Part shown: positions 1 to 50,278 of the stretch, piece by piece | Layout: every line of letters starts with the position of its first letter | Numbering within the stretch: position 1 is the first letter of the stretch | Assembly (NCBI GenBank): GCA_022508785.1 | Contig: JAFLUN010000004.1 | Location: 4,034-54,311 of the forward strand | Reading direction: 5' to 3' | DNA: 50,278 nucleotides | Source: Oscillospiraceae bacterium | GTDB lineage: Bacteria > Bacillota > Clostridia > Oscillospirales > Acutalibacteraceae | The notes under the pieces: generated by a model | What the model saw: the letters and a program-made list of their open reading frames with translations, nothing else | The model's database searches: none | Told to the model about the DNA's origin: nothing | Position numbers and translations under genes: made by a program

Positions 1-651
1 AGTATTTTTATAAAATGCGGTTATTTTGATGTACCCGACTTTTTCGTTAACGGTGCTGTAATAAACCGTCTGCGAGGTAAATCCCCTTGCAACCTTTACG
101 GTTTTAGCTTGCCCGTTATGAACGAACGTAACGGTAACCTCCGTCAGCTTATCACCCTCAAGTTCTTTCATAAGACTTGAAGAATTGAGCGCAGTTACCT
201 TTGTTCCGTCAATTTCGGTTATAACGTCGCCCTTTGACATTCCCTGCAACTTTGCAGGAGAAGAATCGGCTATTTCGGAAACATAAATTCCGCCGCTTAA
301 CTCGTCATACACCGCAACAATTCCTATGCCTGTTTTCGTGCCTTTTTCCAACTGCTTATACTCGGCATATTCGTCAGCATTCATATAGGTACTGTAACGG
401 TCGCCCAAGCCTTCAACATAGCCCTTTGAAATCATGGAGTTAAGAAGGTTTTCGTTAATCTCACCGTAATAGTTTTCACGGATAGCGTCGTCAATTTCGG
501 AAAGTCCCGAATACATTCCCGATCTTCCCGAAACATCTTTAATAAGATTATTGTAAGTCATCATTGAAACGGTCATTGTAATTGTGACCGCCAATGCAAT
601 TGAAATAAATATAAGCGAAAGGGTAAGCCCTAAAGATACCTTCTTATTCAA
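1..651 (-). CDS. S41-family C-terminal processing protease (CtpA/CtpB-like), partial, N-terminal part with PDZ domain
   Basis: Reading the reverse strand from a TTG at 651 gives LNKKVSLGLTLSLIFISIALAVTITMTVSMM... (TM anchor) then GIGIVAVYDELSGGIYVSEIADSSPAKLQGMSKGDVITEIDGTKV (PDZ). Runs off the window edge; not in the ORF track because it is truncated. Confidence 0.85.
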   Translation of the reverse strand, partial: MNKKVSLGLTLSLIFISIALAVTITMTVSMMTYNNLIKDVSGRSGMYSGLSEIDDAIRENYYGEINENLLNSMISKGYVEGLGDRYSTYMNADEYAEYKQLEKGTKTGIGIVAVYDELSGGIYVSEIADSSPAKLQGMSKGDVITEIDGTKVTALNSSSLMKELEGDKLTEVTVTFVHNGQAKTVKVARGFTSQTVYYSTVNEKVGYIKITAFYKNT

Positions 652-667
652 AGCAAATCAATCCTTT

Positions 668-2017
668 TTAAGATATCGGTGAAACATATTTGCCGTTTGC
701 CTTTTGCAAGTAATTTTCGGGAGCAACCTGAGTTCCGTTAACGAGAAGTTCAAAGTGAAGGTGCGGCCCCGTTGCGGCGCTGCCCGTGCTTCCCGCATAA
801 GCAATTATTTGACCTTGCTTAACAGTTGCACCCTTGCCAACAACCAATGAATTGCAATGAAAATAACGTGTGGACACGCCGTTACCGTGATCTATAACAA
901 TATAATTTCCGCCGGTTGACTGGTATGCAGACGCCAAAACCTTTCCGTCTGCCACGGCATAAATCGGGCGGTTAAGAGTTGAGCCTGATTTTGAACCCAT
1001 ATCCGTAGCTCTGTTTCCGTATCCTCTTTTAGCGTGATTCCAAGAATACTCTCGGATTTCTACAGCCGCACCTTGAAGCGGACAAATAATGCCTTTTGTT
1101 GAAACCTCAAAGTTGTGAGTTGCGTCTGAAGAATTAACCGTACCGCCACCTGTTGAAGTATTGAGTTTTCCAAGCTGAGCCTCAAAATCTGCTAAATCCT
1201 GATTAGCCTTTTTGATCATTGCCTGATAGCGTGCACTCTGCTGATTAAGAGAGCCGATATAATTGTTAACCTGATTGATTTTATACTGGATAGTGGCAAC
1301 CTTTTGGTCTACAACCGCTTTAGATTTTTTAACGGTTTCTCTTGAGCTTTCCAGTTCTGCTCTTTGACTGTCAAGCAAAGCTTTACTCTCTTCCAAATCC
1401 GCCTTCTGTTCGTCAAGCTCCATTATCATTTTATTAAGCTCTGCAATGGAGTCCCTTAAGCCAGCAACAATTTCATTGTCGTGCTTGGCAATTTGATAAA
1501 CAAGCTCTGAGCGCTCAATGAAATCTGAAAAATCCTTTGCAGAAAGGAAGATTTCAAGTACAGACGTTTCCCCCGCCATATATGCAGCGCAAAGCCTGTC
1601 GGAAAGGAGCTTGTAAGCTTCGTCTACCTCAACCTTTTTTTCTTCAATTTGAGTATTTATTTTTTCAATGCTTTCCTCAAGACTTTTTATTTTAGCCTCA
1701 AATTCTGCAATCTCACCGTCAAGCTTAGCTATCTTTTCGTTTAAATCGTCAATTTGCTGACCGAGCAATGCAACCTCATCATCATAGGCGTGTATCTGCT
1801 TTTGAAGCTCGTCAATATATTCATCCTGCTTTTCTGCATTGCCTTTGAGCGAATCAATTTTTTGCTGATACTGCTCAATTTCTTTTTCCTTTTGAGCAAT
1901 TTCAGCATTAAGGTTTGCCTTTATTTCTTCTTCTGAAACGGCAAAGCCGTTCAGCGATATTGAAAGAAGCATTACTAAGGCTAAAAGCACCGCAATGATT
2001 TTCTTACTGATCCTCAT
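668..2017 (-). CDS. Murein hydrolase activator EnvC/PcsB-like, coiled coil plus M23 (LytM) peptidase domain
   Basis: Signal peptide, long coiled coil, C-terminal M23 motifs (RGYGNRATDMGS..., GNYIVIDHGNGVSTRYFH, GSTGSAATGPHLHFELLVNG). Confidence 0.9.
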   Translation of the reverse strand: MRISKKIIAVLLALVMLLSISLNGFAVSEEEIKANLNAEIAQKEKEIEQYQQKIDSLKGNAEKQDEYIDELQKQIHAYDDEVALLGQQIDDLNEKIAKLDGEIAEFEAKIKSLEESIEKINTQIEEKKVEVDEAYKLLSDRLCAAYMAGETSVLEIFLSAKDFSDFIERSELVYQIAKHDNEIVAGLRDSIAELNKMIMELDEQKADLEESKALLDSQRAELESSRETVKKSKAVVDQKVATIQYKINQVNNYIGSLNQQSARYQAMIKKANQDLADFEAQLGKLNTSTGGGTVNSSDATHNFEVSTKGIICPLQGAAVEIREYSWNHAKRGYGNRATDMGSKSGSTLNRPIYAVADGKVLASAYQSTGGNYIVIDHGNGVSTRYFHCNSLVVGKGATVKQGQIIAYAGSTGSAATGPHLHFELLVNGTQVAPENYLQKANGKYVSPIS

Positions 2018-2915
2018 TGATAACGCCCCCTTGTTCTTTCAGGTATTTGCCCATTGAAATAAGACTGCCGACTGAGCCTGTAAAGATGCCTATTACGGCA
2101 AATATTCCAAGGATATACCACGCATAGTCCCAGAAATTAACAAGATTAAACTGGTCTATAAGCCCTGAGCAAATATATTGGATTCCTGAGTAAAGTCCAA
2201 TTAAAACGATAAATGAAACTAAGCACGAAATAACGCCTAAATTTATTCCCTCAATCATAAACGGCCACCGAATGAACCAGTTTGTAGCGCCGACCGCTTT
2301 CATAATGCTTATTTCAAGCTTTCTTGAGAACATTGTTATTCTTATGGTGTTGGAGATAATGAAAAGTGAAACAACGAACAGCAACGCAACTATTCCCACG
2401 CTGATTATTGTTACTGCCTTTCTGATATTTACAAGCTTACCTGCAATGTCGCTGTTTTCACGGACACGCTGAACTCCGTTAATTGCTTTAAGCTGGGCTA
2501 CGGTTGCATCAAATTTAGAAAGGTCTTCCACAACTACCTTGTATGCATCCGGAAGAGGATTTTCCTCAAGCCCGTCAAGTAAAGCGGCGTCTGCCCCCAA
2601 GGTTTCACGCTGAGCTAAAAGTGCATCGTCCTTAGGAACGAATATGCAGTCCTCAACATTGTCAAGAACCTTAATTTTATTGCCGATAATGCTAACCTCT
2701 TCATCTGTCGCACCGTTTTCGGCAAATACCATAATAACGTTTTGGTTTTCAATATTATCAAGCAAAGAGTTGATATTAAAGAATATCATGGCACCGAGAC
2801 CGATAATAACAAGGCACGCCATAAGAACGGCTATTGACGCTAAAGACATCAGCTTATTTACCCAAACGCTTCTAAAGCCTTCTTTAGTAAGATATTTAAG
2901 ACTTGCACCCTTCAT
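2004..2915 (-). CDS. ftsX: Cell division protein FtsX (permease-like)
   Basis: FtsX topology, SRKLEISIMKAVGATNWFIRWPFMIEG motif; overlaps ftsE and the M23 gene. Confidence 0.93.
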   Translation of the reverse strand: MKGASLKYLTKEGFRSVWVNKLMSLASIAVLMACLVIIGLGAMIFFNINSLLDNIENQNVIMVFAENGATDEEVSIIGNKIKVLDNVEDCIFVPKDDALLAQRETLGADAALLDGLEENPLPDAYKVVVEDLSKFDATVAQLKAINGVQRVRENSDIAGKLVNIRKAVTIISVGIVALLFVVSLFIISNTIRITMFSRKLEISIMKAVGATNWFIRWPFMIEGINLGVISCLVSFIVLIGLYSGIQYICSGLIDQFNLVNFWDYAWYILGIFAVIGIFTGSVGSLISMGKYLKEQGGVINEDQ

Positions 2916-3901
2916 TCTGCGTCACCTCCGTCTTTTTTATCAGTAAGATATGCAGAATAATCCACATCGGAAACATCATCGGAAATATCGCTTGAATCAA
3001 TGCCGTAATTTTTCATAAAGTCTTCAAGGTCTTTGTCGCTGTTCGGCTGAATGTAATAAGAGGTCTCCTCTTTATCTGCTATTTCTTCGCTGGCGGCTGC
3101 CTGTTCTTCACGGATTTTGTCTACGCTTGCCTGAATATCCTGATGAGCCGCCTCAATGAGCTCTTGCTTAGTAGCAGTTTTATCTTCATCTGCTATGACT
3201 GCCTCAAGAATTGACTCCTCTGCATTGTCAGCTTCGTCTTCTTTAGTGTCCGAAACGATTTGACCGTTGTCAATAGTGATAATACGGTGGTTAAAACGGC
3301 GAACTAACTCGTGCTCGTGAGTAACCATAACAACCGTTGTGCCGTTGGCGTTGATATGATTTAAAAGGTCAACTATTTCATAGGACATTTCAGGGTCAAT
3401 GTTACCGGTAGGCTCGTCCGCTATGAGAATGCCTGCATTGTTTACAAGGGCACGGGAAAGAGCAACTCTCTGCTGCTCACCGCCTGAAAGCTGATTGGGG
3501 AACTGACGCGCCTTTGACGTAAGACCTACAAGGCTTAAAACATAGGGTACGCGCTTGCTTATCTCTCTTTCCTTTGCGCCGATAACGCGCATTGCAAAAG
3601 CAACGTTATCGTAAACCGTCATATTGGGAATCAAGCGGAAATCCTGAAAAACAATTCCCATTGTTCTGCGGAATTTAGGGATATCACGCTTTTTGATTGT
3701 ATTAAGATTAAAATCGTTAATGACAACAGTACCGGAATTTGGCACTTGCTCACGCATAATAATTTTCAAAAACGTGCTTTTTCCTGCGCCGGACGCACCG
3801 ACTACGAAAACAAATTCGCCGTCGTTGATTTTAAGTGATACGTTTTTGAGCGCTACTGTTCCGTTGTCATACGTTTTTGAAACATTGTTGAACTCTATCA
3901 C
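2912..3901 (-). CDS. ftsE: Cell division ATP-binding protein FtsE with ~100-aa acidic C-terminal extension
   Basis: Walker A GASGAGKST, signature LSGGEQQRVALSRAL, Walker B ILIADEPTGNID. Confidence 0.95.
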   Translation of the reverse strand: MIEFNNVSKTYDNGTVALKNVSLKINDGEFVFVVGASGAGKSTFLKIIMREQVPNSGTVVINDFNLNTIKKRDIPKFRRTMGIVFQDFRLIPNMTVYDNVAFAMRVIGAKEREISKRVPYVLSLVGLTSKARQFPNQLSGGEQQRVALSRALVNNAGILIADEPTGNIDPEMSYEIVDLLNHINANGTTVVMVTHEHELVRRFNHRIITIDNGQIVSDTKEDEADNAEESILEAVIADEDKTATKQELIEAAHQDIQASVDKIREEQAAASEEIADKEETSYYIQPNSDKDLEDFMKNYGIDSSDISDDVSDVDYSAYLTDKKDGGDAE

Positions 3902-4092
3902 AATTGTTACCTCTTTTAAAAATTACACAGTTACACATTATAACTATTATTAAACAGCATTATACCACAAAATATTGTGTTTGTAACGCTTTTTATAAAA
4001 TGTTAATATTTATCGTCGATTTGCACAAATTAAAGTCGCATTTGTATACGACATACACATAAAAACAAATATCTGTTTTAAATTTCAAAATA

Positions 4093-4126
4093 AAAGCCGT
4101 GCTTTTCCTTGGAATTGCACAGCTTT
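4093..4126 (-). terminator. Rho-independent terminator after the CdaR-like gene
   Basis: Minus strand AAAGCTGTGC-loop-GCACGGCTTT followed by TATTTTG. Confidence 0.6.
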
Positions 4127-4133
4127 ATAAGTT

Positions 4134-5219
4134 TTAATATTTAATGGGGTTTGAGTTAAGGTATTTTTTAACCATAAGCGCTACTTTAAACACGATAGCG
4201 TCGTCAAATTCACGAAGGTCAAGACCTGTAAGCTTCTTAATCTTTTCAAGTCTGTAAACCAAAGTGTTTCTGTGAACGAAAAGCTTTCTTGAAGTTTCCG
4301 AAACGTTAAGATTATTTTCAAAGAACTTTTGAATAGTGAAAAGCGTTTCATGGTCAAGACTTTCAATTGAGCCGCGCTTGAATATCTCTTTAAGGAACAT
4401 TTCGCAAAGCGTTGTGGGAAGCTGATAAATAAGTCTTGCTATACCGAGATTGTCGTAGCTTACAATAGTTTTTTCCGTATCAAAAACCTTGCCTACCTCA
4501 AGGGAAACCTGCGCTTCACGGAAGGAGCGTGAAAGGTCTTTAATACTGTCAATTGTAGTGCCGATACCCACAAGAACATGAGTGTAATACTCCGTACCGA
4601 GAGAATCGACTATTGAACGGGCAAGCTTTTCAAGGTCTTTAGTTTCAACTCCCGCCTTAACCTCTTTAACAAGAGCAATATCCGTTTCGTTTATGTTTAT
4701 AACGAAATCCTTTGTTTTATCGGGGAAAAGGTCCTGAATAACGTCAAACACGGAAACATCGTTTCGCTCGGTAATTCTGATAAGAACGACTACCCTTGTA
4801 GCATCGTTATTGAAACGAAGCTCACGGGCTTTAATGTATATGTCCCCCGGAAGGATATTTTCAAGAATTACATTCTTTATGAAATTACCTCTGTCATATT
4901 TTTCATCGTAATACTGCTTAATCGTTGAAAAAGAAACGGCAAGAACAGCAACGTAACGCGCCGCAATGTCGTCGTCCCCCTCAACGAAAACTGCATACTC
5001 AGGGTGCATATGAGCGCCGAAGGCTTTGTAAGTGTAACCGTCTGCATGTACAATATCGGTTGATGCAAAAACCTTTGACACTGCGTGTGATTGCATTTCA
5101 CCTATTTTGCCGAACTCGCTGCAAGAAATAACGGTGCCTGTTTCATCAATAACACCGAACGTCCTGTCGATAACCTCGACCATCTGGTGAACAATTCCCT
5201 GTAACAATCTATTTGACAT
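4134..5219 (-). CDS. CdaR/PucR-type HTH transcriptional regulator
   Basis: C-terminal PucR-type HTH (FFENNLNVSETSRKLFVHRNTLVYRLEKIKKLTGLDLREFDDAIVFKVALMV). Start set at MSNRLL. Confidence 0.8.
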   Translation of the reverse strand: MSNRLLQGIVHQMVEVIDRTFGVIDETGTVISCSEFGKIGEMQSHAVSKVFASTDIVHADGYTYKAFGAHMHPEYAVFVEGDDDIAARYVAVLAVSFSTIKQYYDEKYDRGNFIKNVILENILPGDIYIKARELRFNNDATRVVVLIRITERNDVSVFDVIQDLFPDKTKDFVININETDIALVKEVKAGVETKDLEKLARSIVDSLGTEYYTHVLVGIGTTIDSIKDLSRSFREAQVSLEVGKVFDTEKTIVSYDNLGIARLIYQLPTTLCEMFLKEIFKRGSIESLDHETLFTIQKFFENNLNVSETSRKLFVHRNTLVYRLEKIKKLTGLDLREFDDAIVFKVALMVKKYLNSNPIKY

Positions 5220-5347
5220 AAGGAAAACCCCCATTTTTTGCATTTATGCAAAAATACAATTACGATACTATGTATTTTACACAATAAATACGCCTTTTGC
5301 AAGCAAAAATTTGAAATTTTTCGATTTTTTCAAACATTTTTCACAAA

Positions 5348-5391
5348 AAAAGACTTAAAAATTAGTCAAACAACGCAATTTCAAGTCTTTT
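5348..5391 (-). terminator. Putative terminator after the rsuA-like gene
   Basis: AAAGACTT ... AAGTCTTTTTTT on the minus strand, long loop. Confidence 0.45.
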
Positions 5392-5403
5392 TGCCCTATT
5401 TTT

Positions 5404-6138
5404 TTATTGTTCAAAATCACTAAAAAATTTTCCGTTCTCAATTTCCGACAGCTCTTGGGGCGTAATTTCACGGCACTCGCCGAAAGACAGCGTTTCATCT
5501 AAGCTTAAATTTCCCATTTTTGTGCGTTTTAAATAAGTAACTTTATTTCCTGCCGCCGCAAACATTCTTTTTATTTGGTGATACTTGCCCTCGCATATCT
5601 GTATTTGTACAAGTGGGTTATCCCCGTTTTCAAGTATTTTAACTCTCGATTCCTTGCAGGTTGTCCCGTCGGCAAGGACAATTCCCTTTTGAAGCATTGC
5701 TCTTTGAGGTTCTGTAAGTTTACTTTCAAGCCTTGCTTCATAGGTTTTGACAACATGATTTTTAGGAGATAAAATTCTGTGAGCAAAATCGCCGTCATCA
5801 GTAATCAGCACAAAGCCCACGGTGTCTTTATCAAGTCTGCCAGCCGGAAAAAGCCCTGAACGGAAAAGGTAATCGGGAACTAAATCTATTACGGTTTTTT
5901 CTGTTTTTGAATCGCTTGCAGAAACAATGCCTTGCGGCTTATTCAGCATTAAGTATATATGCTTTTTCAAAGTGAGCGCTGTTCCGTCAAGAGTTACAAC
6001 GTCATTTTCACTTATTTTCACGGAAGAGTTTTTGACAGTTTCGCCGTTAACGGTTACTCTTCCGCTTTTGATTATTGCTTTTACGTCTTTTCGAGAATAT
6101 GAGCCTTGTGACGCAAGAATTTTGTCAAGCCGTTCCAT
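5404..6138 (-). CDS. RsuA/RluB-family rRNA pseudouridine synthase
   Basis: S4 domain N-terminus (MERLDKILASQGSYSRKDVKAIIKSGRVTVNG), catalytic AGRLDKDTVGFVLITDDGDFAHRI. Confidence 0.92.
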   Translation of the reverse strand: MERLDKILASQGSYSRKDVKAIIKSGRVTVNGETVKNSSVKISENDVVTLDGTALTLKKHIYLMLNKPQGIVSASDSKTEKTVIDLVPDYLFRSGLFPAGRLDKDTVGFVLITDDGDFAHRILSPKNHVVKTYEARLESKLTEPQRAMLQKGIVLADGTTCKESRVKILENGDNPLVQIQICEGKYHQIKRMFAAAGNKVTYLKRTKMGNLSLDETLSFGECREITPQELSEIENGKFFSDFEQ

Positions 6139-6174
6139 AATATTTCCCGTTTCTGTTATTCCTATTGAAGTGTC

Positions 6175-6651
6175 CTATTGAAGAGGATTAGCAAAGCCGT
6201 GCATAAATCCGTCAAGCTCTACTGAGCAAACATCACCGCCTATTACGGTTCCGTCTAAAACCAAAATATTGATTCTTACACAGTCTTTGTCTTCATAACC
6301 CTCATAATTTTTTACGGCGTAAGTCCATCTTTTTACCCTTACGCCCTTATAAGAAGAAAGGTCAAATCCTTGAGACAGCTGAATATCGTTATATTGGGTA
6401 TAAACATCGTCAAATTCTTCGGGTATTATTACCTCACGAACCTCCACAGGCTCTTCGGAAACCTCCCACCCGAACTGAGAAATAAAGCTCATTCGTTCAC
6501 TGCTGTCTGACGCTTTAAGATTAACCGTACTGTCATTTGAAACATTTTCGCTGTCCTTTGATAAGAATACGAGCACCGAAACCGTCAAAACAATGAACAG
6601 TATAATAAGTATTGCCCTTATTTGCTTGGATTTAACCGTATAGATAAACAT
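6175..6651 (-). CDS. Membrane-anchored DUF4830-like protein
   Basis: N-terminal TM; EEFDDVYTQYNDIQLSQGFDLSSYKGVRVKRWTYAVKNYEG resembles DUF4830 from memory. Confidence 0.65.
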   Translation of the reverse strand: MFIYTVKSKQIRAILIILFIVLTVSVLVFLSKDSENVSNDSTVNLKASDSSERMSFISQFGWEVSEEPVEVREVIIPEEFDDVYTQYNDIQLSQGFDLSSYKGVRVKRWTYAVKNYEGYEDKDCVRINILVLDGTVIGGDVCSVELDGFMHGFANPLQ

Positions 6652-6716
6652 AAAAACACCTCGAACACATTTTTATAAATAAATATGCTGCGAGGTGATT
6701 TTTAATGAATATAAAA

Positions 6717-7250
6717 TTACTCGTCAATACGCCTTGACTGTGAAGCGGCTCTGAGCTGCTGGCGTGTACGGCGGATTTCATTTACTGAGTTTGTAAGAGT
6801 TTCATCAGCAATAGCAACTATGTTTTCAACGTATTCGCTTGCGCTCTTACGCATTTCCGTTGACCAATTCTTTGCCTGCTCTGTAAGCTCGGTTGCAGAA
6901 TTTCTTGCCTGCTCAACAATTTCGTTGGCGGCATTTCTTGCCTGCTGCATAATTTCAGCAGCCTTAGCCTCAGCGCCTCTTGTAATCTCATCTTCTGAAA
7001 TAATTTCTTTTGCGCGAAGATGTGCTTTTTCGATAATATCGTCTGCATTGGACTGTGCGCTTGAAAGAATTTCTTTACGCTCGGAAGCAATTTTTCTTGC
7101 CTGCATAAGCTCGTCGGGCATATTAAGTCTTATGTCCTCAATAGCAGTCCTGATAGCATCTACATCAACCAAAAGGTTTGATGTAAAGGGAACGCTTTTA
7201 CCCTCGTCAAGAATATTGCTTATCTCGTCAAGTAAACTTTCTATGGTCAT
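6717..7250 (-). CDS. Conserved coiled-coil protein of unknown function (often annotated 'ATPase') downstream of coaD
   Basis: Long Ala/Glu-rich helix with heptads (AAEIMQQARNAANEIVEQARNSATELTEQAKNWSTEMRKSASEYVENI); good SD and operon context. Confidence 0.75.
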   Translation of the reverse strand: MTIESLLDEISNILDEGKSVPFTSNLLVDVDAIRTAIEDIRLNMPDELMQARKIASERKEILSSAQSNADDIIEKAHLRAKEIISEDEITRGAEAKAAEIMQQARNAANEIVEQARNSATELTEQAKNWSTEMRKSASEYVENIVAIADETLTNSVNEIRRTRQQLRAASQSRRIDE

Positions 7251-7744
7251 TTTTCTGCACCTCTCATTATTCTTTTGACTATATCATCACGAACCGCCGC
7301 AGGGACAAAATCGCTTATATCCCCGCCCAATTCGCAAATTTGCTTTACCATACTTGAGCTTAAATACATATTTTCACTCTTTGTATCAATAAAAACCGTT
7401 TCAAGCTCGCTGTTCAGCTTTTTGTTAAGCTGTGCCTGCTGAAATTCATATTCAAAATCCGACATAGCGCGAAGCCCTTTAACCACAGCAACAGCTCCGC
7501 ATTCTCTTGCGTACTCCGCCAAAAGCCCGTCTGCAACCCTGACCTCAACATTTGAAAGATGGGATGTGCAGCGGCGGATAAGCTCGGCACGCTCCTCCGG
7601 GGAAAAGCAGAAATTGTTTTTCTTAGCCGGATTAAACATAACGGTGGCTATTACTTTGTCAAAAAGCACAGAACTGCGCTCAATAATATCAAGATGCCCG
7701 TTTGTTATCGGATCAAAAGAGCCGGGGCAAATAACAGTTCTCAT
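7247..7744 (-). CDS. coaD: Phosphopantetheine adenylyltransferase
   Basis: MRTVICPGSFDPITNGHLDIIERSS, SSSMVKQICELGGDISDFVP. ORF-track start lies inside rsmD; start moved to MRTVICPG. Confidence 0.96.
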   Translation of the reverse strand: MRTVICPGSFDPITNGHLDIIERSSVLFDKVIATVMFNPAKKNNFCFSPEERAELIRRCTSHLSNVEVRVADGLLAEYARECGAVAVVKGLRAMSDFEYEFQQAQLNKKLNSELETVFIDTKSENMYLSSSMVKQICELGGDISDFVPAAVRDDIVKRIMRGAEK

Positions 7745-7748
7745 AAAA

Positions 7749-8288
7749 TCACTTATTCTTTCTGTACGTGGTAATTTTGATTTTACCGTATTTATATTCA
7801 CGGGTAAGGGCAAATTCCCCTGCCGTTTCGGGAAGCTCTTCTTCAACAGCGGTTTCACAGACGATAATTCCGCCGTCACTCACCTTTGAAGCGAGTATCG
7901 GCAAAGCCTTGTCAATAAGCTGTTTTCTGTAAGGCGGATCAAGGAACACAACGTCAAAAGTGTCGTGTGAAAGGGTTATATAAGAAATTGAATCGCCTAA
8001 AAACGTGCTTGCTCTTTTTTCAAAGCCGCAAGCTTTAAGATTTTCTTTGACAACGTCTAAAGAACGCTTTGAGGCATCTACAAAACAGCAATGCTTTGCT
8101 CCTCTTGAAATCGCCTCAATTCCCAACTGCCCTGACCCTGCGAACAGGTCAAGAACCCGTGAACCGGGAATATCAAACTGAATAACGTTAAACATTCCCT
8201 CTTTTACTTTATCGGTCGTGGGGCGAACGTCGTCGCCTTCTAAAGTTACAAGACGCCTGCCCCGTGCTTCACCTGTAATAACTCTCAT
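7749..8288 (-). CDS. rsmD: 16S rRNA (guanine(966)-N(2))-methyltransferase RsmD
   Basis: MRVITGEARGRRL, VLDLFAGSGQLGIEAISRGA, FLDPPY. Confidence 0.95.
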   Translation of the reverse strand: MRVITGEARGRRLVTLEGDDVRPTTDKVKEGMFNVIQFDIPGSRVLDLFAGSGQLGIEAISRGAKHCCFVDASKRSLDVVKENLKACGFEKRASTFLGDSISYITLSHDTFDVVFLDPPYRKQLIDKALPILASKVSDGGIIVCETAVEEELPETAGEFALTREYKYGKIKITTYRKNK

Positions 8289-8344
8289 AAGCTACTCCAA
8301 TATGTCATTCCAATGCTATATTATTACAATTTTTCGTCGATTTG

Positions 8345-9019
8345 TCAAGTTTTTTGGAAAATGCGGTGTTTTGTGTCGGTCAAAAGCGCTTTGAGTTCTT
8401 TCGCATTTTGTGCAAATACAGTCGCTCCTGCGCCCTCCAAAACGGTTCTGTCACGAAAGCCCCAAAGCACGCCGATAAAATCAATTCCTGCATTTTGGGC
8501 GGTTTTAACGTCAACGTCCGAATCGCCCACGAAAAATGCGTTTTCTGCCCTTGTTTCAAGTATCTCCAGCGCTTTCAGCGTGCCGTCGGGGTAAGGCTTA
8601 TGCCTTATGCTGTCGTTTGAGCCGACGGTTACCGCTATTAAATCGCCGAATATTTTTTCGCACAGGGCTTTTGCCGCAAAATCGGCTTTATTCGTTACAA
8701 CGGCGGTTTTAAAGCCCAAATTTTTAAGGCCTTGGAGCAGTTCCATAATTCCGTCATAGCTGCACGTTTTATCATTCAAATGCTCTTTGTAATAATCGCA
8801 AAACAAAGTAAAACATTCTTCCAGCATTTCATTACTGCAATTTTGCGGTACCGACCTCTCAATCAGTTTTCTTATTCCGTTTCCTACAAAGGTCTTTACT
8901 GTTTCAGCCGAATGTTCGGGAAAGCCGTGGGACCTCATTGCAAAATTTACCGCATCGGTCAAATCGTCAAGAGTATTTAAAATTGTTCCGTCTAAATCAA
9001 AAATTACCGTATTCTTCAT
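8345..9019 (-). CDS. HAD-family hydrolase (phosphoglycolate phosphatase-like)
   Basis: VIFDLDGTILNT, VVTNKADFAAKAL, FVGDSDVDVKTAQNAG. Confidence 0.88.
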   Translation of the reverse strand: MKNTVIFDLDGTILNTLDDLTDAVNFAMRSHGFPEHSAETVKTFVGNGIRKLIERSVPQNCSNEMLEECFTLFCDYYKEHLNDKTCSYDGIMELLQGLKNLGFKTAVVTNKADFAAKALCEKIFGDLIAVTVGSNDSIRHKPYPDGTLKALEILETRAENAFFVGDSDVDVKTAQNAGIDFIGVLWGFRDRTVLEGAGATVFAQNAKELKALLTDTKHRIFQKT

Positions 9020-10862
9020 CGTTTGTCCCGTTGTAATACAAATAAATTTTCTCAGCAAGGTCGCGGTTTATCCCTTTTACCTTTTGAAGCTCTTCGATGT
9101 TTGCAGATTTTATTGCCTTTATGGTTTTAAATTCTTTGAAAAGTGCTTTTGCCTTTTGCTCGCCTATTCCGTTTATTTGTGTAAGCGATAGGGTTAAGCC
9201 GTTTTTAGCGTGCTTTTTTCTGTGATAACCGATTGAAAATCGGTGTACCTCCTCCTGAATTTCGGAAACGAGGGTAAAAACGGAACGGTTGTCGTTTATT
9301 GCTATTTCGCCGCCGTTATGGGCTATTGCTCGGGTTCTGTGCTTATTGTCTTTTACCATACCGAACACGGGAACATCAAGGCTAAATGGAGCAATCGCTT
9401 CCTTTACCGCATTTACCTGACCTAAACCGCCGTCAAGCAAAATAAGGTCGGGCAGTTTGCCGAAGCCCTCTTCTTCTCCGTCGTCTTTATGAAGCAAATA
9501 TTCGTTAAAGCGTCTGGTCAGCACCTCACGCATTGAGCCGTAATCGTCCTGACCTGTAAAGGATTTTATTGCAAATGTGCGATATGCTCGCTTTAAGGGC
9601 TTACCGTTTTTGAAAACTATCATACCTGCTACGTTGTCTGCTCCTGCGGTATGGGAAATATCGTAGGATTCTATATATTCCGGTGTACAGTCAAGTCCCA
9701 AAAGCTCTTTAAGCTCTTCAAGGGCGCGGACATCTCTGCCTGCTCTGCCCTTTTTCTGAGCGAGCTTTTCAAAGGCATTTTCACGGCACATATTAACAAG
9801 CTTAAAGCCCTCTCCCCGTGACGGAACGAAAACGGTGCACTTTTTACCTCTAAGCTCCGTCAGGTATTTCTCAACAAGCTCAATATCGTCGCAGGCTTCG
9901 TCTAAGATAACCTTTTTCGGAACGGAATTTCTCATATTGTAATACTGCATAAGAAAATCGGTACGCATTTTTCCGTTTGATTCTCCGTCAAGGAAGAAAT
10001 GCTCGCTGTCGCAAAGCCGTCCGCCGTTAAAACGAAGAACAACCACGCAGATATCATCGCCGTTTGCGGCGGCGGCAAAAACATCTTTGGATTCTGTTGT
10101 TTCAGTAACCACCTTTTGCTTTGACTGCATATTTTTAATTGCGTTGATTTTATCTCTGTACTTGGCGGCGGCTTCAAACTGAAGATTTTCAGCCGCTGTC
10201 TGCATTTTCTGTTCAAGAGCTTTAATTACCGAATTTATGTCTCCGTCAAGAAATTTCAGCGCCTCGTTTACTGCTTCATTGTATTCAGCTTGTGAAATTT
10301 TACCCGTACAAACGCCCATACACCTGTCAATATGGTAATTTAGGCACGGCCTGCCCTTTTTTATGTCCCTCGGGAAAACCTTATTGCATTGGGGAAGCCT
10401 GAAAATTTTATTGGCTTCGTCAACGGACTGCTTAACGGAATAAGAGCTGGTGTACGGCCCTATAAACTGTGAGTTGCTGTCATCCTTTTGAAGGACCGCA
10501 GATATTTTTCTGTACGGGTCATTTGTCACTTTTATATAGCTGTAGCCCTTATCATCCTTTAAAAGAATGTTGTATTTAGGGCTCTTTTGCTTTATTAAGC
10601 TCGCCTCAAGAACAAGTGCCTCAAACTCGGAATCGCAGAGAATGTAATCAAAATCGTCAACATTTTCAACCATTTTGCGAACCTTTAAGGCGTGTCCGTT
10701 CTGTGAGCCGAAATATTGGCTGACACGGTTTTTAAGTTTCTTTGCTTTGCCGATATATATAATTTTACCCTTGGAGTTTTTCATTATATAAACTCCCGGA
10801 GTTAACGGCAGTTTCATTGCCTTTTCACGCAGAATTTTAATTTTCGGATTCAACCGTGTCAC
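8997..10862 (-). CDS. uvrC: Excinuclease ABC subunit C
   Basis: LPLTPGVYIMKNSKGKIIYIGKAKKLKNRVSQYF, UVR motif, C-terminal HhH. Confidence 0.97.
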   Translation of the reverse strand: MTRLNPKIKILREKAMKLPLTPGVYIMKNSKGKIIYIGKAKKLKNRVSQYFGSQNGHALKVRKMVENVDDFDYILCDSEFEALVLEASLIKQKSPKYNILLKDDKGYSYIKVTNDPYRKISAVLQKDDSNSQFIGPYTSSYSVKQSVDEANKIFRLPQCNKVFPRDIKKGRPCLNYHIDRCMGVCTGKISQAEYNEAVNEALKFLDGDINSVIKALEQKMQTAAENLQFEAAAKYRDKINAIKNMQSKQKVVTETTESKDVFAAAANGDDICVVVLRFNGGRLCDSEHFFLDGESNGKMRTDFLMQYYNMRNSVPKKVILDEACDDIELVEKYLTELRGKKCTVFVPSRGEGFKLVNMCRENAFEKLAQKKGRAGRDVRALEELKELLGLDCTPEYIESYDISHTAGADNVAGMIVFKNGKPLKRAYRTFAIKSFTGQDDYGSMREVLTRRFNEYLLHKDDGEEEGFGKLPDLILLDGGLGQVNAVKEAIAPFSLDVPVFGMVKDNKHRTRAIAHNGGEIAINDNRSVFTLVSEIQEEVHRFSIGYHRKKHAKNGLTLSLTQINGIGEQKAKALFKEFKTIKAIKSANIEELQKVKGINRDLAEKIYLYYNGTNDEEYGNF

Positions 10863-10871
10863 CTCTTTTCA

Positions 10872-10906
10872 TAAAAAAACAAGGCACACCGCAAAAGCGA
10901 TGTGCC
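10872..10906 (-). terminator. Rho-independent terminator after ptsH
   Basis: Minus strand GGCACATCGC-TTTT-GCGGTGTGCC-TTGTTTTTTT. Confidence 0.8.
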
Positions 10907-10918
10907 CAAAAAGCTAAA

Positions 10919-11182
10919 TTACTCAGCAAAGCCGGACTCAACAAGTTTTACAAGTTCATCAACAGCCTGCTCTTCATCAGAACCGCTTGCATGAATACGA
11001 ATTGTTGTACCGCCCATAATCCCGAGAGATAACACACCGAGAAGGCTCTTTGCATTAACTCTTCTGTCTTCCTTTTCAACCCAGATTGACGACTTAAATT
11101 CATTTGCTTTCTGAATGAAGAAGGTGGCGGGGCGAGCATGAAGACCGACTTGATTCTTTACTTCAACATCTTTTGTGTACAT
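10919..11182 (-). CDS. ptsH: HPr-family phosphocarrier protein
   Basis: VEVKNQVGLHARPATFFIQKANEF; SLLGVLSLGIMGGTTI. Start moved to MYTKDVEV. Confidence 0.93.
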   Translation of the reverse strand: MYTKDVEVKNQVGLHARPATFFIQKANEFKSSIWVEKEDRRVNAKSLLGVLSLGIMGGTTIRIHASGSDEEQAVDELVKLVESGFAE

Positions 11183-11248
11183 AATAGCATTCTCCCAAAC
11201 AATGATAAAATAATTTATAGAACAAAAATTCATTTTCTCTTATTTCAT

Positions 11249-11276
11249 ATTATAGCATAAAACTTTTTTCAGTCAA
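11249..11276 (-). promoter_or_regulatory. SigA-type promoter of ptsH
   Basis: Minus strand TTGACT-16 bp-TATAAT. Confidence 0.7.
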
Positions 11277-11393
11277 TGAATTTCACCCATCAAAACATTA
11301 TTTCGGTTAGAAAAACAAAAACCGCAAAAAAACTACTTTTATCTTTGTTTAATTTGACAATGGTTACTTCCAAATTTTATACATATTTCACAT

Positions 11394-12263
11394 TTAATTA
11401 TTAACTTTATGGTGGACTAAAGGCGAATTCTCTGTTATTACGCCGAAATCGAAACCTTCGCTTTGGTAAAAATCAATAATGCCGCTCAGCGCTTCAAGGC
11501 TTACTCCGTAAGTATTGATATCGTGCATTAAAATTACTATATTTTCCGCATTTTTTGAATATTGAGTTGCTTTTTTTATTTGTTTTTCAGCGCTCAGTTC
11601 CCGTCCTTCTGCATCTCCGCTGTCGCAATTCCAATCGAAATAGACAAAACCCTCTTCTTCCACATCTTTTACAAGATTTGTCATAATTCCCCTACAGTAT
11701 TTTCTGCTTATCGTATTGCTGCTGCCACCCGGGAAGCGAATGATTTTTGTGTCAACTCCCGTTTCACTTTTGACTAAATCGTGGATTTTCTCTAAATCGT
11801 CAAGAAATGCTTTTTCGGAAGAATAAATCTCGGGATATTTATGTGAATAAGAGTGAAGCGCTAACACGCTTTTGCTGTTTGCAATATCCTTCATATAATC
11901 ATTATATTGCCCGTTAATAACGAAAAAAGTAGCGCCGATTCCGTATTTTTCAAGTAAAGCAAGAATTTGAGGAGTATTTTTTGACGGGCCGTCGTCAAAG
12001 GTCAAATAAACAGTTACGTTGCTTTTGGGAATATAGTCGTTGCCGTTTTTATCCTTCATATGTTTTGCGGTTTCGGCACCTTCGGTTAATTCTGTTGTTT
12101 CTGTTTTTTCCGTCATATTTTCCGTACTTGATTTTGTTTCCTGTGAAGGATTTTTTGTTATCCTGTTTTTTGTAAAGAAAACGGTTAAAACGCAAACCGC
12201 AGTAAGAAGAATTACGGGAATTATAAGCATTTTTTTGTTGATACGTGCAGTAAATATTTTCAT
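11394..12263 (-). CDS. Polysaccharide deacetylase (NodB-like), membrane anchored
   Basis: VYLTFDDGPSKNT, HSYSHKYPE, RFPGGSSN. Confidence 0.9.
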   Translation of the reverse strand: MKIFTARINKKMLIIPVILLTAVCVLTVFFTKNRITKNPSQETKSSTENMTEKTETTELTEGAETAKHMKDKNGNDYIPKSNVTVYLTFDDGPSKNTPQILALLEKYGIGATFFVINGQYNDYMKDIANSKSVLALHSYSHKYPEIYSSEKAFLDDLEKIHDLVKSETGVDTKIIRFPGGSSNTISRKYCRGIMTNLVKDVEEEGFVYFDWNCDSGDAEGRELSAEKQIKKATQYSKNAENIVILMHDINTYGVSLEALSGIIDFYQSEGFDFGVITENSPLVHHKVNN

Positions 12264-12291
12264 CTTTCTACCCCCAAGTCACTATATGAAA

Positions 12292-12317
12292 AAAGCAGTA
12301 ATAAAAATTACCGCTTT
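12292..12317 (-). terminator. Terminator after trmD
   Basis: Minus strand AAAGCGGTAAT-TTTT-ATTACTGCTTT-TTT. Confidence 0.7.
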
Positions 12318-12342
12318 ATGATATAAGACAATGAGAGTTGCC

Positions 12343-13086
12343 TTAATTTATTAAATTTTCAAATCCGTTTTCTCTTAAAAACTTTTTGTCACTTTCCGTA
12401 AGCTCGGCATTTTTCAGCATATCGGGTCTAAGCCTTGCCGTCATTAAAAGGGACTGTTCTCTGCGCCATTTTTCAATATTGCCGTGATGCCCCGAAATCA
12501 ATACCTCAGGCACTTTTTGACCGTTCCAATCGTACGGTCTTGTGTACTGAGGGTACTCTAAAAGAGAGCTGTAATGACTTTCAAGCTCCTTTGCCTCATC
12601 ATTGGGAAGAACTCCGGGAATCATTCTTGCAACCGAATCCGCCACAACAAGTGCCGGAAGCTCACCTCCCGTGAGCACATAATCGCCCACAGAAATTTGC
12701 TCGTCAACTATGGTGTCAATAACCCTTTGGTCTATTCCCTCGTAATGGCCGCACAAAAGCGTTATTTCGTCATATTTTGAGAGTTCCTTAACCTTTTCCT
12801 GGGTCAGCGTTTCGCCGCACGGGGAAAGGTAAATTAAATGGGATTTTTCGCCCGATTTTTCACAAATAGCTTTGTAGCAGTCACAAATGGGCTGAGTTTG
12901 CATAAGCATTCCCATTCCGCCCCCGTAAGGAGCATCGTCAACACGGTTGTGTTTATCGGTTGTGTAATCACGAATATTTATGCAATTTATCTCAATGTAT
13001 CTGTTTGCTCTTGCCCTGCCTATTATGCTCTCTGACAAAACCGCCTCGCACATTTCGGGGAAAAGTGTCATTATGTTAATCTTCAT
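12343..13086 (-). CDS. trmD: tRNA (guanine-N1)-methyltransferase
   Basis: MKINIMTLFPEMCEAVLSESIIGRA, LLCGHYEGIDQRV, SVGDYVLTGGELPA. Confidence 0.97.
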   Translation of the reverse strand: MKINIMTLFPEMCEAVLSESIIGRARANRYIEINCINIRDYTTDKHNRVDDAPYGGGMGMLMQTQPICDCYKAICEKSGEKSHLIYLSPCGETLTQEKVKELSKYDEITLLCGHYEGIDQRVIDTIVDEQISVGDYVLTGGELPALVVADSVARMIPGVLPNDEAKELESHYSSLLEYPQYTRPYDWNGQKVPEVLISGHHGNIEKWRREQSLLMTARLRPDMLKNAELTESDKKFLRENGFENLIN

Positions 13087-13606
13087 CGCTGAAAATTCCT
13101 TTAATGGGTCTGATTTGAATTATGCCTTCTTCGACATCGGTGCTTTCAATAAACTCCTTAACGGCAGGAAATAAAACCTCACCTGAGGGCGTTTTTATTG
13201 AATACACGTCATTGGCGCCCGTACTTGTTACATCGGTTATTTCGCCGTAAACCTTGCCCGTATCGGCATCAACCACGCTGCAGCCTATAAGCTCCTGAAT
13301 AAACCAAGTGCCTTTCGGAAGGCGGGCGTCACTGCGTTTCATATAAAGCACCGTGCCGCGCAAAGCCCTTGCTTCGTCAACGGTTGCCACGCCCTCGAGC
13401 ATCAGTATTACAATATTGCCGTGAGGTCTTGCGGAAATAACTTTAACAGACTTTTCACCTGATGGATCAAAATAAAGCGTTTTAAATTTTTTTACAAAGT
13501 CAGGGCTGTCACACCAAGGGTCAAAGCGCACCTCACCCTTTACGCCGTGGGTTGATACAATTTGACCGAGTTCAAGATAATTTTTAATCATAATAACCGT
13601 TCTCAA
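13076..13606 (-). CDS. rimM: Ribosome maturation factor RimM
   Basis: LGQIVSTHGVKGEVRFDPWCD, LIGCSVVDADTGKVYGEI. Confidence 0.93.
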   Translation of the reverse strand: MRTVIMIKNYLELGQIVSTHGVKGEVRFDPWCDSPDFVKKFKTLYFDPSGEKSVKVISARPHGNIVILMLEGVATVDEARALRGTVLYMKRSDARLPKGTWFIQELIGCSVVDADTGKVYGEITDVTSTGANDVYSIKTPSGEVLFPAVKEFIESTDVEEGIIQIRPIKGIFSDED

Positions 13607-13611
13607 TTGAC

Positions 13612-13635
13612 AAAAAGGCAGACTTACGTCTGCCT
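13612..13635 (-). terminator. Terminator-like hairpin between khpA and rimM
   Basis: Minus strand AGGCAGAC-GTAA-GTCTGCCT-TTTTG. Confidence 0.6.
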
Positions 13636-13642
13636 AATTTGT

Positions 13643-13876
13643 TTAATCAATGTCTACCTGTACTTTTTCGCCGCTGCGAATTGCGCCTGCTTTAACAATT
13701 GTTCTTATCGCCTTTGCAATTCTGCCCTGCTTGCCGATAACTCTGCCCATATCATCCTCAGCCACGTGGAGATGATAAACGGTAACATTTCTGTCATCAG
13801 GCTCGTCAACCGTAACGGTAACGGCGTCGGGATTTTCAACAAGCCCCTTTACAATAGTTATAAGAAGTTCCTGCAT
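13643..13876 (-). CDS. khpA: KH-domain RNA-binding protein (KhpA/YlqC)
   Basis: MQELLITIVKGLVENPDAV..., DMGRVIGKQGRIAKAIRTIVKA. Confidence 0.92.
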   Translation of the reverse strand: MQELLITIVKGLVENPDAVTVTVDEPDDRNVTVYHLHVAEDDMGRVIGKQGRIAKAIRTIVKAGAIRSGEKVQVDID

Positions 13877-13890
13877 ATTTTCGGCACCTC

Positions 13891-14136
13891 TTATTTAATT
13901 ACGCCGCTCTTTTTAAGAATGACTTTAACTGTGTCTGTAGGCTGAGCACCGTTCTGAATCCATTTTGTTGCTTTTTCAGCATCAATCTTGATTTCAGCAG
14001 GATTTTTCATAGGATCGTAAGAACCGATCTCTTCAATAAATCTGCCGTCTCTGGGATAACGTGAATCTGCTACAACTACACGGTAATAAGGAGCTTTCTT
14101 AGCGCCCATTCTGCGAAGTCTGATTTTTACTGCCAT
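13891..14136 (-). CDS. rpsP: 30S ribosomal protein S16
   Basis: [42 protein letters not shown]. Confidence 0.97.
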
Positions 14137-14190
14137 TTTGATTTCCTCCAAAATATATAAAATTTAATTTAAAACACTAAAGTGTTTGAA

Positions 14191-15540
14191 TTACATCGGG
14201 AATCCGCCGAAACCGCCCATTCCGCCCATTCGCTTCATCATTCTGCGTGAGTTTTTGGAATTAAACTGTTTCATCATTTTTTGCATTTGGCGGTACTGAT
14301 TGAGAAGCCTGTTAACATCTTCAACCTGCATTCCGCAACCTGCCGCAATTCTGCGTTTTCTTGACGGATTTATAATATCGGGATTTCTGCGTTCTTTAAG
14401 TGTCATTGACTGAATAATCGCTCTCATACGGTCAAGCTGACGGTCGTCAACGTCAACATCCTTGATTTTCTTACCCACACCGGGAAGCATTCCGAGAATG
14501 TCTTTCATTGAGCCCATTTTTCTGACCTGTTCCATTTGGTCAAGCAAATCTTCCAGGTCAAATTTATTCTTGCGAAGCTTCTCTTCAAGCTGAGCCGCCT
14601 TTTTCTCATCAAGAGCGGTTTCTGCCTTTTCGATAAGAGACAGCACATCGCCCATACCGAGAATTCTTGAAGCCATTCTGTCAGGGTGGAAAATGTCAAG
14701 CTCGTCAAGCTTTTCGCCCATACCGACAAATTTAATGGGCTTACCCGTAACGGCTCTTGCGGAAAGCGCCGCACCGCCGCGGGTGTCACCGTCCATTTTC
14801 GTAAGGACAAGGCCGTCAATTCCGAGCTCGTCGTTAAAGGTGCCTGCAACCGTTACGGCATCCTGACCGAGCATTGAATCCACAACAAGCAAAATTTCGT
14901 GAGGATGAACCTCATTTTTAATGTTTTTAAGCTCTTCCATAAGCTCGGCATCAATATGCAAACGACCTGCCGTGTCAATAAACACATAGTCATAGCCTTT
15001 GTCTTTCGCCAGCTTAATTGCCTCTTTTGCTATTGTTACGGGGTCAGTCTGACCCATTTCAAAAACGGGAACGCCCACCTGCTCGCCCACTACCTGAAGC
15101 TGTTTGATAGCCGCAGGACGGTAAATATCGCAGGCGACGAGTAAAGGTCTGTGATTTTCATTTTTAAGCTTTAATGCAATTTTTGCGCAGTGTGTTGTTT
15201 TACCTGAACCCTGAAGACCGCACATCATAACAACCGTGGGCGGATGTGATGCATAAGCAAGCCTTGACTGGGTGCCGCCCATAAGGTCGGTTAACTCTTC
15301 GTTTACTATCTTAATAACCATTTGCGCAGGGGTAAGACTTTCCATTACCTGTGCGCCGATGGCACGCTCAGTAACCTTCTGAGTAAAATCTTTTGCGACT
15401 TTATAGTTAACGTCAGCCTCTAAGAGTGCCAGGCGAACCTCACGCATTGCTTCTTTAACATCGCTCTCAGTAAGACTGCCCTTGCTCTTAAGACGGCTGA
15501 AAGCCGACTCAAGACGGTCTGATAAACCTTCAAATGCCAT
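14191..15540 (-). CDS. ffh: Signal recognition particle protein Ffh
   Basis: CGLQGSGKTTHCAKIALKLK, DTAGRLHID, TKMDGDTRGGAALS, Met-rich M domain. Confidence 0.97.
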   Translation of the reverse strand: MAFEGLSDRLESAFSRLKSKGSLTESDVKEAMREVRLALLEADVNYKVAKDFTQKVTERAIGAQVMESLTPAQMVIKIVNEELTDLMGGTQSRLAYASHPPTVVMMCGLQGSGKTTHCAKIALKLKNENHRPLLVACDIYRPAAIKQLQVVGEQVGVPVFEMGQTDPVTIAKEAIKLAKDKGYDYVFIDTAGRLHIDAELMEELKNIKNEVHPHEILLVVDSMLGQDAVTVAGTFNDELGIDGLVLTKMDGDTRGGAALSARAVTGKPIKFVGMGEKLDELDIFHPDRMASRILGMGDVLSLIEKAETALDEKKAAQLEEKLRKNKFDLEDLLDQMEQVRKMGSMKDILGMLPGVGKKIKDVDVDDRQLDRMRAIIQSMTLKERRNPDIINPSRKRRIAAGCGMQVEDVNRLLNQYRQMQKMMKQFNSKNSRRMMKRMGGMGGFGGFPM

Positions 15541-15934
15541 AAAGCTCCCCCTGTTCCGTAAGCGACAATGCCAACGATTTTATTTTAGCCGTTTTGTCGT
15601 TAATCTCTTTATAAAAGCCGTGGGAAAGATTATAGTCGAAAATCTCCTCGGCACATTTAATTATCGCATTAGCGTTTTCCTCAACCTCGTGAATGCGTTT
15701 GGAAAAATGGAGTTTATCCTCCATACTGTAAAGCATAGTTTCCGCACGTTTTATGGCATCACGCACGCCTTGACGGGTAATACCCTCATTTTCGGCAATT
15801 TCGGAAAGCGAAAAATCGTTGTTATAGTAACAGTCAAGATAGCTACGCTGTTTTTCAGTAAGCGTTTCGCCGTAAAGGTCAAGAAGAATTGAAATTTCAA
15901 CGCTGTTTGCCACTATAACACCTCCAAAAAACAA
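15530..15934 (-). CDS. ylxM: YlxM-family HTH protein (SRP-associated)
   Basis: LLDLYGETLTEKQRSYLDCYYNNDFSLSEIAENEGITRQGVRDAIKRAE; directly before ffh. Confidence 0.9.
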   Translation of the reverse strand: MFFGGVIVANSVEISILLDLYGETLTEKQRSYLDCYYNNDFSLSEIAENEGITRQGVRDAIKRAETMLYSMEDKLHFSKRIHEVEENANAIIKCAEEIFDYNLSHGFYKEINDKTAKIKSLALSLTEQGELYGI

Positions 15935-15965
15935 TACCCTGTAAAGTTATCTCGCTTTACAGGGT
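15926..15965 (-). terminator. Terminator between the lipoprotein gene and ylxM
   Basis: Minus strand ACCCTGTAAAG-loop-CTTTACAGGGT-ATTGTTTTTT. Confidence 0.75.
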
Positions 15966-16006
15966 GCTATTATACTAAAACATATTTAATTTGTCAAGTC
16001 TTATTT

Positions 16007-16531
16007 TTAGGGTTGATTAAGCTCATCCCAAGAAATTGAATCCTGTTTTATGGTAGAATCAATTATAATTCCGCCGCCTGTCGAGCCTTCAGGAGCAGTT
16101 GAGCTTCCGTCAGCAGTTGTATTTTCACCCGAATTAGATGACGGCTGTGTACTGCTTGAGTTATTTTCATGCTCTTTTGACGGAGAAGATGACGATGAAG
16201 GTGATGAAGAGGATGACGGTTTATTTTCGGCAGACGGTTTTGAAGTAACAAGGAAGCCTATATCGTCTGCAAAGCCTTGATCGTCAGTAGTTAAAGGCAC
16301 TTTTTCACCGTCTGTGTTGGTAATGTACTTTTCGCCGTCTTCGTCTTCAAATATTTCAACATTTGTTACTCCGCCGTCTTTATTTGTTACGGTAACTGTC
16401 TGAATTACTTTGTCTGTATCTTCTTCGCTTGCAGGATTATTTACAGGATCGTAAGTTTTGCTCTTACACGCAGTAAGAGCTACGGTTAAAACTAAAAGAA
16501 TTGCGGATATTAAAAGAATTTTTTTATTCAT
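16007..16531 (-). CDS. Putative lipoprotein with Ser-rich low-complexity segment
   Basis: Lipobox LVLTVALTAC; SSSSSPSSSSSPSKEHENNSSST. Confidence 0.75.
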   Translation of the reverse strand: MNKKILLISAILLVLTVALTACKSKTYDPVNNPASEEDTDKVIQTVTVTNKDGGVTNVEIFEDEDGEKYITNTDGEKVPLTTDDQGFADDIGFLVTSKPSAENKPSSSSSPSSSSSPSKEHENNSSSTQPSSNSGENTTADGSSTAPEGSTGGGIIIDSTIKQDSISWDELNQP

Positions 16532-16587
16532 AAAATTTCCCCCTTAATACAACAATACTAACACAAAATATTACACATTTCAAGCAC

Positions 16588-18960
16588 TTATTTAATTTCG
16601 GCTATGGTAACTCCTTCCTCGCCTTCGCCGAATGTGCCTACACGGAACGTGCGGATATTCGGATGCTTGCGAAGATAAACGTGAATACCTTTTCTCAAAG
16701 CCCCTGTGCCCTTGCCGTGAATAATCGTTATTTCATTAAGTCCGCTGCGTAGCACTGAATCAATGAACATATCAAGGTCCATCATTGCTTCTTCAACGGT
16801 TTTTCCTCTTAAATCCACAGAGGAAGCGGCGCTTGCATTCATTTTCGAAGAGCCGACACTGCGAACAGAGCTTTTCTGTTTCGCCGTCTGTTTCTTTTCA
16901 CCAAGTAAGCGAATATCGTCAATTTCGGCTTTCAGCTTCATAAAACCCGACTGAACAAAAACCGTATTTTTGTTACTGTCAATTGAGATTACCTCGCCCT
17001 CGTTGCCCAGAGACTGAATTTTTACTCTGTCGCCGATTTTAAGGGGTCTGGGCAAAACATACTCGCCGTCATCATTGAGGGAATCGGAAAAATCGTCGAT
17101 TTTATCCATTTGTTCCCGCATTGCTCTTTTGGCTTTTCTTGCAATTTCGTCAAGATTTTTTTGTTTTGCCTGCTCTTTTTTTAGCTGTTCGATTTCAAGA
17201 AGCAAGGAATTGCCTGCACGCTTTGCATTTTCAACAATTCTCTCAGCTTCGTATTTTGCACGCTCTATTTCTTTTGTGCTTTTTTCTTCACTTTCAGAGA
17301 GCATTTTAAGAGCCTTTTGTTTTTCTTTCTCAATCTTTTCTTTTTCGCTTTCAAGAGCCTGTTTTTCATCTTCAAGCTGTTTTCTTGCGGTTTCAAGAGA
17401 GTCAACGGCATTTTCAAATTTTGTATCCTCTTCTGAAATAAGAGTTTTTGCAAAGTCGATTATTTCACCGTCAATGCCGAGCCTTAGCGCAATAGCAAGG
17501 GCGTTTGAGCGCCCCGGCATACCGATTAAAAGCCTGTAAGTAGGTTTTAAGGAGTTTACGTCAAATTCACAGCAGCCGTTCTCTACTCTATCTGTCTTAA
17601 GTGCATATTCCTTAAGCTCCGAATAGTGAGTTGTAGAGGCTATTTTAGACCCTTTTTTGCGGAGATTTTCGAGTATTGACACGGCCAGTGCCGCACCCTC
17701 AACCGGGTCTGTTCCGGCTCCTAACTCGTCTATTAAAACAAGGCTTTCATCATCGGCAATATTCAAAATGTTTACAATATTGGTCATATGAGATGAAAAG
17801 GTTGAAAGAGACTGCTCTATGCTCTGCTCGTCGCCAATATCGGCTAAAATATTTTTAAAAGCAGAAATTTTGCTGTTATCGGATACGGGAAGCATAAAGC
17901 CGCATTCCGCCATAGCGGTTAAAAGACCGATAGTCTTAATTGAAACGGTTTTACCGCCCGTATTAGCGCCCGTTATTACAAGGGAATCAAAATCACTGCC
18001 CAAACTTATGTCAACGGGAACGACCTTTTTAGGGTCAATTAACGGATGCCTTGCTTTTTTTAGATAGATTTCTCCGTCTGCATTGAGAATCGGTCTGCTC
18101 GCTTTCATTTTATAAGCTAAGTGCGCTTTAGCAAAAATTATATCAAGAGCTGTGGCGGAATCAAAACTAATTTTGATTGTATCCTGAAATTCGCCCGTCA
18201 TAACGGAAAGCTCGGACAAAATTCTTTCAATTTCGTCCTTTTCCTTGCTTTGAAGAACCTTTATTTCGTTGTTCGCATCAACTACCGCTTGCGGTTCGAT
18301 AAAAACTGTAGCGCCGCTTCCCGAGGTATCGTGAACCATACCCGAAACCTCGCCGCGATGTTCGTTTTTCACGGGGACAACAAATCTGCCGTTACGCTGA
18401 GTTACAATACTGTCACGCAGAAATTTTGAATAGTGGCTTGAGTGAATCATTGAATCGAGCTGTTCACGGATTTTATTTTCCAAATGGCGCATTTTGCGGC
18501 GGATTTCTTTAAGGTCGGCAGAGGCATTGTCACTGATTTCCGTCTCTGACAAAACAGCGTTTGTAATTCTGTCTTCCAAATATTTATTCGGATACAGGGA
18601 ATTGAATAAATCGTCAAGAACGGTCTCCATTCCTGCGCATTTTTCGTGCCAAACGGTGATTTCCCTGACCGTTTTAATTGTCTGTGCCACCTTTAAAAGC
18701 TCGCCTGCCGAAAGAGTAGCGCCTGCCGCAGCTCTTGTTACGGCATTGTTTACGTTTTGAAGCCCCGAAAAGCCGGGAGCTCCGAATTTTGCAATAAATA
18801 TGTAAGCGGCTTCCGTTTCGTCAAGCAGTCTTTGCACCTCAAAAAAATCGCTTTGGGGAGTAATTGCCAAAGCAATTTCCTTAGCGTCGGCACTTCTTGC
18901 GGTGTCGCTTAGCATTTGCAGAATTTTATCTAATTCCAAAGATAAAAAATGTCTGTTCAT
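16588..18960 (-). CDS. mutS2: Endonuclease MutS2
   Basis: ITGANTGGKTVSIKTIGLL, LIDELGAGTDPVEGAALA, C-terminal Smr domain VDLRGKTVEEAMMDLDMFID...IIHGKGTGALRKG. Confidence 0.96.
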   Translation of the reverse strand: MNRHFLSLELDKILQMLSDTARSADAKEIALAITPQSDFFEVQRLLDETEAAYIFIAKFGAPGFSGLQNVNNAVTRAAAGATLSAGELLKVAQTIKTVREITVWHEKCAGMETVLDDLFNSLYPNKYLEDRITNAVLSETEISDNASADLKEIRRKMRHLENKIREQLDSMIHSSHYSKFLRDSIVTQRNGRFVVPVKNEHRGEVSGMVHDTSGSGATVFIEPQAVVDANNEIKVLQSKEKDEIERILSELSVMTGEFQDTIKISFDSATALDIIFAKAHLAYKMKASRPILNADGEIYLKKARHPLIDPKKVVPVDISLGSDFDSLVITGANTGGKTVSIKTIGLLTAMAECGFMLPVSDNSKISAFKNILADIGDEQSIEQSLSTFSSHMTNIVNILNIADDESLVLIDELGAGTDPVEGAALAVSILENLRKKGSKIASTTHYSELKEYALKTDRVENGCCEFDVNSLKPTYRLLIGMPGRSNALAIALRLGIDGEIIDFAKTLISEEDTKFENAVDSLETARKQLEDEKQALESEKEKIEKEKQKALKMLSESEEKSTKEIERAKYEAERIVENAKRAGNSLLLEIEQLKKEQAKQKNLDEIARKAKRAMREQMDKIDDFSDSLNDDGEYVLPRPLKIGDRVKIQSLGNEGEVISIDSNKNTVFVQSGFMKLKAEIDDIRLLGEKKQTAKQKSSVRSVGSSKMNASAASSVDLRGKTVEEAMMDLDMFIDSVLRSGLNEITIIHGKGTGALRKGIHVYLRKHPNIRTFRVGTFGEGEEGVTIAEIK

Positions 18961-19697
18961 TGTTTTATTTCCTTATAAAAATCAAGTGTGTTAAAGTTTC
19001 TTTGAAGTCTTGAAAGTATGTATCTTTCCGTAATAAAGCTAAGGTCCGCGAGGGCTTCGTCCGTCATTGAAAAATTATAAATTTTCTCAAAATCGGAAAA
19101 AGCAATGTGCCTCATAGCCCTGATAAGCCCTATTTCAAGGGGCAATAAAACATTTGCGGATACGCAGTTTTCACAGTAAAGGAGCCCTTGTTCCACATCA
19201 AAATACATTGTATTCGTTTCGTATTCACCGCATCTGTGGCAGGCTATTAAATTGGGCATATAGCCTGCAATGCACATAAGGCGAAGCTCTGTTATAGATT
19301 TTATCTGCTCGGGCGCTCTCCCGCCCTTTGCGAGAAAATGAAGGGAATTGAGCATTAAGCGCAAATATTCTTCGCTTTGCTCCCCCTCCTGAACTAAAGT
19401 CAAGCACAGCTCGGAAAAATACTGTGCGAGGGAAAGCTTTTCAATATCCGTTCCGAGCCTGAAAAAGGTTTCAATAGGCTCTGCCTCATCAATAACATAA
19501 GCGTCGCCCGACTGATGCATTGAAATTTTGGAATAACAGAACATAGCAGTTGCGTTGTTCTTCTTGTTTTTAAAGTTCTTAGCCCCGTGAACAAACGCGC
19601 GGACAAGCCCCATATGTTTAGTTAAAACATAAACCAGCTTGTCTTTTTCACGAATATTCTGTTCTTTGAGGATCAATCCCTCTGTATTCGTCCTCAT
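18957..19697 (-). CDS. recO: DNA repair protein RecO
   Basis: TEGLILKEQNIREKDKLVYVLTKHMGLVRAFVHGAK, zinc-type CHRCGEYE...CENC. Confidence 0.94.
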   Translation of the reverse strand: MRTNTEGLILKEQNIREKDKLVYVLTKHMGLVRAFVHGAKNFKNKKNNATAMFCYSKISMHQSGDAYVIDEAEPIETFFRLGTDIEKLSLAQYFSELCLTLVQEGEQSEEYLRLMLNSLHFLAKGGRAPEQIKSITELRLMCIAGYMPNLIACHRCGEYETNTMYFDVEQGLLYCENCVSANVLLPLEIGLIRAMRHIAFSDFEKIYNFSMTDEALADLSFITERYILSRLQRNFNTLDFYKEIKQ

Positions 19698-19812
19698 CCT
19701 TTATATCCCCAAAATTACTTTTTGTTTTATTCTGAAGCGATTTGCGGTAAACAAGGTAATCCTCAACCTTGCCCGTCTCGGCAAATTTGCTCCAAATTGC
19801 CATATTGTCCAT
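19648..19812 (-). CDS. YqzL-like small protein (54 aa) between era and recO
   Basis: Reverse-strand reading gives MDNMAIWSKFAETGKVEDYLVYRKSLQNKTKSNFGDIKDEDEYRGIDPQRTEYS*; same position as yqzL in B. subtilis. Below the ORF-track length cutoff; overlaps the recO 5' end by 50 bp. Confidence 0.6.
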   Translation of the reverse strand: MDNMAIWSKFAETGKVEDYLVYRKSLQNKTKSNFGDIKDEDEYRGIDPQRTEYS

Positions 19813-19872
19813 ATAAATCACCCGAAATTATTTTTAACAGACGGGCAAAAAATATATATGGAAAAATCTACA

Positions 19873-20766
19873 TCAGTCCAGACCGAAATTGTGAATTAAA
19901 CCCTCGCGGTTGCGCCAGCCCTCTTTGACCTTTACCCAGCATTTAAGGTTAATTTTGCAGTCGAAAAATCTTTCCATATCCTGGCGTGCATAGGTTGAAA
20001 TCTTTTTAAGCATTGCGCCGTTTTTACCTATAATTATGCCCTTATGGCTTTCTCTTTCGCAGTAAATCAGCGCCTCAATATCCATAATCCCGTTATCACG
20101 CTCGTGCATTTTTTCAATGCTCACGGCTGTTCCGTGGGGGATTTCCTTATCGAGAAGCCTTAACATTTTTTCACGGATTATCTCCCCTGCCAAAACCCTT
20201 TCGGGCTGGTCTGTAAGAGTGTCATCAGGGAAGAAATGCTCGGATTCAAACGAAAGTGCCTTGAGCTCGTCCAGCAAAATATTAAGACCGTTTCCGTCCT
20301 GAGCCGAAACGGGAACAACAGCTTTAAAGTCATAGAGAGAACTGAGCTCAGCTATTCTGCCCATAAGCTGTTCTTTATCACGGACAGTATCAATTTTATT
20401 TATGGCAAGAACGGCAGGGTGATTGCCCTTCTTCATTTTTTCTATAAGCGCTAACTCCGCCTCGGTAAGCCTTCCGTCAGGCTCAACAACCAAAAGGCAG
20501 GCGTCAACGCCGTCAAGACTGTCGCTGACTGCCTTTACCATTTTTTCACCCAGCTTTGTCCTCGGTTTATGGTAACCCGGGGTATCTGTAAACACAAGCT
20601 GAATATTGTCGTCCGTTGTGAGCACGCCCATTATTCTTGTCCGCGTTGTCTGCGGTTTTGAGGACACTATTGCAATTTTCTGCCCTAAAAGGCGGTTAAG
20701 TATTGAAGATTTACCGACATTTGCCTTACCGATAATTGCTATAAATGCAGTTTTTGATGTGTTCAT
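19873..20766 (-). CDS. era: GTPase Era
   Basis: IIGKANVGKSSILNRLLGQKIAIVSSKPQTTR, DTPGYHKP, NKID, KH domain. Confidence 0.97.
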   Translation of the reverse strand: MNTSKTAFIAIIGKANVGKSSILNRLLGQKIAIVSSKPQTTRTRIMGVLTTDDNIQLVFTDTPGYHKPRTKLGEKMVKAVSDSLDGVDACLLVVEPDGRLTEAELALIEKMKKGNHPAVLAINKIDTVRDKEQLMGRIAELSSLYDFKAVVPVSAQDGNGLNILLDELKALSFESEHFFPDDTLTDQPERVLAGEIIREKMLRLLDKEIPHGTAVSIEKMHERDNGIMDIEALIYCERESHKGIIIGKNGAMLKKISTYARQDMERFFDCKINLKCWVKVKEGWRNREGLIHNFGLD

Positions 20767-21245
20767 TTTTTCTCCTTTTTTCCGAAGCCGAAAAGAATGA
20801 AAAGTACCGCCGCAGCCAAGGAAAGTACAAATAAAATCAAAGCAAAAATATGAGTTGCAAAGTAATTATATAAAAGTTTAAAGGCCGTGGGCTGATACAT
20901 TATTGCTATTCCGCAGGCAACTGCCGCAATTGCAAAAGCCAAAACCGCTCCTGCCGCCGTGTCCTTTGCTATTTTTCCGAGTTTTGTATGCGTTTCCCCG
21001 TGCAAATCGACTGCCGCTTCTATGGCGGTATTTATCAGCTCGCTGCCGATTACAAGACCGTTTGCAATGAAAATTATCGCAAACTGAGTTCTCGATATTT
21101 CAAAAAAATCAAATGCTAAAAGGAAGAAATACATATATGCCATGCAAATGAAATGCACTCGCATATTGCACTCGGTTTTAAGGGCCGTAAATATGCCCTC
21201 AAAGGCATAGCCGAAACCTCTTATAAGCTTTTTCAGTTCCCGCAT
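20763..21245 (-). CDS. dgkA: Diacylglycerol/undecaprenol kinase family protein
   Basis: MRELKKLIRGFGYAFEGIFTALKTECNMRVH, GSELINTAIEAAVDL. Confidence 0.9.
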   Translation of the reverse strand: MRELKKLIRGFGYAFEGIFTALKTECNMRVHFICMAYMYFFLLAFDFFEISRTQFAIIFIANGLVIGSELINTAIEAAVDLHGETHTKLGKIAKDTAAGAVLAFAIAAVACGIAIMYQPTAFKLLYNYFATHIFALILFVLSLAAAVLFILFGFGKKEKK

Positions 21246-21259
21246 AATCTACTCCAGCT

Positions 21260-21539
21260 TAGGGTTGAGAGAGTTGAACCCGAGTCGGTTTTTGCAGGAA
21301 TATTTCCGCCGATACTGCGTTAAATGCCTCGACAATACGTCAGTATTACCTTCGGCATTTGCCTTGCCTCGGCAAAAATCTTCTCCTCAAAAACTGCAAA
21401 GCACCTCTCAACGAGAAATTTTTAGATGATTTTTGTTTTTTATGATGCAGATGGGCTGACGCCCATCAAAGAAATAAAGGGCAAAAAGCGCTAAAAAGGG
21501 CCGTTGAGAGGCGGCTCGTGTTCAGCTCTCTCAACCCTA
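21260..21539. mobile_element. MITE-like non-coding element with TIRs flanked by TA, between dgkA and ybeY
   Basis: Left TA(GGGTTGAGAGAGTTGAACCCGAG), right (CTCGTGTTCAGCTCTCTCAACCC)TA: 23-bp imperfect terminal inverted repeats with 2 mismatches, TA on each side, internal palindromes, no ORF. Confidence 0.8.
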
Positions 21540-22040
21540 CTCGTCAATATAATAACTGCCGTTGCGCTTAAGGCCCATTTGAGTTAAAGACTCTTCTTCC
21601 TTTTCACGCATACGAACGGCCTCAAGTCCGCCGTTTTCATGGTCATAGCCTAACAAATGAAGAAGTGAATGTACCGTTAAATACCCGATTTCACGCTGAA
21701 GCGAATGACCGTATTTTTCAGCCTGCATATACGCGTGTTCTATGGAAATTACAATATCCCCCAGCATTTTGGCGCCCGTATCGTAATTTATGTCGTAAAC
21801 TCCGTTTTCGCCCAAAGGAAATGAGAGCACGTCCGTGCTTCTGTCAACGTTTCTGTACTGCTTATTTAACCCGTGGATTTTCTCATCGTCAACAATAGTC
21901 ACGCTGATTTCGGCATCCCCCGAAAAATTCTCGTTAGTAAGTACCGCATTGCAGGAGCGGCGAATAAGCATTCTCACCCCCGTGGGAACTTTCATAACGT
22001 TTTGGTCGTTTGTAATTATAACTTTAATTTTTCCGTTCAT
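21537..22040 (-). CDS. ybeY: Endoribonuclease YbeY
   Basis: STDVLSFPLGE..., HSLLHLLGYDHENGG. Confidence 0.95.
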   Translation of the reverse strand: MNGKIKVIITNDQNVMKVPTGVRMLIRRSCNAVLTNENFSGDAEISVTIVDDEKIHGLNKQYRNVDRSTDVLSFPLGENGVYDINYDTGAKMLGDIVISIEHAYMQAEKYGHSLQREIGYLTVHSLLHLLGYDHENGGLEAVRMREKEEESLTQMGLKRNGSYYIDE

Positions 22041-22999
22041 TTCTTCTTTCTCTCTTCCTGTTTTTCGTAGGCTTTAATAATATCCTGAACCAATTTATGA
22101 CGGACAACGTCTTTTTCCGTAAAAATATTTATTGCAATATCGTCAACATTTTTAAGAATTTTCATTGCATCCACAAGCCCTGACTTTTTGCCGTCGGGAA
22201 GGTCAATTTGAGTAACGTCACCCGTTACGACGATTTTTGAGCCGAAGCCAAGACGGGTTAAGAACATTTTCATCTGCTCTCTTGTGGTATTCTGAGCCTC
22301 GTCAAGAATAATAAAAGAATCGTCCAGGGTTCTTCCTCGCATATAAGCCAGGGGTGCTACCTCAATACTGCCGCGCTCCTGATATTTTTGAAAGCTTTCA
22401 GCGCCGAGCATATCAAAAAGTGCATCGTAAAGGGGGCGAAGATACGGGTCAACCTTCTGCTGAAGGTCACCGGGCAAAAAGCCTAATTTTTCGCCTGCTT
22501 CAACTGCAGGGCGGGTAAGGATTATTCTGTTAACCTCTTTAGCTCGAAATGCCTTTACCGCCATTGCAACTGCAAGGTAAGTTTTACCCGTGCCGGCAGG
22601 GCCTGCGCCGAGAGTTATTGTATTATTGCGGATAGAATCAACGTATTTCTTTTGACCGAGTGTTTTGGGCTTTACTGGTTTGCCCTTGCTTGTAATGCAA
22701 ATGCAGTCCCCCGAAAGTGTTGTAAGCTTGTCCTCGTCACCGTCGTCCGCAAGGCTTATGACATAACGCACATTTTGCTCAGACAAAGCTTCGCCCTTGT
22801 TAATAAGAAGCAAAAGACCGTTAATAGCCCTTACGGCTTTTGAAACGGGCTCAGCCTCACCCGTAATTTTAATTTCAGAGCCTCGGCTTACGACTTTAAC
22901 TCCGTAATGGGATTCAATAAGTTTAATATTTTCATCAAAATTCCCAAAAAGGCTTACTGCCTGCTCCATTCTGTCAACGCTGATTATTTGCTCGTGCAT
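22037..22999 (-). CDS. PhoH family protein
   Basis: ITLGAGPAGTGKTYLAVAMAVKAF, LTRPAVEAGEKLGFLPGDLQQKVDPYLRPLYDAL, ILDEAQNTTREQMKMFLTRLGF. Start placed at MHEQII after GGTGGG. Confidence 0.95.
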   Translation of the reverse strand: MHEQIISVDRMEQAVSLFGNFDENIKLIESHYGVKVVSRGSEIKITGEAEPVSKAVRAINGLLLLINKGEALSEQNVRYVISLADDGDEDKLTTLSGDCICITSKGKPVKPKTLGQKKYVDSIRNNTITLGAGPAGTGKTYLAVAMAVKAFRAKEVNRIILTRPAVEAGEKLGFLPGDLQQKVDPYLRPLYDALFDMLGAESFQKYQERGSIEVAPLAYMRGRTLDDSFIILDEAQNTTREQMKMFLTRLGFGSKIVVTGDVTQIDLPDGKKSGLVDAMKILKNVDDIAINIFTEKDVVRHKLVQDIIKAYEKQEERKKK

Positions 23000-23102
23000 T
23001 TGTCCCACCTGTCTTTTCATTTCATTGATTTTAATAGATTTTGCAAAATTTCGAAGAATAAAACACAATCAATATATACTTGTATCTATTCTATCATATT
23101 TT

Positions 23103-24278
23103 TTACTCTTTGTCTTTAGTTTTTTCAGTATAAATTTCTTTTAATTCTGCTATATTTTTCTCGCAAGTTGAATAAACTGTGCAGGAATAATCGGTTTCGT
23201 TCTCGGTTACCGTGATTTTACTCTCCTTTACCTCGGCATTATCTGTCAATTTGTATATATGCTCAGCGCATTTAAAAAGGCAAATCAATTTCTGCATATC
23301 GCTCGGCGCATCAGTTTCATCAGAGAACGTATATCCCGTCGTTTTTATAAGACCTACGGGCAAAACCGCATCTCCGCTTTGAAGGTATGACACACTGCTG
23401 TTCACAATATCGCCGTCGAAGCTTAGCCCTAACGGAACACGCACTCCGAAAAAGAAAATTTCAGAACGCTTTTTCTGCGAATTTTCAGAATAAACAGTAA
23501 GATTTTGCGTTGAAATATTAAAATTATCCTGAGTTTTGGCGCGGACATAACCGTCAGCGTGCAAAAGCTCCTCGGTTCCGTCGCGGTGAACCACTATTCC
23601 GCTGATAAGCAAATCCCCTTTTCTTACGGCAGAACCGACCTTTACCTCTTCGGTTCCGCGCAAAACATCAGATGATAAGATTAACCCGTCCTCGCTTGCG
23701 ATAACGTTTGTCGGAACGGAAGCGTCATAAAGCTCGGGAATTTTTCTTTTTTCTCTGACCTCAATGCACAGTACACTGCCTTTTTTGTTGACGGTTGCCC
23801 AAGAAATATCGGGAACTTTTTCAAGAACGCTTTCCGTAATTTCACTAAGGTCAAGGTCGGATATTTTCGCACCCGTTTTAACGCCGTATTCCTCAAACAC
23901 GGAAAGAATTGTTTCGTCTTCAATTTCGGTATTTCCTACTATTTCAATTCGCCACGCAAACTGTGAAAGCGTTATTAAAATCAGCAGAAACGCTATAGCG
24001 CCAAAGCTAAGTCCCGAACGCATTTTATTTTGAGTGATTATAAAACGAACACCCGTCTTTTTTAAAATTCTCGTTTTCATTCCCGAATTTTTTGAGGCTT
24101 TTCTTATCCTTTTATATCCGCTCACGGTAGTGCTTGCCGTTATTTCGCCGTTTTTATTTTCAATATTCCACAACTGTATATTCTCATTTTCGCAAAGATT
24201 TATAAAACGCTCGCAAAATCCGCCGCTGGCTTTAAAGGTTACAAAGCCTATTATGTATCTTAAAATTTTAATTATCAT
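23103..24278 (-). CDS. yqfD: Sporulation protein YqfD
   Basis: YqfD/SpoIV stage IV homology by size, position (yqfC-yqfD-phoH-ybeY) and FVTFKASGGFCERFINLCENENIQLWNI. Confidence 0.88.
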   Translation of the reverse strand: MIIKILRYIIGFVTFKASGGFCERFINLCENENIQLWNIENKNGEITASTTVSGYKRIRKASKNSGMKTRILKKTGVRFIITQNKMRSGLSFGAIAFLLILITLSQFAWRIEIVGNTEIEDETILSVFEEYGVKTGAKISDLDLSEITESVLEKVPDISWATVNKKGSVLCIEVREKRKIPELYDASVPTNVIASEDGLILSSDVLRGTEEVKVGSAVRKGDLLISGIVVHRDGTEELLHADGYVRAKTQDNFNISTQNLTVYSENSQKKRSEIFFFGVRVPLGLSFDGDIVNSSVSYLQSGDAVLPVGLIKTTGYTFSDETDAPSDMQKLICLFKCAEHIYKLTDNAEVKESKITVTENETDYSCTVYSTCEKNIAELKEIYTEKTKDKE

Positions 24279-24289
24279 ATTTTCACCTA

Positions 24290-24550
24290 TTATCCAAAAG
24301 AAATATCCGAAAACTCACCGCAAATAACGGCAAAATCTTCGCCGTAATTTTTGATAATAAGATTATTTCCGCAAAAGCATACATTTAAGTTGCCCATACT
24401 AAAGGTTAGCTTGCCGTCATCGTATTCTTTTATTTTACGGCACCCTTCCAAAATCGCCTCACGGTTGCCCGTTACCGTGAGCTGCGGGGAGAATCCCAAA
24501 TTATCCGTCGGCGTGATTTTTTTCTTACTGTGTTTACTTTTATTTCTCAA
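24290..24550 (-). CDS. yqfC: YqfC family sporulation protein
   Basis: Small protein with LTVTGNREAILEGCRKIKEYDDGKLTFSMGNLNVCFCGNNLIIKNYGED; TTG start with GAGGTGA SD; upstream of yqfD. Confidence 0.85.
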   Translation of the reverse strand: MRNKSKHSKKKITPTDNLGFSPQLTVTGNREAILEGCRKIKEYDDGKLTFSMGNLNVCFCGNNLIIKNYGEDFAVICGEFSDISFG

Positions 24551-24622
24551 AAAATCACCTCATTTTTTTAGAATCATTCATCACTCCACCTACTTTTAAA
24601 TATATTATATCGGGTGTGAATT

Positions 24623-25672
24623 ATGATAATTATAAAACCGAAACTTAACATTATTTTATTTACAACGGTGATTTTTTTAGGAGTTGCTTTTTTCGCTTTT
24701 CCCGAAACCACATTGGACGGCGCAAAAAATGGCGTTAATATTTGCTTAAACTCTCTTATTCCCTCTCTTTTTCCCTTTATGGCGCTTTCAACCTTCATTA
24801 TGCGGACTGATGCGTTTTATCTACCCTGCAAGGTATTTGGAAAAGCCACCAAATTTCTGTTTCTTTTGCCTGAAAGTGCAGGTTCGATTATTTTTATGTC
24901 CCTTATCGGCGGATACCCCGTAGGTGCAAAGCTGACTGCCGACGCATTACAGCGTGGGGATATAACCGAAAACGAAGCAAAAAGGCTTTGCATTTTTTGT
25001 ATGAATGCAGGCCCTGCATTTACTCTTTCTGTGCTGGGCGTTAATATTTACGGCAGCGCTGAAATAGGACTTGTAATTTTCATTTCCCTGTGCATATCGT
25101 CTGTGATTATCGGCGTGCTCACAAGATTTTTATCTAACGGCGAAACAAGGGCGCCGATTTGTAAAAGCAAAAAAGTCTTTTCCACAGACGATATTACTTT
25201 TTCGGTTTGGGATGCTTTTGAAGCCACAATGAGAATTTGCGCTTGGGTAATACTTTTTTCCGCTTATACCGCCTGTATTGTAATAAAGGCAGGCAGAGCA
25301 GGCGAATTTATAAGCTCAATTGCAGAGGTCACATCAGGAGCGGTAACCGTTGCGCAGAATTACCCTATCCCCGTGGTTACGGCGCTTTGCGGCTTCGGCG
25401 GAATTTGCGTTCACTGTCAAGTATTGAAATATTTAAAAACCTGCACTTTGCAATATAAACTGTTTTTTGTAGGCAGAATACTGAATGCCGCTCTTTCTGC
25501 CTCAATATGCCACTTAATTTTATATTATTTTCCCATTGAGCAAAACGTGTCATACACGTTTTCAACTGCCAGAGTTTCCGTAACGTCAGTATCCGTTCCG
25601 ACGGTTATAACCTTTATTTTTATGTGCATTTCCATGATTTTAAATGTTGAAAGAAAGAGAAAGATATGTTAA
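24623..25672 (+). CDS. ylbJ: Sporulation integral membrane protein YlbJ-like
   Basis: NICLNSLIPSLFPFMALSTFIMRT, SLIGGYPVGAKLTADALQRGDITENEAKRLCIFCMNAGPAF. Confidence 0.88.
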   Translation: MIIIKPKLNIILFTTVIFLGVAFFAFPETTLDGAKNGVNICLNSLIPSLFPFMALSTFIMRTDAFYLPCKVFGKATKFLFLLPESAGSIIFMSLIGGYPVGAKLTADALQRGDITENEAKRLCIFCMNAGPAFTLSVLGVNIYGSAEIGLVIFISLCISSVIIGVLTRFLSNGETRAPICKSKKVFSTDDITFSVWDAFEATMRICAWVILFSAYTACIVIKAGRAGEFISSIAEVTSGAVTVAQNYPIPVVTALCGFGGICVHCQVLKYLKTCTLQYKLFFVGRILNAALSASICHLILYYFPIEQNVSYTFSTARVSVTSVSVPTVITFIFMCISMILNVERKRKIC

Positions 25673-25742
25673 AATTATAATGATACGGAAACGCATTGAA
25701 AGGAACAGTACTTTGATAATCAAGTATTGAACAGCGAATAAA

Positions 25743-25961
25743 ATGAGAAGTAAAATTTTAAATGAAAAAAAAATATCCCCCTCCTGCTCTTATTGCGCTC
25801 ACGGCAAGCTATCTCCTGACGGTGAAAATGTGCTCTGCATTAAAAAAGGAGTTATGGAAAAGGACGATTACTGTAAAAAATTCAGCTACGATATATTAAA
25901 ACGCCAGCCGAAGCGCCCAAGGTCTTTGGGCAATTTCAGCGAAGACGATTTCAGTCTTTAA
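25743..25961 (+). CDS. Small conserved Cys-rich protein, function unknown
   Basis: 72 aa, C-x2-C ... C ... C pattern: CSYCAHGKLSPDGENVLCIKKGVMEKDDYCKKFSYDILKRQPKRP. Confidence 0.7.
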   Translation: MRSKILNEKKISPSCSYCAHGKLSPDGENVLCIKKGVMEKDDYCKKFSYDILKRQPKRPRSLGNFSEDDFSL

Positions 25962-25993
25962 AGTTCAAAGTTAATACAGTAAATAACAAAAAC

Positions 25994-26019
25994 ACCCCTT
26001 GACAAAATTGTCAAGGGGT
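25994..26019. terminator. Bidirectional terminator between the plus-strand small ORF and ftsZ
   Basis: ACCCCTTGACAA-AA-TTGTCAAGGGGT with U tract on the minus side (GTTTTTG). Confidence 0.75.
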
Positions 26020-26038
26020 AATTCATTTACAGTCAAAA

Positions 26039-27121
26039 TTATCTCTTGCTCTTGAAAAGGTCAAGAATGTCGCCCATATCGTCGTCAGCGCCGAAGCTTG
26101 AGCCTGAATTTGAGCTGATGTCAATGCTTTCATTGTAAGACGGTCTCTTTGCCATACCGTTTGCGTCAAGACCGAAGCCTGTTGCAATAACGGTAACTAT
26201 CATTTCGTCATCAAGCTTGTCGTCAAATGCAACACCGAAGATGATGTTAGCGTCTTCGTCAGCCTGCGCACGAACGATTCCTGCCGCCGTGTCAACGTCT
26301 TCCAAAGTGATGTCGGGAGATGCCGTAATGCTGATAATTACGCCCTTAGCGCCGTTAATTGTTGTTTCAAGAAGGGGGCTTGTAATAGCCGCATTTGCAG
26401 CCTGCTCTGCCTTATCCTTACCGCTTGCTCTGCCGATACCCATATGAGCATGACCTGCGTCCTTCATAATTGAGGTTACGTCTGCAAAGTCAAGGTTAAT
26501 GAATGCAGGCATAGTAATAAGCTCTGTAACGCTGTTTACGCCCTGACGGAGAACGTCGTCGGCAATTTCAAATGCGTTTGCAAGAGTAAGCTTTTGCTCT
26601 GAAACATATTTAAGTCTTTCGTTAGGAATTACGATAAGTGAATCAACGTGCTGTGCAAGCTCTGCAATGCCTGCCTCAGCCTGCTTCATTCTGTGAGCGC
26701 CTTCAAATGCGAAGGGCTTTGTAACAATACCTACTGTAAGAATGCCCTTTTCCTTAGCAATTTCAGCGATAATGGGAGCAGCGCCCGTACCTGTTCCGCC
26801 GCCCATACCTGCTGTAACGAATACCATCTGTGTGCCGTTAAGAGCCTCAATGATAGCGTCTCTGTTCTCTTCGGCTGATTTCTGGCCGATTTCGGGTTTT
26901 GCACCTGCGCCTCTGCCTGAAGTAACCTTTTCACCGATTTGTATTTTTTCTTCTGCAATTGAACGTGCAAGAGCCTGCTTATCAGTGTTAACTGCAATAA
27001 GATGAACGCCGCTGATTCCGGCCTTGCCCATACGGTTGATTGCGTTTCCGCCGCCGCCGCCAACGCCGATGACTTTAATGTTAGTAATATCCTCGTACTG
27101 ATTATCAATTTCGAATGCCAT
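26039..27121 (-). CDS. ftsZ: Cell division protein FtsZ
   Basis: IKVIGVGGGGGNAINRM, GMGGGTGTGAAP; start at MAFEID after AGGAGG. Confidence 0.98.
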   Translation of the reverse strand: MAFEIDNQYEDITNIKVIGVGGGGGNAINRMGKAGISGVHLIAVNTDKQALARSIAEEKIQIGEKVTSGRGAGAKPEIGQKSAEENRDAIIEALNGTQMVFVTAGMGGGTGTGAAPIIAEIAKEKGILTVGIVTKPFAFEGAHRMKQAEAGIAELAQHVDSLIVIPNERLKYVSEQKLTLANAFEIADDVLRQGVNSVTELITMPAFINLDFADVTSIMKDAGHAHMGIGRASGKDKAEQAANAAITSPLLETTINGAKGVIISITASPDITLEDVDTAAGIVRAQADEDANIIFGVAFDDKLDDEMIVTVIATGFGLDANGMAKRPSYNESIDISSNSGSSFGADDDMGDILDLFKSKR

Positions 27122-27178
27122 TTTAAACATCCTCCTATGTATAGAAATTTTCACACCTATTGATTTTATTCATAGGTA

Positions 27179-27207
27179 ATTTTAACATTATTGAAAAATA
27201 TTTGCAA
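27179..27207 (-). promoter_or_regulatory. SigA-type promoter of ftsZ
   Basis: Minus strand TTGCAA-17 bp-TAAAAT, 58 bp upstream of the ftsZ start. Confidence 0.65.
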
Positions 27208-27270
27208 TATATATTGTATAGATTTTTTTAAAAAACTGTACTTTTTTACAGAAAATTAACATTTTTCTGT

Positions 27271-28263
27271 TTATGCCGCCTGTGAAGTGGTATTTTCGGG
27301 TTCGTTTTCCGTATTATTCTCCGTATTTTCCTCAGAAACTGCGGGTTCGTTTTCATCGGAAGCAGGTTCTTCAGGCTGGGATTCCGTCACCGTTTCCTCC
27401 GCCCAAAATGCCTTTCCGCTTACCGTAAGATTTATGGTTCCCCTGTAAGTGTTGTTTTCCTCATCCTGTGTTTTAATAGCCTCTTTGGCAAGGGACAGCT
27501 TATGAACCATATTATCGGAATCGGTCTCACCGAGAATTAAGGTTATTCTGCCTTGATATATAAGCCTTATATCGTAAATATTTGTAAGGTCGGCAGAGGT
27601 TATTCCAGTAATTCCCGTTTCACTGAATGCGCTTTTCAGTTTAATCAGCTTGTCAAAAATCTTTTGGTCTTCAAGCTCTACTATTGTTCCTGTTTCAGCC
27701 GATGTCACCTTACCTAAATTTGCAACTATTATATTTTCGCCTACGAAATCGAGACCTTTTTCAAGTACCTTGCCGTCACCGTCAAGGAGTGTATATTGCG
27801 TGTCAATCATAACAGCGTACTCTGCAACGGTTTTCGTAACGACTATTTCAAGCGTTGCGGGAAGATGCCTTTTTACTTTTACGGATTTTACGTAGGGAAG
27901 ATTTTCCGTTACTTTTTTATTTATTTTTTTTGCAGATACGAAAATAAGATTATCCCCTGTTTTTACATCTGACGCCTCAATAATATCCGTATCGGAATAA
28001 ACATCGTCACCCGAAACGGTAATGGTGTTTATATTAAAAAACATAATAAGCACTAAGACAGTTGCCGCTATCAGGAAAAATCCGCCGATCACTCCACGAA
28101 AAATCAGTTTTTTTCTTCTGTTTCTTCTTTTTCTGGCATTTGCACGGCTTACTATACGCTCGTCGGCAGACATCTGGTTACTGCGAACAGGCGCCGCCCC
28201 CTGCGGTGTCCTTGAAGCATTATGATAATAAGATTTCTTCGGGTTTGACCTCTTTTCGTTCAT
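27271..28263 (-). CDS. ftsQ: Cell division protein FtsQ/DivIB (POTRA domain)
   Basis: Single TM then INTITVSGDDVYSDTDIIEASDVKTGDNLIFVSAKKINKKVTENLPYVKSVKVKRHLPATLEIVV. Confidence 0.9.
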   Translation of the reverse strand: MNEKRSNPKKSYYHNASRTPQGAAPVRSNQMSADERIVSRANARKRRNRRKKLIFRGVIGGFFLIAATVLVLIMFFNINTITVSGDDVYSDTDIIEASDVKTGDNLIFVSAKKINKKVTENLPYVKSVKVKRHLPATLEIVVTKTVAEYAVMIDTQYTLLDGDGKVLEKGLDFVGENIIVANLGKVTSAETGTIVELEDQKIFDKLIKLKSAFSETGITGITSADLTNIYDIRLIYQGRITLILGETDSDNMVHKLSLAKEAIKTQDEENNTYRGTINLTVSGKAFWAEETVTESQPEEPASDENEPAVSEENTENNTENEPENTTSQAA

Positions 28264-29521
28264 TATCCGTCATCCTTTTAACATCTGCCCCTAAAAATGA
28301 AAATACATTTTCGGGCTCTTCATATCCTCTGTCTATGTGATAAATATCGGAAACCGTTGTTTCACCCTCGGCGCAAAGCCCTTCCAGTACCATAGCAATT
28401 CCGCCGCGCAAATCAGTTGCTTTTACAAATGCAGGGTGAAGCTCTTTAACGCCTTCAACAACCGCCATTCTGCCCTCAGCGCTGATTTTTGCACCGAATC
28501 TTAAAAATTCTCCGATATGTTTAAATCTGCTTTCAAAAATATTTTCAATGATAACGCTCGTACCCTCTGCCACGGTTGTAAGCGCCATAATCTGCGCCTG
28601 AACATCTGTGGGAAAGCCGGGATAAGGCATTGTTCTTATCATTTTAATTCTGCGAAGTCTTCTCGGAGCTTCAAGACAAACCCACCTGCCGCTCACGGTA
28701 ATGTCACACCCAGCTTCTCTCAAGGGGCTGAAAACAGGACCGATGTGCGACGGGATAACGTCTTTTAAGCAAAGTCTTCCGCCTGTCATTGCGGCGGCTA
28801 TCATATAAGTTGAAGCGACTATTCTGTCGGGAATAACGGTGTGCTCTGTTCCGTGAAGCTTTTTTACGCCTTCAACGGTAACAGTGCCGTCGCCTGCCCC
28901 GTGAATTTTTGCGCCGCATCTGTTAAGAAAATCGGCTAAATCGCAAATTTCGGGTTCCCTTGCCGCATTCGTTATTGTTGTTGTGCCATCTGCCAAAACT
29001 GCCGCCAAAATAATATTTTCCGTAGCGCCCACGCTTGGGAAGGACAAATTTATATGCGCGCCGTGAAGCTTATCAGGCGCACTGCAAAGAACTGCTCCGC
29101 CGCTTGAATCAATCGTAGCGCCGAACTGTTCCATTGCGGTTAAATGTAAATCTATGGGGCGAAGACCTATTTCACACCCGCCCGGGGCTGAAAGCTCAGC
29201 TTTGCCCATTCTGCCGAGTATTCCGCCCAAAAAGACTATTGACGAGCGCATTTCACGCATTAAATCATCGGGAACGTCAAAACGGTTGACATCACTTGAA
29301 TCTATTATTACCGTGTGCCCTTCTCTTTTTACCGTGCAACCGAGATACTCAAGAATTTTCACGGTTGCATCTACGTCTGAAAGGCAGGGACAGTTATGTA
29401 TGACTGAAACTCCGTTCACTAAAAGTGTGGCAACGAGTATTGGCAAAACGCTGTTTTTAGCACCCTGAACCGAAATTTCTCCGCGGAGTTTCTGCTTGCC
29501 GTTTATTACTATTTTATCCAA
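28220..29521 (-). CDS. murA: UDP-N-acetylglucosamine 1-carboxyvinyltransferase
   Basis: GAKNSVLPILVATLL, LRPIDLHLTAMEQFGA, PYPGFPTDVQAQIMAL. Confidence 0.96.
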   Translation of the reverse strand: MDKIVINGKQKLRGEISVQGAKNSVLPILVATLLVNGVSVIHNCPCLSDVDATVKILEYLGCTVKREGHTVIIDSSDVNRFDVPDDLMREMRSSIVFLGGILGRMGKAELSAPGGCEIGLRPIDLHLTAMEQFGATIDSSGGAVLCSAPDKLHGAHINLSFPSVGATENIILAAVLADGTTTITNAAREPEICDLADFLNRCGAKIHGAGDGTVTVEGVKKLHGTEHTVIPDRIVASTYMIAAAMTGGRLCLKDVIPSHIGPVFSPLREAGCDITVSGRWVCLEAPRRLRRIKMIRTMPYPGFPTDVQAQIMALTTVAEGTSVIIENIFESRFKHIGEFLRFGAKISAEGRMAVVEGVKELHPAFVKATDLRGGIAMVLEGLCAEGETTVSDIYHIDRGYEEPENVFSFLGADVKRMTDNERKEVKPEEILLS

Positions 29522-29592
29522 TTTCTACACGCCCTTTTGCATTTAGTATTGCGTAACATACTATGCAAAATGGGTGATCTTTGTTAAAAATT

Positions 29593-30717
29593 TTATCTGT
29601 TTTCCGCAAGAGAAACTACTATTTTGCAAATTTCGGAAAGGGCGTTTGTTTTTGCTTTTTCTGATGCTCTTACTGAAATTTCTTCAAGTTTATTGCGGTT
29701 GTTTTTCAGCTCTTTGACTGTCTGTGCTAAAAGAGCAGGTGTTAAATCCTTTTCTTCAATAAGTATTGCGCCGCCGTTTGATGCCAAAGTATTCGCATTG
29801 TGGAACTGATGGTTTTCAGCCACATTGGGAGACGGAATAAGAATAGAGGGCTTGGCAAGTGCGCTTATTTCCGAAATTGAGCTGGCTCCTGCCCTGCTTA
29901 TTACCAAATCACAGGCAGGAAGGCAAATATCCATATCATTTATGTACTCACGAAGGTCAATATTCGTATTTTTTCCGTACGGGATGTTGAGTTTTTTAAG
30001 CTCATCCCAAACGAATCCGCCGTACTGACCTGCCGCGTGAATAAACTTAATATCTTTTTCGTTGTGAAGCTCTGAAAGCATACCGATAATGGCGTTGTTG
30101 ATTTCTCTCGCTCCCAGTGAGCCGCCCATTGAAAGCACAAGCATTTCATTGGGTTTTACATTGAGCGCAGCTCTTGCAAAATCTCTGTCTGCATGCAAAA
30201 TCTGCCTACGAACGGGAAGCCCCGTAACGACAGGTGCGTTTTTGCATTTCATATATTTCTCGGCTTCAGGTGACGTGAGCATTACTCTGTCCACCATTTT
30301 GGCAAGAGCTTTATTGGCAACGCCGGGAAAGGCGTTTTGCTCGTGAATACAAGTGGGAATTTTCATTCTTGCCGCCGCACGAAGAACGGGACCTGTAACA
30401 TATCCGCCGAAGCCAACTGCAACATCGGGTGAAAATTCCTTAATAATTTTCTTAGCCTCTGCTGATGCCCGAATTGCAAGGCGTGCGGTTTTAACGTTAT
30501 TTTTTATGCCGTTTATACTTATTTTTCTTGAAAATCCGTTCATTTCAACGGTTTTTATGGGAAATCCTGCCGCCGGAACAATTTTCGTTTCCATACGGTT
30601 TTTTGTACCTACAAAAAGTATTTCTGTTGTCGGATAAAGGCGTTTTATTTCAGACGCAACCGCTATTGCAGGATTGATATGTCCGCCCGTACCGCCTGCA
30701 ACGAACAAAATCTTCAT
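29593..30717 (-). CDS. murG: UDP-N-acetylglucosamine--N-acetylmuramyl transferase
   Basis: MKILFVAGGTGGHINPAIAVA, ISRAGASSISEISALAKPSILIPSPNVAENHQ. Confidence 0.97.
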   Translation of the reverse strand: MKILFVAGGTGGHINPAIAVASEIKRLYPTTEILFVGTKNRMETKIVPAAGFPIKTVEMNGFSRKISINGIKNNVKTARLAIRASAEAKKIIKEFSPDVAVGFGGYVTGPVLRAAARMKIPTCIHEQNAFPGVANKALAKMVDRVMLTSPEAEKYMKCKNAPVVTGLPVRRQILHADRDFARAALNVKPNEMLVLSMGGSLGAREINNAIIGMLSELHNEKDIKFIHAAGQYGGFVWDELKKLNIPYGKNTNIDLREYINDMDICLPACDLVISRAGASSISEISALAKPSILIPSPNVAENHQFHNANTLASNGGAILIEEKDLTPALLAQTVKELKNNRNKLEEISVRASEKAKTNALSEICKIVVSLAENR

Positions 30718-30720
30718 AAA

Positions 30721-31980
30721 TTACTCCTTCTTCGTAATACTTCGTGAAACCGAAAGTATCATACCCATTTCCATAAGCAGTATGATGACTGACGTACCGC
30801 CTGCTGAGAAAAACGGCAGAGAAATACCCGTGTTGGGCATAAAGTCGCTTACAACTGCAATGTTAAGGGCAACCTGAATGCCGATTTGGAAAGAAATACC
30901 CGTAACGAGAAGCGAACTGAATTTATCTTTAGCTCGAAGACCGATTTTAATTCCGCGGTAAATGAAAAGCGCAAATAAAATTATTATTGCCGTAGCCCCA
31001 ATAAACCCGAGTTCTTCGCAGACTATTGAAAAGATAAAGTCATTTTGCGGTTCCGATACGTACAAATGCTTTTGCTTTGACTGGCCGAGGCCCGTTCCAG
31101 TAAGTCCGCCTGAGCCTATGGCGTAAAGTGAATTGTTTATCTGCCACCGTCCGCCTATCCCGGTTGGTTCATAATCCTTATCAAGCCATGCTACAATTCG
31201 CTCGCCTGCATATTTTGCAAGAACTTGAGGATTGATAATCAAAATCGCGATAAGAGCTACAACCAGAGCGGCTATAATATAAAACCACTTATTTTTTACC
31301 TCGCCCAAAAACAGCATTATTACGCCGAGGCCTAAAATCAAAATCGTGCCTGAAACGTGATGCTCAAGGTAAACCAGCCCTGCAAAAAGCATTATTATGA
31401 TTCCGTAAAAAACAACTGTTGTAAAGGATTTGTAAATTACTAATTTGCCGTTTGTAATTCCGCTTATGCGCCTGCATACTTTTAAATCGCTGGGAATTTT
31501 ACTTGTGATTATTTTACTGTCCTTTTCAAGCAAATAAGCGAAAAGCACTATAAGTCCTAATTTTGCAATCTCTGACGGCTGAAACGTTGTAAAGCCTAAG
31601 TTTATCCAGCGTTTAAAACCCGGTTTGTACTCAGGAAGAAACAAAACCAATACCAAAAGCGCCACTGAAATCCCCGCGATAAATATTGCAAAATAGCGGA
31701 AATATTCATACCGCACTCTTGAAACTATCCACATAAGCACAAGACCTATGGCTACAAAGATAAGCTGTTTTGTGAAAATAACCGTACTGCCGCCGCGCCA
31801 ATAATAGCTGTAAGTGTAGCTTGCGGAGAAAACCATAACAAGCCCTACCGTTACAACCGTCATAAGCAAAAGGAAAAACGGAATGTCAACAGACCCCTTT
31901 GCTACAAACAGATTTAACAGCGAATTATTCTTTTTTGCTTTTGTTTTTTGTCCGCTTGCCATTTTCTCACCGCCTGACAT
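30721..31980 (-). CDS. ftsW: FtsW/RodA/SpoVE-family glycosyltransferase
   Basis: SEDS protein motifs: KRWINLGFTTFQPSEIAKLGLIVLFAYLL, NDFIFSIVCEELGFIGA, GISLPFFSAGGTSVIILLMEMGMILS. Confidence 0.93.
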   Translation of the reverse strand: MSGGEKMASGQKTKAKKNNSLLNLFVAKGSVDIPFFLLLMTVVTVGLVMVFSASYTYSYYWRGGSTVIFTKQLIFVAIGLVLMWIVSRVRYEYFRYFAIFIAGISVALLVLVLFLPEYKPGFKRWINLGFTTFQPSEIAKLGLIVLFAYLLEKDSKIITSKIPSDLKVCRRISGITNGKLVIYKSFTTVVFYGIIIMLFAGLVYLEHHVSGTILILGLGVIMLFLGEVKNKWFYIIAALVVALIAILIINPQVLAKYAGERIVAWLDKDYEPTGIGGRWQINNSLYAIGSGGLTGTGLGQSKQKHLYVSEPQNDFIFSIVCEELGFIGATAIIILFALFIYRGIKIGLRAKDKFSSLLVTGISFQIGIQVALNIAVVSDFMPNTGISLPFFSAGGTSVIILLMEMGMILSVSRSITKKE

Positions 31981-32003
31981 TTAATTGAAATTCAATTAAA
32001 ATA

Positions 32004-33041
32004 TTATTTTACTGCAACTACTCCGTAGTAATAAATTAAAAGTCCTAAAGCGCAACCGATAATATTTACCAACGTGAATACAGATACTATTTTTACCTCT
32101 TTCCAGCCGCTCATTTCAAAATGATGGTGGATAGGCGCCATTTTGAATATTCTTTTGCCGTGTGTTGCTTTGAAATAACCAATTTGCAAAACATCGGACA
32201 TGGCTTCGATTACATAGAGAATGCCGAAAAGCAAGAGAATAAGCGGGCAGTCGATAGCGTACGCTAAGCCTGCAACCAAACCGCCGAGGAACAGCGCGCC
32301 CGTGTCGCCCATCATTACCTTCGAGGGGTAATGGTTCCAAATAAGATATCCTAAGCAGCCGCCGCAAAGTCCTGCCGCTAAAAGGCTTATTCCGAAGAAT
32401 TTGCTCATCAATGCGGCTACCGTAAAGGCAATTGCCGTAACGGCGGTTACGCTTGCGCAAAGTCCGTCAACACCGTCTGTAAAGTTTACGGCGTTAACCG
32501 TTCCGTAAATTACCGCAATGCCGAAAATCCAGAAGAACCATTTAAGCTCAACTGCGCCCACAAAGGGGATTTTCATATAAGTTAACCCGTTAATGTAAAG
32601 GGTTATAAGATAGCCTATCATCAGTACTAACTGCGCAATGCTTTTTTGCATAATCGTAAGACCGAGATTACGCTTTTTTACAACTTTAATATAGTCATCT
32701 GCAAAGCCGATTATACCGAAACCGAGAGCTAAAATAATTGCGCTTACAAGCTTTACCTTCATTTTATCGGGAACGGCAGTTTCCCCTGCGAAAAGATTTC
32801 CGCCGAGAATTTTATCGGTGATTAGTACTGCGATAACAGAGAGAACCGTGCTTACAATAAACATTATTCCGCCCATTGTAGGTGTTCCCTGCTTTGATTT
32901 ATGCCAAACGGGGCCGTCTTCAAGAAGAATATTTTGCCCGAATTTTAACTTTTTAAGCCACGGAATCAGGACAAATCCCAAGCCGAATGAAATTAAGAAG
33001 CTGACCACCGCAACTACCGCTAAAGCTACATAAACATTCAT
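32004..33041 (-). CDS. mraY: Phospho-N-acetylmuramoyl-pentapeptide-transferase
   Basis: GTPTMGGIMF, NFTDGVDGLC, MMGDTGALFLGGLVAGLA, APIHHHFEMSGWKEVKIV. Confidence 0.97.
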   Translation of the reverse strand: MNVYVALAVVAVVSFLISFGLGFVLIPWLKKLKFGQNILLEDGPVWHKSKQGTPTMGGIMFIVSTVLSVIAVLITDKILGGNLFAGETAVPDKMKVKLVSAIILALGFGIIGFADDYIKVVKKRNLGLTIMQKSIAQLVLMIGYLITLYINGLTYMKIPFVGAVELKWFFWIFGIAVIYGTVNAVNFTDGVDGLCASVTAVTAIAFTVAALMSKFFGISLLAAGLCGGCLGYLIWNHYPSKVMMGDTGALFLGGLVAGLAYAIDCPLILLLFGILYVIEAMSDVLQIGYFKATHGKRIFKMAPIHHHFEMSGWKEVKIVSVFTLVNIIGCALGLLIYYYGVVAVK

Positions 33042-33043
33042 TT

Positions 33044-34405
33044 TTATTCCTCCGTTAATTTTTCGTATATTATTCTGAATACTTCTTCAAGCTTCATACC
33101 TCTGCTTGCCTTGAAAATAACGGTATCGCCGTCTTTTAATTCCGAAAGCAAATCGTTTGCGAGGCATTCCTTATCATTATATTCAAAAACATTTTTCAGT
33201 CCGCATTTTCTTGCGCTGTCTGCCATATATTTTGAGCTTTCGCCCAAAGTGTAAAGCAAATCTATATTTTTCTGTGCGGCATATTCGCCTACCGTTCTGT
33301 GAGCAGTTTCGGTGTAAGAGCCCAGCTCCAGCATATCGCCGAGCACCGCAATTTTTCTGCCGCCTGCAACGGTACAAAGGGAATTTAGCGCCGCTTTTTG
33401 TGAATCGGGGCTTGCATTGTAGCAATCCTCAATAAAGGTTATATTGCCGATTTTTTTAATTCGTTGCCTCATTCCCGAGGGAACGTAATCTTTAAGTCCG
33501 TTTGCGGCGCTTTCAAGAGAAACGCCGAAGCTCAGTCCTATGGAAATTGCCGCCAGAGCATTATAAACATTATGTTTGCCTACCGTCGGCAAGGTGATTT
33601 TTTGTGTTCCCTCTTTGCAAATTACCGTAAAATCCGTATGTAAATCGTGCTCTGTTATATCTATGGCACGGACATCGCAATTTTTGTTTTCTATTCCGTA
33701 AAAAATCACATTAAAGTCACTGTTTTCAACGGTTGAAAGCTTGTCGTCATCACCGTTCAGCACAAGAGGTCCGCCCTTTTTAAGTCCTTCAATCATTTCC
33801 ATTTTTGCCTTGAAAATTCCGTCTCTTGAGCCTAAATTTTCAATATGGGAAACGCCGATATTTGAAATAACAGCGCCGTTTGGACAAGCCGCATTAGTGA
33901 GAGCCGATATTTCTCCGAACTCGCTCATTCCCATTTCAATTACTGCACATTCCACCGTTTTATCAAGTCTGAAAAGCGTTTTCGGCATACCGATTTCATT
34001 ATTGAAATTGCCCTCGGTTTTTAAAGTTTTATATCTTTGTTCCATAACGCAGGCAATCATTTCTTTTGTTGTGGTTTTACCTACGCTGCCCGTTATGCCG
34101 ATTAGAATTAAATCTTCAAATTTGTTTCTGTAATATGACGACAACTGCAAAAGAGCTTTTTTCGTGTCGTCAACATATATCACAGGGCAGGAAACATCGA
34201 CCTTTTTATGACAGACAAGTGCCGCGGCGCCGTTGTCTTCCACCTGCTTTGCAAAATCGTGAGCGTCAAACCGCTCGCCTTTTATTGCGAAAAAAAGCGT
34301 ATTTTCATCAACGTCACGGCTGTCCAAAGAAATTTTTGTAATTGTCTTATCACTTTGCAAGCGGCTTCCTAAAGCGCTTGCAATTTCAGTCAGTTGGAGT
34401 TCCAT
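33044..34405 (-). CDS. murF: UDP-N-acetylmuramoyl-tripeptide--D-alanyl-D-alanine ligase
   Basis: GITGSVGKTTTKEMI, YNASPDSQKAAL, LGDMLELG. Confidence 0.96.
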   Translation of the reverse strand: MELQLTEIASALGSRLQSDKTITKISLDSRDVDENTLFFAIKGERFDAHDFAKQVEDNGAAALVCHKKVDVSCPVIYVDDTKKALLQLSSYYRNKFEDLILIGITGSVGKTTTKEMIACVMEQRYKTLKTEGNFNNEIGMPKTLFRLDKTVECAVIEMGMSEFGEISALTNAACPNGAVISNIGVSHIENLGSRDGIFKAKMEMIEGLKKGGPLVLNGDDDKLSTVENSDFNVIFYGIENKNCDVRAIDITEHDLHTDFTVICKEGTQKITLPTVGKHNVYNALAAISIGLSFGVSLESAANGLKDYVPSGMRQRIKKIGNITFIEDCYNASPDSQKAALNSLCTVAGGRKIAVLGDMLELGSYTETAHRTVGEYAAQKNIDLLYTLGESSKYMADSARKCGLKNVFEYNDKECLANDLLSELKDGDTVIFKASRGMKLEEVFRIIYEKLTEE

Positions 34406-35841
34406 ATTTTTACGTCCTGTTTTAAAAATTCTTCTATTATCTCTTTTTCGTCAAAGGGTATTTCGCCCTTTGCAGTTATTTGATATTTTTCATGCCCCTT
34501 GCCCAAAATCAAAACAGTATCGCCCTTTTCGGCAATATTAAGTGCAAAGCCTATTGCATCTTTTCTGTCTGACACAACGGCATAATGGCATTTTGTACCG
34601 CTCATTCCCTCTAAAATGTCGCAAATTATTCTGACGGGGTTTTCGGTTCTGGGATTGTCGTCAGTAACAAATACCACATCGGAAAGCTCGCTTGCGATTT
34701 TTCCCATAACCGCTCTTTTGCTTTTATCTCTGTCGCCGCCGCAACCGAAAACCGTTATAATTCTGTTTTCGGTAAACTCTCTTGCAGAAGATATTACATT
34801 TTGAAAGCCGTCAGGGGTATGAGCGTAATCAATAATCACTGTAAAATCACGGTTTGTAGGTATTTTTTCACATCTGCCCTCAACACCGCCGAAAACTTTA
34901 ATTGCATCTACACTTTTTTGTATGTCAATTCCAAGCTCTGAGCAAACGGCAATAGCACACATAGCGTTATATATGTTATATATGCCGGGCAGTGGGATAA
35001 AAGCCTTATAAATCTTATCGTGAAGAAACTCAAACTCAACGCCCACCGCAGTTGAAACAATATTTTGAGCAAAATAATCTGCAATTCTGTCTTTCAGCGA
35101 TACTGTGATCTGCCTGCAAGCTATTCTGCTTTTATTTTCGTAAATATTTTTATCGTCAACGTTTATTACGGCAAAATCGCTGTTGCGGAACAGCAAAAGT
35201 TTTGCAGAAATATAGTTTTCCATATTGAGATGATAGTTGAGATGCTCAGGCGTTATGTTTGTTATTGCAGAAGCGCAAAAGCTTACGCCCTCAGCCCTGC
35301 TTTGCACAAGCGCTTGAGATGAAATTTCCGAAACGCAGTATTCACAACCGTTTTTTACCATTTCGTAAAATGCTTTTTGCAAATCTGTGGCTTCGGGTGT
35401 TGTGCGGGTTGAGTAAGCAAATTTTTCACCCGTAATATTTTTCACGGTACCTATAAGACCGCATCTTTTGCCCGAATATTCGAGAATATGTCTTACAAGA
35501 TAAGCCGTTGTCGTTTTTCCGTTCGTTCCCGTTATTCCGATAATTTTAAGCTTATTTGCAGGATTGCCGTAAAAGTTAGCCGCAATCACTGCAAGCGCTT
35601 TTCGGGAAGCGGTTACTTTTATTGAAATTTCAGCCTTTGTCGGCTTTTCGGAAACTACTGCTACCGCTCCTTTGAGCAAAGCCTCGGGAACAAAGTCATT
35701 TCCGTCAAAAGTGTCGCCGTCAATACAAACGAAGAGCGTATTATTTTTAACCTCTGATAATTTGTCTGTAACATTTTCTATTTCAACGTCCTGCGAAGGG
35801 GGTATTTCCCCTACTCCTTTAAGGAGTGCAGAAAGCTTCAT
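34390..35841 (-). CDS. murE: UDP-N-acetylmuramyl-tripeptide synthetase
   Basis: GITGTNGKTTTAYLVRHIL, IIDYAHTPDGFQNVI, FGCGGDRDKSKRAVMG, VTDDNPRTENP. Start placed at MKLSALLKGVG. Confidence 0.96.
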   Translation of the reverse strand: MKLSALLKGVGEIPPSQDVEIENVTDKLSEVKNNTLFVCIDGDTFDGNDFVPEALLKGAVAVVSEKPTKAEISIKVTASRKALAVIAANFYGNPANKLKIIGITGTNGKTTTAYLVRHILEYSGKRCGLIGTVKNITGEKFAYSTRTTPEATDLQKAFYEMVKNGCEYCVSEISSQALVQSRAEGVSFCASAITNITPEHLNYHLNMENYISAKLLLFRNSDFAVINVDDKNIYENKSRIACRQITVSLKDRIADYFAQNIVSTAVGVEFEFLHDKIYKAFIPLPGIYNIYNAMCAIAVCSELGIDIQKSVDAIKVFGGVEGRCEKIPTNRDFTVIIDYAHTPDGFQNVISSAREFTENRIITVFGCGGDRDKSKRAVMGKIASELSDVVFVTDDNPRTENPVRIICDILEGMSGTKCHYAVVSDRKDAIGFALNIAEKGDTVLILGKGHEKYQITAKGEIPFDEKEIIEEFLKQDVKIWNSN

Positions 35842-35863
35842 AAATATTACCTCATAAAATAAT

Positions 35864-38080
35864 TTAATCCGACACGTCTTGGTCTGACCTGAAATAAACA
35901 GTAATTGTAGTGCCCAGCTCTGCGTTAGTTCCTTCCGGAACGCTTTGCCTGTATGACAGTATATTTCCTTTAGTTTGAGTAGCACCTGAAATTTTAATGT
36001 TAAAGCCTGCGTTCACGGCTTTTCTGTTTGCCTCGGTTAAGGTAAGCCCTGTAAGATTCGGAACTTCACCTGTTTCTCTTGATGCATCTTCCTCAGTATA
36101 AACGACAATTACTCCGCCCTTTGGCATTGACTGCCCGGATGATGGAACCTGTGTCAATACCTTTTCGCCTGAACCGACAATTCTTACCGTGAAGTTCGAG
36201 GCACTGCTTACGGCTGAGGTTGTTGTTTGACCTACAAGATTCGGAGCTGTCATTGTCAAGCTCTCAATTTCGCTGTCGCTGTATTGAGGATTGATGTTGA
36301 GATATGCAAGAACATTTTCAAAAATTCTGCCTGCAACGGGAGCTGCCGCACCGCCGCCTGTATTTATTCCCTGCGGTTCGTCTATGGCTATGAGCACCGC
36401 AATTTTGGGATCGTTTGCAGGGGCAAATCCGGCAAATGAAGCAATGTTTTCGCCGGGAACGGTAAGCTTATCACTGGTACCCGTTTTGCCGCAAATGTGG
36501 TAGCCTGCAACGTAAGCATTCTTAGCTGTGCCGGATATTACAACCTCTTCCATAAAAGAAGAAATTGTTTTTGCAGTTTGTTCTGAAACTACCTGTCTTT
36601 TTACCGTGGGAGTTGTTTCTTTTATGATATTGCCGTCTGCATCCAGAACCTTTGCAACTATGTAAGGTGTCATAAGCTTTCCGTCATTGCCCAGGGATGC
36701 TACGGCAGTTATCATTTGAATGGGGGTTATCTGGAAGGTCTGACCGAAGGATTCGGAAGAAAGCTCTGCAATTCCAAGCTTATTAACGCCGTAATAGGTA
36801 ACGCCCTCTTTCGGTGTTGCCTCAGCGGGTAAGTCGATTCCCGTTTTGGTTGTAAATCCGAATGCTTCAAAATATTTGAAAAACTTTTCTCTGCCCAGTT
36901 TTTGACCGAGAGTTATAAAGAATGTGTTGCAGGAATAAGGCAACGCCTCACGAAGAGTTTGAACGCCGTGGGCAGTATGGTGGTAACAGTGCTGATAGTA
37001 ATTTGCAACCTTAATTTGACCCGTGCAGTTATATGTGCTTTCGGGGGTTATAACACCCTCTTCAAGCCCTGCCGCTGCTACAAATATTTTGAAAACCGAG
37101 CCCGGCTCATAAGAGTCGCTTATTGCTCTGTTTCGCCATTGAGCATACAAAGCGTCGCTTGTGGCCTGTTTTTTCTCTTCGTCAGTTTCAAGCTCATCAA
37201 TAGCGCCAAGGGCTGCTTCGGATTTTATAGTGTAGGGTTCGTTGAGATTGTAATCAGGCATTGACGACATACCGAGAATTGCGCCCGTTTCAACGTCCAT
37301 TACAATTCCGTAGGCATATTTTGCTTCACATTCTTCAATAGCCTGCATTAACTGCTGTTCAAGATAATACTGAATTACCTCGTCAATGGTAAGAACAAGA
37401 CTGCTGCCGTCCGAAGCGTCGTAGGTTGTTTCATAATCGTTGGGCATAGCGTCTGCAAGCGCATTTTTTGCAGTAATAATTCTGCCCGAAGTACCCGTAA
37501 GCTCGGAATTGTAATAAAGCTCAAGACCGGATCTGCCAACGTCTTCCGAGCCTGTAAAGCCCACAATGCTTGAAGCAAAAGATCCTAACGGGTAATAACG
37601 CTTTGTATCGGGGTCAATACCTATTATCGTGCTGAGTTTTTCTTTAGAATGTTCAGCAATATATGCCGAAATCTCATCCTTCTTTGTCTGATCGATTTTG
37701 CCTATTATTTTTTCGTAACCGTAGGAGCTTTTCTCAGCCTTTTTCAAAATAGTTTCGCGGTCAATGTCAAAAATTTGTGAAAGACCGTCAACAACAAGTG
37801 TTTTCTGAGTTTCCGTTTTAATCATTGAAGGGTTTATATAAACAAGATACGCCGTTGCGCTCTGTGCTATTACCTTCATATTTGAATCGTAAATCACACC
37901 TCTGTGGGCGCTTAAAACCGTGTCGCTCATCTGCTGGCGTTCAGCCTTAAGGCGGTAAGATTCGCCGTTTATGATCTGAAGCCAAAAAAGATTTCCGATT
38001 AGGGCCAGCATAAAAGCAGAAAGTAAAAAAAAGGCAATATGAGACCTCAGCGCCATTCTTTTTGTCGGTTTTCTTTTCAT
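35864..38080 (-). CDS. Class B penicillin-binding protein (SpoVD/FtsI type) with C-terminal PASTA domains
   Basis: EPGSVFKIFVAAAGLEEGVI, SCNTFFI, GKTGTSDKL; two PASTA-like repeats. Start placed at MKRKPTKR. Confidence 0.94.
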   Translation of the reverse strand: MKRKPTKRMALRSHIAFFLLSAFMLALIGNLFWLQIINGESYRLKAERQQMSDTVLSAHRGVIYDSNMKVIAQSATAYLVYINPSMIKTETQKTLVVDGLSQIFDIDRETILKKAEKSSYGYEKIIGKIDQTKKDEISAYIAEHSKEKLSTIIGIDPDTKRYYPLGSFASSIVGFTGSEDVGRSGLELYYNSELTGTSGRIITAKNALADAMPNDYETTYDASDGSSLVLTIDEVIQYYLEQQLMQAIEECEAKYAYGIVMDVETGAILGMSSMPDYNLNEPYTIKSEAALGAIDELETDEEKKQATSDALYAQWRNRAISDSYEPGSVFKIFVAAAGLEEGVITPESTYNCTGQIKVANYYQHCYHHTAHGVQTLREALPYSCNTFFITLGQKLGREKFFKYFEAFGFTTKTGIDLPAEATPKEGVTYYGVNKLGIAELSSESFGQTFQITPIQMITAVASLGNDGKLMTPYIVAKVLDADGNIIKETTPTVKRQVVSEQTAKTISSFMEEVVISGTAKNAYVAGYHICGKTGTSDKLTVPGENIASFAGFAPANDPKIAVLIAIDEPQGINTGGGAAAPVAGRIFENVLAYLNINPQYSDSEIESLTMTAPNLVGQTTTSAVSSASNFTVRIVGSGEKVLTQVPSSGQSMPKGGVIVVYTEEDASRETGEVPNLTGLTLTEANRKAVNAGFNIKISGATQTKGNILSYRQSVPEGTNAELGTTITVYFRSDQDVSD

Positions 38081-38175
38081 TTTCTGCTGCCCCTCTCTTA
38101 GAATTTGTAAAAATAAATTTATCCTATATACGAAAACAAGGAGAGTCAAGCGTACTCAACTCTCTTTTATAAATA

Positions 38176-38682
38176 TTAGTCGTTTTCCTGATTTATTACA
38201 TTTGTCTGTTCGGTTTCTTTTCCGCTCGCCATAAGTACACGGTCGGATGAAGACAGGTCAACATAAACCACCTGATAATTCTGTACCTTTGACATACCGA
38301 GTGTGTTGGCGGCGTAATCCTCAACCTTGTCCATGGAAATAATTGAATTTATTTCCATATTAAGACGCACCGTTTCGCTTTTGGCTACTCTCATCTGTTT
38401 ATCAATTGACGCAATATCGCGGTTGATTTCATCAAGCTGCAATGTGCTGTAAATTACAGCCGCAAGGAAGCACAGGCAAATGCTTGCCACTGCGATTATT
38501 TTAAATATCTTCCTATTTGAAGCTGCATTTTGCGCCTTGATTTGAGCCTGCGTCTTACGCGGCTTTTCCAAAACCTTAAGGTCAGGTCTTTGATTATTCT
38601 GTTTTATTTTAGGAGCGGCGCTTGTCCCTCTTGGGGCGGCTGGCTCAAAAAGCTCAATATTATATCTTGTATTTTGTGCCAT
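38176..38682 (-). CDS. FtsL/DivIC-like septum protein
   Basis: Single TM plus coiled coil, located between rsmH and the PBP. Confidence 0.75.
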   Translation of the reverse strand: MAQNTRYNIELFEPAAPRGTSAAPKIKQNNQRPDLKVLEKPRKTQAQIKAQNAASNRKIFKIIAVASICLCFLAAVIYSTLQLDEINRDIASIDKQMRVAKSETVRLNMEINSIISMDKVEDYAANTLGMSKVQNYQVVYVDLSSSDRVLMASGKETEQTNVINQEND

Positions 38683-38694
38683 TTTTCTCTTCCT

Positions 38695-39618
38695 TTACCC
38701 GATTTTTTCTATGGTGCGAAGCCTTGCGCTGCGGCTTCTGTTATTGTCGTTTAATTCTTTTTCACTTGCCGTAATACCTTTGTTTACGATTTTTCCCGAA
38801 GGGCGTTTACCGCACACGCAAACAGGAAATTCTTTGGGACAAGTGCAACCTATTGTAAATTCTTTGAATTTTTCTTTTACTATTCTGTCCTCAAGCGAGT
38901 GGAAAGTTATTACGGAAAGCCGTCCGCCGATTTTTAGGGAATCGAACATATCCTGTACGGCGCCTGCGAGCATTGTAAGCTCATCATTTACCTCAATTCT
39001 TATTGCCTGAAAGGTTTTTCTTGCAGGGTGACCGTCCCTTCGGAATTTTGCAGGATAGGAGTTTTTTACGATTTCTGCCAGCTCCAGCGTAGTTTCTATG
39101 GGCGCGACTGCTCTCTCTTTTACTATGTTTTTAGCAATGTTTCGAGCGAATTTTTCCTCGCCGTATTTAAAGAGAATGTCTGAAAGCTCCTCTTCGCTGT
39201 AGGTGTTCACAACATCGTAAGCGCTTTTTCCCGATTTGCTCATTCTCATATCAAGAAAAGCGTCGTTATGAAAAGAAAAGCCTCTTTCGGCACTGTCAAG
39301 CTGAAAAGAGCTTACGCCTAAATCTGCAAGGATTCCGTCTGCCTTTCTCTCACCCAAAATGGTTTTTATATTGTCAAACGTGTTACAAACTATTTCTACT
39401 CGTTTATCAGCGCCTATGCGCTCGTTTATTACCTCTATGGCGTCGGGGTCACGGTCAATTGCTACAAGGCGCCCCGATTTAAGACGATTTAATATTTCCT
39501 TGGAATGACCTGCTCCGCCGCAGGTACAGTCAACATAAAGCCCGTCCTGCTTAATGTTAAGGGATTCTATTGTTTCTTCGAAAAGGACTGAAATATGTGA
39601 AAATTCCATATTCGCCAC
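38695..39618 (-). CDS. rsmH: 16S rRNA (cytosine(1402)-N(4))-methyltransferase
   Basis: [53 protein letters not shown]. Confidence 0.97.
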
Positions 39619-39620
39619 CG

Positions 39621-40031
39621 TTAGAAAATGAACTCGTCAATACCGTCAAGCTGCGATATTGGAGTAATTGCGCTTTGGAATTCTTCGGCAGCCCAGATTT
39701 CAACTCTTTGACCTGCACCGATAATTACAGCGTCTTTTGAAAGACACGCGTGCTCGACTTCGTCTGCAGAAAGGGTAACTCTGCCTTGCTTGTCCACTCC
39801 CGTTTCGTGAACCTGACTGAAGAACGAACGCTGACGCGTACGGTCTTTAGTTATAAACTGACGGCTTACCTCTTCAAAGGTTGCTTTATCGTAAACATAA
39901 AGGCATTTTTCGGGGCCTTTAAAAATTACAAATTCCTCGCCTAACTGCTCACGGAATTTTGCAGGGATAAAAAGACGGTTTTTAGCGTCTAACGTATGAT
40001 TATATGTAAAATTAAAATACACCGTCTTCAT
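39621..40031 (-). CDS. mraZ: Transcriptional regulator MraZ
   Basis: [40 protein letters not shown]. Confidence 0.95.
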
Positions 40032-40064
40032 ATCCTTTCTTTATAAAAATTCAGTGAAAAATTC

Positions 40065-40149
40065 ACCACTTTGATGAATTTATGATGAAATTATTACCCA
40101 CTTTCCACCACTGTGAGTACATTATACAGCCTAAAAAATGAAATTTCAA
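40065..40149 (-). promoter_or_regulatory. dcw promoter with putative MraZ operator
   Basis: Minus strand TTGAAA-17 bp-TATAAT (40121..40149), then GTGGTGGAAAGTGGG just downstream (GTGG units with 10-bp period) and a third GTGG at 40066..40069. Confidence 0.65.
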
Positions 40150-40223
40150 TAGTTTTTATAAATTTTTTAACAAACATTTTCAAGGAAATTTGTGGAAATC
40201 GGCGAGAAAAGACAAAAAAATAA

Positions 40224-40244
40224 GCGGTAGGAAAAACCTACCGC
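40224..40244 (-). terminator. Terminator after ppa
   Basis: Minus strand GCGGTAGG-TTTTT-CCTACCGC-TTATTTTTTTG. Confidence 0.75.
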
Positions 40245-40270
40245 AAAGCATAATACAAATTTTATCTTTT

Positions 40271-40801
40271 TTATCTTCTATATTTCTTGATGTACCCTTC
40301 GATTGCCTTTTCAACAATTTCTATGGCACTTGTGACATCCTTTGCTTCGTCAACAACCGTTTCTTTATTTTCAAGGGTTTTATAAACTCTGAAAAAGTGC
40401 TTGATTTCCTCAAAAATATGCGAGGGAAGCTGGTCAATGTCTTTATAGCTGTTATACGTGGGGTCGCCAAAGGGAATTGCAATTATTTTATGGTCCGGAG
40501 CGCCGTTGTCAAGCATTGAAATTACGCCTATCGGATAACAGCGAACCAGCGTCATCGGCTCAATTTGCTCAGCGCAAAGCACCAAAGCGTCAAGAGGGTC
40601 GTTATCCTCGGCATAAGTCAAAGGAATAAAGCCGTAATTTGCAGGGTAATGGGTTGAAGTGTGAAGAACACGGTCAAGCTTGAGCATACCCGTCTCTTTG
40701 TCCAGCTCATATTTCATTTTACTGCCCTTGCTGATTTCAATTACAACGTCAAAGGCATTTTGTTTAATTCTTTCACGGTTAATATCATGCCAAATATTCA
40801 T
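40271..40801 (-). CDS. ppa: Inorganic pyrophosphatase (family I)
   Basis: VVIEISKGSKMKYELDKETG, YPANYGFIPLTYAEDNDPLDALVL. Confidence 0.94.
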   Translation of the reverse strand: MNIWHDINRERIKQNAFDVVIEISKGSKMKYELDKETGMLKLDRVLHTSTHYPANYGFIPLTYAEDNDPLDALVLCAEQIEPMTLVRCYPIGVISMLDNGAPDHKIIAIPFGDPTYNSYKDIDQLPSHIFEEIKHFFRVYKTLENKETVVDEAKDVTSAIEIVEKAIEGYIKKYRR

Positions 40802-40805
40802 AAGC

Positions 40806-42257
40806 TTACACTCCTTTATGCTTTTCTATAAGCTCTTTCCTTATTTTCCAAAGCTTTTCGGAAAGGTCAACGTAATACGAATGGGGATTTTCAAACCGTT
40901 TTACCTCTTCCCAAAGAGTGTCGATTTGCTCTGAGCAGTAATCCCGAATTTCGCTGACAGAGGGTTCGGAATAAACGTATTCACCGCCCACATAAACGGG
41001 AACGAGCATTTCCCTTGCAACGAAATTTTCAACCTCTTTGCGCTTCCAGGTAAAATCAGGGTCAAAGAGCGTGTAGGGCTTTGACTCGTCAATGGTTTCA
41101 TCGTGAAGAGTTAATACGTCTGCAATAGCCTTGCCCGTGTCGCAGTCAAAAAGCCTGTAAAATTTCTTTGAATGAGGCGTATTTATCTTACTTACATTTT
41201 CGGAAAGGTTGATTTTCGGGATTATCTCCCCGTCCTTTTCAAGGGCGCAAAGCTTGTAAACTCCGCTGAAAAGCGGTGACGATGCAGAATTGATAAGCCT
41301 TTCGCCTACAATAAAGCAGTCCACCTTTGCCCCCTGGGAAATCATATCCGAAATAATATACTCGTCAAACGAGTTTGAAGCCGTTATCATACAGTCAGGG
41401 TACCCTGCTTCATTGAGCATTTTTCTAACCTTTTTTGAAAGATAAGTAATATCGCCCGAATCAATTCTTACGCTTACAGGGCGCTTGCCCATAGGCTTTA
41501 AAACATCGTTAAAGGCACGGATAGCATTGGGAACGCCGAAACGAACCGTGTCGTAGGTGTCCACAACAAAGGAGCAATTATCAGGGTAAAGACGGGCATA
41601 TTCGCAAAACGCCTCATACTCGGAATCAAACATTTCAACCCACGAGTGAATCATTGTATTGATACCGGGAATGTCAAAGGTTTTGCTTTGGCGAATACCC
41701 GATGTGCCGATACAACCGCCGATATACGCCGCCCTTGCGCCGAAATGCGCACCGTCGAAAGACGAGGCACGGCGTGTGCCAAACTCTGCCACATTTGTTC
41801 CCTTGGCAGCCCTAACAAGTCTGTTGGCTTTTGTAGCGATAAGACTTTGCTGATTCATAAATACAAGCAAAACCGTTTCAAGAAGCTGTGCCTGAACAAT
41901 AGGACCTCGCACTTTAATCAAAGGTTCGTTAGGGAAAACGGGAGTGCCCTCGGGAACTGCCCAAATGTCGCAGGAAAACTTGAAATTGCGAAGATAATCA
42001 ATAAACTCCTCCGAACAGCCCTGCGACAGAAGATACTGCAAATCCTCTTCCTTAAATTCATAACTGTTTATATAATCTATAATCTGAGAAAGCCCTGCAA
42101 ATATTGCAAAGCCGCCTTTGTCGGGAACTTTTCTGAAATATAAATCGAAATACGCAATTTCTTCGCCCTTACCGCAGCAAAGCCAACCGTTAGCTTGAGT
42201 GAGCTCGTAAAGCTCAGTCATCAGGGACAAATTATCATATTCTCTTGCATTGCTCAT
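40806..42257 (-). CDS. pncB: Nicotinate phosphoribosyltransferase
   Basis: LMTELYELTQANGWL, EFGTRRASSFDGAHFGARAAYIGGCIGTS, VRIDSGDI. Confidence 0.94.
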   Translation of the reverse strand: MSNAREYDNLSLMTELYELTQANGWLCCGKGEEIAYFDLYFRKVPDKGGFAIFAGLSQIIDYINSYEFKEEDLQYLLSQGCSEEFIDYLRNFKFSCDIWAVPEGTPVFPNEPLIKVRGPIVQAQLLETVLLVFMNQQSLIATKANRLVRAAKGTNVAEFGTRRASSFDGAHFGARAAYIGGCIGTSGIRQSKTFDIPGINTMIHSWVEMFDSEYEAFCEYARLYPDNCSFVVDTYDTVRFGVPNAIRAFNDVLKPMGKRPVSVRIDSGDITYLSKKVRKMLNEAGYPDCMITASNSFDEYIISDMISQGAKVDCFIVGERLINSASSPLFSGVYKLCALEKDGEIIPKINLSENVSKINTPHSKKFYRLFDCDTGKAIADVLTLHDETIDESKPYTLFDPDFTWKRKEVENFVAREMLVPVYVGGEYVYSEPSVSEIRDYCSEQIDTLWEEVKRFENPHSYYVDLSEKLWKIRKELIEKHKGV

Positions 42258-42274
42258 TGTTATCACTTCCTTTT

Positions 42275-42310
42275 AATATTGTAACAAAATGTAAGTCGAA
42301 TGTCTATAAA
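42275..42310 (-). promoter_or_regulatory. pncB promoter
   Basis: Minus strand TAGACA-17 bp-TACAAT; 36-bp region is 30/36 identical to the region at 50052..50087. Confidence 0.65.
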
Positions 42311-42347
42311 AAATTTCATAAATAATCAGGTAAGTCCGGATATAAAA

Positions 42348-42377
42348 AAGACCCCATATATTGCTATATGAGGTCTT
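42348..42377 (-). terminator. Terminator of the VTC/DUF4956/Cthe_2159-like operon
   Basis: Minus strand AAAGACCTCATATA-GCAA-TATATGGGGTCTTTTTT. Confidence 0.8.
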
Positions 42378-42387
42378 TATGCATTTT

Positions 42388-44307
42388 TCAGCTCGCTTTA
42401 ATTTCTTCTGAGAGAGAGCCGACGGAAAGCGAATAGGTTTCGCCTTTAACTAAATCGGGAGTGCTCAGAATAACTACTTGAAATGAAAGCTCGGGGTTGT
42501 AAGAAATGAGCGTATTGCCCGATTTATCCTTTAACGTAATTTGTGTACCTGCGGCTTGATTGCCCACATTCACTGCCACAACACCTTGCTTGGAATCGCT
42601 GAAGGACTGCGCCATACCTGCCGCGCCCGTTCCGATAAACGTGCCGCCTGTAATTACACCGCTGACGTCATAATCCAAAGTGGCGGTGTCACCTTGCGTA
42701 GGTCCGCAGACGGTTATATTTCCGCCCGTTATCTCCAATGTGCCGTTTGCATCAATTCCGTCACCCGATGCTTTGACATATATCGTTCCGCCTGAAATTA
42801 CAATTGTGCCGTTGGAGGAAGAGCTTCCGCCGCCGGGTCCACCTTGACCTCCGGGACCTCCTTGACCTCCGCCGGGTCCGCCCTGACCGCCGGGTCCGCC
42901 CTGACCGCCTGGTCCACCCTGACCGCCGGGACCTCCCTGACCCCCGGGTCTGCCAAAGCTGTCATTCCCCCTCATTCCGCCAAAGCCGCTGGAATCCGTG
43001 CCGCCTGCAGCGTTAATGCCGTCATCCGTTGCAACGATTTTTATATTACCGCCTGCAATCTTGACATTGAGCGCTTCAAGTCCTTCGTAGCTTTCCGTAA
43101 TATTTATCGTTCCGGCGGTAATAGTCAGCGCTTCATCGGCGTGGAAGCCGTCATCCCCTGTTGCTATATTGAAGGTTCCGCCGTTGACAACGATAGTTCC
43201 GTTGGAATGAACGGCATCGTCTGCGCTGTCAACGGTGAATGTGCCGTCACTGATTAAAAGACTGCCTGCAACCTTTATACCCTTTATACTTGTTGAGCTG
43301 TCGGTAGTATTGGAAGAGGAATTAGAGGAAGGTCCTCTGTTTCCGCCCATAAATCCACCCATAAAACCGCCCCAAGAATCCGAGGTTTGCTTTGAGGCAT
43401 TGACGCTTCCTCCGCCCGATACTATATTGAAGCTTCCGCCCTCGATTTGCATAGTAGATTCAGCGCTTATGCCGTCTCCCTCGGCGGAAATGTCAAAGGT
43501 GCCGCTTGAAATATAAATATACCCAAGACTTTCGTCGTCGGAATTTTCCGAATGGATTCCGTCTTTGCCTGCATCTACAGTCAATGCAGTATTTGTAATT
43601 CTTATGCTGTCATTGGCGTCTAATCCGTGGGAAGCGGAATTGACGGTATAGGTTCCCCCTGCTAACACCAAATCGTCCTTGCACACTATTCCGTGACCTG
43701 CAGGTGAATTTACAGTAAGAGAGCCCGAACCGTTTAAGGTTAAATCGTCTTTAGCAAAAATTACTGCGTCAATGTTGTTTTCGTCAATTGCGGTAAAGGT
43801 TCCGCCGTTGGAAAGTGTATTTGTTGTGCCCTTTGCCAAAGTGACAAATGTCTTATCGGCATTTAATACGTATATCGGTGCAGAGGTTTCGCTGTTTATT
43901 GTAACTCCGTTTAAAATAAGCTGAGGTTTATCCTTATCCCCTGCGTTGACAATTATCATACCGTCATTAAGCGTTCCCGACAGAATATAGGTACCGTCAC
44001 CCGTTATGGTTGCCGTTGTGCCTGTTATTTGCACTGAGTTCGAGCTACAGGAAATGGAATTTCCGTTAAGCTTTATCTGTGTACCGTTGCTACCGTCTGC
44101 GTTCTCACTGCCTTCCGCTTTAAGATCACGGTTAGAAAACATATCGTCATCGGTTTTTGAAAAATCAACATCTACGGGTTCGGCGGTGTTGTTTTCATTG
44201 GAATTGTCCGCAAGTCCATTTTCACCGTTCTCTGTTCCCGTCTTGCCGCAGGCGGAAAATATAAGTAATATCGCCAAAATTATAGAAAACAACTTCATTT
44301 TTTTCAT
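42388..44307 (-). CDS. Carbohydrate-binding (Cthe_2159/DUF4353-like) beta-helix lipoprotein
   Basis: Lipobox IFSACG; repeated beta-helix turns (ISGGTIYVKASGDGIDANGTLEITGGNI, LTVDAGKDGIHSEN, FTVDSADDAVHSNGTIVVNGGTF); internal GGPGGQ repeat. Start placed at MKKMKLFS. Confidence 0.85.
   Translation of the reverse strand: MKKMKLFSIILAILLIFSACGKTGTENGENGLADNSNENNTAEPVDVDFSKTDDDMFSNRDLKAEGSENADGSNGTQIKLNGNSISCSSNSVQITGTTATITGDGTYILSGTLNDGMIIVNAGDKDKPQLILNGVTINSETSAPIYVLNADKTFVTLAKGTTNTLSNGGTFTAIDENNIDAVIFAKDDLTLNGSGSLTVNSPAGHGIVCKDDLVLAGGTYTVNSASHGLDANDSIRITNTALTVDAGKDGIHSENSDDESLGYIYISSGTFDISAEGDGISAESTMQIEGGSFNIVSGGGSVNASKQTSDSWGGFMGGFMGGNRGPSSNSSSNTTDSSTSIKGIKVAGSLLISDGTFTVDSADDAVHSNGTIVVNGGTFNIATGDDGFHADEALTITAGTINITESYEGLEALNVKIAGGNIKIVATDDGINAAGGTDSSGFGGMRGNDSFGRPGGQGGPGGQGGPGGQGGPGGQGGPGGGQGGPGGQGGPGGGSSSSNGTIVISGGTIYVKASGDGIDANGTLEITGGNITVCGPTQGDTATLDYDVSGVITGGTFIGTGAAGMAQSFSDSKQGVVAVNVGNQAAGTQITLKDKSGNTLISYNPELSFQVVILSTPDLVKGETYSLSVGSLSEEIKAS
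42828..42953 (-). repeat. In-frame 18-bp tandem repeat encoding GGPGGQ units
   Basis: Translated RPGGQGGPGGQGGPGGQGGPGGQGGPGGGQGGPGGQGGPGGG. Confidence 0.9.
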
Positions 44308-44320
44308 AGAAAAATTCTCC

Positions 44321-45016
44321 TTATAGCTCCGCAGTCGAATTATCCTGCTTTGAAACGGTGATTTCAAGATTTCCGTTTCTGCAGCGAATTTTGTCAATCA
44401 TTTCTTTTTCTTTTTTGGGATCTTTTAAAGAAATACTGTAAGTAAGACGGAACATACTGCCCATATTCGTGCTTTTTACACGCTCTAACTCATAGTCAGA
44501 GGTGTATTCGGAGAAAATATCGTCAAATACTTCTGAATAGTCTAAATCCTCGGGAATTGTAACATTTAAGGTTTTGTATTTTGCGGCATTTTTCTTTGTT
44601 CCGAAATCAAGATGACTGCAAAGTATGAACACGGCACACATAATGACCGTAAACAGAACGGAAAAGCCAAGATAACCCATACCTACTATAAGTCCGGTGC
44701 CCATTGCGAGAAACAGCGCACATATCTCCTTTGCCGTACCGGGAGCTGAGCGGAAGCGGACAAGCCCGAACGCTCCTGCAACTGCAACGCCCGTTCCGAT
44801 ATTTCCGTTAACCATCATAATGACAACGCACACAACGGCAGGCAGTACCGCAAGTGTTACAACAAAGCTCTTTGTGTATCTTGTTCGGTACATATAGGAA
44901 AGCGCCATAACAGCCCCCAGCACCAAAGAAAATCCAAGACACAAAAGAAAATTCGTAACGCTGATATGAGCGGCGGTTGCCGAGTCAAAAAGTCCTTTAA
45001 ATAATGAATCAAGCAT
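44321..45016 (-). CDS. DUF4956 multi-pass membrane protein
   Basis: Several TM segments and GTGVAVAGAFGLVRFRSAPGTAKEICALFLAMGTGLIVGMGYLG; cytoplasmic C-terminal domain. Confidence 0.85.
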   Translation of the reverse strand: MLDSLFKGLFDSATAAHISVTNFLLCLGFSLVLGAVMALSYMYRTRYTKSFVVTLAVLPAVVCVVIMMVNGNIGTGVAVAGAFGLVRFRSAPGTAKEICALFLAMGTGLIVGMGYLGFSVLFTVIMCAVFILCSHLDFGTKKNAAKYKTLNVTIPEDLDYSEVFDDIFSEYTSDYELERVKSTNMGSMFRLTYSISLKDPKKEKEMIDKIRCRNGNLEITVSKQDNSTAEL

Positions 45017-45731
45017 ATTTCTTTTCCTCCTGATGTTGCTTGTTGTAAATCAATTTTTCATAAGCCGTTCCGTATTTTGAAAACGAGGTTTTGTATATTT
45101 TCTCTTCCGATAAAAAATGCGCCATCCATATTGGAATCCCTCCCGAGCATTTAATTTCCATAAGAATTTTACCATCATCGAGTATCGGAGTGCCCCACAC
45201 GTCAGCTTCAAGGGACAGGTCTTCCTCGCGGCACAGAATCGTATCGTCAAAGGTAACGCGAAAATCGTCGCCGTTTAAGGAGTAAAATGCCTCTCGCTCG
45301 TATGAGAGAAACGCCACGGGGTGCAGAGTTTTGTAATAGGACAGAAAATAATCAATTTCATTTGAAATCTGTGTTTGCTTTTTAAAGGAATACCTGCCCT
45401 GCACCCAATTCATCGCCGATTCTTCGGAAAGAGATATACGCCTTTTGTAAACAATGGAATCGTATTTCTTTTTTACTTCAACGAACACCGTGCTTTGAGG
45501 CTTTGCGCGGTTATAACTTCTTATGCGAAGCTTTTCTTTATATGTCGGTTTTTCAATAGATCTTCTGATAAGCCTGTAATTATCCGTGTCAAAATAAATA
45601 TTTCGGATAACCGTTCTCCCGTATTGATCTAACGCCATATACGGCTCCATTACTTTGAGCATCTTTTCTTTTTGCTCTTCCGTGATAATGTATTTCAGCT
45701 CGTAACGCTTAAAAACTGTTTGGTAAGCCAA
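45009..45731 (-). CDS. VTC-domain / polyphosphate polymerase-like protein (triphosphate tunnel fold)
   Basis: FKRYELKYIITEEQKEKML, IYFDTDNYRLIRRSIEKPTYKEKLRIRSYN, VFVEVKKKYDSIVYKRRI, ILMEIKCSGGIPIWMAHFL. Confidence 0.87.
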   Translation of the reverse strand: MAYQTVFKRYELKYIITEEQKEKMLKVMEPYMALDQYGRTVIRNIYFDTDNYRLIRRSIEKPTYKEKLRIRSYNRAKPQSTVFVEVKKKYDSIVYKRRISLSEESAMNWVQGRYSFKKQTQISNEIDYFLSYYKTLHPVAFLSYEREAFYSLNGDDFRVTFDDTILCREEDLSLEADVWGTPILDDGKILMEIKCSGGIPIWMAHFLSEEKIYKTSFSKYGTAYEKLIYNKQHQEEKKYA

Positions 45732-45910
45732 TTACAACGCCCCTTTCATAAGGGAATATAATCTTTGAAACTTAATTCAAACTAAAAATTCAAAAAAATA
45801 TTTTAAAATTTATTTTATAATTTTTAAGCTTCAGTTAATGTTTTGCTGATAACCTATTTATAAATTAAAAAGTCTATGGTAAAATTGATAATCGGAAAGG
45901 ATTGGTATAT

Positions 45911-46582
45911 TTGAGAATTTTACTTGCCGAAGATGAACGCCCTCTTGCGAGAGCACTTTTAAAAATCTTTGAAAAAAGCAATTACTCCGCCGATGCGGTA
46001 CACAACGGCGAAGATGCTTTGGCGTATATTGAATCCGGCAATTATGATGTTGCCGTTTTAGATATAATGATGCCGAAAATGGACGGAATAACCGTGCTAA
46101 AGAATGTGAGAGCGCAAGGAAATTCAATTCCCATACTCATTCTTACGGCAAAATCCGAAATTGACGACAAGGTGCTGGGTCTTGACAGCGGAGCAAATTA
46201 CTATCTTACAAAGCCCTTTGATTCAAAGGAACTGCTGGCCTCTATCCGCGCTATAACCAGAAGCGGAACTGCGGCAGATTCAAAGCTCACTTTCGGAAAT
46301 ATCACCCTTGACAGGGCTACTTATGAATTATCATCGGCAACGGGCAGTTTCCGCTTGGCAAACCGTGAATTTCAAATGATGGAGATGTTTATGTCGAATC
46401 CGCACCGTATTATCCCTGCCGAACGCTTTATGGAAAACATTTGGGGCTTTGACAGCGAGGCGGATATAAGCGTTGTTTGGGTATATATTTCATATCTTCG
46501 CAAAAAGCTGACGGCGCTGGAGGCAAATATTCAAATTAAAGCGTCAAGAAATGCCGGGTATTCGCTGGAGGAATTAGCGTGA
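45911..46582 (+). CDS. OmpR-family response regulator
   Basis: LRILLAEDERPLARALLKIFE, VAVLDIMMPKMDGITVL, LTAKSEIDDKVLGLDSGANYYLTKPFDSKELLASIRA; winged helix. TTG start at 45911 fits the GGAAAGGA SD better than 45902. Confidence 0.93.
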   Translation: MRILLAEDERPLARALLKIFEKSNYSADAVHNGEDALAYIESGNYDVAVLDIMMPKMDGITVLKNVRAQGNSIPILILTAKSEIDDKVLGLDSGANYYLTKPFDSKELLASIRAITRSGTAADSKLTFGNITLDRATYELSSATGSFRLANREFQMMEMFMSNPHRIIPAERFMENIWGFDSEADISVVWVYISYLRKKLTALEANIQIKASRNAGYSLEELA

Positions 46583-46729
46583 AAAATCACGCTAATGAAT
46601 TGTATGTCCCTCAAAATTTGTATAAGACAAATTTTGAGATGGACGAAATTACCATCACGTCTTGTCCGGCTACGCAAGAATTAAAAGTGATGTTCAAAAC
46701 TATTTGTAGCCGGAAAGACTATGGTAATT
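46573..46729 (+). promoter_or_regulatory. Strongly palindromic spacer between response regulator and kinase (candidate cis-regulatory RNA or interspersed repeat)
   Basis: Three consecutive inverted repeats: ATTAGCGTGA/TCACGCTAAT; GTCCCTCAAAATTTGT/ACAAATTTTGAG(AT)GGAC; AATTACCAT...GTCCGGCTAC/GTAGCCGGA...ATGGTAATT. Confidence 0.65.
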
Positions 46730-47962
46730 ATTATGATACGAAAGCTTAAAATAAAATTTATAGTTTTATCTACGATTTCCATTTTTTTGCTTCTCTTGAC
46801 CGTTGTATTCGGAATGAATGTGCTCAATTATAATTCAGTCGTCAGAGAGGCTGATAATACCTTGTCACTGCTTTCACAGAACAAAGGCGTTTTTCCCGAC
46901 TTTGAAGGCAACAGGGGTGACCGCCTTCCGCCTCATATGTCCCCTGAGTTACCCTTTGAATCAAGGTATTTTTCCGTTCTCTTTAATGACAGCGGTGAGG
47001 TTATGTGGGTAGATACCGGCAAAATTTTCTCGGTAGATGCTGACAGCGCCGTTGAATATGCCAATAGCGTTATGGAAAAGGACAGCGAACGGGGATTTAT
47101 CGGAGAGTTTAGGTATACACGCACGGCTGAGGGCGACGGTGTGCGAGTTACTTTTCTTGACTGCGGTCGGCAGTTAAACTCTTATTACAGATTTTTAATA
47201 ATAAGCATTATTATGGCTTTGGCAGGATTTATAATCGTCTTTTTGGTAATTTCATTCTTCTCGGGTAAATTTATCCGCCCAATTTCGGAAAGCTATGAAA
47301 AGCAGAAGCGGTTTATTACGGATGCAGGACACGAAATAAAAACGCCTTTAACCATTATCAATGCCAATGTTGATGTTTTGGAAATGGATATGGGCAAAAA
47401 TGAATGTTTAGAGGACATTCGTCAGCAGGCGGAACGCCTTACTGTTCTTACAAATGATTTGGTATATTTGGCACGCATGGAAGAGGCGGAAAACACTCTT
47501 CAAATGATTGAATTTCCCGTTTCCGAGGTAGTGTCAGAGACGGCAGAGCCCTTTAAGACGCTTTCCGCAACGCAAGGCAAGGAATTTATATGTAATGTTC
47601 AGCCGATGCTGTCTATGCGCGGAAATTACAAGGCGATTCAGCAGTTGGTGTCAATCCTTATGGACAACGCTTTGAAATATTCCCCCTCAGGCGGAACGGT
47701 GGCGCTTGATTTCGCACGGCAAAACAAAAATCTTGTTTTAACGGTATCTAATACGACGGATTCTGTAATTACAGCCGAAAATCTTAATCATATATTTGAT
47801 AGGTTTTACCGAACCGACCCCTCCCGCAATTCAGAAACAGGCGGTCACGGCATAGGGCTTTCGGTAGCAAAGGCTATAGTTACGGCACACGGCGGTAAAA
47901 TCAGCGCTTCTGTTAAGGACGGAAACGCCTTCCAAATCACCGCAGTATTGCCTGTTCAATAA
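46721..47962 (+). CDS. Sensor histidine kinase
   Basis: Two TMs, DAGHEIKTPLTIINANVDVLEMD (H box), DNALKYSPSGG (N box), GGHGIGLSVAKAIVTAHGG (G box). Confidence 0.93.
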   Translation: MVIIMIRKLKIKFIVLSTISIFLLLLTVVFGMNVLNYNSVVREADNTLSLLSQNKGVFPDFEGNRGDRLPPHMSPELPFESRYFSVLFNDSGEVMWVDTGKIFSVDADSAVEYANSVMEKDSERGFIGEFRYTRTAEGDGVRVTFLDCGRQLNSYYRFLIISIIMALAGFIIVFLVISFFSGKFIRPISESYEKQKRFITDAGHEIKTPLTIINANVDVLEMDMGKNECLEDIRQQAERLTVLTNDLVYLARMEEAENTLQMIEFPVSEVVSETAEPFKTLSATQGKEFICNVQPMLSMRGNYKAIQQLVSILMDNALKYSPSGGTVALDFARQNKNLVLTVSNTTDSVITAENLNHIFDRFYRTDPSRNSETGGHGIGLSVAKAIVTAHGGKISASVKDGNAFQITAVLPVQ

Positions 47963-47984
47963 AACGAATAATATTATACAAAAA

Positions 47985-48027
47985 GAGCATAGTTTGTTGA
48001 TACAAACTATGCTCAATGTTTTTTTAA
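47985..48027 (+). terminator. Terminator after the histidine kinase
   Basis: GAGCATAGTTTGT-TGAT-ACAAACTATGCTC-AATGTTTTTTT; arms also suitable for the opposite gene. Confidence 0.85.
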
Positions 48028-48092
48028 CAAATATTATTCCAATAAAATACGGAAAAATAGATAGAAAACCAACATATAGATGAAATCGCTAT

Positions 48093-50009
48093 TTAATCAT
48101 CTATACTCAACACTTCTAAAAGTAAATCTTCATTCCAATCTCGAAGAATGTGTTTTGTAAAGAGCCGTTGAAGTTGATTCATTCGATTAGAGAATGGATA
48201 TATGCTGTTTTTAACATCAATCCGAATCATATCGCTCATTATGTTAATATTGTTAGATAGTGTAGATAGTTCTTGCGAAGAACACAAATGTTTTCTGTAC
48301 GATTCGACCAATTCGGGGCAATTGGCATCCAATAATCCCGCTAAATCATTGTATTCTTGTATAATGCCAAACATGGGAGAAAAATAATATGTAATCTTTT
48401 TATCAAAAGGATTCAGTGAGACATGGTTGAAGAAATCAACATCAATAATAGCTCCATGTATGCGACCGCTTCCACCAAAAGATTTTATTGCACTTGATAT
48501 TTTCTCCTGCGCCGCCCTATATGGTTCAAGTCGCTGGATGTAAATGTTGATCATTCGCAGAAAATCATTTTGAAATTTTGTAATATCTGTGCATTTACTG
48601 ACAGTTCGAATACTTCCGCCAATACAGATGTAAGTTGCCTTTCGACCAATAAGAAAAAATCCATAATACCCTTTTTCTTTAATCACATATAAACGAGCAC
48701 CATACTGCTCAATTTGGTGTTTAATCGTACCACAACCCTTTATCCATTCATCTGTGAACGAGTAAAACTGCATATATTCCCTAGTAGTTGTCTCATATAC
48801 GCCATCAGGCAAAGAAGCATATGGGTTGAAGTCTTTGTGCAGAAGTGCTTTCTTAAAAATAATCTTTTTATTTTTATAGCCAATCTGATTGTCTGAAATA
48901 ATCTGAGCATTATTTTCATCAATCAAATATCTTATATTTCTATGGGTGTGTCCTGAAAAATACGCACAGTTGCAATCCTCTACTGGCTTAGATTTCCAAT
49001 CCATCAAAGGATTATGTGTCAAGACTATCAGATAGCATTGTTTTTTCTTTGCTATCTGGATAGCATTCTCATACTCTTTCATCCACTTTTTAGTTTCTTC
49101 AATTTCCTCTTGTCTCGTCAAAGCACCTTGATAAATTCCATCATCAGCATTAAACTGTAAGTTCTGACCTGCGAATCCAACACCACCAACAATTACTGCA
49201 TTATGGTAAAAACTCATTTGACTGTCATATAGCTCCGAATCCTCTTGAATGTCCTTTGCAGGAAATTGGCTTCCATAGAGCCATTGAGCCTTATTATTGT
49301 GAAGAAAACAGATACCAAGTCGGCAAAATAACTCACGATAAGCATTTACACATGAAACAACGGAATCAAAATCCCAAAATTCATGATTTCCTAATATAGC
49401 ATAAATACTACGTTTTTTGATTGTACGGCTATTCTGTCGCCTATGATATTCCTTTATATTATATTCCAAATATGATATGTCTTTTTTTAGTTCGATTATA
49501 TCTTCTGGAAAATCAGTATTGGCACACTCATTAGGGTGTGCTTCCATCCACTTATCTACTGCATATTTTCGCTCCTCTAAATCCGCAACTATGCTTTCAT
49601 ATTTCAACTTTGCCAGATAATCCCAATGTTCAACAAACTCCTTAAAAAACATCTCTGCAATTGGAAATGACGAAGATATATCTCCACCAAAGAGAACGAT
49701 GGGATTCTTAAACATATTGACATCAATAAGAAAATCACCTTCAAACAATCCATGCACAATTGAGTGGATATATGTTACAACATCTTCATCAGTAGCACCA
49801 TTTGGAAAAGCATATAGTATATGATGAACTAAATGAATATCACTTATGTAATATATAGTACTATCAAACCTACTAAAAGATTCTGTGTTTTCTATGGTAG
49901 CAAGTGTTAATGAATTGTTTTCATTTTCAATCAATGATGAGTAAGATCCCTGTTCATTTGAAATTGATAATGATTTTGAAAATTGAAGACACTTATCATA
50001 CAAATCCAT
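48093..50009 (-). CDS. Large calcineurin-like metallophosphoesterase with C-terminal domain of unknown function
   Basis: YISDIHLVHH, IVLFGGDIS, YAILGNHEFWD, IVLTHNPLMD, YFSGHTHRN. Start moved to MDLYDKC after GAGGTGAG. Confidence 0.8.
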   Translation of the reverse strand: MDLYDKCLQFSKSLSISNEQGSYSSLIENENNSLTLATIENTESFSRFDSTIYYISDIHLVHHILYAFPNGATDEDVVTYIHSIVHGLFEGDFLIDVNMFKNPIVLFGGDISSSFPIAEMFFKEFVEHWDYLAKLKYESIVADLEERKYAVDKWMEAHPNECANTDFPEDIIELKKDISYLEYNIKEYHRRQNSRTIKKRSIYAILGNHEFWDFDSVVSCVNAYRELFCRLGICFLHNNKAQWLYGSQFPAKDIQEDSELYDSQMSFYHNAVIVGGVGFAGQNLQFNADDGIYQGALTRQEEIEETKKWMKEYENAIQIAKKKQCYLIVLTHNPLMDWKSKPVEDCNCAYFSGHTHRNIRYLIDENNAQIISDNQIGYKNKKIIFKKALLHKDFNPYASLPDGVYETTTREYMQFYSFTDEWIKGCGTIKHQIEQYGARLYVIKEKGYYGFFLIGRKATYICIGGSIRTVSKCTDITKFQNDFLRMINIYIQRLEPYRAAQEKISSAIKSFGGSGRIHGAIIDVDFFNHVSLNPFDKKITYYFSPMFGIIQEYNDLAGLLDANCPELVESYRKHLCSSQELSTLSNNINIMSDMIRIDVKNSIYPFSNRMNQLQRLFTKHILRDWNEDLLLEVLSIDD

Positions 50010-50051
50010 ACAACTCACCTCTTTGTCCACATTATTAACAAGATGCATGAC

Positions 50052-50087
50052 AATATTGTATCAAAACAAAAGTAAAATGTCTATAAA
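50052..50087 (-). promoter_or_regulatory. Promoter of the metallophosphoesterase gene
   Basis: Minus strand TAGACA-17 bp-TACAAT. Confidence 0.65.
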
Positions 50088-50190
50088 CATCTATAAATTA
50101 AAATAAGCAAAATACCCTTGTCACTATTACCTTGTTACTTTCAAAAGTTGACCAAAATAGAAAGTGAAAATTTAACAGTGAATAATTAAG

Positions 50191-50228
50191 AAAAAACGAC
50201 AAGTCTCTCACAAGTCTTGTCGTTTTTT
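50191..50228 (-). terminator. Terminator after tRNA-Tyr
   Basis: Minus strand AAAAAACGACAAG-loop-CTTGTCGTTTTTT. Confidence 0.8.
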
Positions 50229-50278
50229 GGTGGGCAGGGGTGGATTCGAACCACCGAAGTCGTCGACGGCAGATTTAC
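50228..50278 (-). tRNA. tRNA-Tyr (GUA), 3' part only, with encoded CCA
   Basis: Minus strand GTAAATCTGCCGTCGACGACTTCGGTGGTTCGAATCCACCCCTGCCCACCA: GUA anticodon, long variable arm, T-arm GGTTCGAATCC, CCA; matches bacterial tRNA-Tyr layout. 5' half lies outside the window. Confidence 0.9.

Follow-up and report, generated by a model that had tools for sequence, protein, structure and literature searches.

A VTC-type tunnel enzyme, an MgtC-related DUF4956 protein and a CiaRH-like two-component system form a gene module in gut Clostridia

The window, a stretch of 50,278 nucleotides from an Oscillospiraceae bacterium, contains three genes on the minus strand, encoding a VTC-domain protein (240 aa, TTG start; 45009-45731), a DUF4956 membrane protein (231 aa; 44321-45016) and a beta-helix lipoprotein of the Cthe_2159 family (639 aa; 42388-44307). 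The first two genes overlap by 8 nt (45009-45016), and the stop codon of the second is separated by a 13-nt gap from the ATG of the lipoprotein gene at 44307. This ATG, which is preceded by the Shine-Dalgarno sequence AAGGAG, was favored over a longer reading frame with a TTG start that reaches 44397, a mechanical extension. An intrinsic terminator on the same strand (42347-42378; 14-bp stem and T tail) is common to the three genes, and no RNA family matched at the locus. A sequence-only reading had described these genes as one operon, with which coordinates, overlap, gap and single terminator all agree. Its borders, however, were drawn too narrowly, since two divergent plus-strand genes (45902-47962) and an operator/promoter region (45755-45839) had been missed. 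They belong together with the VTC operon as a single module.

The divergent genes encode an OmpR-family response regulator (45902-46582) and its cognate sensor histidine kinase with an extracytoplasmic sensor domain (46721-47962). The recognition helix of the regulator, VVWVYISYLRKKL, is identical to that of Streptococcus CiaR at 9 of 13 positions, the comparison being one of recognition helices only. Among the response regulators found near VTC genes, 40 of 42 match the CiaR helix at 6-10 of the 13 positions, compared with 4-5 for typical unrelated regulators. Of 49 loci with complete flanks, 30 have such a CiaRH-like system within 4 kb. Upstream of the VTC gene, on the minus strand, a CiaR-type direct repeat with two mismatches (TTTTAG-TTTGA-ATTAAG, 45771-45787) is followed after 10 nt by the -10 box TATATT (45755-45760). 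Due to its two mismatches and a probability of about 0.17 that such a site occurs by chance (Markov model), the case for an operator rests on the whole family and not on the local site. The repeat TTTAAG-N5-TTTAAG with at most one mismatch was detected in 23 of 77 VTC promoters and in one of 617 control promoters (p 9e-23), and at loci with up to two mismatches the -10 box lies 9-10 nt beyond the repeat in 25 of 36 cases. This family-wide pattern agrees with the published CiaR motif, in which the repeat TTTAAG-N5-TTTAAG precedes the -10 box by 10 nt (PMC3091779). Thus, the two-component system is, as judged from these comparisons, part of the VTC module, and TTTAAG-N5-TTTAAG is its putative operator. 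Unlike Streptococcus CiaRH, it lies beside the VTC module, and apparently serves this module alone, in many Clostridia as well as in some further Bacillota. A search for a larger regulon in the source genome gave seven matches of repeat plus promoter and 15 with the reversed pattern, i.e., no enrichment.

The VTC protein matched PF09359 (E 3.6e-42) over positions 1-234 of 235, which corresponds to a full-length tunnel domain. Its AF2 model (pLDDT 94.3) was most similar in Foldseek to yeast Vtc4, Vtc3 and Vtc2 (TM 0.73 to 3g3r), which ranked above every CYTH hydrolase. The equivalents of Vtc4 residues R196, K200, R264, R266, K281, K294, R361, R373, E426, K428 and K458 are invariant in 65 of 65 VTC homologues; R264, R266, K281, R361, R373, E426 and K458 correspond to R69, R71, K87, R146, R158, E192 and K219 of the protein studied here. 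Loss of the catalytic Arg/Lys/Glu set of the tunnel, named beforehand as one of the findings that would refute the sequence-only reading, was not seen. In bacteria, polyphosphate synthesis is generally ascribed to PPK1 and PPK2. Neither enzyme was found in the genus of the source bacterium, some members of which possess the VTC protein. Since the Vtc4 catalytic residues are kept, the model is closest to Vtc4 and the genus is devoid of PPK1 and PPK2, it is plausible that VTC, a cytosolic triphosphate-tunnel enzyme, is a polyphosphate polymerase. A literature search found no biochemistry of any bacterial VTC protein. It is conceivable, if improbable, that VTC is instead a tunnel hydrolase or nucleotide-processing enzyme resembling a tripolyphosphatase, whose small product would serve DUF4956 as a signal or substrate. 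Enzymes with the TTM fold have many different activities (PMC4641920), the Vtc4 tunnel residue K455 is replaced by S216, and E11, an acidic-patch glutamate of TTM hydrolases that is absent from Vtc4, is invariant. On the other hand, two acidic-patch positions of these hydrolases are basic in Vtc4 (PMC4641920), and in a comparison of the second metal site that covers the positions other than the AtTTM3 Glu-90 equivalent, two of three glutamate positions are likewise basic in 65 of 65 homologues (R9 and K194). The fold ranking also argues against a hydrolase.

VTC and DUF4956 co-occur absolutely in two genome samples; a lack of co-occurrence, likewise named beforehand as a refuting outcome, was therefore not seen either. 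Both genes were present in the identical 26 of 59 relatives and in the identical 46 of 300 phylum-wide genomes, and no genome contained one of them alone; among 14 control genomes, the same three carried both. VTC adjoins DUF4956 in nearly all carrier genomes of both samples and in all 80 named loci. Since the 8-nt overlap is also kept in 36 of 76 loci and, where the downstream sequence suffices, 59 of 73 loci have a Cthe_2159 gene no more than 3 kb from DUF4956, the operon arrangement is not due to chance. The distances of VTC and DUF4956 were correlated with a Spearman coefficient of 0.69, compared to 0.87 for the regulator/kinase pair used as positive control and 0.17-0.46 for other pairs. 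Within the 49 fully flanked loci, VTC was present in 49, Cthe_2159 in 41 and the regulator together with the kinase in 30. No other neighbor recurred in more than 9 of 80 loci, and none of the 80 loci revealed a VTC-DUF4956 fusion. By these genomic criteria, DUF4956 is the obligate partner of VTC. No literature on VTC, DUF4956 and Cthe_2159 together was found.

DUF4956 (PF16316, E 9.9e-17) has five predicted membrane helices and, in its AF2 model, a C-terminal ferredoxin/ACT-like domain. The segment RFRSAPGTAKE (residues 87-97; 44726-44758, minus strand), the conservation of which had been pointed out before, forms a basic loop between predicted helices; R87 and R89 are invariant in both subtypes of DUF4956, and positive-inside analysis of the helices places the loop in the cytosol, facing VTC. 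It had also been suggested, by analogy with the yeast VTC complex, that DUF4956 may be the membrane protein through which a polyanion is passed outward. A tie to the yeast membrane part was not supported, as DUF4956 resembles MgtC with an ACT-like domain and no scan tied it to the yeast part. Neither VTC nor DUF4956 showed a Pfam match to SPX or Vtc1/DUF202, and homology of DUF4956 to the membrane part (Vtc1/Vtc4/DUF202) was rejected for want of a Pfam or PDB sequence match. Thus, what the bacterial and the yeast systems have in common is a homologous tunnel polymerase domain with its catalytic Arg/Lys/Glu set, in yeast coupled to a membrane part. By contrast, the bacterial protein lacks SPX, is encoded separately instead of being fused to membrane helices, and its partner is MgtC-like without detectable link to the Vtc1/DUF202 type. 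The alignment of the DUF4956 and MgtC profiles by hhalign (E 5.5e-6, probability 85.7) spans 193 columns and has a score of 45.3, compared to a maximum of 32.5 for 30 block shuffles. The Pfam profile PF02308 (MgtC/SapB) matched 14 of 25 DUF4956 members weakly (best E 0.0013), i.e., below the curated cut-off. On profile evidence that exceeds the shuffle controls, DUF4956 is distantly related to MgtC, with which it shares the layout of helices and ACT-like domain; MgtC proper is encoded by a separate gene elsewhere in the source genome. For a Streptococcus DUF4956 homologue, the MgtC link has already been published.

MgtC is not known to be a channel, nor is it known to have a VTC partner. DUF4956 may be a regulator or membrane anchor making MgtC-like protein contacts, its ACT-like domain sensing a cytosolic ligand and switching VTC on. 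Polyphosphate would then remain intracellular and, during envelope stress, buffer ATP/phosphate or metals, with the lipoprotein as a separate output of the regulon. This explanation, which we regard as rather unlikely, matches the MgtC relationship, the C-terminal domain and the reported action of MgtC on PhoR and ATP synthase rather than in transport (PMC12345266 and references therein). An export-like fold was not found either: the model matched ferredoxin/ACT-like domains only, including the MgtC C-domain 2lqj (E 0.031), and its membrane domain had no match in the PDB and viral libraries. However, the third protein of the operon is extracytoplasmic both in the present family and in the CotH family, which fits an outward function, and the basic loop faces VTC as the path of a polyanion would.

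The lipoprotein matched PF14262 (Cthe_2159; E 6.1e-101) and the structure 4peu (E 8.6e-35), has the lipobox FSAC and is strongly acidic in its mature form (pI about 4.1). Due to this acidity, the earlier proposal that it holds or binds a polyanion would be tenable only through bridging cations. For its family, binding of cellulose and polygalacturonate has been reported (PMC6712302). Orphan copies without VTC exist, which rules out that Cthe_2159 is exclusive to the module.

The sequence-only reading further stated that this gene set usually occurs with CotH kinases, which is wrong for the present subtype. CotH goes mostly with another DUF4956 subtype, a CiaR-type operator was not detected at most CotH loci examined, and the source genome has no CotH, so that CotH is ruled out there as part of the system. 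The CotH subtype is located in Gram-positive Pel loci (cotH-PPP-DUF4956, SIR_1592-1594; PMC7112168, PMC12345266), which also contain VTC and DUF4956 beside an extracytoplasmic protein but differ in DUF4956 subtype, in CotH taking the place of Cthe_2159 and in the attached Pel operon. The same subtype was found in a GT2/HEAT/CotH operon like NELoc-2 of Clostridium perfringens. The present results also correct the published claim that the CotH-VTC-DUF4956 set is absent outside Pel loci (PMC12345266). In NELoc-2 (VTC, a 226-aa "tubulin/FtsZ", CotH, HEAT, GT2; PMC2879425), VTC adjoins a membrane protein of about 225 aa, and gene order and length indicate that the "tubulin/FtsZ" is probably a mis-annotated DUF4956; unlike the present locus, NELoc-2 has two pairs, a CotH and GT2 context and no Cthe_2159. 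In Streptococcus intermedius, deletion of DUF4956 or CotH gave an aggregation phenotype, while deletion of the VTC homologue SIR_1593 did not (PMC12345266), which disfavors a simple chain from VTC via DUF4956 to the surface protein in this species. DUF4956 deletion also altered the amount of Pel (PMC12345266). Together with the two CotH contexts and the polygalacturonate binding of Cthe_2159, this is consistent with a module by which a surface glycan carrying phosphate is modified or exported. VTC and DUF4956 would then supply phosphoryl groups to an exopolysaccharide or adhesion system, and the end product would not be polyphosphate. We consider this quite improbable; no glycosyltransferase recurs beside the present DUF4956 subtype in 80 loci. 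Even more speculatively, VTC and the MgtC-like DUF4956 might be a general bacterial two-part polyphosphate exporter whose product is an extracytoplasmic phosphoryl store. Its surface partner would be interchangeable: in exopolysaccharide loci a secreted kinase of the CotH type, which could use this store, and in gut Clostridia an acidic beta-helix lipoprotein that is bridged by cations and subject to CiaR-like control.

The explanation we prefer, tentatively and at somewhat less than an even chance, is a co-regulated surface module of five genes comprising a CiaRH-like switch, the VTC polymerase, DUF4956 for docking and gating, and the lipoprotein as partner. The two-component system would sense an envelope signal, and the regulator would activate the VTC operon via the repeat in front of the -10 box. 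VTC, as a soluble Vtc4-type enzyme, would transfer the terminal phosphate of ATP to polyphosphate or a similar chain and might function only jointly with DUF4956, whose cytosolic loop and C-terminal domain may dock it to the membrane and either gate the product or pass it on. Outside, the acidic lipoprotein may hold the product or its counter-cations or, by means of the resulting surface, bind acidic glycans. That VTC is always accompanied by DUF4956, and here also by a lipoprotein and a two-gene sensor switch, points to a phosphate-polymer system of the cell surface that has not been described before. The exact VTC-DUF4956 co-occurrence, the membership of the two-component system, the MgtC relationship and the association of CotH with a different subtype all go beyond the sequence-only reading. 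A genus of gut Clostridia free of PPK1 and PPK2 keeps, in some members, a Vtc4-like enzyme tied without exception to DUF4956, and this pair is a defined unit for asking if polyphosphate is the product of prokaryotic VTC proteins and which function DUF4956 and other MgtC-like proteins have. The operator and the two-component system provide a handle for inducing the module and for identifying the signal to which it responds. A second CiaR-type repeat with two mismatches (TTTAAG-CTTCA-GTTAAT; 45823-45839, plus strand) faces the regulator gene, and a similar sequence is present in the closest relative, L031.

VTC (45009–45731, minus strand, 240 aa), DUF4956 (44321–45016, minus strand, 231 aa) and the gene of the Cthe_2159 lipoprotein (42388–44307, minus strand) had been proposed to form an operon; the analysis verified the gene order, with its overlap of 8 nt, gap of 13 nt and one shared terminator. 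The lipoprotein start is ATG 44307; since a good ribosome-binding site lies upstream, the protein comprises 639 aa. Just past the terminator, the same strand continues with genes resembling those of inorganic pyrophosphatase and nicotinate phosphoribosyltransferase (40271–42266; identified by their translations only); they are uncommon as neighbours at other loci.

VTC and DUF4956 almost certainly constitute an exclusive functional pair. The recurrence assumed by the sequence-only reading was confirmed, as the two genes, searched separately in 59 relatives, occurred in the identical 26 genomes and, among 300 genomes sampled evenly across the phylum, in the identical 46 with no discordant case, though these counts come from related genomes and are hence not independent events. 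Copy numbers in the 59 relatives were equal save for one truncated additional VTC, and within one genus (14 of 36 genomes positive) both genes always varied together. VTC adjoins DUF4956 in 80/80 named loci, with the 8-nt overlap kept in 36 of 76. In the searched genomes, exceptions to adjacency were one with the genes on separate contigs, both near contig starts, and another with approximately 2 kb between them. In 14 well-known control genomes, VTC and DUF4956 were again found in the same three (a Bacteroides, Corynebacterium glutamicum and Methanosarcina acetivorans). Protein distances of VTC and DUF4956 correlated at 0.69, exceeded among module pairs only by response regulator and histidine kinase (0.87). 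The pair was also seen on two rumen Methanomethylophilaceae (archaeal) contigs, L071 and L072, in L071 together with Cthe_2159; transfer to archaea is possible, as is contamination, the contigs being short MAG pieces.

The AlphaFold2 model of VTC is confident (pLDDT 94.3). A PDB structure search with it gave Vtc4, Vtc3 and Vtc2 as the first 13 matches (best E 4.7e-15, TM 0.73), followed by CYTH-type proteins. Retention of the tunnel's catalytic residues, on which the proposed polymerase function depends, was largely borne out. Vtc4 R196, K200, R264, R266, K281, K294, R361, R373, E426, K428 and K458 correspond to VTC R9, K13, R69, R71, K87, K96, R146, R158, E192, K194 and K219, all 11 invariant in 65/65 homologues (native Vtc4 numbering, chain 8i6v; C-terminal part a motif alignment by eye). 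Y144 (Y359) is present in 62 of 65, and K455 is not kept, being replaced by S216. Mutations at R264, R266 and E426 have been used to inactivate yeast VTC (PMC9911596). TTM hydrolases carry four glutamates where Vtc4 has basic residues (PMC4641920); VTC is basic, like Vtc4, at the Glu-2 and Glu-171 positions and acidic, like the hydrolases, at the Glu-4 position. This pattern leans towards a polymerase, short of proof, and a polyphosphate-type polymerase appears somewhat more likely than not.

DUF4956 had been likened to the membrane partner of yeast VTC. Nothing in the searches tied the protein to that yeast component; it is instead related to MgtC, the second Pfam family of the DUF4956 set (14 of 25 members, best E 0.0013). 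Profile comparison gave E 5.5e-6 over 193 columns and a score of 45.3; the 30 controls scored 32.5 at most. A Streptococcus intermedius homologue is already labelled MgtC plus ACT (PMC12345266). The model (pLDDT 83.6) combines five predicted helices with a C-domain of ferredoxin/ACT-like fold, and loop charges predict an N-out, C-in topology with RFRSAPGTAKE (residues 87–97) in the cytosol (mean 3.0 K/R). That DUF4956 itself carries out translocation is doubtful. In locus L168 (5604–9266), two true MgtC genes in tandem have a Cthe_2159 gene close by, possibly a second MgtC-like/Cthe_2159 association.

Alignment A1 splits DUF4956 into type A (VNGNIGAGVAVAGAFSLVRFRSAPG), to which the window belongs, and type B (SLGMVGALSIVRFRTAIKD). 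They are clearly homologous (E 9.6e-25), with only G81, A82, R87, R89 and G108 invariant across both; the MgtC signal is strong for type B and weak with type A alone. Cthe_2159 accompanies type A in 59 of 73 testable loci and CotH accompanies type B; L164, a distant type A locus, has CotH in place of Cthe_2159. The statement that the genes usually occur with CotH does not apply here, CotH being absent from the entire window genome. Two type B loci of the window's genus, L152 and L153, have the order VTC-DUF4956-CotH-unknown (759 aa)-HEAT-GT2, the same as in C. perfringens NELoc-2 (PMC2879425). VTC-DUF4956-CotH beside Pel is known already (PMC7112168); the order in L152/L153 means that this set exists outside Pel loci, contradicting a statement in PMC12345266. 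The 222–226-aa membrane proteins annotated 'tubulin/FtsZ' that adjoin VTC in NELoc-2 (PMC2879425) are, by gene order and length only, probably DUF4956.

The lipoprotein carries a lipobox, as do 42 of 61 homologues, and has a solved relative (4peu). For its family, whose genes are also found without VTC, binding of cellulose and polygalacturonate has been reported (PMC6712302). Because the protein is acidic (pI 4.1), direct polyphosphate binding is improbable in the absence of calcium or magnesium, and its suggested role as polyanion holder would need such bridging cations. Between beta-helix segments, an imperfect 18/36-bp tandem repeat (42830–42950) codes for a Gly/Pro/Gln-rich linker of the GGPGGQ type. 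In loci L045, L049 and L103, a secreted Gly/Pro-rich protein (approximately 413 aa in L049) and an approximately 180-aa membrane protein are encoded downstream of the triad.

The module is composed of five genes, as it includes a response regulator (45902–46582, plus strand) and a histidine kinase (46721–47962, plus strand). Of 49 loci with complete flanks, 30 have a regulator and kinase of the window's kind no more than 4 kb away; these often share the orientation of the operon (RR-HK-VTC-DUF4956-Cthe_2159) and are sometimes divergent, as in the window. Near the module, response regulators number 0.073 per kb, versus 0.020 farther off. The window kinase's sensor domain is common to 41 of 46 nearby kinases; five of six distal kinases lack it and the remaining one is a marginal match. 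No further common neighbour was found across the loci.

It is highly probable that this two-component system controls the VTC operon. The direct repeat TTTAAG-N5-TTTAAG occurs with at most one mismatch in 23/77 VTC promoters versus 1/617 controls, upstream regions of other genes from the same loci (p 9e-23, taking loci as unrelated), and with at most two mismatches in 40/77 versus 16/617. In 25 of 36 cases a -10 box follows after 9 or 10 nt. Repeat and spacing match the published CiaR site (PMC3091779), and a recognition helix resembling that of CiaR (VVWVYISYLRKKL or a near variant, compared to VVEVYVSKVRKKL in CiaR) is present in 40 of 42 nearby regulators. Among far-diverged Bacillota, four type A loci (L159, L161, L162, L164) also possess the two-component system and the repeat with 0–2 mismatches. 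The putative window operator TTTTAG-TTTGA-ATTAAG (45787–45771) lies upstream of VTC, 10 nt from the -10 box TATATT (45760–45755); a second repeat (45823–45839) faces the regulator gene. By itself the window operator has a chance probability of about 0.17 and could be fortuitous, the case for it coming from the family of loci. A wider regulon of the repeat was not seen in the window genome.

In the favoured reading, CiaR-like activation of the operon would yield VTC bound to DUF4956 at the membrane, where it may synthesize polyphosphate or a comparable polymer; this product would reach the outer surface or influence it, and the lipoprotein would act there. The chief evidence against this reading comes from S. 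intermedius, in which a VTC deletion was silent. A literature search, incomplete in coverage, revealed no paper on VTC and DUF4956 as an exclusive pair, on their triad with Cthe_2159, or on the attached two-component system and its operator. PPK1 and PPK2 were absent from 36/36 examined genomes of the window's genus, which makes this lineage a clean background for testing; the window assembly comprises 1.73 Mb and is 92% complete. Beyond the kinase gene, positions 48093–50048 encode a protein without NCBIfam match, a 651-aa metallophosphoesterase-domain protein of unusual architecture.
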